This document shows, in pieces, positions 1-64,000 of a DNA stretch of 64,000 nucleotides; within the stretch, counting starts at the first letter, position 1, and each line of letters begins with the position of its first letter. Source of the DNA: Sphingobacteriales bacterium 39-19 (GTDB taxonomy: Bacteria; Bacteroidota; Bacteroidia; Chitinophagales; Chitinophagaceae); the NCBI GenBank assembly GCA_001898465.1, contig MKTX01000005.1:1-64000 (forward strand), in the 5' to 3' direction. The translations under genes and the position numbers were made by a program. Below the pieces are notes generated by a model. That model saw only the letters and a list, made by a program, of their open reading frames with translations. It did no database searches and was not told where the DNA came from.

Positions 1-29
1 CCGTTTTATTTTTTGATCCATTTTGTAAT

Positions 30-57
30 TTCCTTTTTTGCTTGCCCAAAAAAGGAA
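30..57. repeat. perfect inverted repeat TTCCTTTTTT-gcttgccc-AAAAAAGGAA
   Basis: Read directly: 10-bp arms at 30-39 and 48-57, 8-nt loop. Confidence 0.7.
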
Positions 58-99
58 CAAAAAAAGGCCCCCGAAACCGATATACAGCCCGGTTTCGGG
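56..99 (-). terminator. candidate rho-independent terminator, minus strand
   Basis: Perfect 10-bp stem CCCGAAACCG/CGGTTTCGGG (70-79/90-99); on the minus strand it is followed by GGCCTTTTTTTG. Confidence 0.5.
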
Positions 100-293
100 A
101 AACAGCTTTAATCATCTTTTGTTCCCTGGTAGCATGGGCGTTTGTAATGCTACTTAACATGGTATTGTTTACGGTAAGGTTTTATTGGGGGGAGTTGGGT
201 ATATAAATGATTATAGCTTTTAGTAGCAATAGGGAACACTTGCCAGTTGGCGCTCTTAAACCGGTAAACGAAATTTTAAACTGCTATTATCTA

Positions 294-1451
294 TTAATCA
301 ATGGGGTAATTTGTCCAGTCTGCCATGATCCAACGGATAAATTCAGGAAACCATTTTTGCCAGGCTTCTTCATTGTGCCGGCCTTCTGCATCAATAACCG
401 TATAAATTAAGCCGGATGAACGGGTGGCTAATTTTTCGGCAATCGTTTGGAGATCTTGTATATTTTCTTCGCCTTCCCGGCCACCCATGTAAAAAAATAA
501 TTTTCCATTTATTTTATTCGCCTGCGTAATGGTGAGGCTATCCATTTGCGGGGCAATCCAAAAAGAAGGGGAAAAAACACCTGCTTTGCCAAACACCTGC
601 GGATACATGATGAATGCATAATAAGATATAAGGCCACCCATTGAACTTCCGGCAATCATATTGTGCTTACTATCTGGTATTGTGCGGTAATGTGCATCTA
701 TGTATGGTTTCAGGGTATTCACCAAAAAATCCACATATTCTTTTCCTTCTCCTTTACCAAAACGGTCATTGTTAAATGGGTTATATTCAGTAAGCCTGCG
801 GGGGCCATTATCTATCGCTACTACAATAGTGGAAATATTTTTTTGTGCTGCTAATGAATCCAGGCTTTCATCTACCCCCCACTCGCCAAATCCGGAAGTA
901 TAGGCATCAAAAACATTTTGACCGTCCTGCATATATAAAACGGGATACCGGTTCTTATTTGTTGTATATCCCGGTGGCAAATAAACCCAAATTCTGCGTG
1001 TGGTATGTAACTGTGGTATTGAAAATGCAGTATCCATTACCATTACATGGTTACTGGCTGTATGCTTCTTTACCCGGGGCGTAAAATGATCCTTCCAGGC
1101 ATCAATTGTGAATTGAAAAGCTGTATCTGTTTGTACCCTGATCTCGTTATTGGGTATATCTGCACCCTCTTTATTACATTGTACTTTTTGCCAGCTGCCT
1201 CTTGTAAATTTAAATTCGTAGTTACCGCCAGGTAATTCTATACGGAGTACCCATGCCTGTTTTAAAGAATCAAAATGCAATGCGGTAGCGGCAGGATCCC
1301 AGCCATTAAAATTGCCGGCAGCATATATTTTTTCATGTTGCGCAAATTCACCGTTATCTTTTACGGTAATATGTACAATGTGTTTTGACTGGCTGTAAGC
1401 AGCAGCCAGGAAAACCCAGGAAACCAGGAAACTTACAAATAATTTTTGCAT
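294..1451 (-). CDS. alpha/beta-hydrolase putative esterase (enterochelin esterase-like) with N-terminal glycogen-binding/CBM48-like domain
   Basis: Signal peptide; 'AAGNFNGWDP' CBM48-like motif; 'YMQDGQNVFD' and 'GSSMGGL' nucleophile elbow. Confidence 0.8.
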   Translation of the reverse strand: MQKLFVSFLVSWVFLAAAYSQSKHIVHITVKDNGEFAQHEKIYAAGNFNGWDPAATALHFDSLKQAWVLRIELPGGNYEFKFTRGSWQKVQCNKEGADIPNNEIRVQTDTAFQFTIDAWKDHFTPRVKKHTASNHVMVMDTAFSIPQLHTTRRIWVYLPPGYTTNKNRYPVLYMQDGQNVFDAYTSGFGEWGVDESLDSLAAQKNISTIVVAIDNGPRRLTEYNPFNNDRFGKGEGKEYVDFLVNTLKPYIDAHYRTIPDSKHNMIAGSSMGGLISYYAFIMYPQVFGKAGVFSPSFWIAPQMDSLTITQANKINGKLFFYMGGREGEENIQDLQTIAEKLATRSSGLIYTVIDAEGRHNEEAWQKWFPEFIRWIMADWTNYPID

Positions 1452-1455
1452 TGCC

Positions 1456-2343
1456 TTATACTAATTTTGAGCAATAACTCTTTACCTGTTGATGAAGTTC
1501 GCCGCTTAACGGTACTGCCGGTAACCTCAGTACATTTTTTATTAAGTCCATCTCTGCCAGGAATGCTTTTACACCGGCCGGGTTATTTTCTGCAAACATG
1601 AGGTTATAGGCCGGCATCAGTTCATCATTTATTTTTTTGGCTTCTTTAAAATCCTGCTGCAAACATAATGTTACCATTTTGCTAAATTCACCTGGAAAAG
1701 GATTGGCTGCAACACTTATTACCCCATCCATTCCGCAGGCCAGTTGCGGCAAGGCCAATGCATCATCGCCACTAACTACCAAAAAACCGGCTGGCCTGTC
1801 TTTTAATATCTCCATACACTGTTGCATATTTCCACTGGCTTCTTTAATGCCAATAATATTTTCTACCTCGGTAGCCAGGCGTAAACTGGTATGCGCTTCC
1901 ATATTTTTACCGGTACGGCCGGGTACATTATATAAAATAATGGGCTTGGGAGACTTTTCTGCCAAATACCGGTAATGCTGAAAAATGCCTTCCTGCGAAG
2001 GTTTATTATAATAAGGGCTGGCGCTTAATACGGCTGTTGCTTTTGCTAAGGGCAGCGTTTGTAAATCGGTTGCTACCTGGTGCGTATCATTGCCGCCAAT
2101 ACCCACCACTACGGGGATGCGGCCATTCACATGGCTATACGTTGCTTCAATTATATTTATCTTTTCTTCTTTTGAAAGTACCGGTGTTTCACCCGTGGTG
2201 CCCAATGTTACTACATAATCTACCCCATGATCAATAATATGATCCAGCACTTTACCCAAGGCTTCATAATCTACCTTTTCGTCGGCAGTAAATGGGGTAA
2301 TGATGGCTACCCCGGTTCCTCTTAATTGTTCTTGTATTGACAT
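1456..2343 (-). CDS. dapA: 4-hydroxy-tetrahydrodipicolinate synthase
   Basis: 'GTGVAIITPF', 'GTTGETPVLS', 'YNVPGRTG', 'GIKEASGN'; start trimmed to MSIQEQ at 2343 rather than the ORF start 2406. Confidence 0.95.
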   Translation of the reverse strand: MSIQEQLRGTGVAIITPFTADEKVDYEALGKVLDHIIDHGVDYVVTLGTTGETPVLSKEEKINIIEATYSHVNGRIPVVVGIGGNDTHQVATDLQTLPLAKATAVLSASPYYNKPSQEGIFQHYRYLAEKSPKPIILYNVPGRTGKNMEAHTSLRLATEVENIIGIKEASGNMQQCMEILKDRPAGFLVVSGDDALALPQLACGMDGVISVAANPFPGEFSKMVTLCLQQDFKEAKKINDELMPAYNLMFAENNPAGVKAFLAEMDLIKNVLRLPAVPLSGELHQQVKSYCSKLV

Positions 2344-2439
2344 AAAGCTATTTTTACAAAGGTAAATATTTACCCGTATGCAAGGCGACCATGAACAGGA
2401 ATACAAATAAATGCAATGGCTTTCAGGGCAATGGCATTC

Positions 2440-4077
2440 CTAATTTTTTAGCATCTTACCCGTTTCGCCATTGGCAAACTTAATGAAATAAATACCCGGC
2501 AAAAGTGTGTTGAAATAAACGGTTTGCTTTTTTGTTTTTAAATGAATCTTCATTACTTCTTTTCCTGTAAGGGAGCAAACCCGGGCATCGGTTTCCTGTA
2601 AAGCAGCACCAGATTCAATAACCGCTTTATCTGTAACCGGGTTAGGATATATCATTACCGGGCTTGTTTCTCCTTTTAAAAATAACCGAACCCACTCACT
2701 GTAATATAATTTCCCGCTATTATCTGTTTGTGCCAGGCGATACAGGTTGTTGCCCGGTTTTAATTGCAGGTCGTGGTATTGATACAGGGCGCCATTGGCA
2801 GCTTGCTTTGAGGGTACCCATGCAATATTCGTCCAGCTTGCCCCGCCATCGTTTGAACGCAGTAATGTGTAGCCAGAATTATCTTGTTCAAAACTTGTTT
2901 TCCAGTATAAATAAGCAGATTTATTTTTTATTTCACCCGTAAAATAGGTATACCGAACTGGGGTTATATCTTCACCCGTGCCTTGTATGGCAAAATTAAA
3001 AACATAGTTTAAGTTACCGGGTATATTTATTTGAGCCAGGCGTTCCCCCGGGCCGGTACTATTAAATTGTATGGTAAATGAAGTGCTTTGGCCCGGCGAC
3101 AGGTTTACAATGGCAGGGTTAGAAGCAATTGAAAAATCAGAAGCATGAGGTCCTGTTATATAAAGGGGATCGAGCAATAAATTGGCGCTGCCTGTATTGG
3201 TAATTAAATAACTCCTGAAAACACCGGGCGCTGTATAATCACCAAAATAAGTGCCATTGGCAGAAGAAGGCATATTTTCTCCATTACTGATGCAAACCGA
3301 AACCCATTTTACTACCATATTAGGATAATTGCCGGCGCAGGTATTGCTTAATACCGGGCTATTTGCCACCCAATTAGATTCGTTACCTGATAATGCAAAA
3401 TTATATAAAGTGCCGGTAAACTCATCACATGCATGGGTACGGCCCAGTAAACTGGTTTCAGTACTATTACTCCCATTTGCAATGCCCTGGTTAAAATTAT
3501 AATAAGCAACCAGTCCGGGTTCATCGCCGGTAAGCTCGCAGTTCATATCGGCCATTATTTCTGCTGCGGTTCTCTCGGTATTCCAAAAACGTACTTCATC
3601 CATCAATCCTTTAAAGAAATTGGTTCCCTGGAAGCGGCTAAGCTCCATACTTGATTCCGTTTCGGGCAATACACCACTGGCTGAAGATACCAGGATCCCG
3701 TTTTTATATAATTTCATATTGCCGGTAGCCGCATTAAAACTTACGGCTACGTGTACCCAGTTTAAAACAGGGGTGGGTATGGGATCCCTGAGTTCTAAAA
3801 AGCCGCCGGATATATGGCCGGCTGATAATTGATTGCCATAAAAAAACAAAGCGGTATTTGTTCCCGTAAATATTTGCGGGTATCCAAAACTTAATTCCAG
3901 CGGATATATCCACGCTTCTTTAGTATAAGAACCTTGTAAGGGAAGCGGTAATGATACATAACTCCCCAGCCCATCGAAACTTAATGATTTGCCACTTTGG
4001 GCAAATGCGGGGGAATACCCCCAAATAAAAATGAACCCCAGCGCCCATTTAATAAAAAGCCTGTTTTTTTTACTCAT
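2440..4077 (-). CDS. LamG-domain protein with choice-of-anchor-like domain and T9SS type A sorting domain
   Basis: LamG-like 'LSFDGLGSYVSLP...KEAWIYP...MDEVRFWNTERTAAEI'; C-terminal 'IYPNPVTDKAVIE...GIYFIKFANG'. Confidence 0.8.
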   Translation of the reverse strand: MSKKNRLFIKWALGFIFIWGYSPAFAQSGKSLSFDGLGSYVSLPLPLQGSYTKEAWIYPLELSFGYPQIFTGTNTALFFYGNQLSAGHISGGFLELRDPIPTPVLNWVHVAVSFNAATGNMKLYKNGILVSSASGVLPETESSMELSRFQGTNFFKGLMDEVRFWNTERTAAEIMADMNCELTGDEPGLVAYYNFNQGIANGSNSTETSLLGRTHACDEFTGTLYNFALSGNESNWVANSPVLSNTCAGNYPNMVVKWVSVCISNGENMPSSANGTYFGDYTAPGVFRSYLITNTGSANLLLDPLYITGPHASDFSIASNPAIVNLSPGQSTSFTIQFNSTGPGERLAQINIPGNLNYVFNFAIQGTGEDITPVRYTYFTGEIKNKSAYLYWKTSFEQDNSGYTLLRSNDGGASWTNIAWVPSKQAANGALYQYHDLQLKPGNNLYRLAQTDNSGKLYYSEWVRLFLKGETSPVMIYPNPVTDKAVIESGAALQETDARVCSLTGKEVMKIHLKTKKQTVYFNTLLPGIYFIKFANGETGKMLKN

Positions 4078-4258
4078 ACTTTGTGTAGAATATTGATTCC
4101 TTTTATACCCTGCTAAATTATAAAAGCAAAAATCAATCCTGTTTTTATGAAGGTATAATAAGCGTAACGTGTTATCTTAGCCTTATATACTTAAACTTAC
4201 TGCAAATATTATTATTCTTTTTGAAAGAATAAGTATTTGATTATGCACATAAAGAGAA

Positions 4259-5392
4259 ATGTCAACAAAACCCAAAATATATTTTCCGCACCTGGACGGA
4301 TTGCGTTTTTTCTGTTTTTTATTAGTTTTTTTCTTTCACAGTTTTTATTCAGAACAGCCCCATATTTATAATTCATTCCTGTTTCGATTTTTAAAAGAAA
4401 GGCTGTTTCATAATGGGAACCTGGGGGTAAATGCGTTTTTTGTATTGAGTGGTTTTTTAATTACGTACCTGCTTATAAAAGAAAAAGAATGGAAGGGCAA
4501 AATTGATATCCCCAATTTCTGGATCCGGCGCATCTTACGTATTTGGCCCTTATATATCGTATGCGTATTGTTTGGCTTTTTTATTTTTCCATTAGCCAAA
4601 TCAATGGCCGGGGGTACCTCTACCGAAACCGCCAATCTTTTTTATTACCTGGGCTTTGCCAGCAATTTTGATTATATACAAAAAGGGATGCCCGATTCAC
4701 CGGGGCTGGGGGTATTATGGAGCATTGCCATTGAAGAGCAATTTTATTTAGTGTGGCCCGTGGTACTTTCTCTCTTTCCCATAAAAAAACTATGGATCCC
4801 ATTTTCGGTAATTATACTGGGGAGTTGGGTATTCAGGGCAACCCATGATATACCCATTGTACATGAGATGCATACCTTAAGTTGTATTGGCGATATGGCC
4901 ATTGGCGCTACCGGCGCCTGGTTACTTAGTATTTTACCTACTTTTGTAAGATGGGTGCAGCATCTCTCCCGCTTTTCAATTATATTGATTTATGCCTCTG
5001 CGGCCTTTATTTTATTGTTCCGGCAAGAGCTGATGATCACCCATTATTATACCCGCATTTTTGAACGCTCGGTTACTGCCCTGGTATTTTTATTTATTAT
5101 TTTAGAGCAATGCTATGCCGAAAAATCTTTTTTTAAGATGGCCAATGCAAAGGCTCTATCTGCACTGGGGATCATAACGTACGGGTTATATTGTATTCAT
5201 TTCATCATCATTTCTGCCGTTACAGGCCTGGCTAATAAACTGGGGCTAAACCAGCATTTGTGGCAGGTGGTTCTTTTACAGCCGGCCATAGCGCTCAGCC
5301 TGTCAATCATCATAGCTAAATTAAGTTACCAGTATTTTGAAACGTATTTTTTACAACTTAAGAATAAGTTTGCCTACATCACAAAAGCCTGA
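4259..5392 (+). CDS. acyltransferase family 3 (OafA/YrhL-like) membrane protein
   Basis: 'HLDGLRFFCFLLVFFFH', 'GVNAFFVLSGFLIT', 'LWSIAIEEQFYLVWP'. Confidence 0.9.
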   Translation: MSTKPKIYFPHLDGLRFFCFLLVFFFHSFYSEQPHIYNSFLFRFLKERLFHNGNLGVNAFFVLSGFLITYLLIKEKEWKGKIDIPNFWIRRILRIWPLYIVCVLFGFFIFPLAKSMAGGTSTETANLFYYLGFASNFDYIQKGMPDSPGLGVLWSIAIEEQFYLVWPVVLSLFPIKKLWIPFSVIILGSWVFRATHDIPIVHEMHTLSCIGDMAIGATGAWLLSILPTFVRWVQHLSRFSIILIYASAAFILLFRQELMITHYYTRIFERSVTALVFLFIILEQCYAEKSFFKMANAKALSALGIITYGLYCIHFIIISAVTGLANKLGLNQHLWQVVLLQPAIALSLSIIIAKLSYQYFETYFLQLKNKFAYITKA

Positions 5393-5398
5393 CAGGTA

Positions 5399-6613
5399 TT
5401 ACTGCTTTACCACTTTTATTGTTTTGGATTCACTGCCTTTGTGAATGCGGATATAGTACACATTTTTAGCATAGCCTGATAAGTTGATATAATGGGATAC
5501 GGCTTTGCTGCGCTGAAATTCTTTTTGCTGCAATACTTTTCCCGATGCATCATATACCAGCACAGCTACATTTTCTTCTGCCGGATTATTGATTGTTACC
5601 GTAGTGCCTGTACCGGTGATAACGGGATAGGCATTTGCCTGGAAGCTGCCAGCCCCTTTTAAAACTTTTACTACAGGAGAATATTTTAATGAACCGGATG
5701 GATCTACTGCCATTACCCGGTAATAGTTAATGCCGGGTGCAGGATGAGGATCTGCTGTAACCGCATATTTGAGCCTGTAATTATTTTGTGCGGGCACATC
5801 TGTTGCTATGGTTTTAAATGTTATCCCATCGGTACTTGATTGCACTACAAAACTTTCAGAAGAACAATACACTGACCATTGCAACAGGATATGATCATTC
5901 TTATAAATAGCAGATACATCCTGGAAGCTGCAAGCCAAAGCCCCGGTGAGAATACTTTTTAAGATCACCCTGTTTTTTAATTGTAAATGCCCGGCTTCGT
6001 TCAGGTGAATTAAATCACCATTGGCAGCATATTCGGGTTTACGTAATAAAGAGGGCTCTTCAGTAACATCAGTCCAAAAGTCAATAGCATTAGCACCAAA
6101 AGTAGATTCAATTAAAAATTTGAGGTCTTTTAATTTTTGCCTGTCAGTAGCATTAAAATCATCCCTCGGTTGGGTAGTGCTGATAAAGCAGGCGATGCCA
6201 CTAGCCAATGCAGAATCCCGGATGGTTGTAAATGTTGCCATGATCTCGGGATAAGATAGCCAGCCAAAATTATTGGATGGAAAATTTAAAATAATAACAT
6301 CGGGCTTGGGTACCAGGTTTACGGCCCGGGTAATATTATGATCTACATCCGGTTGATTTCTTCCGGGAGGCGGCGTATAACTCGATGGCATGGCGGAATA
6401 GGTATCGGTACCGGGTACGGCTAAATTAAAGAGCGTATCAATTAGCCCCAGGTCTTTATAATATTTTTTCACCCGGTTTGGCCAGCTGCTGTCCGCTATC
6501 ACACTGCTACCTGCTGCAGTGGATGATCCCAATACACAAATCCTTTTTTGTGCAAGGGTATTATCTAAAAAAAAGAATAATAAAAGAGTTGCAAGAAGTA
6601 TATTTTTTTTCAT
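5399..6613 (-). CDS. SGNH/GDSL hydrolase-like exported protein with T9SS type A sorting domain
   Basis: Signal peptide; 'VLGSSTAAG', 'DLIHLNEAGHLQL' catalytic block; C-terminal 'YDASGKVLQQKEF...YYIRIHKGSESKTIKVVKQ'. Confidence 0.8.
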   Translation of the reverse strand: MKKNILLATLLLFFFLDNTLAQKRICVLGSSTAAGSSVIADSSWPNRVKKYYKDLGLIDTLFNLAVPGTDTYSAMPSSYTPPPGRNQPDVDHNITRAVNLVPKPDVIILNFPSNNFGWLSYPEIMATFTTIRDSALASGIACFISTTQPRDDFNATDRQKLKDLKFLIESTFGANAIDFWTDVTEEPSLLRKPEYAANGDLIHLNEAGHLQLKNRVILKSILTGALACSFQDVSAIYKNDHILLQWSVYCSSESFVVQSSTDGITFKTIATDVPAQNNYRLKYAVTADPHPAPGINYYRVMAVDPSGSLKYSPVVKVLKGAGSFQANAYPVITGTGTTVTINNPAEENVAVLVYDASGKVLQQKEFQRSKAVSHYINLSGYAKNVYYIRIHKGSESKTIKVVKQ

Positions 6614-6780
6614 GGAGTGTAATTAGTTTTAAGAAAGATTGATGCACCCTGTGCCTTCTGCAATAGATTGTATATATAAAATTACACAATTACATACATA
6701 AAAAATATACGCAAAATGGCCTACCCGCTATTTGCCATTTAATGCGTATTTTTATCTTCCAAAACAGAAGCTAAATCATT

Positions 6781-7443
6781 ATGCCCCAAGCCCTAACTAA
6801 TGCTGCACTCATTTCTTTCCTAAAGGAAAATTATGCTTCTGCCGGTTTTATAGAAGGGCTTAAGATAAAATACCGTTCTCTTATATGCCCGTTTATAAAC
6901 CTGTTGCAGCACATAAAGCCGGGTGATAAAGTGGGTGATGTAGGTTGTGGTTCGGGGCAATTTTTATTATTGGCTACCGAATTTGCCCAACCCCAATCGG
7001 TATATGGAATTGAAATTTCTGAAAGGCTGGTTGGCAATGCCCGGGCTCTTTTTAAAAAAAGGGCAAACAGTGATTTTGGATTTTCAGTGTATGATGGCAT
7101 TCATTTTCCTGAAAATTTACGGGAAATGGATATTCTTTTTTTGATTGATGTATTGCACCATGTAGGAAATAAAAACAGGGAGCTGTTTATTAAAAACCTG
7201 GCAGGTGCTATGAAACCCGGCGCCCGGCTGGTGCTTAAAGATATTGATAAGGCAAGCCCTTTTGTATATTTTAATAAACTGCACGATATGATTTTTGCCG
7301 GTGAAATAGGAAATGAGATATCATTGGCCAAAGCTGTTTCGCTGCTTCAAAAAAACGGGCTTCGTATTGTTGAACAAAGAAAACAAAGAATGTATGTTTA
7401 TCCGCACTACAGCATTGTCGCAGAAAAAGAGGCAAATGAATAA
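6781..7443 (+). CDS. class I SAM-dependent methyltransferase
   Basis: 'VGDVGCGSGQFLLLA' motif I and methyltransferase-like 'DILFLIDVLHHV'. Confidence 0.85.
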   Translation: MPQALTNAALISFLKENYASAGFIEGLKIKYRSLICPFINLLQHIKPGDKVGDVGCGSGQFLLLATEFAQPQSVYGIEISERLVGNARALFKKRANSDFGFSVYDGIHFPENLREMDILFLIDVLHHVGNKNRELFIKNLAGAMKPGARLVLKDIDKASPFVYFNKLHDMIFAGEIGNEISLAKAVSLLQKNGLRIVEQRKQRMYVYPHYSIVAEKEANE

Positions 7444-8551
7444 ATGGTTTATCCTTATTTGTTTTGCCCTCTTATCAGTATATCCCATCTATAGTAATTT
7501 TTATTATAGCAATGGGCTGCTTACGTATGAGCGGCACCGGGCTGTAATTGAAAAAAGATCTGAATTCTATAACCCCTGGCAATACCGGGTGCTTTGTCCG
7601 TACCTGGTAGAAGCAGGCCTTTGGGTTTATAACCATACCCTTGATAAAGTGTTTCCCATTGAACAAAAATTTAATTTTAATATAGAAAGTACTTCCGGCA
7701 CCAGTGCCGAGACGGATACCTTTGTACAACTGATGCAAACACCGGGGGCAGTAAAATACATGCTGATCTTTATCCTATTCCGGTGGCTGGAACACATGCT
7801 GATCTTTTACTTAACCTGGAAGCTTTTACAATATTTTATCCAGAGTGATTGGCTGATATTTTTAGGGATCAATTTCCTGGCGCTTAGTTTTGGCAATGCG
7901 GTTAATGCAGCAGACCTTTCTTTTAATACCTATATGGATATTATTTTTTACCTGCTTACAGCCCTTCTTATCTTATATCATAAAAACCCGCTTTGGCTTA
8001 TTCCTATAACGATACTGGCTGCACTAAACCGGGAAACCGGCTTGCTGATACCTGCCTTATATTTTATTTCTAAAACCGATTTTACTGCCCTTGCACAAAA
8101 GCCGTTCCGCTTTAAAAACATGGTATTCCCCGGAATAAAAACATGGGTATTTACGGTTGTGTTATACATCCTGTTCATGGGCATTTTTATTTATTTACGC
8201 TGGTATTTTGGTTACCGGCCGCAACAGGTATGGAAGGTACCCGCAGGATTACCCATGCTTAAATTAAACTTACTAAGTGCAGTAGGTGTAAAAGCCTGGC
8301 TGGAACTGATTGGTACATTTGGCATGTTGCCCTTGCTTATTTTGTATAAATTTAAAAGTTTTCCGCACCTGTTAAAAAAATGGTTTATCTTTTTGGTTCC
8401 CGTGTGGTTTGGGGTGCATTATGTTTCGGTAGTAGCGTATCAAACACGGCTGTTCATGGTACCCATGATACTGATTTTTATACCCATGGTATTGTATTGG
8501 GTAGAAAATGATATCATTCGTAAATCACAAACACAAACAGCAATAAACTGA
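7436..8551 (+). CDS. polytopic membrane protein, function unknown
   Basis: Multiple hydrophobic segments; start set to ATG 7436 (MNKWFILI), overlapping the upstream stop. Confidence 0.7.
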   Translation: MNKWFILICFALLSVYPIYSNFYYSNGLLTYERHRAVIEKRSEFYNPWQYRVLCPYLVEAGLWVYNHTLDKVFPIEQKFNFNIESTSGTSAETDTFVQLMQTPGAVKYMLIFILFRWLEHMLIFYLTWKLLQYFIQSDWLIFLGINFLALSFGNAVNAADLSFNTYMDIIFYLLTALLILYHKNPLWLIPITILAALNRETGLLIPALYFISKTDFTALAQKPFRFKNMVFPGIKTWVFTVVLYILFMGIFIYLRWYFGYRPQQVWKVPAGLPMLKLNLLSAVGVKAWLELIGTFGMLPLLILYKFKSFPHLLKKWFIFLVPVWFGVHYVSVVAYQTRLFMVPMILIFIPMVLYWVENDIIRKSQTQTAIN

Positions 8552-8555
8552 TCAT

Positions 8556-9443
8556 ATGAAAGCCTGGATAAAATTATTAAGACCAAAAGACTGGGCAAAA
8601 AATTTGTTCATATTCATTCCTTTGTTTTTTTCCGGGCAATTCTTTAAAGATGATTATATGTTGCCGTTACTGGCAGGTTTCATTTGCTTTAGCCTGGTAT
8701 CTTCCAGTATTTATATTTTTAACGATTACCGGGATATAGAAGATGATCGTATTCATCCAATAAAAAAAGACAGGCCCTTAGCATCGGGCGCCATACCGGT
8801 AAGCATGGCATTGTTTGTATCTGTTTTATTAATGATCGCCGGCCTTACAGGGGCCTGGTTCATACGGGATAAATTTTTATTTGTACTGGGCTTATACGCT
8901 ATGCTCAACCTGGCCTACAGCCTGGGGTTAAAAAATATTCCCATTTTGGATATTGTGATCATTTCAATTGGGTTTGTATTGCGCATCAAGGCCGGGTCGG
9001 TTATTGCAAGAATAGGGTTAAGTGAGTGGCTTATCATTATGGTGTTTTTGCTGGCGCTGTTTATGGCTTTTGCCAAAAGGCGTGATGATGTAATGCTTGA
9101 AAAAGCATCGGGGAAAATGATGCGTAAATCCGCCAGTGGGTATAACCTTGAATTTATAAATGTGGCCACAGCTGTAATTTGTGCCGTAATGATTGTATCC
9201 TATTTTATGTACACTATGTCGCCCGAAGTAAAACACCGGTTAGGCACTTACCGTATTTATTATACTACTTTATTTGTTATTATGGGCTTACTGCGGTACC
9301 TGCAATTAATATATGTACACCGGGACTCTCAGTCGCCGGTGAAGATTTTATATAAAGACAGGTTTATACAAGCCTGTATCCTATTATGGATATTTTGCTT
9401 TTACGTGATCCTGTACGTAAAGGATTTTAATTTATTTAATTAA
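8556..9443 (+). CDS. UbiA-family prenyltransferase, decaprenyl-phosphate phosphoribosyltransferase-like
   Basis: 'LLRPKDWAKNLFIFIPLFFSG', 'NDYRDIEDDRIHPIKKDRPLASG'. Confidence 0.85.
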   Translation: MKAWIKLLRPKDWAKNLFIFIPLFFSGQFFKDDYMLPLLAGFICFSLVSSSIYIFNDYRDIEDDRIHPIKKDRPLASGAIPVSMALFVSVLLMIAGLTGAWFIRDKFLFVLGLYAMLNLAYSLGLKNIPILDIVIISIGFVLRIKAGSVIARIGLSEWLIIMVFLLALFMAFAKRRDDVMLEKASGKMMRKSASGYNLEFINVATAVICAVMIVSYFMYTMSPEVKHRLGTYRIYYTTLFVIMGLLRYLQLIYVHRDSQSPVKILYKDRFIQACILLWIFCFYVILYVKDFNLFN

Positions 9444-10036
9444 TGCATTTGCAACAAATTGCTTTTTTCGATTTTGATGGCACCATTACCCGGCACGACA
9501 GTATGCTGGCGTTTACCCGGTTTTATAAAGGGAGGTTTCGGTATTATGCGGGCATGTTTATTTTGTTGCCCTGGCTATTGGGGTATAAACTGAAAATACG
9601 GGATGCAAAATCTACAAAGGAAAAATTTCTTACCTATTTTTTTAAAGGAGAGCCGGAAACCGTATTGAATAAAAAAGGGAAATTATTTTGCGAGGTATTT
9701 TTACCAAAAGATATTCGCCCGGCTGCTATGGAATCTATTTTAAATCATAAGAAAAACAATCACCGGGTAGTGGTGGTATCTGCTTCAGCAAAAAACTGGA
9801 TTGGCCCCTGGTGCGATGCTTTTGATATCCCCTATCTATGCAGTGAATTAGAAGTACAGGGAGGAATGATTACCGGGAAATTAAAAGGGAATAATTGCAA
9901 TGGCCCCGAAAAAGAAAGGAGAATAAAAGAAAACTTTACCCTTTCATCATTCAGTAAAATATATTGCTATGGCGATAGCGAAGGGGATAAAGAAATGATG
10001 GAATTGGCGGATGAGCGTTTTTATAAACATTTTTAA
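9443..10036 (+). CDS. HAD-IB family hydrolase
   Basis: 'AFFDFDGTITRHD', 'VVVSASAKNWI', 'CYGDSEGDKEMM'; TAATG overlap with the upstream gene. Confidence 0.9.
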   Translation: MHLQQIAFFDFDGTITRHDSMLAFTRFYKGRFRYYAGMFILLPWLLGYKLKIRDAKSTKEKFLTYFFKGEPETVLNKKGKLFCEVFLPKDIRPAAMESILNHKKNNHRVVVVSASAKNWIGPWCDAFDIPYLCSELEVQGGMITGKLKGNNCNGPEKERRIKENFTLSSFSKIYCYGDSEGDKEMMELADERFYKHF

Positions 10037-10170
10037 TAGAATGCCAGATTTCATTAATACTTATTACAAAATTTTTAATGAAGTATCTGCTCCTTATTAT
10101 CTGCCAGGTTCGTGTTTTTCTCCCTGATCGGTATCATCCACTGGTACTGATGCGCCAGTGGGGGTGAAAA

Positions 10171-10566
10171 TTACTTTGGAATTTTACCTTTCCCATTACA
10201 AACTGAGCAGGTAGCCGTTCCGTTTGCTACAACTTTATTTTCATAAACCGGATTACTCAATGCCACCGTAACTTCTTTAGGTGCAGTATGAGTACCGGTA
10301 TATTGCTGGTATGTACTGTATGTGCCGCCTTGAACCTATACTTTTACTGTAGCGTAATTGTCTATTATTCCCCTGCCCCCACATGTAGGGCAGAGCATAT
10401 AAAAAGCATCATTCGATTCATTAAGTTTTTCAAATGGCATTCCCTGTTTAAGTTTCGTTTTATCAGAAAGAATAACCCATCCCCTGTAGCTCTTTGAAAA
10501 AGTATGTTCATCCCATGGCTCTTCAATAACGGCTAATTTTTTTCCGTTCACTTTTACCACATCACC
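10171..10566 (-). pseudogene. in-frame continuation of the MORN-repeat gene beyond TAA (10567-10569), interrupted again by TAG (10336-10338); two CxxCxGxG motifs
   Basis: Minus-strand frame of 10567..11730 read through: ...VNSLR*GDVVKVNGKKLAVIEEP...CPTCGGRGIIDNYATVKV*VQGGTYSTYQQYTG...TCSVCNGKGKIPK* (stop 10171-10173). Confidence 0.65.
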
Positions 10567-11730
10567 TTACCGCAATGAATTAACGGTAATTATTTCATCC
10601 CCGCTGGTGAACGTACCATTATTAAAATTTCCGCTTTGCGTATTCCCATTGCTGAATCTTCGGGTGCCATGCCCATTTAAATTACCAACACTAAAATTTC
10701 CTGACTCAAACACAATTTGCTTATCCCATTCTTTTTTGTACCGGGTACCATAGCCATCAGGTAAATATTTCTCATTTACTTCTCCTACGTAAATATCACC
10801 CTCTTCGGTAACAGATGCTTTTTGTATAACGCCATTTTTAAATTCCCCAAGTACAAAATCCATGCTGTTGTATTTATCACCCCTGCTAAAGTTGAGTGCT
10901 GCCAAACCATGCAGTTTTCCTTTTTTGAAATACCCAAATTTCACATGCTGGTGATCACTACCAATCCATTCGCCAAGCCCTTCGGGTAATCCTTCAAATA
11001 CTTCTCCACTATACAAGCCATTTTCAAAAGGCATTTTTATAACCGATGTAGTACCCATATTATATTCCGATACAGACAGGGGTCTAAAATCTGTTATTTT
11101 TTGTTGAAACCGATGTGGGAAAAATTCTACTGAATCTTTTTTGTATTTCATGGCCAGGCCGGTACCAGAACTGGTGGTAAACCCCTTGTATTCTAATTCA
11201 GCATTCTCTTCTTTTATGCTTCCATAAATTAATTCATTCCGGTAAAAAATTCCTGCCATAACTTTTCTATAGCCATTAATACAAGTACCTTCTAACAGAA
11301 CTCCATTTTTAAAAAAACCGAATGAACCCTCATGCCCCGTTCCGTTTTTTAAATTATTAATCCAATCCAGAGAATTATATATCTCATTTACTGCTTCCAG
11401 AGAATCAAAAGGGACTGCCTTTTTCAACGGGAAATTTTTACCATAATACAAGGTAATTTTACCAAACCCATTCAAAAACCCGTCTTTAAATTCCCCTTCA
11501 ATGGAATACCGCTCCTCATTTCTTTGTGCATTTTTTGAAAACTTATTGGTCACTAATAAACGGCCTTTACCATTTACACAATCTCCCCATATACAATCAA
11601 TATTTTGTTTCGATAAGTTTATCGCTTTTTGTTCGGAAGCAGAATAAACAGCGGGTTGAGTTGTTAAATACTGTGCTGTTACAATTGTTACTGCTAATGT
11701 AAAAATGAGCAGTGCCATTAGCTTTTTCAT
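10567..11730 (-). CDS. exported MORN-repeat-like protein, possibly truncated
   Basis: Signal peptide; repeated 'GEFKDGFLNGFGKI', 'GEVFEGLPEGLGEW', 'GYFKKGKLHGLAAL', 'GNFSVGNLNGHGTRRF'. Confidence 0.75.
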   Translation of the reverse strand: MKKLMALLIFTLAVTIVTAQYLTTQPAVYSASEQKAINLSKQNIDCIWGDCVNGKGRLLVTNKFSKNAQRNEERYSIEGEFKDGFLNGFGKITLYYGKNFPLKKAVPFDSLEAVNEIYNSLDWINNLKNGTGHEGSFGFFKNGVLLEGTCINGYRKVMAGIFYRNELIYGSIKEENAELEYKGFTTSSGTGLAMKYKKDSVEFFPHRFQQKITDFRPLSVSEYNMGTTSVIKMPFENGLYSGEVFEGLPEGLGEWIGSDHQHVKFGYFKKGKLHGLAALNFSRGDKYNSMDFVLGEFKNGVIQKASVTEEGDIYVGEVNEKYLPDGYGTRYKKEWDKQIVFESGNFSVGNLNGHGTRRFSNGNTQSGNFNNGTFTSGDEIITVNSLR

Positions 11731-12100
11731 GTTTTAGTATTTATTTGGGTAAACTCAATTATATACAAAGATTAAAACACTATAAATATCAAATTTTTAT
11801 CTTATTAAAAACATACCCTACTGTGGGTATTTATGCGATAGTGGTAGGGTTATGTGTTCATTTTTTAATTCGGTTCCCATTCTTTGAATGGCGAATAAAG
11901 GCAGTATCACGGAGGGGTGACTATGTAAAACAGGCAATGAGCATCTTTATAAACTTTTTTTACCTGCTAAATAATTTGCAGATTTCATTAACATTTTTTG
12001 CAACATTGTTAATAAGATAACCATTCCTTATCTTTATCGGCAGGTAAATATTACTATTTTTACAGATTACCCAATGTGCTAACTGTTCATTTTTTTTTGA

Positions 12101-15100
12101 ATGAAAAACCCAATTATGAGATTTTATTTTACATTCCTCACCATCTTATTATTTTCTTTACCTGCTGCTTCGCAAACTTTCACAGGCACGGGTGGAACCA
12201 TTCCGGGAATAAGTACAACACGTACCTGCTTTAGCATAAATGTAAGTGGCGTAGGAAACATCAATAATACCTATGGCCTGGCTTCGCTTTGCTTAAATAT
12301 TACCCATCCGTATGATGATGAATTAGAAATTGTATTAAAAGCGCCGGATGGTACTACCATACCCATTAGTATTCAAAATGGGGGGAGTGGAAATAATTAT
12401 ACTAATACCTGTTTTACGGCTACAGCTTCCACACCCATCAAATTCGGCACAGCTCCTTTTACCGGCAGCTTTTTGCCCGAAGGTTATTTGGGTGCTGCTA
12501 ACAATGGCCAAAATGCAAATGGTACCTGGCAATTATGTATTCAGGATAGAAGGGGTAGTGGAAATGCGGGTTCCTTATTAAATTGGTCAATCAGTTTTAA
12601 TAATACCCCGGCACCTGCCCCGCCTGCTATGCCAGCATGTGCCAACAATTTACCCTCCACATCCTCCTGTTCTACGGCAACCCTTATCTGTGATTTTAAC
12701 GGGCAATGCGGAAGTACCGCCGGCACCACCACGCAAACCTGGCCCGGCTTGTCCAGCGCAGCTTGTTTTGGATTGCAAAATAATTCGTTCATTAAGTTTA
12801 TTGCATCGGCCACTACAGCTTCTTTTTCAGTGTGGGTGCCCACCACAGAGAATACATATAATTTAGGGGGCATCCAGATGTTATTCTTTAGCGGACCTTG
12901 TAATGCCAGTACGGTAAATACCTTTGGCTGTTATCCTCATATTTTAGCGTATGAAACACCGGGGCAACCCATCATCAGCATTGTTTCTGCATCGGGCCTT
13001 ACACCCGGCAATACTTATTATTTAATGATTGATGGCTTTAATAGTGATCATTGCACTTTTACTATTGCGGCAAATACCGGGGTAAATATTTTAAATGTGA
13101 GCCCGGCAGACCCGATGATATGTGCAGGCAGTAGTGTGAATTTAACTGCCAGTGGCGGTAATGGAGTTTATAGCTGGTCACCAGCCGGATTTTTAAGTGC
13201 CACTTCGGGTACAACCGTTACAGCAAACCCACCCTCAACTACCACTTACACCATTAGCAGTACAACTGCTACCGGTTGCCCGCTTACAAAAGATGTTACC
13301 GTAACCATTAACCCGCTACCGGCAGCAGCAACTATTACCAGTGTACAACCAAACTGCAGCAATGCCACCGGGAGTATTACCATTACTTCTCCCATTGGCG
13401 CCGGTTTACAATACAGTATTAATGGCAGCACATTCCAGGCGGGTACTGTTTTTAATAATGTAGCCCCGGGCAATTACAATGTAATTGTAGAAAACCAGGC
13501 TACCGGTTGTAAATCTGTTGCAACAAGTGTAACAATCAATACGGCGCCTGTAGTTCCGGCAGTTGCTACTGTAAGCGTATCTGCACAACCCACCTGTACA
13601 ACTCCAACCGGTACGATAACGATTACGGCTCCTATAGGCGCCAATCTCCAGTATAGTATAAATGGAGGAACCACCTATCAAACAAGCCCCAGCTTTACAG
13701 GCATTGCCCCGGGCAATTATAATGTTACCGTTCAGAATACAAGCAGTACTTGTATTTCAAATGCCAGTACAATAACCGTAAACCCGGTTCCCGCCCCACC
13801 GGTAGCGCCCACTGCCAGCGTTACTACGCAACCTACCTGTACGATTCCTGCGGGTACAGTTACCATTTTGGCACCATTGGGCGCCGGCTTACAGTATAGT
13901 GCGGATGGAACAAATTACCAACCCGGCAGTGTTTTTACAAACCTGTCACCGGGAGCTTATAATATATATGTTCAGAATACCACAACAGGTTGTATATCAT
14001 CTACAACTCCTGTTACTGTAAATACCATACCTGCACCCCCCGCCATACCTACCGCATCGGTGACCGTGCAACCCACCTGCACTTCGCCCACAGGCACTAT
14101 TGTGTTTACGGCGCCTGCGGGTGCCAATTTGCAATACAGTATTAATGGTACTACTTATCAAACGGGTACCATCTTTAATAATGTAACACCCGGAAATTAT
14201 AATCTTACAGTTCAAAATATAGCTACCGGCTGTATTTCTGCAACTGCAGTGATAACAGTAAATGCACTGCCTCCATCACCGGCCATGCCGACTGCATCGG
14301 TAACAGCCCAGCCCACTTGCACTACGCCCACAGGTACTATTATGTTTACGGCGCCTACGGGTGCCAATTTGCAATACAGTATTAATGGTACTACTTATCA
14401 AACGAGCACCCTCTTTAATAATGTAACACCCGGGAATTATAACCTTACAGTTCAAAATATGGTTACAGGTTGTATTTCTGCACCTATGGCGCTTATTGTA
14501 AATGCAGCGCCCATCACACCGGCAGCGCCCACTGTAAGTGTAACCACGCAACCTACCTGTATTACCAACACCGGCACCATTACCGTAACGGCACCTACCG
14601 GCGCAAATCTTCAATACAGTATAAATGGTACAACATTTCAAAGCAGTACTGTATTTAATGGGATCGTGCCGGGAAATTATGCTGTTACTGTTCAGCAATT
14701 GCCATCGGGTTGTATTTCATCTGCAACTGCAGTTACAGTAAATGCAATACCTACTGCACCGGCGGCTGCCCAATTTACAATTACCCAACCCACTTGTATA
14801 TCGGCTACGGGCACTGTACTCATTACAAGCCCTGTTGGCAGCAATTTAGAATATAGTATTGATGGCATGAACTACCAGGCATCAACAGGATTCTCCAGCC
14901 TGGCCCCGGGCAATTATAATGTTACTGTTCAAAATATTGTAACCGGTTGCACATCTCCCATAGCTGTGGCAACTATTAATGCGGCACCGGTTGCGCCGGC
15001 TACACCCGTCCTTTCAATTTCAACGGCGCCTGCCTGCACTTCGCCGGTGGGGAGTATTACGGTTACAGCACCCCTGGGCGTTGATTTGCAATATGCATTA

Positions 15101-15766
15101 AATGGAGGCGCTTACCAATCATCACCCGTATTTAATAACCTGCCCGCAGGCAATTACAGCATTACTGTGCAACACATAACAAGTCTTTGTATATCTGCAC
15201 CCGGCAGCATTATCATGCCGGTAGCTACAGGGGCGCCTCAAATACCCGAATTCAATATTATACATGCAAATTGTACAAATACTACCGGGAGTATAAGCAT
15301 CACCTCTCCCCTGGGCGCCAATTTAGAATATAGTTTAAATGGAGGTCCCTATCAAACGGCTACCGCATTTACGAACCTGTTGCCGGGGGGATATACGGTT
15401 ACTGCCCGTTATATAGGAACATCCTGTATCTCCAGCCATCCCATTGCGTTCCTGAAAGCCGCTAACCCGGCTGATTGTGCAGGGCCTGACATTTATTTTC
15501 CCACTATTTTCACGCCCAACGGAGATGGTAAGAATGATGCATTTGGGCCGGGCCCTCAATCCAATTTAGCATTGGTAAAAGGATATATTTTACAAGTATA
15601 TAACCGCTATGGTGAAAAGGTTTTTGAGACAAGGGATCCTTATGAACAATGGAATGGAAAATACCATGGAAAATTATCAGCCAATTATAATTATACATGG
15701 ATAGCTTCTTATTCTTATGCAGGAAAACAAATGCTAAAGAAAGGAAATGTTTTAATTTTAAAATAA
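12101..15766 (+). CDS. large exported protein: proprotein-convertase P-like domain, about nine 80-aa tandem repeats, gliding-motility-associated (T9SS type B) C-terminal domain
   Basis: Signal peptide; P-domain-like N-terminus; repeated 'QPTCTTPTGTITITAPIGANLQYSING'; C-terminal 'FPTIFTPNGDGKNDAFGP...VYNRYGEKVFETRDPYEQWNGKYHG'. Confidence 0.9.
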   Translation: MKNPIMRFYFTFLTILLFSLPAASQTFTGTGGTIPGISTTRTCFSINVSGVGNINNTYGLASLCLNITHPYDDELEIVLKAPDGTTIPISIQNGGSGNNYTNTCFTATASTPIKFGTAPFTGSFLPEGYLGAANNGQNANGTWQLCIQDRRGSGNAGSLLNWSISFNNTPAPAPPAMPACANNLPSTSSCSTATLICDFNGQCGSTAGTTTQTWPGLSSAACFGLQNNSFIKFIASATTASFSVWVPTTENTYNLGGIQMLFFSGPCNASTVNTFGCYPHILAYETPGQPIISIVSASGLTPGNTYYLMIDGFNSDHCTFTIAANTGVNILNVSPADPMICAGSSVNLTASGGNGVYSWSPAGFLSATSGTTVTANPPSTTTYTISSTTATGCPLTKDVTVTINPLPAAATITSVQPNCSNATGSITITSPIGAGLQYSINGSTFQAGTVFNNVAPGNYNVIVENQATGCKSVATSVTINTAPVVPAVATVSVSAQPTCTTPTGTITITAPIGANLQYSINGGTTYQTSPSFTGIAPGNYNVTVQNTSSTCISNASTITVNPVPAPPVAPTASVTTQPTCTIPAGTVTILAPLGAGLQYSADGTNYQPGSVFTNLSPGAYNIYVQNTTTGCISSTTPVTVNTIPAPPAIPTASVTVQPTCTSPTGTIVFTAPAGANLQYSINGTTYQTGTIFNNVTPGNYNLTVQNIATGCISATAVITVNALPPSPAMPTASVTAQPTCTTPTGTIMFTAPTGANLQYSINGTTYQTSTLFNNVTPGNYNLTVQNMVTGCISAPMALIVNAAPITPAAPTVSVTTQPTCITNTGTITVTAPTGANLQYSINGTTFQSSTVFNGIVPGNYAVTVQQLPSGCISSATAVTVNAIPTAPAAAQFTITQPTCISATGTVLITSPVGSNLEYSIDGMNYQASTGFSSLAPGNYNVTVQNIVTGCTSPIAVATINAAPVAPATPVLSISTAPACTSPVGSITVTAPLGVDLQYALNGGAYQSSPVFNNLPAGNYSITVQHITSLCISAPGSIIMPVATGAPQIPEFNIIHANCTNTTGSISITSPLGANLEYSLNGGPYQTATAFTNLLPGGYTVTARYIGTSCISSHPIAFLKAANPADCAGPDIYFPTIFTPNGDGKNDAFGPGPQSNLALVKGYILQVYNRYGEKVFETRDPYEQWNGKYHGKLSANYNYTWIASYSYAGKQMLKKGNVLILK
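13335..15450 (+). repeat. intragenic tandem repeat array, about nine units of about 230-240 bp
   Basis: Recurring NCSNATGS/PTCTTPTGT/... motifs; the segments at 14101-14220 and 14341-14460 differ at 7 of 120 positions with an offset of exactly 240 bp. Confidence 0.85.
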
Positions 15767-15774
15767 TACTCTCT

Positions 15775-17004
15775 TTAACGAAACTGGATGGCCGTAACCG
15801 GGTTTACTTTGCGTACAAGTAAAGTAGGAATAATAAGTGTGGCAATACAAACTATAAAAGCCAGGCCATCTACTATTAACACCTGCATCCAGTTTATATC
15901 TACGGCTGCGGTAGAAATAAAATAAGACTCTTCATTGAGCTTGATGAAGCCTGTTTGCAGTTGCAAAATACAAATGCCAATGCCCAGGATGGTACCCAGT
16001 AAAATTCCGGATAAGGCAATAAAACCGGTATTGTATAAAAATATTTTCTGAATGGTCCAGTCAGTAGAGCCCAGTGCTTTTAGGGTGCCGGTCATGCGTA
16101 CCCGTTCCAGTACCATAATAATAAGACAGGTAATGAGATTTACAGCAGCAATAATAATCATAATCCCAATGAGTATGGATCTTACCTGTTGTTGCAGGTT
16201 TAACCAATCAAATATATTAGGATAAATTTGTTTTATACTTTTACTATACCATCCTTGTGGAAGTTGTTTATAGGCCATGGCTGATACGGAATCTGCCATC
16301 CGGTAATCTTTTAAATAAAGTTCGTACCCTGCAATATCATCCGGTCCCCAGTCATTTAACCGCCTGATTAAATTGATATCGCAAATGGCAAAATTTTTAT
16401 CATACTCTTCTAATCCTGTTTTAAAAAAGCCGGCTACTGTAAGTTTGCGGGCTTTTTTGGTACCATCAGGTTGAAAAAAATAAACCAGTAAAGGGTCTCC
16501 CGGTTTTACTTCTAATTTATCTGCGGTGTACTGGCTTATATCAATTTGCATACTGTACCCGCTATCCGGGAATGCCAGCCATTTACCCTGCTGCAGAAAA
16601 TCCTGCATCCGGTTAAAATTAAAATCCCTGTCAACGCCTTTTAGCAATACACTTTCAATATTGGTTTCATATTTTAATATGGCAGATTTGGTTGCATACT
16701 TTTCAACAAACTGCACCTGCGAAATGGATCGTAGATATTTTTCTGCCTCTTTATTTTCTTGTACCGGGAAATCTTCTGTGGTGCCCTGGTTTGCAGCAAA
16801 TCCTTCCTGCACCCTTACATGTCCCCAAAAACTAAACACTTTATTACTGATCACTTTATCGAAACCATTGGCAAAACTTAAAGCAATGATCATTACCATC
16901 ACACTGAGTGTGGTAGCGGTAATGGCGAGCCCGGCAATAAAGCGGCTAAAACTTCCCCGCTTTACCGAAATAATACGCCTTGCAATAAAGTACGATATAT
17001 TCAA
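15775..17004 (-). CDS. FtsX/LolE-family ABC transporter permease
   Basis: 'MNISYFIARRIISVKRGSFSRFIAGLAITATTLSVMVMIIALSFANGF' and C-terminal FtsX-like TM block. Confidence 0.85.
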   Translation of the reverse strand: MNISYFIARRIISVKRGSFSRFIAGLAITATTLSVMVMIIALSFANGFDKVISNKVFSFWGHVRVQEGFAANQGTTEDFPVQENKEAEKYLRSISQVQFVEKYATKSAILKYETNIESVLLKGVDRDFNFNRMQDFLQQGKWLAFPDSGYSMQIDISQYTADKLEVKPGDPLLVYFFQPDGTKKARKLTVAGFFKTGLEEYDKNFAICDINLIRRLNDWGPDDIAGYELYLKDYRMADSVSAMAYKQLPQGWYSKSIKQIYPNIFDWLNLQQQVRSILIGIMIIIAAVNLITCLIIMVLERVRMTGTLKALGSTDWTIQKIFLYNTGFIALSGILLGTILGIGICILQLQTGFIKLNEESYFISTAAVDINWMQVLIVDGLAFIVCIATLIIPTLLVRKVNPVTAIQFR

Positions 17005-17051
17005 TCAGCTTATTTTAGTATCTTTCAAAAGTAAATGAATTCATGTATTAA

Positions 17052-18341
17052 ATGAAGACTAAGCTTTTCTTCCTGCTCATTTTATCCTGCTTCAGCATTT
17101 CCATTGCCCGGTGCCAGCTGGTAGAAAAAATTTACAAACCTTTTATTGCAACAGCCCAATTGCATGCTTATGGTAACCAGCAAGGCTTACCCATTTATAT
17201 ATTGAACAGCCAGGACCGCATGCAGCTTGAGTTTGACGACCTGGAGGGTAGTTTAAAGAATTATTATTATAGTTATCAACTTTGCGATTATAACTGGCAA
17301 CCTGTAAATCTTAGCCCTTTTGATTATATGAAAGGATTTACCATGAACCGGATTTCCACCTACCGGTACTCCAGTTTAGCCTACACCCGGTACACACATT
17401 ACCAGGCGATATTGCCCGACCGGAATGCAGCACCCACCCGCTCAGGAAATTATTTGTTAAAAGTTTTTTTAGACGGTGATACTTCAAAGCTGGCTTTCAC
17501 AAAACAATTATTGGTTCTCGATATTAAATCTACCGTGGCAGCAGAAATTGTACAACCTTTTTCGGCCCAATATTTTCCTACCCATCAACGTGTAAATTTT
17601 AATGTACTCCTTTCAAAAGACCTGAATGCATTCAGCGCCTCGCAACAAGTAAAAGCGGTAATCCTGCAAAATAATCGCTGGGATAATTCACAACGGGATA
17701 TTTTGCCCACATTTGTAAGAGGCAATACTTTAGATTATACCTCTGAATTTAAAGGATTGTTTGCCGGGGGTAAAGAATGGCGCTGGCTGGATTTGAGAAG
17801 TTTCCGGCTGCAAAGCGACCGGATTGAAAATGCGATTTATAATAAAAATTCTACTGAGATTTTTTTGAAACCCGATGTGGACCGGCGGGCACAACGCTAC
17901 GTGTATTTTCCTGATTACGATGGCATGTACCAAATAAGTACTTACGAAACCATTAATCCATATTGGCAGGGCGACTATGCTACCGTACATTTTTATTTCG
18001 CCACAGCCGATGGGAAGCCATACGATGGAAATTCACTTTATTTAAATGGCGCTTTTACAAATTACGACACCCAATCAGGCACCTGGAAAATGAAATGGAA
18101 CGAACAAAAATTAATGTATGAGTGTACGGCCTTTTTAAAGCAGGGCTATTACAATTATGAATACGTTTTAAAAAATGAGGCCAACCCCGAAAAAACCCAA
18201 ACCATGGAGGGCAATTACTGGGAAACAGAAAATATGTATGCCATTCTCATTTATTACAAATCATTTACTGACCGGGCAGATCAGTTAATTGGCATTGGAC
18301 AATTAAACTCCCGGAAAGACAGGCCCGGCTTTAGTTTTTAA
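17052..18341 (+). CDS. DUF5103 / type IX secretion system plug-like protein
   Basis: Family-like N-terminus 'YKPFIATAQLHAYGNQQGLPIYILNSQDRMQLEFDDL...YYYSYQLCDYNWQP'. Confidence 0.8.
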   Translation: MKTKLFFLLILSCFSISIARCQLVEKIYKPFIATAQLHAYGNQQGLPIYILNSQDRMQLEFDDLEGSLKNYYYSYQLCDYNWQPVNLSPFDYMKGFTMNRISTYRYSSLAYTRYTHYQAILPDRNAAPTRSGNYLLKVFLDGDTSKLAFTKQLLVLDIKSTVAAEIVQPFSAQYFPTHQRVNFNVLLSKDLNAFSASQQVKAVILQNNRWDNSQRDILPTFVRGNTLDYTSEFKGLFAGGKEWRWLDLRSFRLQSDRIENAIYNKNSTEIFLKPDVDRRAQRYVYFPDYDGMYQISTYETINPYWQGDYATVHFYFATADGKPYDGNSLYLNGAFTNYDTQSGTWKMKWNEQKLMYECTAFLKQGYYNYEYVLKNEANPEKTQTMEGNYWETENMYAILIYYKSFTDRADQLIGIGQLNSRKDRPGFSF

Positions 18342-18405
18342 CATTTACAGCGCTGCCGCCGTAAGTTCACTTTTCTTTTTGATGCAACTGTTTTATCTTT
18401 GCAGT

Positions 18406-18499
18406 GGCAAGTCTTATACGACCAGCTCCTGCTGAACTCCCCCAGGGCCGGAAGGCAGCAAGGGTAGGTGGTTGAGCGGTGTGATATAAGTAACTTGCC
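18406..18499 (+). ncRNA. ffs: signal recognition particle RNA, bacterial small type
   Basis: Conserved apical domain 'CCCCCAGGGCCGGAAGGCAGCAAGGGTA' closed by GGCAAGT/ACTTGCC. Confidence 0.93.
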
Positions 18500-18531
18500 A
18501 TTTTATTTTTAACCTCTTAATTCATTTTAAT

Positions 18532-19185
18532 ATGAAATTTTTTATAGATACTGCCAACCTTGGCCAAATAAAGGAAGCGCATGAAATGGGGATTTTAGAT
18601 GGTGTAACGACCAATCCTTCTTTAATGGCCAAAGAAGGTATTAAAGGGAAAAAAGCGGTAGAACAACATTATATTGATATTTGCAATATTGTAGACGGGG
18701 ATGTAAGTGCAGAAGTGATCTCTACCGATTTTGACAGCATAATAAAAGAAGGTAAGCATCTTTCGAAACTGCATGAAAAAATTGTGGTGAAAGTACCCAT
18801 GATTAAAGATGGCGTAAAAGCCATGAAATGGTTTACCGATCATGGAATTGCCACCAACTGCACATTGGTTTTTTCTGCCGGCCAGGCCATTTTAGCTGCT
18901 AAAGCCGGGGCTAAATATGTGTCTCCATTTATTGGCCGTATTGATGACAGTGGATGGAATGGCGTGGAACTGGTTCAGCAAATCAGCCAAATTTATTCTA
19001 TACAAGGTTATAAAACACAAATCTTAGCGGCTTCCATACGCAGCAGCCTGCATATAATACAATGTGCCGAAGCCGGGGCAGATGTTTGCACCTGCCCATT
19101 AGATTCTATCATGGGATTATTAAAGCATCCCCTTACGGATATAGGGCTTGCGAAGTTCCTGGAAGATGCCAAAAAATTTGCTTAA
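18532..19185 (+). CDS. fructose-6-phosphate aldolase / transaldolase family
   Basis: 'MKFFIDTANLGQIKEAHEMGILDGVTTNPSLMAKEG', 'KVPM', 'ILAASIRS'. Confidence 0.93.
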   Translation: MKFFIDTANLGQIKEAHEMGILDGVTTNPSLMAKEGIKGKKAVEQHYIDICNIVDGDVSAEVISTDFDSIIKEGKHLSKLHEKIVVKVPMIKDGVKAMKWFTDHGIATNCTLVFSAGQAILAAKAGAKYVSPFIGRIDDSGWNGVELVQQISQIYSIQGYKTQILAASIRSSLHIIQCAEAGADVCTCPLDSIMGLLKHPLTDIGLAKFLEDAKKFA

Positions 19186-19197
19186 CATTAAACCGGG

Positions 19198-19974
19198 TTA
19201 GTTCCCGGTTTTTTTGGGTATAGTACCAAACATTTGTTGCAGCATATTAAATAATTGGGGATGCTGTACTTTGAGTAAATCGGGCCGTTCAAAAAAATAC
19301 TCTGCCACCACAGCAAAGAATTCGGTTTTATTGGTATAGGCATAAGGGTCAATATCAGATTGCCCCGCTTTTATTTTCTCCATTTCAGTATGAATCATCT
19401 CCAGCCAGGGAATAATATATTGCTGTTGTAATAATACAGCCGGCACACCATCTGTATCACCATCTGCTTTGTCAATCAAATGCACAAATTCATGTATCAC
19501 GGTATTGTGCTTATCTGTTTGGTTTAAAAAAGAATCATGAAGCGCCCGTTGCGATAATAACATTTTACCTTCCAGGTAACCCGTGCCTACCATCCCCAGA
19601 ATATTCCTGTCCGTATTGCCTTCACTTTCAAAATCCCGGTTAAATGTGTCTGCATACAGCAATACTTCTTTCAGGTTCCTGTATTTCCATGCCGGGAAAT
19701 TAAAAACAGGAATAACAGCCCCGCTCGCAACCAGCAACAGGTCCTGGTTGCTGAGGGTGGTATTGATGCCGGTTATTTTAATGCCGTTTAAAAAATCGGT
19801 TATATCCCTTATGAATTGAGCTTTTTGCTTTTCATTTAAATTTTTATAAAATAGGACTTCCCGGTTAAGAAATGATTTATCTATGGTAAATACATTCGCT
19901 TTTATCTTTTTCCTTCTTACAAAAAAATAGATACTGGCCAAAACAATAAAAGCAAATAATATAAAAGGTATCAT
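19198..19974 (-). CDS. MtfA-family zinc-dependent peptidase
   Basis: 'TVIHEFVHLID' zinc motif and 'NKTEFFAVVAEYFFERPDLL'. Confidence 0.85.
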   Translation of the reverse strand: MIPFILFAFIVLASIYFFVRRKKIKANVFTIDKSFLNREVLFYKNLNEKQKAQFIRDITDFLNGIKITGINTTLSNQDLLLVASGAVIPVFNFPAWKYRNLKEVLLYADTFNRDFESEGNTDRNILGMVGTGYLEGKMLLSQRALHDSFLNQTDKHNTVIHEFVHLIDKADGDTDGVPAVLLQQQYIIPWLEMIHTEMEKIKAGQSDIDPYAYTNKTEFFAVVAEYFFERPDLLKVQHPQLFNMLQQMFGTIPKKTGN

Positions 19975-19980
19975 ATCATT

Positions 19981-20364
19981 TTATTGAGTAGTAAACCAAA
20001 TGGATTTATCATTATCGAAATCACCATTATAGTTGATGGTCAATTCTTCACCGGCTGCAACCGGCTTAATGGTTTTCACCCACATGGATGCGTTATCAAA
20101 ATCCATAAAATATTCACAATTGCTGTTATAGCTATGATTGTAAACGGGTATATAACCCAATGCCATGGCACATTGATCTTTATTGATTCCCCATTCAAAA
20201 ATATAATCGTGCAGCAGCGTTTTATCTAAATGGCTGCGATCTGCCCCGCTCATCACAATCACAGGAGCCGTTTCTATTATTTCATTTGCCTCAATCGGGC
20301 AATGTGTAAAAACCCCCCGGCCCTTACCGGGCACCTGCTCAATATATAAATAAGTTTTTTGCAT
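19981..20364 (-). CDS. small SET-domain protein
   Basis: 'GKGRGVFTHCPIEANEIIE', 'YNHSYNSNCEY', 'AGEELTINYNGDF'. Confidence 0.8.
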   Translation of the reverse strand: MQKTYLYIEQVPGKGRGVFTHCPIEANEIIETAPVIVMSGADRSHLDKTLLHDYIFEWGINKDQCAMALGYIPVYNHSYNSNCEYFMDFDNASMWVKTIKPVAAGEELTINYNGDFDNDKSIWFTTQ

Positions 20365-20427
20365 AACCTTTCATTAACCGATATACATTAAATTGCATCA
20401 CTAAATTAATCATTAGCCATTATGTAA

Positions 20428-21816
20428 ATGGATTTAGAAAAAAGTATATCATTAGCCGACCAGTTTAAAGATATTATTGCAGCCGAAGATAAGTTGCAAA
20501 TAAAAGAATTTTTAAACGATCAAAACATTAGTGATGTTGCAGACTTAATATACGAGTTTCCCGAATTTGAAACACAGATTGTTTCAAACCTCTCCATTCA
20601 CCGGGCCAGCAGTGTATTTAAAATACTGGATTTAAACGAACAAAAAAGGATATTTAAGAACCTGCCTCCCTTAAAATCGGCAGAACTGCTCAATGAACTT
20701 TCGGTAGATGACCGGGTAGATTTTATTGAAGAGCTGCCAACCGGTACCGTAAGAGAGCTAATAAAATTATTAAACCCCGAAGAAAGGAAGATTACACTTG
20801 AAATGCTGGGCTATCCTGAAAACAGCGTGGGCAGACTGATGATACCCGATTATGTTTTTGTGTACGAATACAATACCGTTTCTGAAGTATTTGAAAGCAT
20901 TCGGCACGATGGTTCGCATTGCGAAACCATTGATGTGGTATATGTAATTAACAGAAAAGGTGAATTGCTGGATGATATCAGGATACGGGATTTTTTACTG
21001 GCCGCCCCCGATGTAAAAGTGAGTGAACTGATGGATAACCGCTTCATTGCATTACATGCAAATGATGACCAGGAAATCGCCAGTGAAATATTTAAAATGA
21101 ATAACCGGGTGGCTTTGCCTGTAATTGATGAAAAAAATATCCTTTTAGGAATTGTAACGATTGATGATATTTTATGGGTAGCCCAGGAAGAATTTACAGA
21201 AGATATTCAAAAAATAGGCGGTACCGATGCCCTGGATGAACCCTATGGAGATATACATATCTTTAAATTAGTAAAGAAAAGGGCCGGTTGGTTAGTCTTA
21301 TTATTTTTTGGAGAGATGTTTACCGCAACTGCCATGCAATATTTTGAGCATGAAATAGAAGCCGCAACCGTACTGGCTTTATTTATCCCGCTTATTATGA
21401 GTAGTGGCGGAAATACCGGTTCCCAGGCTTCCACATTAATTATACAGGCCATGGCCCTGGGTGAACTTACCCTGGCAGACTGGTGGAAAGTGATGAAAAG
21501 AGAAATCATTACAGGATTGGCGCTGGGGGCTATATTAGGAAGTATCGGTTTCTTTAGGGTTGTGCTGTGGCAAAACCTGCATATCTACGATTATGGGCCT
21601 CACTGGCAACTGGTGGGCTATACAGTGGCAGTATCCCTATTAGGCATCGTACTTTGGGGCAGCTTGATGGGCTCTATGTTACCCATGATCTTAAAACGGT
21701 TTAAAATGGATCCTGCCACTTCATCGGTTCCATTTGTGGCAACCCTGGTGGATGTAACCGGGATTGTTATTTATTTTTCAGTAGCTTACTTTTTCTTAAA
21801 AGGAATATTGCTTTAA
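20428..21816 (+). CDS. mgtE: magnesium transporter MgtE
   Basis: N domain, CBS pair, and '[28 protein letters not shown]'-like TM signature. Confidence 0.94.
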   Translation: [462 protein letters not shown]

Positions 21817-21940
21817 ATAATATCCTCTTTAAAAACAGGGATAACTTAGAATGGCTATTCGAAAATTTAAAATATGATTAACCCATAAAAATCAATAATT
21901 TTACAGGTTATCATTTAACCAATAAACAGAAAAAGAAATT

Positions 21941-23779
21941 ATGTGTGGAATAGTAGGTTACACCGGCCCCAGGCAAGCATACCCCGTAATACTGAAAGGG
22001 TTAAAAAGATTAGAATACCGTGGCTACGATAGTGCCGGGGTGGCGCTTTTGCATGAAGGTAAAATAGATGTTTACAAAAAGAAAGGAAAAGTAGCCGGGC
22101 TGGAAGAAATGCTGGTAGGTAAAAATTTAGATGCCCATATGGGAATTGGCCATACCCGCTGGGCAACCCATGGGGAGCCCAATGACCGAAATGCACATCC
22201 CCATAGTTCATCCAATGGAAAATTAGCGATGATCCATAATGGGATCATTGAAAATTATGCCCAGCTTAAAAACGAACTTATTAAAAATGGCTACCAGTTT
22301 ACCAGCGATACCGATACCGAAGTTTTATTAAACTTTATAGAATACATACAAACGAATAATGAGTGCGGGCTGGAAGAAGCCTTACGCATTGCTTTAAAAC
22401 GGGTAACCGGGGCGTATTGCATTTTATTAATGGAGCAGGATAATCCCGAAACCATAATTGCCGCACGCAAAGGCAGCCCTTTAGTAATTGGTATTGGCAA
22501 AGGAGAACATTTTTTAGCCAGCGATGCCTCTCCCATTATTGAATACACCAAAGAAGTAGTATATGTAAACGATTATGAACTTGCCATAGTAAAACCCGGT
22601 GAACTTATTTTAAAAAACCTGGGTAATGAAAAGGTAACGCCATATATCACCAAATTAGATATGCAATTAGCAGCCATTGAAAAAGGCGGCTACGATCATT
22701 TTATGCTCAAAGAAATATTTGAGCAGCCCAGTACCATTCATGATTGCCTGCGTGGCCGCCTGGATGCCCAGGCCGGAACCATTACCATGAGCGGTGTTCA
22801 GGAACATATTGAACAACTGAAAAATGCAAACCGCATTATGATCATCGCCTGCGGAACCAGCTGGCATGCGGGCCTGGTGGCAGAATATGTAATAGAAGAA
22901 CTTTGCCGCATACCGGTAGAGGTTGAATATGCATCGGAATTCAGGTACCGCAACCCGATCGTAAATAAAGGAGATGTGATTATTGCCATTTCTCAAAGCG
23001 GTGAAACCGCCGATACTTTAGTGGCGCTTGACCGGGCTAAAGAAAATGGTGCTTTTATCTTTGGGGTTGTAAATGCCGTAGGATCATCCATTGCACGTAT
23101 ATCCCATGCAGGCGCATATACACACGCAGGCCCCGAAATTGGCGTGGCTTCTACCAAGGCATTCACAGGCCAGCTGGCTGTACTTATGATGATGGCTCTT
23201 AAAATAGCCCATGAAAAGAAAACCATTACAGCAGAATATTATCAAAAATTATTAACAGAGCTGAATGACGTACCCGAAAAAGTAGATGCCATTTTAAAAA
23301 ATGCGGCAGAAATAAAATCCATAGCAGAAAAGTACAAAGAGGCAACAGATTTTCTTTTCCTGGGCAGGGGGTATAATTTTCCCATTGCCCTGGAAGGCGC
23401 TTTAAAACTTAAAGAAATTTCTTATATCCATGCCGAAGGGTATCCCGCTGCAGAAATGAAACATGGCCCCATTGCCCTGGTTGATGAAAATTTACCCGTC
23501 GTTTTTGTGGCCACAAAAGATTCTTACCACGAAAAAATTGTAAGCAATATGCAGGAAATAAAGGCCCGTAAAGGAAAAATTATTTCCATCATTACAGAAG
23601 GCGATACCATCAGCCCTACTTTAAGTAATGACTGCTTTAGTATTCCCCCTGCCGATGAGTTGATTGCTCCATTACTCAGCGTGATCCCATTACAATTACT
23701 TTCTTATTATACAGGAATTGCAAAAGGTATTGATGTAGATAAACCCAGGAACCTGGCAAAAAGTGTAACAGTAGAATAA
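21941..23779 (+). CDS. glmS: glutamine--fructose-6-phosphate transaminase (isomerizing)
   Basis: 'MCGIVGYTGPRQA', 'GHTRWATHGEPN', two SIS domains, C-terminal 'DKPRNLAKSVTVE'. Confidence 0.97.
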   Translation: MCGIVGYTGPRQAYPVILKGLKRLEYRGYDSAGVALLHEGKIDVYKKKGKVAGLEEMLVGKNLDAHMGIGHTRWATHGEPNDRNAHPHSSSNGKLAMIHNGIIENYAQLKNELIKNGYQFTSDTDTEVLLNFIEYIQTNNECGLEEALRIALKRVTGAYCILLMEQDNPETIIAARKGSPLVIGIGKGEHFLASDASPIIEYTKEVVYVNDYELAIVKPGELILKNLGNEKVTPYITKLDMQLAAIEKGGYDHFMLKEIFEQPSTIHDCLRGRLDAQAGTITMSGVQEHIEQLKNANRIMIIACGTSWHAGLVAEYVIEELCRIPVEVEYASEFRYRNPIVNKGDVIIAISQSGETADTLVALDRAKENGAFIFGVVNAVGSSIARISHAGAYTHAGPEIGVASTKAFTGQLAVLMMMALKIAHEKKTITAEYYQKLLTELNDVPEKVDAILKNAAEIKSIAEKYKEATDFLFLGRGYNFPIALEGALKLKEISYIHAEGYPAAEMKHGPIALVDENLPVVFVATKDSYHEKIVSNMQEIKARKGKIISIITEGDTISPTLSNDCFSIPPADELIAPLLSVIPLQLLSYYTGIAKGIDVDKPRNLAKSVTVE

Positions 23780-23841
23780 TTAAAACGGCCGGCCAATATG
23801 GGGAAATAATTATTCTTAAACGCAAAAGCTTAACTGCAGAT

Positions 23842-25962
23842 ATGAATATTATACAAACACACCCGGTAAATAACCTGGGCTATAATTTTATAGATGAAAA
23901 GTATATCCCAAAAAATAAAAATGAATATTATTTAAGGGATATACAAAATCGCTCCGGTATTCAATACAGGGCGCTGAGTGCCGACCAATTAGAAGTTTTA
24001 ATAAAAAACAACAATACTTCAGATAACTGGAACAATATACTGGTATCAGAAAAATTTGATGCGAACCTGGTAAAAAACTGTAACTTTTTCGGGCTCGTGC
24101 GTATTGGTTACATGCAATCATATTATAAAGAGTTTCATAACCTGCGTATGCCGGTAGGGTTATACAACAGTACCATCATCAGTACCGATATTGGCAATAA
24201 TGTATGCATTAACAATGTAAATTACCTAAGTCATTTTGTAATTGAAGACGATGTAATGATTGCCAATGTAAATGAGCTTGCCACTACAGGCACTGCTAAA
24301 TTTGGGAACGGCATCATAAAGCAGGGAGAAGAAGAAAAACACAGGATATGGTTAGAAGTATGCAATGAAAACGGAGGCAGGAGCATCATTCCATTTAATG
24401 GCATGCTGGCCGCAGATGCCTATTTATGGAGTAAGTACCGGGATGATGAAGCGCTTCTTGAAAAGTTTAAAATTTTTACACAAAAAAAATTCGATAAAAA
24501 AAGAGGGTATTACGGAAAAATAGGCCAGCGGACCGTTATTAAAAACTGTGGCATTTTAAAAGACATCTGGATAGGTTCCGATGCCTATTTAAAAGGTGCC
24601 AATAAAATAAAAAATGTAACCATTAACAGCGATGAAAACCGGAAATCGCAGGTGGGCGAAGGTTGCGAACTGGTGAATGGCATTGTAGGGTACGGCTGCC
24701 GTCTTTTTTATGGTGTAAAAGCAGTTCGTTTTGTAATGGCATCTCATTCTCAATTAAAATATGGTGCACGCCTCATCAATTCATACCTGGGAAATAATAG
24801 TACCATTTCCTGTTGCGAAGTACTCAATTCCTTAATTTTCCCTTCGCATGAACAACATCATAACAATTCTTTTTTATGCGCTTCTTTAATCATGGGGCAA
24901 AGCAATATTGCCGCCGGCGCAACGATTGGCAGCAATCATAATAGCCGCAGTGCAGATGGTGAAATCATTGCCGGGCGTGGCTTTTGGCCAGGGCTTTGTG
25001 TTAGTTTAAAACACAATTCAAAATTTGCTTCCTTCTCTATAATTGCCAAAGGCGATTTTCCTGCTGAACTCAATATCCCCATCCCGTTTTCTTTATTGCA
25101 TCATGATGTGAGCAACAATAAACTGGTATTGATGCCGGCCTATTGGTTTATGTATAATATGTATGCCCTGGAACGTAATGCATGGAAATATGAAGACCGG
25201 GACAGGCGCACTGAAAAACTGCAGAAACTGGAGTTTGAATACCTGGCGCCCGATACGATCAATGAAATATTTGACGCCTTAAAAATATTACAGTCGTTAA
25301 AAACCGATAAAGAAGGTTCGGCCATAGTACAAGGCTGGGAAAATTCCGATCGCCTCATTGAAATTATTAAAGTACCCAAAGCCGTATCGATATTTAAAGA
25401 ACTAATTGTATTTTATTTTGGGAGCTTGCTAATTCGCCATATTATACAACATAAAACTAAAAGTTTTTCAGAACTTAAAAAAAGCCTGCCCTCTCAAATA
25501 AGCCGTAGTGTGTGGCAAAATATTGGCGGGCAGTTGATTCAAAAAAAATCAGTAGATAAATTAAAGAAATCTATAAATGAAGGCCAGATAGAAACCTGGG
25601 ACGCCATGCACCAGTATTACCGGGATATGGGCAATGTATACGAAAAAGACAAACTGCAGCATGCCTATACCAGTTATTTAGAGTTAAAAAACATCACCGG
25701 CGCCCAATTTACTCCAGCCAGCTTAAAGAATGTACTTAAAAATACAGTCCGCATCAAAGAATGGATGTGCCAGCATATTTTAGAATCCCGTGCAAAAGAT
25801 TATACCAACCCTTTCAGGAAGATGGTTTATGACAATACAGAAGAAATGAACCAGGTGGTAGGCCGCTTAGAAGATAATAGCTTTATTCAGCACCAGTTTG
25901 CTTTATTACAACAAATGAAAGATGAAGTAAAACAAATTGGCGAAAAATTTAAACTGAATTAA
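23842..25962 (+). CDS. DUF4954-family protein with left-handed beta-helix-like segments
   Basis: Full-length 706-aa ORF; 'NNVCINNVNYLSHFVIEDDVMIANVNEL' and 'NIAAGATIGSNHNSRSADGEIIAGRGFWPGLCVSLKHNSKFASF'. Confidence 0.8.
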   Translation: MNIIQTHPVNNLGYNFIDEKYIPKNKNEYYLRDIQNRSGIQYRALSADQLEVLIKNNNTSDNWNNILVSEKFDANLVKNCNFFGLVRIGYMQSYYKEFHNLRMPVGLYNSTIISTDIGNNVCINNVNYLSHFVIEDDVMIANVNELATTGTAKFGNGIIKQGEEEKHRIWLEVCNENGGRSIIPFNGMLAADAYLWSKYRDDEALLEKFKIFTQKKFDKKRGYYGKIGQRTVIKNCGILKDIWIGSDAYLKGANKIKNVTINSDENRKSQVGEGCELVNGIVGYGCRLFYGVKAVRFVMASHSQLKYGARLINSYLGNNSTISCCEVLNSLIFPSHEQHHNNSFLCASLIMGQSNIAAGATIGSNHNSRSADGEIIAGRGFWPGLCVSLKHNSKFASFSIIAKGDFPAELNIPIPFSLLHHDVSNNKLVLMPAYWFMYNMYALERNAWKYEDRDRRTEKLQKLEFEYLAPDTINEIFDALKILQSLKTDKEGSAIVQGWENSDRLIEIIKVPKAVSIFKELIVFYFGSLLIRHIIQHKTKSFSELKKSLPSQISRSVWQNIGGQLIQKKSVDKLKKSINEGQIETWDAMHQYYRDMGNVYEKDKLQHAYTSYLELKNITGAQFTPASLKNVLKNTVRIKEWMCQHILESRAKDYTNPFRKMVYDNTEEMNQVVGRLEDNSFIQHQFALLQQMKDEVKQIGEKFKLN

Positions 25963-25971
25963 AATATCATC

Positions 25972-26691
25972 ATGACAAAGCTTTCAGTAAATATTAATAA
26001 ACTGGCAACTCTTCGCAATGCAAGAGGCCATAATAATCCTGACATTATACAGGCAGCCAAAGACATTGAATCTTTTGGTGCAGATGGTATTACGGTACAT
26101 CCCCGGCCCGATGAACGGCATATCCGGTATGCTGATGTATATGCACTTAAAAAAGTAATAAAAACTGAATTTAATATTGAAGGCAACCCCACCGAAGAAA
26201 GTTTCGTAAAACTGGCACTCGAAAATAAACCCACACAAGTAACCCTGGTGCCGGATGCCAAAGGACAAATCACCAGCAACCACGGTTGGAACACCCTAGA
26301 GCATGCCGGCTATTTAAAAGAGATCATTTCCGTATTTAAAAATGCGAACATACGGGTATCTATATTTGTAGATCCAGTGGTAGAGATGGTAGAGGCAGCA
26401 AAGGCAACCGGTACCGACCGGGTAGAATTATATACGGAATCGTATGCCCATGAATACACAAAAAATCATAAAGAACTAGCCATACTGCCTTACCGGTTGG
26501 CTGCAAAGAAAGCAATGGAATTAGGGCTGGGCATCAACGCAGGCCATGACCTGGATTTACAAAACCTCCGGTTTTTTAAATCGGAAATTGAGGGATTGCT
26601 GGAAGTTTCCATTGGGCATGCACTCATTTGCGATGCAATTTACCTGGGGCTGGAAAATACAGTGCAATTATATAAACGTTGCCTTCAGTAG
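25972..26691 (+). CDS. pdxJ: pyridoxine 5'-phosphate synthase
   Basis: 'LSVNINKLATLRNARG', 'DGITVHPRPDERHI', 'GLGINAGHDLDLQNL'. Confidence 0.95.
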   Translation: MTKLSVNINKLATLRNARGHNNPDIIQAAKDIESFGADGITVHPRPDERHIRYADVYALKKVIKTEFNIEGNPTEESFVKLALENKPTQVTLVPDAKGQITSNHGWNTLEHAGYLKEIISVFKNANIRVSIFVDPVVEMVEAAKATGTDRVELYTESYAHEYTKNHKELAILPYRLAAKKAMELGLGINAGHDLDLQNLRFFKSEIEGLLEVSIGHALICDAIYLGLENTVQLYKRCLQ

Positions 26692-26692
26692 T

Positions 26693-27412
26693 TTAGGCTA
26701 CATAATCCACATCATCGGGGTGCAGTATTGGCTTTCCTTTTAATCTTAAAAATATATTACCCACGGTTACCACATCTTTTTGGCAATACACGGCAATGCG
26801 GGGCAAATCGTTTTGAACCCAGTATACTTCTCCTACCATGCTGCCATCAATATCATCTTTAGGTGAAGGCACTTGTAATGCAGCCGCTAATAATTTTAAA
26901 GAAGTAAAATTTTTATAATCGCCAAACCGCCAGTATTGAAATGTATCTATCAAATTCGTTTCCCAGGGTTTCATATTCTGAAAATCTAAAAACCCGGGAA
27001 TGGGTATATTATTTATCAGCAAACGGCGGCAAATAAATGGTATATCAAACTCTTTAATATTATGGCCCGCAAAACACCATTTATTATTATGATTTTCTAT
27101 TTTTAGCATGGTGGCTAAAAAGTCTTGTAGTATCTTTTTTTCATCATGGCCATAAAAAGATTTTACCCGCATTTTTAATTGAGGCTCCTTCATAAAATAT
27201 CCCATACTAATGCATACAATTTTACTGAACTCAGCCATTACCCCCGCCCGTTCTTTATAAAATGCTGCCGCATCTTTTTCTTCGGGTAAAATACGTACCG
27301 TCTTATCTGTCCATAAGTGTTGCCAGTATTCTTCCAACTCAGTAAAAGATGATTTTTCTGATACGGTTTCAATATCAATAATGATAATATCTTCTGTACG
27401 GATGTGCATCAT
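26693..27412 (-). CDS. PolB-like 3'-5' exonuclease
   Basis: 'IIIDIETV' ExoI, 'GHNIKEFDIPFICRR' ExoII, 'YCQKDVVTVGNIF' ExoIII-like. Confidence 0.8.
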   Translation of the reverse strand: MMHIRTEDIIIIDIETVSEKSSFTELEEYWQHLWTDKTVRILPEEKDAAAFYKERAGVMAEFSKIVCISMGYFMKEPQLKMRVKSFYGHDEKKILQDFLATMLKIENHNNKWCFAGHNIKEFDIPFICRRLLINNIPIPGFLDFQNMKPWETNLIDTFQYWRFGDYKNFTSLKLLAAALQVPSPKDDIDGSMVGEVYWVQNDLPRIAVYCQKDVVTVGNIFLRLKGKPILHPDDVDYVA

Positions 27413-27474
27413 AACAAATATTTATTACTGTTAAAATACAAAATTTTATTTTAATAAAATGGCTTTACCCATCC

Positions 27475-28101
27475 CTAGAATGTAATACCAGCAAAAACCT
27501 GGATGGCTTCGCTTTTCCATTTTTGAAGATCATCAATGGCATTTATATTGGTGAAACCCAGCTTGTACCGGGCGCCAATATGTACCAGGGGAAGTTGTAT
27601 CCATAACCCACCGATTGCACTCCACTCTGCTTTTTTATATACATTCCCCGGGTATTGCAAACTATCCAGGGTTTCTTTTAACAAAGACCCAAAAGACGGC
27701 CCCACCTGTAATTTTATTCTTTTGGAAGGCCCTATATTTATATTTAATAACAGGGGAATTTCCAGGTAATTGAGTTTCCCTTTTCGCTGACTGCCGGCAT
27801 AAAAAATATCTTCATAAATATCATTGGGATCTTTGCTGAAGGATGCAGCCGACTGTACCAGGTTTACTTCCGGCTGTATGCCCAATCGTTTTGTAATATT
27901 AAATTGTAAAAATCCGCCCAACTGATAATTATAATGGAAGCCTGATGTATAGCTTTGCCCATTTATCCTGTTTACATTTACGCCGGCTTTTGCACCAAAC
28001 CGAAAAAAGTTTTCATGGTTCATTTTTAAAGGAATTCGTTGGGCATAGGCGGCTCCTGAGAATCCTATACAAACCAGGAAGATGAATAGATATTTTTGCA
28101 T
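27475..28101 (-). CDS. outer-membrane beta-barrel (porin-family/PorT-like) protein
   Basis: Signal peptide after MQKYLFIFLVCIGF; 'FGAKAGVNVNRING', 'GIQPEVNL', terminal aromatic 'VFAGITF'. Confidence 0.75.
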   Translation of the reverse strand: MQKYLFIFLVCIGFSGAAYAQRIPLKMNHENFFRFGAKAGVNVNRINGQSYTSGFHYNYQLGGFLQFNITKRLGIQPEVNLVQSAASFSKDPNDIYEDIFYAGSQRKGKLNYLEIPLLLNINIGPSKRIKLQVGPSFGSLLKETLDSLQYPGNVYKKAEWSAIGGLWIQLPLVHIGARYKLGFTNINAIDDLQKWKSEAIQVFAGITF

Positions 28102-28194
28102 TGCCCGAAATTTTAACCACTCCAAAAATAACAAACTAAGTTTTAAACCGGCTTTATTTACGAGAAATGATTGAGCAGTAGTTGTAAGATAATT

Positions 28195-28224
28195 AAAAAG
28201 CCTGTTTTATAAAACAGGCTTTTT
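28195..28224 (-). terminator. strong bidirectional-looking hairpin AAAAAGCCTGTTTT-AT-AAAACAGGCTTTTT
   Basis: 14-bp perfect complementarity with terminal T-run. Confidence 0.8.
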
Positions 28225-28409
28225 AACGAAAATGTTCAAGAAAATTAATACGTATGAATTCAACATAATTTTGCTTGCACTGTAAAATATAGGTGTTTTC
28301 ACAGGTGCCAACGGCTTGAACAATTTTACATGTATAATAGACCCCATTGTCTGATAGTAAGACGTATAATTTGGAGAAAAAATGCTACCGGCACGGTATA
28401 TTTTTTGCT

Positions 28410-28444
28410 AAAAAATAAATGCCTCATTATAAAAATGAGGCATT
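28410..28444 (-). terminator. terminator downstream of fusA
   Basis: AATGCCTCAT...ATGAGGCATT stem with T-rich tail on the minus strand (TTTATTTTTT). Confidence 0.7.
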
Positions 28445-28475
28445 TGAGTTATTCGCTTGTTAAAAACAGCAATGC

Positions 28476-30629
28476 TTAATCTTCTACTTTCAATTTACCT
28501 TTTTGTTTGGCCATTACTTCTTCTGCAATATTAGTAGGTGCAGGAGCATAATGACTGAACTCCATGGTAGAAGTAGCCCTTCCGCTGGATAATGAACGCA
28601 ATTGGGTTACGTATCCAAACATTTCACTCAAAGGAACTTTTGCTTTAATAACCTGTAAATTAGCACGGCTATCCATTCCTTCCAGCATCCCCCGGCGGCG
28701 GTTCAGGTCACCGGTTACATCACCCATGTATTGATCGGGGGTTAATACTTCTACTTTCATAATGGGTTCCAGTAATACCGGTTTTGCTTTTTTGCCTGCT
28801 TCACGGAAACCTTGCTTAGCACAAAGTTCAAAGCTCATGGCATCAGAATCCACCTGGTGGAAGCTACCATCTTTTACAGTTACCTTCATGCTTTCCATTG
28901 GGTAAGCCGCCAGTACACCGGTTGTCATAGCTGTATCAAAACCTTTTTGAATGGCAGGTACAAATTCTTTAGGAATTGAACCTCCAAATAAGGCATTTAC
29001 AAACTGGAAGTTTTTCTTTCCTTCTGATTCTTTCAGGAATTCTTCATCAGCAGGCCCTATTTCAAAAATGATATCGGCAAACTTACCCCGTCCACCGGTT
29101 TGTTTTTTCAAAATTTCACGGTGTTCAATTGTATTTTGAAATGCCTCTTTATAAGCCACCTGGGGTGCTCCCTGGTTAACTTCTACTTTAAACTCACGGC
29201 GCAAACGGTCAATGATAATTTCCAGGTGAAGCTCGCCCATACCTCTTAAAATGGTTTGGCCGGTATCTTCATCTGTATTTACACGTAATGTAGGATCTTC
29301 CTCTACCAATTTGGCAATAGCCATACCCATTTTATCTACGTCAACCTGGGTTTTGGGTTCAATGGCAATGGCAATAACCGGTTCGGGAATAAACATATTT
29401 TCCAGGGTAATGGGATGGTCTTCATCACAAAGGGTATCCCCGGTTTTAATTTCCTTAAAACCAACGGCAGCGCCAATATCACCCGCTTCAATAAAGTCAA
29501 TTGGATTTTGTTTATTCGCAAACATTTTCATAATGCGGCTTATCCTTTCTTTTTTTCCACTTCTCACATTCAAAACATAAGAGCCCGCATCCAAGTGCCC
29601 GCTATAGCAACGGAAGAAAGCCAAACGGCCCACAAAAGGATCGGTCATAATTTTAAATGCCAGTGCAGAAAATGGTTCTTTTGCATCCGGTTTGCGGCTA
29701 ATGGTTTCACCGGTATCAGGATCCAGGCCTTCAATCGCTTCAATATCTACTGGGCTTGGTAAATAACGGCATACTGCATCTAATGCAGTTTGTACCCCTT
29801 TATTTTTAAAAGAAGAACCACACATCATGGGAACAATGCTCAAATCGATAGTTGCTTTACGAATCGCTTCATGCATTTCTGCTTCCGTAATGGTATCCGG
29901 GTTTTCAAAGAATTTTTCCATCAGCATATCATCATATTCGGCAACAGCTTCTACCAATGCCGCTCTCCAATGGTTTACATCTTCTACCATATCAGCCGGT
30001 ACATCTATTTCATCAAAAGTCATCCCCTCTGTTTCCATATGCCAGATAATGCCTTTATTCTTAATTAAATCTACTACCCCGGTAAAATTATCTTCAGCGC
30101 CAATGGGTAATTGCAGCGGAACTGCTTTTGCACCCAGCATTTCTTTTACTTGCTTTACTACATTTAAAAAGTCAGCCCCTGCCCTGTCCATTTTATTTAC
30201 AAAACCAATACGGGGAACTTTATATCGGTTTGCCTGGCGCCATACGGTTTCGCTTTGAGGTTCTACCCCATCTACCGCACTAAATAATGCGATCAAGCCA
30301 TCTAATACACGCATACTTCTTTCTACCTCCACGGTAAAGTCCACGTGACCGGGCGTATCAATAATGTTAAATGAATATTTTTTGGTTTCAGGAATTACTT
30401 TCCCTTTATCAGTTGGGAAATTCCACTGGCAACTTACCGCTGCCGATGTAATGGTAATCCCCCTTTCTTTTTCCTGTTCCATCCAGTCGGTTGTTGCTGC
30501 GCCCTCGTGCACTTCCCCGGTTTTATGAATCATACCCGTGTAACGTAATATACGTTCGGTGGTAGTGGTTTTACCAGCATCAATATGAGCAGCAATTCCA
30601 AAATTTCGTTGATAACGTAAATCTGCCAT
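28476..30629 (-). CDS. fusA: elongation factor G
   Basis: '[24 protein letters not shown]', '[21 protein letters not shown]', full-length 717 aa. Confidence 0.97.
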
Positions 30630-30840
30630 CGTTTTTTATTTAATATTTAAAGTGTAAAATTTTTATTGGGGTCTCCCCCCATGATTTGTTTTCTAATTAT
30701 TTTGTTACCAGCAGTAAATCATTCATCATCTTTATAGGCGTCGCACTCTTGTACGGCGCATCGCTGCTGATCTTCTCCCGGCAATAAGCTTATTGGCTAA
30801 GGGGGAGGTTATATGGTAGTATTGCTGCTCTCATAATATG

Positions 30841-30893
30841 CTAAATTGCCGTGCCACCATCTACCAGCACGGGCATTTAGCGGCGCAAAGGTA
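30841..30893 (-). promoter_or_regulatory. fusA promoter -7 element plus 5' leader stem-loop
   Basis: TACCTTTG (30893-30886 on minus), then GCTAAAT..CCGTGC / GCACGG..ATTTAGC stem (30840-30881). Confidence 0.55.
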
Positions 30894-30964
30894 AGAAAAT
30901 ACTGCATAAAAAAGCCCGCTGTTTGTAAAAAAAATCACAAATGCAAGCCCCTCATTTTCAAGCA

Positions 30965-30994
30965 TAAAAAAGGCTGCCCGGTTGGGCAGCCTTA
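30965..30994 (-). terminator. rho-independent terminator of the metalloprotease gene
   Basis: AAGGCTGCCC-ggtt-GGGCAGCCTT (30971-30994) followed by TTTTTT on minus. Confidence 0.85.
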
Positions 30995-31012
30995 TAAAAG
31001 TTTGTTATTTAC

Positions 31013-34000
31013 TTATTGCTTAAACACTTTGCCTGCACCCAGTTTCTTCCCATTGGCATCTTTCACTTCTACCATATAGGTTCCTGCGCTTAGGTTACTA
31101 ATGTCAACATCCATTCGGCCATAAGGTCCTACCACATTATATTTTTTTGACCAAACCCTTTGTCCTGTTGATGAATAAACATTTATAAAACGTTCAGCAG
31201 ATACATCGTTGCCTACTTTATTATAAAATCTCACCAGGAATTGGCCCTTGGTAGGATTTGGATAAATGAATACCAAATCACTTCCTGCCGCTTTTAAGGT
31301 CACTTCATTTGTAGTGGTGCTGCATCCGGTGGTTAGGTTGGTTACTACGGCACGGTAGCTACCAAAATCATCCCCTTTTAAATCAACCGATGAACCGTTA
31401 AAAGCTGGCCAGGGTTGTCCTTCTTTAATCCAGCTATACCCGTAATTACCCATTGCAGGAGCAACAGTTACGTATAAACCAGCCCGGATATAAGGATTGA
31501 TCGTATTTCCGGAAGCAAGTGTTAACACAGCACTTGGTGTTTGATTCACAGTTAATGAAGCAATATCAGAGATCACGGCACCGCAAGGTACACCAGATAC
31601 AATAACACGGTAGCGGTAACCATTTTGCAGTGTACTTAGGTTGGTGAAAGATATACTGGTGCCGATCGCATTGGGTATATTCACAAACGGCCCGTTATTG
31701 ATACTTACCTGCCATTGATACGTAATAGTAGAACCGGTAGCCGCTACACTAAAGCTTACCTCATCTCCGGAGCACCTTACGGCACTTTGCGGCTGGCTGG
31801 TAATATTTACAGGGCTGTTTACCTGTAATGTAGCTACCGCAGAATTGAATGCTGCAGAACAGGTGCCAGATAATTGTACCCGGTATTTATAACCATTCAT
31901 AGCTGCCGTTAAACCGGAAAGGTTTAGCGTTGCTGATGTAGCACCAATTACATTGGTCCAAACGGTACCTCCATTGATACTCACCTGCCATTGGTAACTT
32001 ACAGCTGTACCTGAAGCAGTTACTGAGAAACTAGTTGTATTGGTTGGTAAACAAACAGATGCATCTACCGGCTGAGCAGATACTACCACCGGTGTATTTA
32101 CTGTTAAGTTCACACAATTAGAAGTTACGGATCCGCATGCTCCTGTTACAATTACATGGTATGCGCCGGCATTGCTCACTTGTGCCGAAGCAATATTATA
32201 AGTAGCTGAAGTTGCGCCTGCGATATCGCTAAATGTACCCGTACAACTGGTTGCATATTGCCATTGATAGCTTAATCCGGTACCCGAAGCAGCAGCAGTA
32301 AAGCTAGCTGCATTTGTTGTACATATAGTTACATCAGCAGGTTGTGTACCAATACTCACCGGTGTATTTACTGTAAGTGTTGCTGCATTAGATACAATAG
32401 GAACGGGAGTACAGCTATATACCAGTGCATGGTATTGATTATTATTCATACCTGCAGTTACAGCATTTAATGATAAGGCAGCAGCAGTAGCGCCTGTAAT
32501 ATCTGTCCAGGTAGTTCCGCCATCGGTGCTTACCTGCCATTGATATGTTAAGTTAGTGCCGGTAGCTGCTACTGTAAAGCTGGCATTTGCGCCCGCACAT
32601 AAAACAGTAGATGCTGGTTGGCTTGTAATGCTGGAAGCGTTTCCTACCGTTAAAGTTGCTGCTGCTGAAGTAGTAGCGGTAACAGAACAAGTACCTGTTA
32701 TATTTACCCGGTATTGATAACCGTTCATACCGTTTGCTACAGAAGTAATATTATAGGTAGCCGCTATAGCGCCCGGAATATCTGACCAGGTTCCGCCCCC
32801 ATCAGTACTTTGTTGCCATTGATAGCTGAGCCCAGCGCCTGAAGCAGTTACGCTAAAGCTGGCAGCTGAACCTGCACATTGCAGTACATTTTGTGGTTGG
32901 GCGCTAATTACGGGAGAAAGACTCACGGTTAAAGTTGCTGCTGCAGAAGTAACCGTTCCGCACTGGCCATTTACAATTACATGGTATTGATTATTATTAA
33001 GTGCTGATGTAGCGCCTGTAATGCTGTAACTGCTACTGGTAGCGCCGGCAATATTACTCCAGCTTACGCCACCGTTGGTAGATATCTGCCATTGGTAGCT
33101 GGTAACAGTTGCACCGGTAGTTGTTACACTAAAGCTCACATTGTTTCCCTCGCAAATGCCCTGGCTTGCAGGTGCAGTTTGTATGGTAGGAGCTGCACCG
33201 GGCTGTACAACAAAAGGTACAATTACCGTTTGGTTCGATACGCCGGCAATACCATTTAAAGAAATATTATATGTACCGGGAGTTAATGTATTTACACCGG
33301 TTAAAGTAACGGTAGCACTGTTACCCGGTGTTAACGGGTTGGGTGTTACTGAAGCAGTTGTTCCCGAAGGAGCGCCGCTTATGGTTAAATTAATGGGTGT
33401 AGTGAACCCGCCTGTTGCAACGGTTGCAACGGTACTATTTGCACTAGCCCCTGCTCCACAACTGATGTTTACTGCAGCAGGTGTGGTAAATGTGAATCCA
33501 CTAGGGGGTAATGTTATTGAAAAGTTAGCATCTGATATATCAAAGAATATATTACCAACAGACTCAATTTTTACACGGGCAGTTGTTGTGATTGTTCCCG
33601 GTAAGGTAACCACTTCTGATCCATCATTCGTGGTATTGGCTGCCAGGGTAACAGGGAAGGTTAATCCCCCATCGGTAGATAATAATATATTTACATTACT
33701 ACAACTAACCGGTGCCGCCGTGGTATTGGCCACATCCCAGGTAATGGTTTGTGAGGAACCTGCAAACCAGGAAACGGGGGTGTTGGGTGAAGTAACTTTA
33801 AATGGTCCCGAGGTTGCAGTTACAGTTACCACCATATCCGTATAAGCTGTTTGACCTACACTTACAGGAGGGGTAGAAATATAAGGGCTATTATCTCTTA
33901 CCGTCAACCTAAAGTTTAAAGTACGGCCAATAGAACTTAAGGCTTCAATTGTTGCAATGGCATCACCACCCGGTAAAGGCCCTGTAACAAACTGCCCTGC

Positions 34001-35524
34001 TAAAATAGTTGATAGCTGGGGGAAAGTACGTGTGGGTGAACTGGTTGGCAAAAAGCTAAGCCAGTTTGGCCCCGTAGGTTTAGTGATATAAGCCCGGCTA
34101 TTATTTCCTGTTTGGCCGGTACCATCATTATTTTGTTCCCAGCAATATGTTAAAGCATCGCCGGCATTGGCATCGGTAGCAGAGCCGGTAAGCGCAAAGG
34201 GTGTACTGATAGGAATAGTATAATTATTCACGGGCGCTACTACAGGTGTTGCATTTGTTGCCGTAATATTAGTAGTAACCGGGCAGGTTTTCAATTGCAG
34301 GTTATTTTGTATTTGCTCAATAGTAGTTTCATGATACATCGCAATGGAGTGAGGGGCAACGTCCTGGCTGGTAATGCCTGCATATCCCATAATGGTAATA
34401 CCAGAACCCACTTCTTTATTAACACCTGTACCTTCTGTACTCATTGAAAAAGTATGGTTACCACCCAATTGGTGGCCCACTTCATGTACTACATAGTCAA
34501 TATCAAAATTATCTCCTTGTGGAATTCCGTCTGCAGGAGATGTAATACCACTTCCTTTATTGGTACCGCATACACAACCAATACAACCGGCATTACCACC
34601 ACCGCCGGAAGCGCCAAACATATGGCCAATATCGTAATTTGCAGATCCTATTACTGTATTTAATGTACTTTGTAATTGTGCATTCCAGGATCCTAAATTG
34701 TTTGAATACGGATCCGTAAGCGGATCATAATAAATAACCTGGTCAGTATTGGGAATTAAATTTAAGTGTAATGCCAGGTCTCTTTCGTACATACCATTAC
34801 AACGGGTAAGGGTTGCATTAAAAGCAGCTAACACCAAACCAACCTGTGAGGCATTAAAAGCGCCAAAATAATTGGAATATTCTGCATTACAAGATTGGGC
34901 TAAACGCATGGTTCTTAATTCACCTGCAGAACTATTGGTATAGTTATTACTAAGCACTTTTGCATTTAATTCTGTTGTAAATTTTTCTTCTACAGTAGAA
35001 CAAGTCCAGGGCAAAGGACCTGACTGGCGGCTGGGATTAAAAACAGCATATACCGATCCGTCTACAGAATATTGTTCAATAAATTCATTCGGCTTACCGG
35101 TTCTAAAAACCATGGTTTGTATGCCTTGTGGCGAAATACTGATTTTTAATGAGGCATATTTATCTGTTACCCCCCTGCCAGAATAAGCTCTTATTTCGGG
35201 GAACCGGGCTTGTAAGGCAGGATCAAAATTAGAAGCTTCAAATACTTCAAATTGTTCCACGTTACCTGCTACATTGGGTAAACTAATCACCGTAGAGCGG
35301 CTTGCAGGATGATCTCCTACAATGGAGAACAAGGCTGCTTTTAGGGGCTGCAGATTTAAAGTAAATAACTTAAACTCTTTTGGAAACGATTGCCTGCTTA
35401 CTGCATGGTTCGCTTTTATTGTTCCTGGCCGGGCCATGTTTGCTGACCAATAAGTATCTTTTTGCGCATACGTCAATATAGATACCAGCAAGAACAATAC
35501 TGAAAATAGTAAAGATTTTCTCAT
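31013..35524 (-). CDS. reprolysin-like (M12B-type) metalloprotease with six Ig-like repeats and T9SS type A sorting domain
   Basis: HExxHxxGxxH motif 'HEVGHQLGGNH' at 34454-34486; repeated 'ITSQPxxxxxCxGxxxSFxVxAxGxxxxYQWQ'; C-term 'IYPNPTKGQFLVRF...GTYMVEVKDANGK'. Confidence 0.9.
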   Translation of the reverse strand: MRKSLLFSVLFLLVSILTYAQKDTYWSANMARPGTIKANHAVSRQSFPKEFKLFTLNLQPLKAALFSIVGDHPASRSTVISLPNVAGNVEQFEVFEASNFDPALQARFPEIRAYSGRGVTDKYASLKISISPQGIQTMVFRTGKPNEFIEQYSVDGSVYAVFNPSRQSGPLPWTCSTVEEKFTTELNAKVLSNNYTNSSAGELRTMRLAQSCNAEYSNYFGAFNASQVGLVLAAFNATLTRCNGMYERDLALHLNLIPNTDQVIYYDPLTDPYSNNLGSWNAQLQSTLNTVIGSANYDIGHMFGASGGGGNAGCIGCVCGTNKGSGITSPADGIPQGDNFDIDYVVHEVGHQLGGNHTFSMSTEGTGVNKEVGSGITIMGYAGITSQDVAPHSIAMYHETTIEQIQNNLQLKTCPVTTNITATNATPVVAPVNNYTIPISTPFALTGSATDANAGDALTYCWEQNNDGTGQTGNNSRAYITKPTGPNWLSFLPTSSPTRTFPQLSTILAGQFVTGPLPGGDAIATIEALSSIGRTLNFRLTVRDNSPYISTPPVSVGQTAYTDMVVTVTATSGPFKVTSPNTPVSWFAGSSQTITWDVANTTAAPVSCSNVNILLSTDGGLTFPVTLAANTTNDGSEVVTLPGTITTTARVKIESVGNIFFDISDANFSITLPPSGFTFTTPAAVNISCGAGASANSTVATVATGGFTTPINLTISGAPSGTTASVTPNPLTPGNSATVTLTGVNTLTPGTYNISLNGIAGVSNQTVIVPFVVQPGAAPTIQTAPASQGICEGNNVSFSVTTTGATVTSYQWQISTNGGVSWSNIAGATSSSYSITGATSALNNNQYHVIVNGQCGTVTSAAATLTVSLSPVISAQPQNVLQCAGSAASFSVTASGAGLSYQWQQSTDGGGTWSDIPGAIAATYNITSVANGMNGYQYRVNITGTCSVTATTSAAATLTVGNASSITSQPASTVLCAGANASFTVAATGTNLTYQWQVSTDGGTTWTDITGATAAALSLNAVTAGMNNNQYHALVYSCTPVPIVSNAATLTVNTPVSIGTQPADVTICTTNAASFTAAASGTGLSYQWQYATSCTGTFSDIAGATSATYNIASAQVSNAGAYHVIVTGACGSVTSNCVNLTVNTPVVVSAQPVDASVCLPTNTTSFSVTASGTAVSYQWQVSINGGTVWTNVIGATSATLNLSGLTAAMNGYKYRVQLSGTCSAAFNSAVATLQVNSPVNITSQPQSAVRCSGDEVSFSVAATGSTITYQWQVSINNGPFVNIPNAIGTSISFTNLSTLQNGYRYRVIVSGVPCGAVISDIASLTVNQTPSAVLTLASGNTINPYIRAGLYVTVAPAMGNYGYSWIKEGQPWPAFNGSSVDLKGDDFGSYRAVVTNLTTGCSTTTNEVTLKAAGSDLVFIYPNPTKGQFLVRFYNKVGNDVSAERFINVYSSTGQRVWSKKYNVVGPYGRMDVDISNLSAGTYMVEVKDANGKKLGAGKVFKQ
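31545..33197 (-). repeat. six Ig-like protein repeats, about 85-90 aa each
   Basis: IQTAPASQG, ISAQPQNV, ITSQPAST, IGTQPADV, VSAQPVDA, ITSQPQSA units, each with C, W and a YxxxxxG core. Confidence 0.8.
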
Positions 35525-35780
35525 GTTAATTTTGCTTTTTAGGAGTTACGAAATTATTGTATTTTAACATTAAAAAGGGAGATGGAACCATTTATTCTTA
35601 AAATAAATTTTCAATCGTGTAAATCAGGATGCTCTAATGTCAATTGTTTTACAAAAACCGAATGGTTCCCCGCTTTTATTTGATAACTTTCATGAATTGC
35701 CGGATCCTTATATAGATTATCAAAACGAATAATGGATACTCATCTTTAACCCACTTACCTAATTATAAAAAAGCTGAAAA

Positions 35781-38273
35781 TTGAAGGAGACAAAAATAAA
35801 TACCCCTATTGGCCTCCCTATCATTACACAGTGGCTGGATACTCATCAAAGAAAAGCGTTCCCTTTTCAATTACAAACCTGGCAATCTATAGCCCATGCA
35901 AAATCGGGGCTTGTTAATGCGCCTACCGGGTTTGGAAAAACGTATTCTGTTTTTTTGGGTGTTCTTATTCATTTTATAAATCAACATCCCCATACCTATC
36001 GTACCCAAAGTAAAAATGGTTTACAATTATTATGGATTACCCCTTTAAGAGCATTAGCTAAAGATATTGGCCGTGCCATGGAAGAAGTACTTACAGAACT
36101 GGAAATCCCCTGGAAAGTATCCATTCGCAATGGAGATACATCTGCTTCAGAAAGGCTGAAACAAAAAAATAATATGCCGGAGATTCTCATCATTACCCCG
36201 GAAAGCCTTCATTTATTATTTGCCCAAAAAAATAACAGCTCATTATTTAATACATTAGGCTGTATAGCGGTTGATGAATGGCATGAACTGATGGGAACGA
36301 AAAGGGGCGTGCAAACCGAACTCGCCATCAGCCACCTGGTTCAATTAAAAGAAAAAGCAAATCTCCCAAAACCTTTGCTATGGGGAATTTCGGCAACCAT
36401 TGGAAATTTAGACCAGGCCATGCAGGTATTAACTTTTTCACTGGGAGAAAATAAAGAATGCGAAATCATTAAAGCCAGCATTCATAAAAAAATAGAATTG
36501 GATTCTATTATTCCAGGTTCTATGGAACAGTATCCATGGGCAGGCCACCTGGGTTTACACCTGGCAGACGCTCTCTTACCCATTTTAAATACCCATACAA
36601 CCACGCTCCTGTTTATCAATACCCGGGGTATGAGTGAGCGATGGTACCAGCACCTGATAAGTATTTCACCCGATCTTGCCGGAGCTATCGCCCTGCACCA
36701 TGGCAGCCTTGAACCTGGCATACGTATATGGGTAGAAGAAGCATTGCACAGGGGTACTTTATCTGCCGTAGTATGCACCGCCAGCCTCGATTTAGGTGTT
36801 GACTTTCGGCCCGTAGAAATGGTGATTCAAGTGGGATCACCCAAGGGTGTGGCCCGGTTTTTACAAAGAGCCGGCCGCAGTGGCCATCAACCGGGCGAAA
36901 CAAGCAAAATTATATTTTTACCTACCCATTCATTAGAATTATTAGAGGCTGCCGCTTTAAAAGAGGCTATCGCCACCCATTTTATAGAAAGCCGTGAACC
37001 CTTACAATTGTGTTACGATGTTTTAATTCAGTTTTTAGGAACCCTGGCGGTGGGAGATGGATTTTACAAAGAAGAGGTGTACCAGGAAATAACCCATACC
37101 CATTGTTTTGCAACATTGATGTATGAAAATTTCTTACAAATATTGCATTTTATCACACAGGGCGGAAAAGCATTACAGCAATACGATGATTTTAAAAAAG
37201 TGGAGATTATAGATGAACGATATAAAATTACAAACCGGCGAATTGCGATGCGCCACCGTTTACACATTGGTACCATTGTGAGCGATGCCATGCTCAAAGT
37301 AAAATTAATAAGCGGTTCCTATATGGGTGTTATTGAAGAATGGTTTATCAGCCGGCTAAACCCGGGTGATGTGTTTACCCTGGCAGGCCGGAATTTAGAA
37401 TTTATCCGCATTAAAGACATGACGGTACAGGTACGTAAAAGCAATGCCGCCAAATCAATTGTACCCAGCTGGAACGGGGGTAGAATGCCATTAAGCGCTA
37501 ACCTTGGCTTTATGTTAAGAAAAAAATTGAATGATGCAGCCGAAAAAAAATATAACAAAAATGCCAAAGAACTTACGGCTTTGGAACCGCTATTTGACCT
37601 GCAAAAAAAATTATCGCATGTACCTTTGCAGGATGAACTGCTCATTGAACATATTTATACCAAAGACGGTTACCATTTATTTGTGTACCCTTTTGAAGGA
37701 AGGCTGGTACATGAAGCCATGGCAGCATTACTGGCTTTTAGATTATCACAAATTACCCCTATCAGTTTTTCAATTGCTATGAATGATTATGGTTTTGAAT
37801 TACTGAGTGATCAACCCATTCCTTTAAACGATACAAATGTATATGAACTGTTCAGTGAAAAAAATTTATTGTATGATATACAAAGGAGTGTAAATGCCAG
37901 CGAAATGGCAAGGCGAAAGTTCAGGGATATCGCCGTAATTGGCGGCCTGGTATTTAAAGGTATGCCCGGCGAGCATACAAAGCAAAAGCATTTGCAAAGC
38001 TCTGCTTCCTTATTATTTAATGTATTCCAGGAATATGATCCCCATAATGTATTATTGAGGCAGGCATATAATGAAGTTATGGAACAACAGATGGATGAAC
38101 CCCGGCTGAGAAACATGCTAAAGCGAATACAGCATGGCAAAATCATCATTCGATTCCCGGACCAGTTAACCCCCTTCTGTTTTCCTATAAAAGTAGATAG
38201 TATGCGGGAACATATTAGTTCAGAAAAATTAGAAGACCGGATTTTAAAAATGCAAATGCAATTAAAAAAATAA
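35781..38273 (+). CDS. Lhr-like ligase-associated-type DEXH box helicase, TTG start
   Basis: 'NAPTGFGKTYSVFLG', 'DEWHELMGTKRGVQTELA', 'WGISATIGN', 'ASLDLGVDFRPVEMVIQVGSPKGVARFLQRAGRSGH'. Confidence 0.9.
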   Translation: MKETKINTPIGLPIITQWLDTHQRKAFPFQLQTWQSIAHAKSGLVNAPTGFGKTYSVFLGVLIHFINQHPHTYRTQSKNGLQLLWITPLRALAKDIGRAMEEVLTELEIPWKVSIRNGDTSASERLKQKNNMPEILIITPESLHLLFAQKNNSSLFNTLGCIAVDEWHELMGTKRGVQTELAISHLVQLKEKANLPKPLLWGISATIGNLDQAMQVLTFSLGENKECEIIKASIHKKIELDSIIPGSMEQYPWAGHLGLHLADALLPILNTHTTTLLFINTRGMSERWYQHLISISPDLAGAIALHHGSLEPGIRIWVEEALHRGTLSAVVCTASLDLGVDFRPVEMVIQVGSPKGVARFLQRAGRSGHQPGETSKIIFLPTHSLELLEAAALKEAIATHFIESREPLQLCYDVLIQFLGTLAVGDGFYKEEVYQEITHTHCFATLMYENFLQILHFITQGGKALQQYDDFKKVEIIDERYKITNRRIAMRHRLHIGTIVSDAMLKVKLISGSYMGVIEEWFISRLNPGDVFTLAGRNLEFIRIKDMTVQVRKSNAAKSIVPSWNGGRMPLSANLGFMLRKKLNDAAEKKYNKNAKELTALEPLFDLQKKLSHVPLQDELLIEHIYTKDGYHLFVYPFEGRLVHEAMAALLAFRLSQITPISFSIAMNDYGFELLSDQPIPLNDTNVYELFSEKNLLYDIQRSVNASEMARRKFRDIAVIGGLVFKGMPGEHTKQKHLQSSASLLFNVFQEYDPHNVLLRQAYNEVMEQQMDEPRLRNMLKRIQHGKIIIRFPDQLTPFCFPIKVDSMREHISSEKLEDRILKMQMQLKK

Positions 38274-38334
38274 AACAATCATCAAAACGCTTTTACCAAA
38301 TTAGGGATAGGCACTTCAATATAATGCTGTTCAT

Positions 38335-39147
38335 TTAAATACTCACATTAAAATCCCGTAAGGCATCATTCAAACTTGTTTTTAAATCGGTTGACTCTTT
38401 TCTTTTTCCAATGATCAAAGCACAACCCACACCATATTCTCCTGCAGCAAATTTTTTATTATACGTACCGGGTATTACCACACTTCTTGCCGGCACCACG
38501 CCTTTTGTTTCAATAGGCTGGTTACCACTTACATCTATAATCTTAGTACTTTGGGTAAGTACCACATTAGCGCCCAATACGGCTTCTTTTTCTACTTTCA
38601 CCCCTTCTACCACAATGCAACGACTTCCTATAAAACAACCATCTTCAATAATCACCGGGCTGGCCTGTACGGGTTCCAGCACTCCCCCAATACCCACACC
38701 GCCACTCAGGTGAACGGCTTTGCCTATTTGTGCACAACTGCCTACCGTAGCCCAGGTATCTACCATGGTTCCTTCATCTACATAAGCACCAATATTTACG
38801 TAAGATGGCATTAAAACAACATTCTTTGCCAAATACGATCCATAGCGTGCAATGGCATGTGGAACAGCACGGACACCCAGTTCTTTATAATTTTTTTTAA
38901 GCAACATTTTATCATAAAATTCAAAAGGGCCCAGTTCCCATGTTTGCATTTGCTGTATACCAAAATATAATAAGATAGCTTGTTTCACCCATTCATTTAC
39001 CTGCCATCCCGGCCCCATGGGTTCGGCAGTACGCAACCTCCCTTTATCCACTTCTTCTATCACCGTTTTTACTGCATTCGCATATGTTTCCTGCTGCAAT
39101 AGCGACCGCTCTGCCCAGGCTGCCAAAATTAATTCCTGTAAACTCAT
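38335..39147 (-). CDS. dapD: 2,3,4,5-tetrahydropyridine-2,6-dicarboxylate N-succinyltransferase
   Basis: 'NIGAYVDEGTMVDTWATVGSCAQIGKAVHLSGGVGIGGVLEPVQA'. Confidence 0.95.
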   Translation of the reverse strand: MSLQELILAAWAERSLLQQETYANAVKTVIEEVDKGRLRTAEPMGPGWQVNEWVKQAILLYFGIQQMQTWELGPFEFYDKMLLKKNYKELGVRAVPHAIARYGSYLAKNVVLMPSYVNIGAYVDEGTMVDTWATVGSCAQIGKAVHLSGGVGIGGVLEPVQASPVIIEDGCFIGSRCIVVEGVKVEKEAVLGANVVLTQSTKIIDVSGNQPIETKGVVPARSVVIPGTYNKKFAAGEYGVGCALIIGKRKESTDLKTSLNDALRDFNVSI

Positions 39148-39200
39148 GATGAATATATTTTTGCAAACTTAATCAATAAAAACCTTCAATTTTGCAATGC

Positions 39201-40211
39201 ATGCACCCGGTAAAGAACATACTCATCAGGTTGCCCAACTGGCTGGGAGATATGGTAATGGCTACGCCATTGGTGAAAGCGATCGGGCTGCAGTATCCCG
39301 ATGCTACTATAGATGTGATTGCCAAAAAAGGAATCGATTTTTTATTGGATTCATTTCCCCCGCATCAGCATACCTATTCATTTGATAAAGCAGCTTACCC
39401 GGGGTTAGCAGGTGCCTGGAAATTTGGAAAAGAAATTTCTAAACAAAAGAAATATGATCTATTATTTTGTATGCCCGATTCGCTTTCATCGGCCGTAATG
39501 GCCAGGGCCACAAATGCAAAAAATAGAATTGGATTCAGCAAAGAAATGCGCCAACTGCTCTTAACCGATGCATATAAAAAACCCAGGGGCAAACACCGGG
39601 TAGAAGAATACATGTGCCTTCTGGAGAAATACACAAAACAAAAATTAAATACGCCTCCGGTAGAATTAAAAGTTACGGCACCCTTGCCTCCTCAATTTAC
39701 AGCGCCCTACTGGGTAATCAATATCAATTCAGAAGCCTCTTCAAGGCGCTTGCCTGCTGCAAAAGCCGTTAGTATCATTCAAAAAATAAGAACCATTACA
39801 CAAGATACAATCCTGCTTATTGGAAGTCCGAAGGAAAGCGATTTTGTAAACGAAGTTTATGCCCAGCTGGAGAATAAAACGAACATCATATCCATAGCTG
39901 GTAAAACCAGTATTGCTGAATTAACCGGTTTATTATCTCATGCAGAAATAATGCTTACTACCGATAGTGGCCCGGCACATGTATCCTATGCGCTGGGTAC
40001 ACCCACTTTGGTTTTGTTTGGCGCCGGCAATGAAAAAAACACAGGCCCCTTTAATAAAAATAACAGTTGTGTAATTCGATTGGGTAAATTAGCTTGCGAA
40101 CCCTGTATGAATAATGTTTGCAAAATATATGGAATACCCGAATGCTTATTACAACTGGATGAAAACAAAATTGCGGAATCCGCATTACAATTATTAAAAA
40201 ATAAGAATTGA
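39201..40211 (+). CDS. glycosyltransferase family 9 (ADP-heptose:LPS heptosyltransferase-like)
   Basis: 'ILIRLPNWLGDMVMATPLVKAI', 'TTDSGPAHVSYALGTPTLVLFG'; start set to MHPVKN at 39201. Confidence 0.88.
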   Translation: MHPVKNILIRLPNWLGDMVMATPLVKAIGLQYPDATIDVIAKKGIDFLLDSFPPHQHTYSFDKAAYPGLAGAWKFGKEISKQKKYDLLFCMPDSLSSAVMARATNAKNRIGFSKEMRQLLLTDAYKKPRGKHRVEEYMCLLEKYTKQKLNTPPVELKVTAPLPPQFTAPYWVININSEASSRRLPAAKAVSIIQKIRTITQDTILLIGSPKESDFVNEVYAQLENKTNIISIAGKTSIAELTGLLSHAEIMLTTDSGPAHVSYALGTPTLVLFGAGNEKNTGPFNKNNSCVIRLGKLACEPCMNNVCKIYGIPECLLQLDENKIAESALQLLKNKN

Positions 40212-40777
40212 TTTTTGAAGACGATATCGCAACTTGCCTGTCTGTATTAAAAAAAGGAGGAATTATTTTATACCCCACCGATACCGTATGGGGTATTGGC
40301 TGCGATGCAACCAATGAACAAGCCGTTCAAAAAATATATGCGTTAAAAAAAAGGCAGCAGGATAAGAGTATGATCATATTACTAAGCCGGGAAAGTGATA
40401 TACTTCAATATAGTAACCAGGATTACCCTAAAGTGTATGACTACATCAAAGATGTAGCAAAACCGGTTACCGTCATTTATAAAGAAGCTAAAAACCTGGC
40501 TAAAAACCTGGTAAATTCCGATGGGAGTATTGCGATTCGGATCGTAAGAGATAAATTTTGTAAAACATTAATTGATCTTTTTGGCAAGCCCATTGTAAGT
40601 ACATCCTCCAACATCAGCGGCTATCCTCCCCCTACCTATTTCAGGGATATAGATATTGAAATTAAAAACGGGGTTGATTATATTGTACAGTACCGGCAGG
40701 ATGATACTACCATGGCCAGGCCCAGCACCGTAGTAACCATTGATGAAGATGGAAAAATTGTAATTTTACGCCCTTAG
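40208..40777 (+). CDS. tsaC: L-threonylcarbamoyladenylate synthase (Sua5/YciO/YrdC)
   Basis: 'GGIILYPTDTVWGIGCDATNEQAVQKIYALKKR', 'PIVSTSSNISG'; TTG start overlapping the upstream TGA. Confidence 0.88.
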   Translation: MIFEDDIATCLSVLKKGGIILYPTDTVWGIGCDATNEQAVQKIYALKKRQQDKSMIILLSRESDILQYSNQDYPKVYDYIKDVAKPVTVIYKEAKNLAKNLVNSDGSIAIRIVRDKFCKTLIDLFGKPIVSTSSNISGYPPPTYFRDIDIEIKNGVDYIVQYRQDDTTMARPSTVVTIDEDGKIVILRP

Positions 40778-41355
40778 AAAGCAATGCCGATCCCCAATTG
40801 AAAACCCTGGCTTTTCCATTTTTCTTTATTATCAATATCATTCAGGTTGGTTAAACCCAAAGCATACCGGCCGTAAATTTTAAATTTAGAAACATTTACC
40901 TGCACCCCGCCGAGCATACTAAAATCACCTTCTTTAAAAGCTTGCTGGCCTGTTTGCAGTAAATTTTTATCGGCACTTTTTAAAATACCAAACTGGGGGC
41001 CTGCCTGTAAATAGATAAAGGGGTTCAATTTGTAATTTACTATCAAAGGGATTTTAAAATACCTCAGTTGAGCGCCTTTCATATTCCCGAATTTATATAC
41101 ATCACTATAATTACTGCTGCTGTCAATATTTACCGAACTGAATAGAAATTCGGGTTGAATAGAGAACTTGGGAGAAATACCAATTTCTGTAAATACCCCC
41201 AGGTGATAACCATAAGAAAATTGTTCACTAAAAGTTTTGCTATTTATTTTTTGAATATCCGTACCTGCTTTTACACCAAATTGAAAGCCTTGTGCCAGGC
41301 AGGTAACACCTATTAAAGAGAAAGCAAAGACCAGGGTGAGCATTTTGTTTTTCAT
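40774..41355 (-). CDS. outer-membrane beta-barrel (PorT-like) protein
   Basis: 'FQFGVKAGTDIQKINS', 'SIQPEFLFSSV', 'GLTNLNDIDNKEKWKSQGFQLGIGIAF'. Confidence 0.75.
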   Translation of the reverse strand: MKNKMLTLVFAFSLIGVTCLAQGFQFGVKAGTDIQKINSKTFSEQFSYGYHLGVFTEIGISPKFSIQPEFLFSSVNIDSSSNYSDVYKFGNMKGAQLRYFKIPLIVNYKLNPFIYLQAGPQFGILKSADKNLLQTGQQAFKEGDFSMLGGVQVNVSKFKIYGRYALGLTNLNDIDNKEKWKSQGFQLGIGIAF

Positions 41356-41503
41356 GAAAATTTATTTTCTGTGTTGATAATGGTTTTTCCTGTAAAGCCA
41401 ATCTTTGTACCAAATTAAATATTGATTGCCAAGTAGCTTGTTAAAAAAACAATAAAGCATTCCATTATAAGATGCCTGTACTTGCAAAAAGTTTAAAATA
41501 AGG

Positions 41504-41534
41504 TTTGTTAATAACATGAAATAGCATACCTTTG
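41504..41534 (+). promoter_or_regulatory. Bacteroidota-type promoter TTTG-N19-TACCTTTG for the DEAD-box helicase
   Basis: Exact -33 TTTG (41504-41507), 19-nt spacer, -7 TACCTTTG (41527-41534). Confidence 0.75.
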
Positions 41535-41723
41535 CGGCGGTTTTTACAATTTTAGAATTGCATGACGTGCTAAGATGCTGTTGATAACAGTGTAAGAGTT
41601 ATCTCCTCTTTTTTTTCTCTCCAACGGCCGGGGCATTACATGTAACCAGAAACAATTTTTTGTGATGATACATGTTATTGCCAACGCAAATGCAGGGCGT
41701 CACTTTATATTAAACATTATAAC

Positions 41724-43427
41724 ATGAACTTATTTGAGTCATTAGGGCTTAACGAAAACATCGTAAAGTCAGTAGAAGCATTAGGCTTTACCGAACCTAC
41801 CGCTATACAGGAAAAAGCGATCCCCATCTTACTTTCAGGAACCACCGATTTTGTGGGCCTTGCCCAAACCGGTACCGGTAAAACTGCCGCTTTTGGATTA
41901 CCGCTTTTACAACTCATCCAGGCGGCAGATAAATTTCCGCAGGCATTAATAGTATGCCCTACACGTGAACTTTGTTTACAAATCACCAACGATATTACCA
42001 CTTTTGCGAAATTCAGCAAGGGTATGCACATTGAAGCCGTGTATGGAGGCGCCTCTATTGTAATGCAAATCCGAAACCTTAAAAGAGGCGTACAAATAGT
42101 AGTAGCCACACCAGGCAGGCTGATTGATTTGATAGAACGTAAAGCCATCGATCTGCAAAAAGTAAAGTATGTAGTATTAGATGAAGCCGATGAAATGCTG
42201 AATATGGGTTTTAGAGATGATATAGATTTTGTTTTGAAAAACACTATTAACCGGGAAAGTACCTGGTTGTTTAGTGCCACCATGCCGCCTGAAGTAAGGG
42301 CCATCTCTAAAAATTACATGACCCAACCCAAAGAAATTACCGTAGGCAAGAAAAACAGCGGGAATGCAAATATTGCTCACCAGTATTTTGTAGTGCCGGC
42401 CCAGCACCGGTATGAAGTGCTAAAAAGGGTGATCGATTTTAACCCCGGTATGTATGGTATTATTTTTACCAGGACAAAAGCCGATGCACAGGATATAGCT
42501 GAAAAACTTTCCCGTAGTGGTTACGATATTGAAGCATTGCATGGCGACCTTACCCAACAACAAAGAGATAAAGTAATGGGCCGTTTCCGCAACAAAACAT
42601 TACAGTTGCTTATTGCCACCGATGTTGCCGCCAGGGGTATTGATGTAGATGGTATTACCCACGTTATTAATTTTGAATTACCTGACGATTTGGAAGTATA
42701 TACTCACCGCAGCGGACGTACAGCCCGTGCCGGAAAGAGTGGAATCTGTATTTCTATTTGCCATAGCAGGGAGTTGTACAAGATCCGTTCGATAGAAAAA
42801 CTAATTAATGCTTCTTTTCATAAACTGGATGTACCTTCCGGTAGTGATGTCTGCAGAAAACAATTTTTTCATTTTATGGATAAATTAAATGCGGTAGATA
42901 TATCAAACGGCGAATATGAAAATTATTTACCCGACCTGATCAAAAAATTTGAAAATGTAAGTAAGGAAGAAGTTTTACAACGGGTGGCGGCTTTGGAGTT
43001 TAATCAATTTTTAAAATATTACAACAATGCCGATGATCTGAATTCTAAAGAAATACGTATCCCCCGTAATGAATCCAGGGAAACAGGAGGCCGCCGGGAA
43101 CGGGGATCTTACAACCGGCGGGATAATGGATATACCCGGTTATTTATAAACCTGGGAACAAAAGATGGTTTTTATAAAGCCAGTTTTTTACAATTCATTT
43201 TAGATGAAAGTAATTTAAATAAAGAAGTGCTTGGCAAAATTGATATGCGAGATATGAATACCTGGGTAGAAGTAGATCAGCAAAACGCAGGTAAAATGAT
43301 AAAATCTTTGGATGGCAAAAAATTCAATAATCGTATTATCCGTATGAATGAAGCGGATGGCGGATTTAAAAGACCCTCTGATGAGGGCAGAAGACAGCAT
43401 AGCAGCCAACGCAAACGGGCTTATTAA
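41724..43427 (+). CDS. DEAD/DEAH-box RNA helicase (DeaD/CsdA-like, with C-terminal RNA-binding-like extension)
   Basis: 'AQTGTGKTAAFGLPLL', 'PTRELCLQI', 'LDEADEMLNMGF', 'FSATMP', 'HRSGRTARAG'. Confidence 0.93.
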   Translation: MNLFESLGLNENIVKSVEALGFTEPTAIQEKAIPILLSGTTDFVGLAQTGTGKTAAFGLPLLQLIQAADKFPQALIVCPTRELCLQITNDITTFAKFSKGMHIEAVYGGASIVMQIRNLKRGVQIVVATPGRLIDLIERKAIDLQKVKYVVLDEADEMLNMGFRDDIDFVLKNTINRESTWLFSATMPPEVRAISKNYMTQPKEITVGKKNSGNANIAHQYFVVPAQHRYEVLKRVIDFNPGMYGIIFTRTKADAQDIAEKLSRSGYDIEALHGDLTQQQRDKVMGRFRNKTLQLLIATDVAARGIDVDGITHVINFELPDDLEVYTHRSGRTARAGKSGICISICHSRELYKIRSIEKLINASFHKLDVPSGSDVCRKQFFHFMDKLNAVDISNGEYENYLPDLIKKFENVSKEEVLQRVAALEFNQFLKYYNNADDLNSKEIRIPRNESRETGGRRERGSYNRRDNGYTRLFINLGTKDGFYKASFLQFILDESNLNKEVLGKIDMRDMNTWVEVDQQNAGKMIKSLDGKKFNNRIIRMNEADGGFKRPSDEGRRQHSSQRKRAY

Positions 43428-43453
43428 TTGTCATTACGAATATGTATTTACAG

Positions 43454-43481
43454 GGTTGTTTTAATTAAACAACCTTTTTTT
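43454..43481 (+). terminator. rho-independent terminator of the DEAD-box helicase gene
   Basis: GGTTGTTT-taatt-AAACAACC followed by TTTTTTT. Confidence 0.88.
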
Positions 43482-43534
43482 ATTTATTTTTTTACAAAAA
43501 ACTTACCCCCCATTACCCCTTTATGAAATGAGTT

Positions 43535-44782
43535 CTATTGACTTAAAATAAATTGGCGCAACATATTTAAACCATGCATAGCTGTTAATTGTATATTTTT
43601 TTGCCGGTCAAAACGCAAATTCAATTTTTTAGTTTGTATATCCAATGCACTGCCTACCGCAATCCAAACGGTGCCTACCGGTTTTTCTGCTGAGCCTCCA
43701 CCGGGGCCCATAATGCCGGTAACAGCAATCGCATAAGTAGATTTTAATTTACTCAAAACACCTGTTAACATTTCCCTTGCTACCGGCTCACTCACAGCTC
43801 CGTATTGCTGCAGTATTTCACTGTTCACTGATAATACTTCTTCTTTTACCGCATTGCTATAGCAAACCACGCCCCCATTATAATAGGCAGAAGAACCTGG
43901 CATGGATGTTATTAAATGAGAAATATAACCGCCCGTACAACTTTCTGCAAGCGCTAAACTGGCATTTTGCCGGGTAAGTAAATGAGCTACTACTGATTCT
44001 AAAGTTTCATCTTTATCCGTTACCATATATGCAGCAACCAATTGCTTCAATTGCCGGAAAAGTGTATCTAACAAGGAAGATGTTTGCGCTTTATCTTTCC
44101 CGGTAGCAGTAAGCCGGAGCCGAACCATCCCATGGGCGGGTAAGTATGCCAGGCGTACTGAAGAGGGCAATGATTTTTCGTAATCATTAATCATTTCTGC
44201 CAGGAAGGATTCACCAATACCCGCCGTTAACAAAGTTTGATGTACGATGCACTCCATCCCAAACTCCTTTATCAAATATGGAATTACTCCGTCTTCCATC
44301 ATACCCATCATTTCATCAGGCACGCCCGGCATACTAATAAATATTTTTTCGTTCTGCTTAAATAGCATCCCCGGGGCAGTACCTCTTTTATTTAGCAATA
44401 CAGTACAGCAATCCGGCACCTCGGCTTGTTTTAAATTGATTTCCTGTAAGGGCCTTTTAAAAACTTCTTCAAATAAATATGTTACATTCTTTAACGCTTC
44501 AGTATCTACAATCATCTTACCTCCAAAATATGCGCACAATACATACTTAGTAATATCATCGTTTGTAGGCCCCAATCCACCAGTTATCAATATCACGGAA
44601 GATTGTTTTCTCTCTTCATCAAGGGCATGTATAATATCCGGCTTATTATCGCCAATAGCAACCCTGCGAATAACCGCAAAACCTGCTTTATTTAATGCCT
44701 GAGCCATCCAGGCGCTATTGGTATCTACTACCTGGCCAATAAGCAATTCGTCGCCAATGGTAATGATTGAAACAGGGATCAT
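43535..44782 (-). CDS. cinA: CinA-family protein (MoaB-like plus nicotinamide-nucleotide amidase domains)
   Basis: 'ITIGDELLIGQVVDTNSAWMAQAL', 'ITGGLGPTNDD', 'LALAESCTGGYISHLIT', 'TGIMGPGGG'. Confidence 0.92.
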   Translation of the reverse strand: MIPVSIITIGDELLIGQVVDTNSAWMAQALNKAGFAVIRRVAIGDNKPDIIHALDEERKQSSVILITGGLGPTNDDITKYVLCAYFGGKMIVDTEALKNVTYLFEEVFKRPLQEINLKQAEVPDCCTVLLNKRGTAPGMLFKQNEKIFISMPGVPDEMMGMMEDGVIPYLIKEFGMECIVHQTLLTAGIGESFLAEMINDYEKSLPSSVRLAYLPAHGMVRLRLTATGKDKAQTSSLLDTLFRQLKQLVAAYMVTDKDETLESVVAHLLTRQNASLALAESCTGGYISHLITSMPGSSAYYNGGVVCYSNAVKEEVLSVNSEILQQYGAVSEPVAREMLTGVLSKLKSTYAIAVTGIMGPGGGSAEKPVGTVWIAVGSALDIQTKKLNLRFDRQKNIQLTAMHGLNMLRQFILSQ

Positions 44783-44892
44783 ACTTTAAAATTAAATTAG
44801 GCCAGGAACAATACGCTTATTGAATCTGCAGAAAATACAACTTCATTTCCGGGCACAACAAAATTAATTCATTTAGCTTTGGAGTTATAAAT

Positions 44893-46302
44893 ATGTTTAT
44901 GAAAGCCTTACTCCTTCTTGTTTTTATAACTTCTTTCCAGGCTGGCCTTACCCAGGAACTTCCTGTTACCCTTTCAGAATATTTTTCAAAGATGGAAGAA
45001 GACCCCCAATTTTCATCAGCCATTATCGGGTTTTATGTGCTGGAATCCAAATCCGGTAAGATCATTTATTCTAAAAATGAAAATACAGGCCTGGCGCCTG
45101 CCAGTACTTTAAAAATTATTACCAGCGCCACTGCTTTTGAGATGCTGGGAAAAGATTATAGATTTAAAACAACTATTGGGTACAGCGGGAAAATTACGAA
45201 GCATGTATTGGATGGTAACTTAATTATTACCGGATACGGAGATCCCAGCTTTGGCAGTGACAGATGGCAACAAACTTCACATCCTGAAAAAGAAATAGCA
45301 GCCCTTTTACAAGCCAGAGGAATAAAAAAAATTACGGGGGGTATTTTTGTAAACGATCTCAAATGGGGTTATGACCCCATACCCGATGGCTGGATATGGC
45401 AGGATATTGGAAACTATTATGGAGCAGGAGCACGTGGTTTTAACTGGCACGAAAACCAGTTTGATTTATTCTTACAATCAGCAGATACAGCAGGGGGACC
45501 TACAACCCTTATAAAAACAGCACCTCCTTGTATAGCCAGAAATATGATAAACGCAATTGGCACCGGCGAAAAAAACAGTGGCGATAATGCTTATTTATAT
45601 TCAACACCATATAACAATAAAATATTTGCTAAAGGAACCATTCCCCCGGCTAAAAATAATTTCAATGTAAAAGGAAGCCTTCCCGATGCTGCCCTAACTT
45701 TTGCTGAGGTATTGGGAAATTACTTAACCGATGCCGGTATTTCTCACCCTGCATTATATCGTTCATATGGGTACCTGTATTTGCAAAATGAACCCTTTCC
45801 ACAACAGGCAGATACTTTACAAACGCTTTATTCCCCCATTTTAGATTCTATTAACTATTGGTTTTTGCAAAAAAGCGTAAACCTGTTTGGAGAAGCATTT
45901 TTAAAAATGATGGCAATTGAAAAAAATAAACCCGGTCTCACCGATTCGGGCGTACATATCATCCGTAATTTTTGGGCAGCCCAACAAATTGAAAAAAACA
46001 CATTGAAGATAGTAGATGGCAGTGGCTTATCACCCGCCAACCGGGTAACGGCAAAAGCATTGGTGAACATACTTTCATATGCCAGGAAACAGAGCTGGTT
46101 CCCCCGCTTTTATGATGCCTTACCGGTAATACATGGTATTAAAATGAAAAGCGGGTACATAAGTGGTGCCCGGGCATATACCGGTTTTATTGAAAACAAA
46201 AAAGGAGAAAATTTTACATTTGCCATTATCGTAAACAATATTGATGGTAGCCCAACCAGTTCCCGGGAAAAAATATGGCAACTCCTGGATTTGCTTAAAT
46301 AA
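44893..46302 (+). CDS. dacB: D-alanyl-D-alanine carboxypeptidase/endopeptidase (PBP4, S13)
   Basis: 'GLAPASTLKIITSATAFEMLG' SxxK, 'DGSGLSPANRVTAKALV' SxN-like, 'MKSGYISGARAYTGFI' KSG. Confidence 0.92.
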   Translation: MFMKALLLLVFITSFQAGLTQELPVTLSEYFSKMEEDPQFSSAIIGFYVLESKSGKIIYSKNENTGLAPASTLKIITSATAFEMLGKDYRFKTTIGYSGKITKHVLDGNLIITGYGDPSFGSDRWQQTSHPEKEIAALLQARGIKKITGGIFVNDLKWGYDPIPDGWIWQDIGNYYGAGARGFNWHENQFDLFLQSADTAGGPTTLIKTAPPCIARNMINAIGTGEKNSGDNAYLYSTPYNNKIFAKGTIPPAKNNFNVKGSLPDAALTFAEVLGNYLTDAGISHPALYRSYGYLYLQNEPFPQQADTLQTLYSPILDSINYWFLQKSVNLFGEAFLKMMAIEKNKPGLTDSGVHIIRNFWAAQQIEKNTLKIVDGSGLSPANRVTAKALVNILSYARKQSWFPRFYDALPVIHGIKMKSGYISGARAYTGFIENKKGENFTFAIIVNNIDGSPTSSREKIWQLLDLLK

Positions 46303-46371
46303 AAAGCGCTGTCGAAAGGCGGTTTTACATACATGTAAGGCCTTCTTTATTTTGGCAATACATGAGGGTGT

Positions 46372-46403
46372 AAAAAAATCCCGATAGAAGTACTTATCGG
46401 GAT
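46372..46403 (-). terminator. rho-independent terminator of the citrate synthase gene
   Basis: ATCCCGATA...TATCGGGAT (46378-46386/46395-46403) followed by TTTTTTT on minus. Confidence 0.85.
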
Positions 46404-46431
46404 CTTATTTGCATTTGTAATTAATATATTT

Positions 46432-47748
46432 TTAAATTTCTTCTTTCCCTTCTAACCAAAGTTTTATTTGATCGGTAGTAACAGATTTAGGCCTTTCCAA
46501 TGGCAGGTTCAGGGCCCGATCCCAGCAAAGGCTGGCCAATACGCCCAGTGCACGGCTTACACCAAATAGTACGGTATAAAATTCATATTCCACCATGCCG
46601 TAATGCACCAATAAAGCACCACTGTGGGCATCTACATTGGGCCAGGGGTTTTTGATTTTTGCAATAGATTGTAAAATGGGCGGCACTGTTTCATAAATAT
46701 TCCACACTGTATTTACCAGGGGATCATCTGGCATATGCTTTTTACCAAATTCCATTTGGGCAGTAAAGCGAGGATCTGTTTTGCGTAATACCGCATGGCC
46801 ATAACCCGGTACCACTTTACCTTCACTCAATGTTTTTTCAACGTATTCCTGTATTTGTTTTTTACTTGGGTTTTTGCTGCCGATAGATTCCTGCATATCA
46901 AAAATCCATTTAATCACTTCCTGGTTTGCTAACCCATGTAACGGGCCGGCTAGCCCATTCATACCTGCTGCAAATGCCAGGTAAGGATCGCTTAATGCAG
47001 AACCCACTAAATGGGTAGCATGGGCAGAAACATTCCCGCCTTCATGATCGGCATGGATGGTCATGTATAAACGCATCAGTTCTCTAAATCCTTTATCTTC
47101 AAACCCCAGCATGTGTGCAAAATTACCAGCCCAATCCAGCAATCCATTTGGCTGAATATGATCACCGTTTTTATATTTACGACGATATATATAGGCGGCG
47201 ATCCGGGGCAGGCGGGCTAATAAGATCAGGGCATCATCAAAAGTAGCTTCCCAATAATCTTTTTTATTCATGCCTTTGGCATATTTTTTTGCAAATTCAC
47301 TCTCAGTTTGCAAAGCCATGATGCCTACAACAAATTGCGTCATTGGATGAGAAGAAACCGGCATGGCTTCAATAGTTGCAAATACATGATTGGGTACATG
47401 GCTTCTGCGTTGCAATACATTGGTTACATGTTTTACTTCTTCTGCATTGGGGAGGTCGCCAATAAGCATTAAATATAAAAGGCCTTCGGGCAATGGTTCA
47501 TTACCATTGGGCGCCTTGGGTAGCTTTTCCTGTAATTCGGGTATGCTATAGCCCCGGAAGCGGATCCCTTCCTGCGGATCGAGCAAGGAGGTTTCTGTTA
47601 TTAATCCTGTGATTCCCCGCATTCCCTGAAAAACCTGGAGCAAATTATAATCTGAAACTACTTTTGAACCGTGTTCTTTTAATATCTCTTTAAATTCGGC
47701 AGCAACTTTATCTGATTTAGCTACAAACCTGTCTTTCATTATTCCCAT
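46432..47748 (-). CDS. gltA: citrate synthase, mitochondrial/eukaryotic-like type
   Basis: 'GYGHAVLRKTDPRFTAQ', 'KNPWPNVDAHSGALLVHYGM', 'FGVSRALGVLASLCWDRALNLPLERPKS'. Confidence 0.93.
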   Translation of the reverse strand: MGIMKDRFVAKSDKVAAEFKEILKEHGSKVVSDYNLLQVFQGMRGITGLITETSLLDPQEGIRFRGYSIPELQEKLPKAPNGNEPLPEGLLYLMLIGDLPNAEEVKHVTNVLQRRSHVPNHVFATIEAMPVSSHPMTQFVVGIMALQTESEFAKKYAKGMNKKDYWEATFDDALILLARLPRIAAYIYRRKYKNGDHIQPNGLLDWAGNFAHMLGFEDKGFRELMRLYMTIHADHEGGNVSAHATHLVGSALSDPYLAFAAGMNGLAGPLHGLANQEVIKWIFDMQESIGSKNPSKKQIQEYVEKTLSEGKVVPGYGHAVLRKTDPRFTAQMEFGKKHMPDDPLVNTVWNIYETVPPILQSIAKIKNPWPNVDAHSGALLVHYGMVEYEFYTVLFGVSRALGVLASLCWDRALNLPLERPKSVTTDQIKLWLEGKEEI

Positions 47749-47853
47749 GTCAATATCATTATAAAAGGTAAATTATTTGGTATAAAATTACGATGACTGT
47801 AACTGGAAAACAAATCTCAATAAAGAAAATTAATAAGCCAAGCGATACAACCC

Positions 47854-48951
47854 TTATTTGGGTGCTGTTTTGTAAATATAAAAAGCAAGCAAGCCAAATA
47901 CCAAGTTAGGCGTCCAGGCGGCCAGTAAAGGCGAGAAACTGCCTTTGGTTGCAAATACCACACTAAAGCGGCTGAATAAAATATAAGTTACACTCAATAA
48001 CACGCCAATGGCAATATGCGCTCCGCTTCCTCCTCTTACTTTACGGGAGGCAAGCGCCATACCTATTACCGTTAAAATGATTACTGATACCGGGATGGCA
48101 TCCCGGTTATACCGCTCTACCAATAAATCATTCAACCCTTCTGAGCCTCTTAATCGTTCATTTTCTATATAGGCATCTAATTGCCGGGTAGGCATTTGAT
48201 CTTTTAAATATTCATCTTTACGAAGATCAATGGGTTTAAAATTATAATTCATCAGCAACTGCCGGGCATGGCTTACCTGTTCGGAAATAGGAAATATTTT
48301 CCTTTCTACAGCATTGCTCAATCGCCATTTTAAACTGGACGTGTCCCAATTAAATGTAGAGGCCCTTAAATTATAAAGCAGTTTACTGCTGTCATCAAAT
48401 TTTTGATAAAAAAATCCATTCCCTGTTTTGGTAACGGTATCGTAACCCCGGATGCCTACATATGCATTTTTATCTACTTTAAAATACAGGTTTTGTATAT
48501 AACTCTTATTGGTATTAAGCATACCCCTGTTTACATCAATATAGGTTTTACTAAAATCGCCATATTTCATATTGGCTTTGGGTACTACATATTGATACCC
48601 CATCCATAATATGCCTGCCAGGATAAAGGCGCCGGCCATATATGGAACCAACATGCGCCTGAAACTGGTGCCGCTGCTTAGTATGGCAATTATTTCTGAC
48701 CGGCCGGCCATTTTGGATGTAAAATAAATTACCGATAAAAAAACAAATAAAGGAAACAGCATGGCATCAATACGAGGTATAAACCCAATATAATATTGAG
48801 AAAAAATTTGCCATGCAGAAAGATTCGCTTTTACAAAATCATCGGTTTTCTCACTTATATCTACTACTACTATAATTACGGTAAATAAAATAATACAGAA
48901 AAAAAAGGTAGTAAGAAACTTACCCAATATGTATTGATCTATTTTTTTCAT
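47854..48951 (-). CDS. LptF/LptG-family permease
   Basis: 'MKKIDQYILGKFLTTFFFCIILFTVIIVVVDISEK' and C-terminal TM block; LptF/G architecture. Confidence 0.85.
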   Translation of the reverse strand: MKKIDQYILGKFLTTFFFCIILFTVIIVVVDISEKTDDFVKANLSAWQIFSQYYIGFIPRIDAMLFPLFVFLSVIYFTSKMAGRSEIIAILSSGTSFRRMLVPYMAGAFILAGILWMGYQYVVPKANMKYGDFSKTYIDVNRGMLNTNKSYIQNLYFKVDKNAYVGIRGYDTVTKTGNGFFYQKFDDSSKLLYNLRASTFNWDTSSLKWRLSNAVERKIFPISEQVSHARQLLMNYNFKPIDLRKDEYLKDQMPTRQLDAYIENERLRGSEGLNDLLVERYNRDAIPVSVIILTVIGMALASRKVRGGSGAHIAIGVLLSVTYILFSRFSVVFATKGSFSPLLAAWTPNLVFGLLAFYIYKTAPK

Positions 48952-48970
48952 TACTGGCCTGAAAGATAAT

Positions 48971-50227
48971 TTAATTATTGCTCCCGTTATTTTTCATTTC
49001 GTTAAAAGTAGCCATACTATTTGCTGCTATCCAGCCACTGGTCCATGCATGCTGAAAATTAAACCCTCCGGTAATGCCATCAACATCTAAAATTTCGCCG
49101 GCAAAATAGAGGCCCGGTATAATCTTACTTTGCATGGTATGGGCATCTACTTCACTTAAATCAATACCTCCTGCGGTTACAAATTCTTCTTTAAAAGTAG
49201 TTTTCCCCCGGATAACAATAGCATAATTACATATATTTTTTGCCAATAGATTTTGCCTTTTTGCCGGTACATCAGCCCAGCGGATTGACGTATCCAGGCC
49301 CGATTCCCGTATTAAAAATTCCCATAGCCTTGCCGGTAAATCAAATGGGTTTTTATTTATTAATTTTTGCCCGGCCCTTTCAAAACGTAATTGCTGCAAT
49401 TTCTCTATGGCTGTATTTTCATTTAATGAAGGATACCAATTGACCGATATTGTAAAATCATATTTTTTTTCTGCCAGTATACGGGCTCCCCAGGCACTTA
49501 ATTTCAAAATTGCCGGTCCGCTCAGTCCCCAATGGGTAATCAGGATGGCGCCCCTTTGCTGAAGCGGGGTTCCGTTTATTTTTACCTGGGCCTGGCTTAC
49601 CACAATTCCCATCAGGCTTGTAATTTTTTTTTCTCTTGCATTAAAGGTAAATAAAGAGGGTACCGGCATTTGTATATGATGACCTAAAGCCGTAAGAAAA
49701 TTAAATTTTTCAGCATTTGCAAAACCGCCACAGGCAACACAAACAAAATCTGCTTGTAGTATTACCTGGTTTTGCATTTCTACTGTAAATATACCGGACT
49801 CCTTTTTCAAGGATTTCACTTCGGCATGGGTGCGAATTTCTACCTGGTATTTATTGGCTTCGGCAACTAGGCATGCAATAATGGTTTGCGCATCATTTGT
49901 AACCGGGAACATGCGGCCATCCGGCTCTGTATGCAGGTGTACCCCTCTTTCTAAAAACCATTGGATGGTATCGGGTGTAAAAAATTGATGAAAAGATTTC
50001 TTTACAAAAGAAGCGCCCCTGGGATAATTTTTAACCATTTCGGCAATACTAAAACAGGCATGTGTTACATTGCAGCGGCCCCCTCCACTTACTTTTACTT
50101 TGGATAAAAGCTTTTGTGTTTTTTCTAAAATAATCACTTGCCATTCCGGTTGCCTGCGGGCTGCATTAATGGCGCAAAAAAAACCGGCAGCACCTCCTCC
50201 AATTACCACAAGTGATTTTGTTTTCAT
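48971..50227 (-). CDS. HI0933-like NAD(P)/FAD-dependent oxidoreductase
   Basis: 'VVIGGGAAGFFCAINAARR', 'KVSGGGRCNVTH', 'AGEILDVDGITGGFNFQHAWTSGWIAA'. Confidence 0.92.
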   Translation of the reverse strand: MKTKSLVVIGGGAAGFFCAINAARRQPEWQVIILEKTQKLLSKVKVSGGGRCNVTHACFSIAEMVKNYPRGASFVKKSFHQFFTPDTIQWFLERGVHLHTEPDGRMFPVTNDAQTIIACLVAEANKYQVEIRTHAEVKSLKKESGIFTVEMQNQVILQADFVCVACGGFANAEKFNFLTALGHHIQMPVPSLFTFNAREKKITSLMGIVVSQAQVKINGTPLQQRGAILITHWGLSGPAILKLSAWGARILAEKKYDFTISVNWYPSLNENTAIEKLQQLRFERAGQKLINKNPFDLPARLWEFLIRESGLDTSIRWADVPAKRQNLLAKNICNYAIVIRGKTTFKEEFVTAGGIDLSEVDAHTMQSKIIPGLYFAGEILDVDGITGGFNFQHAWTSGWIAANSMATFNEMKNNGSNN

Positions 50228-50256
50228 GTATTGCTGCGAAATTAATTACAATTCGC

Positions 50257-51060
50257 TTAATCGTGGCACCAGCTCAGGTTGATATTGGCTCTTTCTGCTT
50301 TTTCAAGTTCGGCATACGAGGAAAGAATATCGGGGTCGCCGGTGGTAATACATACATCATGTTCAAAATGTGCCGAAGGTTTCCGGTCTTTTGTAAGTAC
50401 CGTCCAGCCGTCTTTTAAAAAATCTACATTTTTTGTACCCATATTGATCATCGGTTCAATTGCAAGTACCATCCCTTCTTTTAACTTTTCCCGGGTTCCT
50501 CTTTTTCCATAATTGGGTACTTGGGGGTCTTCGTGCAATTCACGGCCCAGGCCATGGCCTACCAGTTCTCTTACCACCCCATATCCATGTTGCTTTTCAG
50601 TAAATTCCTGGATGGCGTGAGCAATATCGCCAATCCTGTTTCCTTTTCGGGCTTTATCAATACCGAGGTATAACGATTGCTTGGTTACTTTAAGCAGTTT
50701 TTTTACTTCATCACTTACTTTTCCTATTGCATAAGTATAGGCACTATCACCATGAAATCCATTTTTATAAACGCCTATATCCAGTGAAATAATATCCCCC
50801 TCTTTTAATACATACGAGCCGGGGAAACCGTGTACAACCGCTTCATTTACCGATATGCAGGTAGCTGCCGGAAACCCGCCATAATTTTTAAAAGATGGGA
50901 GACCCCCGTTATCTAAAATAAAGGTTTCTACCCAATCATTTACCTGCTGGGTAGTGATGCCCGGTTTTAACTGAGCCGCGGCAACAGCATGGGCACTGCC
51001 TACCAGCAGGCAGCTGTGGCGCATTATTTCTATTTCTTCTTTTGTTTTATATTGAATCAT
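50257..51060 (-). CDS. map: type I methionine aminopeptidase
   Basis: 'IMRHSCLLVG', 'NEAVVHGFPG', 'GHGLGRELHEDPQVPNYG', 'VLAIEPMIN'; adjacent to secY. Confidence 0.95.
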   Translation of the reverse strand: MIQYKTKEEIEIMRHSCLLVGSAHAVAAAQLKPGITTQQVNDWVETFILDNGGLPSFKNYGGFPAATCISVNEAVVHGFPGSYVLKEGDIISLDIGVYKNGFHGDSAYTYAIGKVSDEVKKLLKVTKQSLYLGIDKARKGNRIGDIAHAIQEFTEKQHGYGVVRELVGHGLGRELHEDPQVPNYGKRGTREKLKEGMVLAIEPMINMGTKNVDFLKDGWTVLTKDRKPSAHFEHDVCITTGDPDILSSYAELEKAERANINLSWCHD

Positions 51061-51132
51061 TGTATCACCATCTTAAAATATAAACCCTAACGAAGAACGT
51101 CAGGGTTTACAAAAATGAATTTATTTATTTTT

Positions 51133-52479
51133 TTACATGCCGGAAGGAATACCCGCCCTGCCTGCTAACCTGGCGCCACCACTCATTAAGCCATCGTACT
51201 GGCGCATGAGCAATTGGGTTTCTATTTGCTGTAGGGTATCTAAAATTACACCTACCATAATCAATAATGAAGTTCCGCCATAAAAAGTTGCAAAATTATA
51301 TTGCATCCCTACAAATGCCAGTTCTACTAAACCCGGTAAAATACCCACCAGTGCCAGTAAGATAGCGCCCGGGAATGTGATCCTATCCATAATGGTACCA
51401 ATATAATCAGCTGTATCCTTTCCGGGTTTTACACCGGGAATAAAGCCGTTATTTCGTTTTAGTTCATCGGCCATTTGTTTGGGATTAAATATAAGCGCTG
51501 TGTACAGGAATGTAAATGCAATTACACATCCACTATACACCAGCATATAAACCCCATTCGTATGATCGGTAAAATAGCGTGCCCACCCGCTATTGGTAAA
51601 GCCGGTAAGGAAGGTTGGTAAAAACAGGATTGCCTGGGCAAAGATGATAGGCATTACACCAGAAGCATTTACTTTTAATGGTAAGAAGTTCCGGGCTCCG
51701 CCAAATTGCCTGTTGCCTACTATTTGTTTGGCATAATTCACAGGTACTTTACGGGTTCCTTGTACCAGCAATATTAAACCTAATATTACGATGATAAGGA
51801 ATAAGATTTCTAATAAGAGAATTAAAAGGCCTCTTGCGCCACCATCGGCGGTTCGTGAGCTCCACTCTTGCATAAATGCCTGTGGTAAACGAGCCAGGAT
51901 TCCGATCATGATGATAATAGAAGTACCATTGCCTAATCCTTTATCCGTAATTTTTTCACCCAGCCACATTACAAACAATGTTCCCACGGTAAGTAATATC
52001 ACGGTAGAAATCCAGAAGAAAGCGCCATAAGCCGGTATCAGGGCTCCAGCATTTGCCGGGCTTTTCAAATAGCCGATATAGGCTGCCGCCTGGAAAACCG
52101 TTACGATTACAGTAAGGTAACGGGTCCACTGGTTAATTTTGTTCCTGCCACTTTCACCTTCCTTTTGCACTTTGGCCATTTGAGGAATCAGGATGGTAAC
52201 CAATTGCATAAAGATAGATGCCGAGATATAGGGCATAATACCCAGGGCAAATATAGAAGCCTTGGAAAAAGCGCCTCCCACAAAGGCATCCAGTAAGCCC
52301 AGCATACCACTACCTTGTGTGCTGGCGTGCAGGGCATCTAATTTATTGGGGTCAATACCGGGTAAAACGATGAATGATCCTAAGCGATAAACAAAAAGAA
52401 GGATCAAGGTGTAAATTATTTTACTCCGTAATTCTTCGATGCTCCAGATATTCTTAAGTGTTGTTATGAATTTTTTCAC
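51133..52479 (-). CDS. secY: preprotein translocase subunit SecY
   Basis: 'FVYRLGSFIVLPGIDP', 'ALGIMPYISASIFMQL', 10-TM pattern. Confidence 0.97.
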   Translation of the reverse strand: MKKFITTLKNIWSIEELRSKIIYTLILLFVYRLGSFIVLPGIDPNKLDALHASTQGSGMLGLLDAFVGGAFSKASIFALGIMPYISASIFMQLVTILIPQMAKVQKEGESGRNKINQWTRYLTVIVTVFQAAAYIGYLKSPANAGALIPAYGAFFWISTVILLTVGTLFVMWLGEKITDKGLGNGTSIIIMIGILARLPQAFMQEWSSRTADGGARGLLILLLEILFLIIVILGLILLVQGTRKVPVNYAKQIVGNRQFGGARNFLPLKVNASGVMPIIFAQAILFLPTFLTGFTNSGWARYFTDHTNGVYMLVYSGCVIAFTFLYTALIFNPKQMADELKRNNGFIPGVKPGKDTADYIGTIMDRITFPGAILLALVGILPGLVELAFVGMQYNFATFYGGTSLLIMVGVILDTLQQIETQLLMRQYDGLMSGGARLAGRAGIPSGM

Positions 52480-52555
52480 AGAATCAATGCTGTTTAAATG
52501 TTCCTCTAAAAAGTAAAAAACGCATTTTTAAAATGCGTTGGCAAATATCGGCAAA

Positions 52556-53005
52556 TTATTTTACTATTTCTACCGTACCGCCTGCGGCTTCAATGGTAGA
52601 TTTTGCTTTTTGGCTCATGGCGTTCACTCTAAAGCTATATTTACCTTTAATTTCACCGTTACCCAAAATTTTAATTCTATCGTTTTGGCTAATTAACCCG
52701 TTGATATACAAATTTTCGGGTGTTATTTCCGTAAAATTATATTTTTCAGCCAGGTGATCAATATGCCCCAGGTTGAAAACTTTATATTCTACACGGTTGA
52801 TATTTTTAAACCCACGTTTTGGAATACGGCGCTGGATAGGCATCTGCCCGCCTTCGTGTGCTTTTTTGCTTTTATAACCGGCACGGCTTTGTCCGCCTTT
52901 ATTACCTTTAGTAGAAGTGCCTCCTTTACCGCTCGCTTCACCGCGGCCCAGGCGTTTGTCTTTGTGTGTAGCGCCTGTTGCAGGCTTTAATGTATGTAAT
53001 TTCAT
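52556..53005 (-). CDS. rplO: 50S ribosomal protein L15
   Basis: 'RLGRGEASGKGGTSTKGNKGGQSRAGYK' and gene order. Confidence 0.96.
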   Translation of the reverse strand: MKLHTLKPATGATHKDKRLGRGEASGKGGTSTKGNKGGQSRAGYKSKKAHEGGQMPIQRRIPKRGFKNINRVEYKVFNLGHIDHLAEKYNFTEITPENLYINGLISQNDRIKILGNGEIKGKYSFRVNAMSQKAKSTIEAAGGTVEIVK

Positions 53006-53081
53006 TTTGCTTTTATTTTAAACTTACGCCCCGAAAGCATTCGGGGCTCGCATTAAAAAATTATTTTTTTTAAGAACAGGA

Positions 53082-53264
53082 TTATTTACTTTCTTCCACT
53101 TTTACCAGGTGGTTTACTTTGGTAACCATGCCCAATATTTGCGGGGTAGCTTCCAATTCTACACTGGCGTTTAGTTTTTTTAAACCCAATGCCAGCATGG
53201 TGCGTTTTTGACGCTCCGGCCTGTCAATTACACTTTTTACTTGAGTTACTTTAATTTTTTTCAT
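53082..53264 (-). CDS. rpmD: 50S ribosomal protein L30
   Basis: 'KKIKVTQVKSVIDRPERQKRTMLALGLKKLN'; start trimmed to 53264. Confidence 0.95.
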   Translation of the reverse strand: MKKIKVTQVKSVIDRPERQKRTMLALGLKKLNASVELEATPQILGMVTKVNHLVKVEESK

Positions 53265-53315
53265 CCTAATAAATTTACAGCGCTTCACTAAATCATTTAG
53301 CGTAGCATGCTTAGA

Positions 53316-53834
53316 TTATCCGTTAAAAACTTTTTTCAAAGAAATATTGCGCACTTTTGACACAGCAATGGGTTCACGCAAAGTAGCCAACGCTTTGATG
53401 GTTGCTTTTACCACATTGTGCGGATTGGCAGAGCCCAGGCTTTTAGCCAGCACATCGGTAATGCCTGCACTTTCTAATACAGCACGCATACTGCCTCCTG
53501 CAATAACACCCGTACCGGCAGCGGCTGGTTTTATTAAAACTTTAGCAGCGCCATCTTTTACGTATTGATCGTGCGGAATGGTACCATGCATAACAGGAAC
53601 TTTAATAAGGTTCTTTTTAGCATCTTCAATTCCTTTGGTAATGGCTTCCTGCACTTCTTTTGCTTTACCCAGGCCATGGCCTACCACGCCCGCTTCATTA
53701 CCTACTACTACCAGGGCAGAAAAGCTAAATGCACGGCCGCCTTTGGTCGTTTTTACCACACGATTAATAGCCACTACCTTTTCTTTAAGTTCCAGGTCTC
53801 CGGCTTTTATTTTGTTAGAAATTACGTTTGACAT
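53316..53834 (-). CDS. rpsE: 30S ribosomal protein S5
   Basis: '[21 protein letters not shown]', gene order. Confidence 0.96.
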
Positions 53835-53866
53835 TATTTCGTTTTACGATGATTAGTTAGTGTATA

Positions 53867-54223
53867 TTAAAATTCCAATCCGCCTTCTCTTGCGCCTTCT
53901 GCTACTGCTTTTACCCGGCCATGATAGATATATCCGTTACGGTCGAATATCACTTTTTTTATGCCCAGTTCCCCGGCTTTACGGGCAATAGCTTCACCCA
54001 CCATTTTGCTTTTATCAATCTTTGCCACTTTTTGTGCAGTAATATCGGCTTGTTTTGATGAAGCGGCTGCCAGGGTGGCGCCATTGCTATCATCAATCAA
54101 TTGTACATAAATATCCGTATTGCTTCTAAACACACTTAGGCGTGGTGCTGCAGGCGTACCGCTTATTTTTTTACGGATACGAAATTTAATTTTTTGTCTT
54201 GCACTTGCTTTTTTGTTGCTCAT
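53867..54223 (-). CDS. rplR: 50S ribosomal protein L18
   Basis: '[18 protein letters not shown]', '[26 protein letters not shown]'. Confidence 0.96.
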
Positions 54224-54273
54224 TTTATTATTTTTTATTCCCGATACTGCCGGAAATTAATTTGAATGATTTA

Positions 54274-54828
54274 TTATTTACCTGCTGATTTACCTGCTTT
54301 TCTTCTCAATACTTCGCCTACAAATTTCACCCCTTTCCCTTTATATGGTTCCGGCTTACGTAAGCTGCGTATTTTAGCACATACCTGACCCAGCAATTGT
54401 TTATCGATGCTTTCTAAAGTTATAACCGGGTTTTTACCTTTTTCCTGGGCGGTTACTACTTTTATTTCTTTTGGCAAATCAAAAATAATATTGTGAGAAT
54501 ATCCCAATGCAAGGTCTAAAACATTACCCTGGTTTGCGGCTTTGTAACCTACCCCTACCAATTCCAGTTCTTTTTTAAACCCTTCTGTTACCCCTTGTAC
54601 CATATTGCTGATCAAAGAACGGTATAGCCCGTGTAAAGCCCGGTGGCGTATTTGTTCTGTTGGCCTGATCAATTCTACGGTATTATCTTTTATTTCTACC
54701 TTAATATCCCGGTCAATCATTTGTTTCAATTCTCCTTTAGGCCCTTTCACCGATATTTCGTTATTCTTACCTACAGAAATGGTTACGCCATTGGGAACAT
54801 CTACAGGTTTTTTACCAATCCGACTCAT
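54274..54828 (-). CDS. rplF: 50S ribosomal protein L6
   Basis: 'MSRIGKKPVDVPNGV', 'RKPEPYKGKGVKF'. Confidence 0.96.
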   Translation of the reverse strand: MSRIGKKPVDVPNGVTISVGKNNEISVKGPKGELKQMIDRDIKVEIKDNTVELIRPTEQIRHRALHGLYRSLISNMVQGVTEGFKKELELVGVGYKAANQGNVLDLALGYSHNIIFDLPKEIKVVTAQEKGKNPVITLESIDKQLLGQVCAKIRSLRKPEPYKGKGVKFVGEVLRRKAGKSAGK

Positions 54829-54970
54829 TGTAATTTGTTTTTGTTTATACGAACTTTAACTGAAAATGTATTTTTTTAGAGATTGTGTTCAGCCATGTAT
54901 AAAAGGCTTAATTGTCAATCTGTATAAAGCCACTGTATCCATTTTCAAAAAAAATACAGTCTTTTTTATT

Positions 54971-55369
54971 TTAATAAATATTACAAAGTACTTCTCCGCC
55001 TACATTTTGTGCTTTAGCTTCTTTATCGGTCATTACCCCTTTACTGGTAGAAACGATAGCAATGCCTAACCCGTTTTTCACCCTGCGGAAATCCTGGGGT
55101 TTAGAATAGGTACGCAACCCCGGGCGGCTTATGCGTTCCAGGCTTTGAATAACGGGCAATTTAGTAACCGCATTATATTTCAATGCAATTTTAATGATGC
55201 CTTGTTTATTATTTTCCTCAAACTTATACTTCAGGATATATCCTTTATCGTATAAAATTTCTGTGATGCGTTTTTTTAGATTGCTGGCAGGTATCTCCAC
55301 GATGCGGTGATTTGCCATTTGTGCATTTCTAATTCTTGTTAAATAATCTGCAATTGGATCAGTAACCAT
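54971..55369 (-). CDS. rpsH: 30S ribosomal protein S8
   Basis: 'DPIADYLTRIRNAQ', 'GLGIAIVSTSKGVMTDKEA'. Confidence 0.96.
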   Translation of the reverse strand: MVTDPIADYLTRIRNAQMANHRIVEIPASNLKKRITEILYDKGYILKYKFEENNKQGIIKIALKYNAVTKLPVIQSLERISRPGLRTYSKPQDFRRVKNGLGIAIVSTSKGVMTDKEAKAQNVGGEVLCNIY

Positions 55370-55459
55370 TGTTATGTTTAGTTAATTGATTTTAATAAAT
55401 TGTTTACAATGCGATATCCAGGTATTCGTACCGGGTACCAGGCGCTCAGCCCTTCTTTT

Positions 55460-55729
55460 TTACCAGCTCGCTTTTCTTACCCCTGGTATTTTACCCTGCA
55501 AAGCCATATCCCTGAACATGATGCGGCTCAATCCAAAATGGCGCATATAGCCTCTTGGACGTCCCGTAAGCTGGCAGCGGTTTTTAAGCCTTACCGGTGA
55601 TGCGTTTTTAGGGAGTGCATCCAGGGCTGCATAATCTCCTGCTGCTTTAAGGGCGGCCCTTTTTTCAGCATACTTTGCTACTGCCTTTTCTCTTTTTCTT
55701 TGCCTGGCTTCAATTGATTTTTTTGCCAT
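55460..55729 (-). CDS. rpsN: 30S ribosomal protein S14
   Basis: '[43 protein letters not shown]'; lacks CxxC zinc motifs. Confidence 0.96.
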
Positions 55730-55783
55730 GTTATATGTTATTCTTTTTTAAAACCTACTTGCCGGGCAGGTAGTGTTTTTAAA

Positions 55784-56350
55784 TTATTTTTTTATGTTTT
55801 TAAAAGGCATGCCCAGTTCTTTCAACAATTCATATGCCTCTTCGTTTGTATTTGCTGTGGTTACGAAAGTGATATCCAGCCCGGTAATTTTATTTACTTT
55901 ATCAATATCAATTTCAGGAAAAATGATTTGCTCTGTTACACCCAGGGTATAGTTCCCACGGCCGTCAAATGCTTTATCGTTTATACCTTTAAAATCTCTT
56001 ACACGGGGTAGCGAAACAGAAACCAACCGGTCTAAAAATTCATACATTTTTACTCCCCTTAAAGTTACCCTGGCGCCAATGGGCATATTCTTACGTAACT
56101 TAAAGTTGGATATATCTTTTTTAGAATTTGTAGCCACTGCTTTTTGTCCGGTGATATTTGTTAATTCGTCAATAGCGATATCAATTAATTTTTTATCGTT
56201 AACGGCGCCATTTACACCCCGGTTAAGGCAAATTTTAGTAAGCCTTGGAGCCTGCATTACAGTTTTGTAACTGAATTTTTTCATTAATGCAGGTACTACT
56301 TCTTTTTTGTACTTATCTGCTAATCTTGCAGTGTTAATAGTTGTACTCAT
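55784..56350 (-). CDS. rplE: 50S ribosomal protein L5
   Basis: '[33 protein letters not shown]'. Confidence 0.96.
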
Positions 56351-56688
56351 TATTTAATTACCTCCCCTGATTTTTTTGCTATACGAACTAGTTTACCATT
56401 TTCACGGTTACGCTTAATTTTACTTGGGCCACCACTCTTTGCATCCCAAAGCATCACATTACTGATGGCGATAGGCGCTTCTACTTTTACAATGCCCCCT
56501 TTTGTATTTTGAGCAGTTGGTTTTGTGTGCTTGGTTACAATATTTGCACCTTCTACCAATACCCTGGCTTTATCTACAATCACTTCTAAAACCTTGCGTG
56601 GTTTTTTAAGGTCTTTATCTTCACCGGTAATAACAACAACCAGGTCGCCTTTTTTAATGTTGAACTTGGGTTTAAATCTTGTACTCAT
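56350..56688 (-). CDS. rplX: 50S ribosomal protein L24
   Basis: '[16 protein letters not shown]', gene order. Confidence 0.95.
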
Positions 56689-56808
56689 TGTATTTTTCTT
56701 TTAGCGCCTGTTTAATTTGCAGGTGCCTGTTTTACTTTTTGTTTTTGCTTTGTAACCCGTTTTCCGTTATATATTTCTGATAACAGGTAACGAGATGTAC
56801 AAACGCAT

Positions 56809-57177
56809 TTATAATACTTCGGGAGCCAGTGATATAATTTTCATATACCCCTTATCCCTAAGCTCACGGGCTACGGGGCCAAAAATACGGGTCCCCCGGG
56901 GCTCGTCAGCATTATTTAATAATACCACTGCATTGTCATCAAAGCGGATATAAGATCCATCTTTACGACGCAGTTTATTTTTAGTACGCACAATTACGGC
57001 CTTACTTACAGTTCCTTTTTTTACACCGGCAGCAGGCATGGCATCTTTTACGGTTACCACAATTTTATCACCGATCTTAGCGTAATCCTGGCCACTGTTT
57101 CCCAATACCCGGATACACAATACTTCTTTTGCACCGCTGTTATCTGCTACGTTTAACCTGCTTTCTTGCTGAATCAT
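56809..57177 (-). CDS. rplN: 50S ribosomal protein L14
   Basis: '[26 protein letters not shown]'. Confidence 0.97.
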
Positions 57178-57225
57178 TTTATTATTTTTTACGTACCTTA
57201 TGGTACTTCGTACAAATAGTTAATA

Positions 57226-57501
57226 TTATTTTACTTTTTCAATTATTTCTACCAGCCTCCAACGCTTTGTTTTGCTGAGCGGGCGGGTTTCCATAATTCT
57301 TACGGTATCGCCAATGCTGCACTCATTCTTTTCATCATGTGCATGAAAACTGTTCGATTTTTTTACGAACTTACCATACAGCGGATGTTTTACTTTACGC
57401 TCTACCTTTACCGTAATAGATTTATCCATTTTATTGCTGGATACTACGCCGATCCTGGTTTTTCTTAAATTTCTTTCTACTGATGTGTTTGTTGCTTCCA
57501 T
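57226..57501 (-). CDS. rpsQ: 30S ribosomal protein S17
   Basis: '[34 protein letters not shown]'. Confidence 0.96.
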
Positions 57502-57522
57502 CTTTATCTTTTTATTGCAGGA

Positions 57523-57735
57523 TTATGCTCCGGCTGTTTGAGTTTTCTTTAATAAGGTTTTCAAGCGGGCTATATCTTTTCTTAAAGAACGAATACTTTG
57601 CGGGTTTTCAAGGGGAGCAATAGAATGTGCAATGCTCAGCTTTTTTAACCTTTGCTCATCTTCTTTAATCTTAGCAATGAGATCAGCTTCGTTAAGAGTA
57701 CTTATGCTTTGTAAAAAATCTATTTTTTTCGACAT
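57523..57735 (-). CDS. rpmC: 50S ribosomal protein L29
   Basis: L29-like 'PQSIRSLRKDIARLKTLLKK' plus position. Confidence 0.93.
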   Translation of the reverse strand: MSKKIDFLQSISTLNEADLIAKIKEDEQRLKKLSIAHSIAPLENPQSIRSLRKDIARLKTLLKKTQTAGA

Positions 57736-57757
57736 GATATTCAGTTAATGAGTTTAA

Positions 57758-58183
57758 TTAATGGGAAGCATTAAAATCCCTGCTTACAACAAATTTTGTA
57801 AGGATTGGCAGTTTTTGAGCGGCTAATGCAAAAGCTTCTTTAGCTACTTGCTCAGGCACACCGTCTGCTTCAAAAATAATACGTCCGGGTTGTACAATAG
57901 CTGCCCATCCTTCGGGGTTACCTTTACCTTTACCCATTCTCACTTCGGCTGGTTTTGCTGTAATGGGTTTGTCAGGGAAAACCCGGATCCATACATTACC
58001 CTCTCTCTTCATGTGCCGGGTAAGCGCCTGGCGAGCACTCTCGATCTGGCGATTGGTCAACCACACACTATCCATTGCTTTTAAACCAAAGGTTCCAAAG
58101 GCCAGGGTAGCACCACGTTTGGTATTGCCCTTCATTCTGCCTTTTTGTGTTTTCCTGTGTTTGGTTCTTTTTGGTTGTAACAT
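57758..58183 (-). CDS. rplP: 50S ribosomal protein L16
   Basis: '[19 protein letters not shown]', '[22 protein letters not shown]'. Confidence 0.97.
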
Positions 58184-58230
58184 CTTATTTTAAATTTGTC
58201 AATTCTTGAATGTAATATTGCTGTTGCCGA

Positions 58231-59013
58231 TTATCTTCTGCCGCCGCCACGGTGTCCGCCCCCTTCTCTCCTGTTTCCACCTCCTCTTCTATCATCCCTG
58301 CGATCGCCGCCAAAACCGCCTGCGGGCCTGTCTGGTCCATCATTTTTACCACCGGCTAATACGTTGGGGTTTAAATCTCTTTTGCCCAATACTTCGCCTT
58401 TACAAATCCATACTTTAATGCCTATTTTACCATATACCGTTAAGGCAAATACATTGGCATAATCAATATCCATACGCAGGGTATGCAATGGGGTACGGCC
58501 TTGTTTTATTTCTTCGCTACGGGCAATTTCGGCACCCCCCAGGCGGCCACCTACTTTTACTTTAATTCCTTCTGCACCCATACGTAAGGCAGAAGCAATT
58601 GCCATTTTAATAGCCCTTTTATAGTTAATTCGGTTTTCTAACTGGCGGGCTATCGTATCTGCCACAATGGTTGCATCTAATTCCGGCCGGCGAATTTCAA
58701 GGATGTTGATCTGAACATCTTCTTTCCCTGTTAATTTTTTAAGTTCTTCTTTAATACGGTCTACTTCGCCACCACCTTTACCGATGATAATACCCGGTTT
58801 GGAGGTATGAATGGTAACGATTAATTTATTAAGGGTACGCTCAATTACAATTTTAGAGATTCCACCTTTGTTAATACGAGCATTCAGGTAATTCCTGATT
58901 TTATCGTCTTCAATCAGTTTTACAGCGTAATCTTTTTTGTGTGCGTACCAGTTACTATCCCATCCTCTGATAATTCCTAACCTGGCGCCTACCGGATTTG
59001 TTTTCTGACCCAT
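58231..59013 (-). CDS. rpsC: 30S ribosomal protein S3 with Gly/Arg-rich C-terminal extension
   Basis: '[24 protein letters not shown]', KH domain; tail '[29 protein letters not shown]'. Confidence 0.96.
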
Positions 59014-59058
59014 ATTTTTTATTTGCTGGTGCCATTTTTTACAGCACCTTTTTAAAAT

Positions 59059-59394
59059 TTATTTGTTATCCACTATTACGGTTACATGGTTGCTGCGTTT
59101 ACGTACCCGGTATCCACGGCCCTGTGGGGCGGGGCGCATACGTTTTATTACTCTTGCACCATCTACAAATATTGTTTTTACTACCAACCCGTTTTCATCA
59201 GCGCCCTCGTTTTTTTGTTTCCAGTTGCTGATGGCGGAAATTACCAGCTTACGCAGGGGAACTGCCGGGTGCTTGGGGTTGTGTTGTAACACAGCCAATG
59301 CTTTTTCTACTTCCATACCACGTATTAAATCGGCTAATAACCGCATTTTACGGGGTGAAGTGGGGTAGTTATTCAGTTTTGCTATTGCTTCCAT
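59059..59394 (-). CDS. rplV: 50S ribosomal protein L22
   Basis: '[17 protein letters not shown]', '[17 protein letters not shown]'. Confidence 0.95.
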
Positions 59395-59471
59395 TTTTAT
59401 TAGTTTCTTTTTCTTGTTTATGAATTTTTGTTACCTGTGTGTAAGCTATTCATAAACAGGAAATACCATGA

Positions 59472-59741
59472 TTACATTTTTTTACTTGAGTGTCCTTTAA
59501 AGTTCCGGGTAGGTGCGAACTCGCCCAATTTATGGCCTACCATAAATTCAGTAACATATACGGGAATAAATTTGTTTCCGTTATGAACTGCAAAAGTATG
59601 GCCTACAAAATCCGGAGAAATAGTACTTCTGCGGCTCCAGGTTTTGATAACCCCTTTTTTTAATTTCCCTTCTGTCATCGAAAGCACTTTTGTTTCTAAT
59701 TTCGATTCGATGTAAGGGCCTTTTTTTAATGAACGACTCAT
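59472..59741 (-). CDS. rpsS: 30S ribosomal protein S19
   Basis: '[15 protein letters not shown]', '[20 protein letters not shown]'. Confidence 0.96.
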
Positions 59742-59794
59742 ATTCTTTTTGTTTGTTTATTTTCCGGAGCTACCGGATATTTTAACAGTCTTGT

Positions 59795-60637
59795 TTACTT
59801 ATTACTTAATTTTTTACCATTCTTACGCTGGATGATCATTTTATTGGATCCTTTGCTGCGGGTACGGGTAATTTGGCCTTTAGCATATTTACCGGTACGG
59901 CTGCGGGGGTGCCCGCCTGAAGCTTTACCTTCACCACCACCCATCGGGTGATCTACCGGGTTCATTGCCACTGCCCGGGTACGTGGGCGTACACCTAACC
60001 AACGATTACGGCCGGCTTTACCTGCTCTTTCCAGGCTATGATCACTATTGCTAACTACACCTACCGTGGCGTAGCAGTTTACCAATACCCTGCGAATTTC
60101 CCCGCTAGGCATTTTAAGAATAGCATATTTTTCTTCTTTGTTGCTCAATTGAGCTGAAGTACCTGCACTTCTTACTAAAATACCGCCCTGGCCGGGTTGC
60201 ATTTCTATATTGTGCACATTGGTACCCAGGGGCATATTTTTCATCATTAATGCATTGCCCAGTTCGGGTGCCACATTATCACCGCTTACGATGGCTTGTC
60301 CTACCTGCAAACCTTGCGGGGCAATGATGTATCGTTTTTCTCCATCGGCATAAGCAACCAGTGCAATAAATGCAGTACGATTGGGATCATACTCAATTGT
60401 TTTTACAGTGCCGGGAATATCTTTTTTATTTCTTTTAAAATCAATTTTACGGTACATGGTTTTGTTTCCGCCTCCCATATAACGCATACTTCTACGGCCC
60501 GAACTGTTGCGGCCGGCAGTATTCTTTTGTTTTTCCAATAAAGATTTCTCGGGTGAACTGGTTGTAATTTCTACATAGGCATTACCAATTCTCCATCGGG
60601 TTCCTGCTGTGGTTGGTTTGTATTTTCTAAGTGCCAT
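59795..60637 (-). CDS. rplB: 50S ribosomal protein L2
   Basis: '[16 protein letters not shown]', '[23 protein letters not shown]'. Confidence 0.97.
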
Positions 60638-60702
60638 TTTTAATTTCTATTTTCCTGCATTTGCGGTAGCAGGTGTACCATTCATTTTACAATTTTTGTA
60701 AC

Positions 60703-61002
60703 TTATACTGTTTCGTATAAGTCAATAGTTTCTCCTTCTGCTACGGTTACAATTGCTTTTTTCCTGGCAGGCTTACGGCCTACTACGTAACCGGCTTTGG
60801 TGTATTTCGATTTTAATTTTGACGGGGATACGCAAGTGTTTACTTCTTCTACCTGCACGCCGTAAAATTCCTGGATAGCGTTTTTAATTTCCAGTTTGTT
60901 TGCCTTACGATCTACAATAAATGTATAGCGATTTGATTTTTCTGAAAGCTTATTTGCCTTTTCAGATAAAACAGGCTTTATTAATACATCTGACAGTTTC
61001 AT
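60703..61002 (-). CDS. rplW: 50S ribosomal protein L23
   Basis: 'LIKPVLSEKANKLSEKSNRYTFIVDRKANKLEIKNAIQEFYGVQVEEVNT'. Confidence 0.95.
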   Translation of the reverse strand: MKLSDVLIKPVLSEKANKLSEKSNRYTFIVDRKANKLEIKNAIQEFYGVQVEEVNTCVSPSKLKSKYTKAGYVVGRKPARKKAIVTVAEGETIDLYETV

Positions 61003-61040
61003 AATCTCTTAATTTGATAGTTTACAACCGCTGCCGGTTA

Positions 61041-61673
61041 TTATGCTTCTTTTGCTTCTTCTGAAAATAATTTAGCTGCTGTTTCAGACATCACCAATAC
61101 ATTTGCATTGAGTATATCGTAAGTATTCATATCACTAATAACAGTACCGGTAACGCCTTGTACATTACGCAGGCTCAGGTAGAGGTTATCATTATATTCC
61201 GGAATTACAAATAAAGATTTCTTTTGGGCAATGTTGAGGCTTTTTAAAATACCTGCAAATGTTTTTGTTTTGGGCGCATCCATTTGTACATCTTCTAAAA
61301 CTACTATTGCGTTGTCTTTAGCTTTATAAGATAAAGCGCTCATTTTAGCCAGGTCTTTTACCTTCCGGTTCAGTTTTATATCATACCCGTGAGGTTTTGG
61401 CCCAAAGATAGTACCCCCGCCTTTGTACAAGGGGTTACGCAGGTTGCCTTTACGGGCGCCGCCGGTACCTTTTTGTTTGTGTAACTTTTTAGAAGAACCT
61501 TTCACTTCCATGCGGGTTTTCACTTTATGTGTACCCTGGCGCTGTGCACCCTGGTATTGTTTTACGGCCAGGTATATAACATGGTCGTTGGGTTCAATAC
61601 CAAATATTTCAGTCGGTAAATCTAAGGTTCTACCGGTTTTTTCTCCTTTTATATTTACTATATCTACTTGCAT
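61041..61673 (-). CDS. rplD: 50S ribosomal protein L4
   Basis: 'KQKGTGGARKGNLRNPLYKGGGTIFGPKPH'. Confidence 0.96.
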   Translation of the reverse strand: MQVDIVNIKGEKTGRTLDLPTEIFGIEPNDHVIYLAVKQYQGAQRQGTHKVKTRMEVKGSSKKLHKQKGTGGARKGNLRNPLYKGGGTIFGPKPHGYDIKLNRKVKDLAKMSALSYKAKDNAIVVLEDVQMDAPKTKTFAGILKSLNIAQKKSLFVIPEYNDNLYLSLRNVQGVTGTVISDMNTYDILNANVLVMSETAAKLFSEEAKEA

Positions 61674-61675
61674 AA

Positions 61676-62293
61676 TTATTTCTGAATTAAAACGATGGAA
61701 CCATTATGGCCGGGAACCGAACCACTGATAAGTATATAATTTTTTTCAGGGAAAATTTTTACTACTTTCAATCCTTTCATTTTTACCCTGTCGCCACCCA
61801 TACGGCCGGCCATACGCATCCCTTTAAAAACCCGGGAAGCATCGGATGAGTTACCGATAGAACCGGGTGCACGCTGGCGATCATGCTGGCCATGAGATTG
61901 TTCGCCCACGCCATGAAAGCCATGACGTTTTACTACACCCTGGAAACCTTTTCCTTTAGTAGTACCCACTACTTTCACGCTGTCGCCTTCAGAAAAAATT
62001 TCTACGGTGATGCTGTCACCTACATTTTTATCTGACTCGCCATTGCGAATTTCTTTTACTACTTTTTTAGGGGCTGTTTGTGCTTTTGCGAAATGGTTGA
62101 TTTCGGCTTTGATGGAGTGTTTTTCTTTTTTGTCGCCGAATGCGATTTGGAGCGCATTATAACCGTCAGTTTCAACGGTTTTCTTTTGTGTAACCACGCA
62201 TGGCCCTGCTTCTATAACAGTAACGGCAGTTTGTTTGCCGTTTGTGTCAAAGATGCTGGTCATGCCAACTTTCTTACCAATAATACTTTTCAT
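61676..62293 (-). CDS. rplC: 50S ribosomal protein L3
   Basis: '[27 protein letters not shown]', '[25 protein letters not shown]'. Confidence 0.96.
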
Positions 62294-62437
62294 CTCTTAT
62301 TTTTTGTGCCCAGCGCTCCTTATAACTTATTTTTTTCAAGCATTTACTAAAATGCTGTTATAAGGAGTTAAGCGTTTATATAACCTAAGAACTGTTCTGG
62401 CGCCTTTCTCTTCAAGTTAAACTGAAGAGACGGTTCG
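62294..62437 (-). promoter_or_regulatory. structured rpsJ-rplC intercistronic region, candidate cis-regulatory RNA
   Basis: CTCCTTATAAC/GTTATAAGGAG 11-bp stem (62316-62326/62357-62367) enclosing AGCATTT/AAATGCT (62339-62345/62350-62356), plus TCTCTTCA/TGAAGAGA (62407-62414/62423-62430). Confidence 0.5.
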
Positions 62438-62743
62438 TCAGGCTTTAATTTCTACGTCCACACCGCTTGGTAAGTCTAACTTACTTAAAGCATCTACGGT
62501 ACGGCTGCTGCTGGTATAAATATCCAGCAAACGTTTGTGCGTACACAATTGGAATTGCTCACGGGCTTTTTTATTCACGTGAGGGGAACGCAATACGGTA
62601 AAGATTTTCTTATGCGTAGGTAAAGGAATAGGTCCTGTTACTACGGCTCCGGTACTGCGTACTGTTTTTACAATCTTTTCAGCTGATTTATCTACCAGGT
62701 TGTGATCGTAAGACTGTAATTTGATCCTAATGCGTTGTGACAT
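62438..62743 (-). CDS. rpsJ: 30S ribosomal protein S10
   Basis: '[25 protein letters not shown]', '[28 protein letters not shown]'; start trimmed to 62743. Confidence 0.96.
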
Positions 62744-62784
62744 AAACAAAGAACTTTAAAAAATCCGTTTTTAAATTTGGAGTG

Positions 62785-62815
62785 CAAAGGTAAGGGCAAT
62801 TTTAATATCAGCAAA
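62785..62815 (-). promoter_or_regulatory. Bacteroidota-type promoter of the S10-spc cluster, TTTG-N19-TACCTTTG
   Basis: Minus-strand TTTG (62815-62812), 19-nt spacer, TACCTTTG (62792-62785), about 40 nt before the rpsJ ATG. Confidence 0.8.
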
Positions 62816-62956
62816 AGAAATAGGGAAAGAATTTTTAAGTTTTTTTTACTTGCCGGGATCAGGAGCTATACTTACCGGGATTTTTTGAAACATTTATACC
62901 CAAAAACAAGTTCGGGAACGGTTTTTGGAAATGTATCATTACTATAAAAAACCATT

Positions 62957-63805
62957 ATGAAATATATCCTGGCCATTTTGCTGTTTTATTCACCTTTTTA
63001 CCTGGCTGCTCAAAATTTTCAATGGGACCTGTATGCCGGGGTAGCCAACTACCAGGGCGACTTACAGGGGCGCCGTTTTACATTCGAACAATCTAAACCC
63101 AGTATAGGCCTGGGCTTAAGCTATGGTTTTACGCCCCATTTCCTGGTTAGGGGCGCCGCCCATTACATGACGGTATCGGGTGACGATAAAAATAACACAA
63201 AAGCTACCGGGATATTATATCGCAACCTCAATTTTACATCTAAGATTTGGGAGGCTCAATTGGCAGTGGAATACCAATTATTTAATATACAGGAAAGAAG
63301 CTTTACCCCTTATATTTTTGCAGGTATTGCTGCATTTCACTTTAACCCCTATTCTTTCGACAGCCTGGGAACTAAAGTGTATTTACGATCATTAAGTACC
63401 GAAGGCCAGGGCCTGGCGGCATACCCGGATCGAAAACCCTATAAAAACAATCAAATCGCCATTCCTTTTGGTGGTGGTTTAAAATTAGCCATAAGCCCCA
63501 AAATAACTGTGGGAGTGGAACTGGGTTTGCGTAAATTATTTACTGATTATTTAGATGATGTAAGTACAACGTATGTAGATTCTGCTACATTATTTGCAGC
63601 CAAAGGAGCCCAGGCCATTGAGTTTGCTTACCGGGGAAGCGAAATACACGGAGCGCCACCCTACCCCGCAGCCGGTTCGCAAAGAGGAAACCCAAAGATT
63701 AAAGACTGGTATTATACCACCGTTTTTAGAATGAGTTTTAATTTGGGCAATAACTTTACTGCTGGTAAAAAAAGCAAACTGGGCTGCCCGGTAAACATAT
63801 ATTGA
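62957..63805 (+). CDS. DUF6089-like outer-membrane beta-barrel protein
   Basis: 'QNFQWDLYAGVANYQGDLQGRRFTFEQSKPSIGLGLSYGFTPHFLVRGAAHY' with signal peptide. Confidence 0.75.
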   Translation: MKYILAILLFYSPFYLAAQNFQWDLYAGVANYQGDLQGRRFTFEQSKPSIGLGLSYGFTPHFLVRGAAHYMTVSGDDKNNTKATGILYRNLNFTSKIWEAQLAVEYQLFNIQERSFTPYIFAGIAAFHFNPYSFDSLGTKVYLRSLSTEGQGLAAYPDRKPYKNNQIAIPFGGGLKLAISPKITVGVELGLRKLFTDYLDDVSTTYVDSATLFAAKGAQAIEFAYRGSEIHGAPPYPAAGSQRGNPKIKDWYYTTVFRMSFNLGNNFTAGKKSKLGCPVNIY

Positions 63806-63831
63806 AGCTGAATTTTTTAAAAAATCAATTA

Positions 63832-64000
63832 TTAATAGATTGTATACTTTTCAACCTTGCATTCCATAATTTTACTGCCAGGTAAATAATTAATTGTTTT
63901 CCAAAAATACATTTTCCCTTTTAGCTTCTTTCGATCAGCAGAAAAAGTAATAATTTCTTCGGGTTCTAAAAAACTTTCTTCAACCATTACATGATTTTCA
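63832..64000 (-). CDS. C-terminal fragment of a CDS cut by the window edge, function unknown
   Basis: Minus frame reads ENHVMVEESFLEPEEIITFSADRKKLKGKMYFWKTINYLPGSKIMECKVEKYTIY* with stop at 63832-63834. Confidence 0.6.
   Translation of the reverse strand, partial: ENHVMVEESFLEPEEIITFSADRKKLKGKMYFWKTINYLPGSKIMECKVEKYTIY

Follow-up and report, generated by a model that had tools for sequence, protein, structure and literature searches.

How the supply of elongation factor G (EF-G) is matched to ribosome number when its gene lies outside the classical str operon is a question on which, to our knowledge, little is known, and it is raised directly by the fusA locus described here. We analysed a 64,000-nucleotide stretch of a Chitinophagaceae genome (the window), in which fusA, encoding an EF-G of 717 aa, occupies positions 28476–30629 of the minus strand with its ATG at 30629; all leader features described below lie on that strand. 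The gene is separate from other translation genes, and its upstream neighbour, which encodes an unrelated protein of 1503 aa, is closed by a strong intrinsic-terminator-like hairpin of 10 pairs followed by a T tail (30970–30993, minus strand). With an unrelated gene upstream and this hairpin in between, fusA should have its own promoter.

A -7 promoter element, TACCTTTG, is found at 30886–30893 and fits the Bacteroidota consensus with its G at -5, according to the numbering of the Flavobacterium TAnnTTTG box (PMC6847099), so that the predicted +1 falls at 30881, on the first base of a stem. Among the aligned leaders of relatives, the TAnnTTTG box lies 4 nt 5′ of the 5′ arm of this stem (5 nt in two of them), and the stem starts at the predicted +1 in all. 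The -33 TTTG is absent from the window, although most relatives carry one before fusA. An initial annotation of this DNA had read the same -7 box, a start near 30880, a missing -33 TTTG and a long structured fusA leader opening with a stem-loop. The comparison with relatives supports the promoter and the leader: the position of the box is kept, its numbering would place +1 at 30881, the structured leader is conserved in 13 genera, and the stem itself is real and maintained by compensatory changes.

To survey the leader more widely, upstream regions of fusA were gathered at the level of the family (120 genomes, all of which have a fusA orthologue) and of the genus (59 genomes), together with individually retrieved regions, and 55 distinct regions out of 136 parsed were aligned on the motif. 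When 200 family genomes were searched with a covariance model (R1) built on the first part of the leader, 24 of them, from 13 of the 104 genera, had a match; each had exactly one, and it always precedes fusA. The carriers are Ferruginibacter, the label of most of the motif-bearing related records, and about a dozen further genera of the Chitinophagaceae. Among 249 genomes from the order, R1 had no match outside the family, in a search whose filter can lose weak matches at such a sample size. Scanning the genome collection for the sequence pattern returned 28 matches. The downstream gene is constant, as in regulatory uORF leaders, since fusA follows all 22 of the Bacteroidota matches with enough sequence to tell (one checked by hand); one further Bacteroidota match is at the end of its contig, and the other five belong to other phyla, fewer than the roughly 15 estimated by chance.

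The 5′-terminal hairpin, P1 (30840–30881; arms 30881–30867 and 30855–30840), folds at -20.6 kcal/mol in the window (z -2.55), within a leader that folds as a whole at -63 kcal/mol (z -2.9). Across 51 aligned leaders its outer helix has standard pairs in 98.4% of cells, and five of its six pairs vary on both sides, for example with U-A in 37 leaders and C-G in 14. These counts are inflated by related sequences and are not tree-aware, and the covariation score was reached by none of 500 shuffles, while in controls of equal relatedness sliding the partner by one to three columns destroyed the pairing. Averaged over 55 leaders, the folding z of the P1 region reaches only -1.36, so that P1 is supported by covariation rather than by energy.

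Five nucleotides past P1, across a spacer of conserved length, lies the start of an upstream open reading frame (uORF), MRAAILPYNLPLSQ, at 30790–30834. In the window it reads ATG AGA GCA GCA ATA CTA CCA TAT AAC CTC CCC CTT AGC CAA TAA, 14 codons and a stop that run through the 5′ arm of a second hairpin; in most relatives it reads MRA* or MRV*, usually 3–4 codons, with the consensus ATG AGA G(C/T)N (NNN) stop. ATG AGA opens the uORF in 73 of 73 distinct leaders, a count that demanded a start followed by any arginine codon and would miss leaders lacking such a pair. As any arginine codon was allowed and AGA alone was found, the fixed AGA is an observation and not a product of the filter. The third codon specifies Val in 35 of the leaders, Ala in 31, Ser in four and Glu in two, and is a stop in one. 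An A at -3 of the start, present in 35 of 55 leaders, is favourable for initiation in Bacteroidota, which initiate without Shine-Dalgarno pairing (PMC6847099). The combination of a conserved start and an in-frame stop that characterises regulatory uORF leaders is found in all 73, and we give about an even chance to the leader being a uORF-controlled cis-regulator of EF-G synthesis.

The second hairpin, P3 (30775–30807), is formed in the window by CUCCC and GGGAG and has counterparts in relatives, with a mean folding z of -2.19 over 54 leaders. In Ferruginibacter it typically consists of CCCC, an apical stem, CUAC and GGGG, and in the other genera AUCRGC is found with GCYGAU. In the aligned relatives a CAUAY box (30811–30815 in the window) follows the uORF AUG by about 17 nt, and its role as an outer strand of the second hairpin is supported in some genera only. 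A long outer helix joining CAUAUC to a downstream GAUAUG was rejected for the set as a whole, averaging 5.1 bp against 4.6 bp in shuffles, and holds in several non-Ferruginibacter genera. Two further candidates were dropped, namely a hairpin between AUAUG at the uORF start and the CAUAU box, whose last base does not on inspection track the bases before the AUG, and mimicry of the 23S sarcin-ricin loop (UAYGAGAG), set aside as too weak.

The position of the uORF stop bears on whether it is the frame or the RNA that is conserved. The stop falls at codon 4 in 43 of the 73 leaders and at codon 5 in 13, and by codon 5 in 57 (kinship ignored); at least one member of 12 of the 13 genera stops at codon 4, and the remaining minority of uORFs, that of the window included, run for 8–23 codons. 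Stop triplets at the in-frame positions 7, 10 and 13 number 58 in total, compared with 9, 0, 1, 0, 0 and 1 at the off-frame positions 8, 9, 11, 12, 14 and 15. Where the stop is at codon 5, the preceding codon encodes several different residues, as if one codon may be added yet the frame must close. The stop itself may be TAA, TAG or TGA (the last in L124). In one genus (g53), which stops at codon 8 to 10, seven leaders encode the heptapeptide MRV[SFA]P[TS]I with wobble changes, and a more distant leader (L145) reads ATG AGG GTA.

It is conceivable, though in our view unlikely, that the two hairpins and the AUGAGAG box between them form a plain RNA element, or a site recognised by an RNA-binding protein such as EF-G or a ribosomal protein, with the ORF incidental. 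AUGAGAG is almost invariant at the nucleotide level, its unchanging AGA does not favour a protein-like pattern, and both hairpins and the 5-nt spacer are conserved along with it. Such an element would nevertheless not predict stops that stay in frame when shifted by one codon, nor the varying stop type, the wobble-like variation in g53 and the AGG of L145. The pattern, as far as sequence comparison can tell, favours translation of the uORF over a purely RNA motif, and both constraints may act. Two observations temper uORF-controlled regulation in turn: AGA is never replaced by another arginine codon in the 73 leaders, from which it follows that the RNA sequence itself is also constrained, and the minority of longer uORFs implies that an early stop is not essential.

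A more doubtful alternative is that the leader serves mRNA stability or insulation, with P1 protecting the transcript and the remainder being a passive long leader. Every aligned leader has P1 beginning at the predicted +1, as would be expected, but this reading does not account for the conserved ATG AGA box, for the in-frame stop or for the second hairpin.

The initial annotation had itself proposed an 11-codon ORF, MPVLVDGGTAI, inside P1, together with a switch in which a C-run pairs with either a local or a distal G-run. Its local pairing, CTCCC (30807–30803) with GGGAG (30779–30775), corresponds to the second hairpin and recurs in relatives. The distal partner GGGGGGAG (30673–30680) is present and paired in the minimum-energy fold of the window, but it has no counterpart in relatives: of 56 leaders, only 7 carry a GGGG anywhere in the last 70 nt before the fusA ATG. 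The mutually exclusive folds that use this distal partner are specific to the window sequence. The ORF likewise exists in the window (30841–30876, ATG to TAG) and is not conserved: 4 of 55 leaders have an ATG at this site, and the peptides they encode are unrelated. The notion of a leader mini-ORF was right in kind, the conserved one being ATG AGA GYN between the hairpins. Although both of its features can be found in the window, we regard this switch model as very improbable.

We tentatively propose the following account of uORF-controlled fusA regulation. Transcription would begin at the base of P1. A ribosome initiating at the uORF, 5 nt past P1, would have to unpair the base of P1 and would arrive at the second hairpin by the time it reads the stop a few codons on, so that occupancy of an ORF of two to four residues could set the fold of the leader and hence the yield of fusA. 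P1 and the second hairpin are about 22 nt apart, less than the length of a ribosome footprint; a ribosome on the uORF must therefore disturb one or both. Because the uORF is so short, its occupancy would be governed by initiation, by a handful of translocations and by termination and recycling. The encoded peptides (MRA, MRV, MRS, MRVK and similar) contain no run of a single amino acid, and thus lack the repeated codons for one amino acid that mark an amino-acid attenuator. With a peptide this short and lacking such a run, the signal is more likely to be general translation capacity than an amino acid.

That capacity, comprising initiation, translocation, termination and recycling, is partly EF-G's own work, and from this we infer a possible feedback on EF-G supply, in one direction or the other. 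EF-G acts in recycling and, together with RRF, also dismantles early complexes (PMC10158994), which along with its role in translocation makes such feedback an economical reading. A more specific form, which we advance only as a possibility and a fairly slim one, is an attenuator that senses the translation machine, in which the minimal ORF would report the rate of translocation, termination and recycling and EF-G would set its own synthesis by way of the early ribosome cycle, without a ligand or amino acid. Against the cis-regulatory reading, the proximity of P1 to the AUG should hinder initiation. As for the route of the signal to fusA, the minus strand of the window leader contains no intrinsic terminator, a hallmark of amino-acid attenuators, and no clear sequestration of the fusA start was found.

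The leader displays individual features of several known systems. Minigenes that cause peptidyl-tRNA drop-off, such as lambda bar, have only two to three codons and put termination and recycling under stress; the fusA uORF also consists of few codons, although such minigenes are not known as regulatory leaders of EF-G genes. The Streptococcus fthC motif, a uORF-candidate RNA, likewise has a constant downstream gene and, between its hairpins, a conserved stretch that holds a putative AUG (PMC11109978). Its stop lies inside P2, and it possesses an intrinsic terminator hairpin and a Shine-Dalgarno-like region (PMC11109978), whereas the fusA leader has no Shine-Dalgarno sequence and no terminator, and its ORF closes within 4–5 codons in most leaders. 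The Corynebacterium ilvB uORF attenuator also places a leader ORF and hairpins ahead of a single gene (PMC11109978, PMC10272879), but it senses branched-chain amino acids by means of a codon-rich peptide and a terminator, neither of which the fusA leader has. Within the same phylum, an EF-G gene is also under control in Bacteroides thetaiotaomicron, where Cur acts on the paralogue fusA2, and the passages on Cur in these sources mention no fusA uORF (PMC6989115, PMC10994844).

Leaders with uORFs are a known class, while an ORF of two to four residues before an EF-G gene has, so far as we could establish, no precedent: we found no description of a fusA uORF in a search of the openly accessible literature, and Rfam covariance models gave no relevant match for the leader of the window or those of seven relatives. 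The motif, an addition to the RNA motifs in Rfam, is probably an undescribed switch tying EF-G production to ribosome performance. Such a conserved minimal ORF provides a small and experimentally accessible example of what may be sensing of translation capacity in Bacteroidota.

The usefulness of a structured leader may date from the departure of fusA from the str operon. In several genera that lack the motif (for example L042, L045, L048, L050, L059 and L062), an apparent rpsG lies just upstream of fusA, and the same upstream regions contain a fusA promoter of their own with a short leader of about 35–85 nt. In L014 both rpsG and the motif are present upstream of fusA.

A separate, recurrent sequence, which we call Element B, also lies within the leader. 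A DNA search places one copy at 30706–30782 (minus strand), with its core GTACAAGAGTGCGACGC at 30754–30738; the element spans about 75 nt, with a GCTGAATAAAG-like stretch on either side of the core. Only a minority of motif-bearing leaders contain Element B, so it does not belong to the fusA-specific motif. With a sequence-only model, 15 copies were counted in the window genome, 2–101 in seven congeners and at least 150 in each of two other genera, and none in several genera of the family or in ten sampled genomes of other families; further copies are found in L002, L003, L216, L264-L303 and others. Element B has no Rfam match, and no consensus structure emerged that would make it a structured RNA (RNAalifold 0.0). 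An antisense peptide (FIGVALLY) was also rejected, as the frames are broken in several copies and, on inspection, the variation has no codon pattern. Of 40 copies checked, nearly all are intergenic and 26 or 27 are followed by a gene start on the same strand, the orientation being mostly, if not always, toward the downstream start codon. The genes that follow include what we take, from their N-termini, to be fusA, tuf, icd, sucC and nuoCD. Elsewhere in the window, the sole Rfam match is a small SRP RNA at 18398–18504 of the plus strand (RF04183, Bacteroidales_small_SRP).
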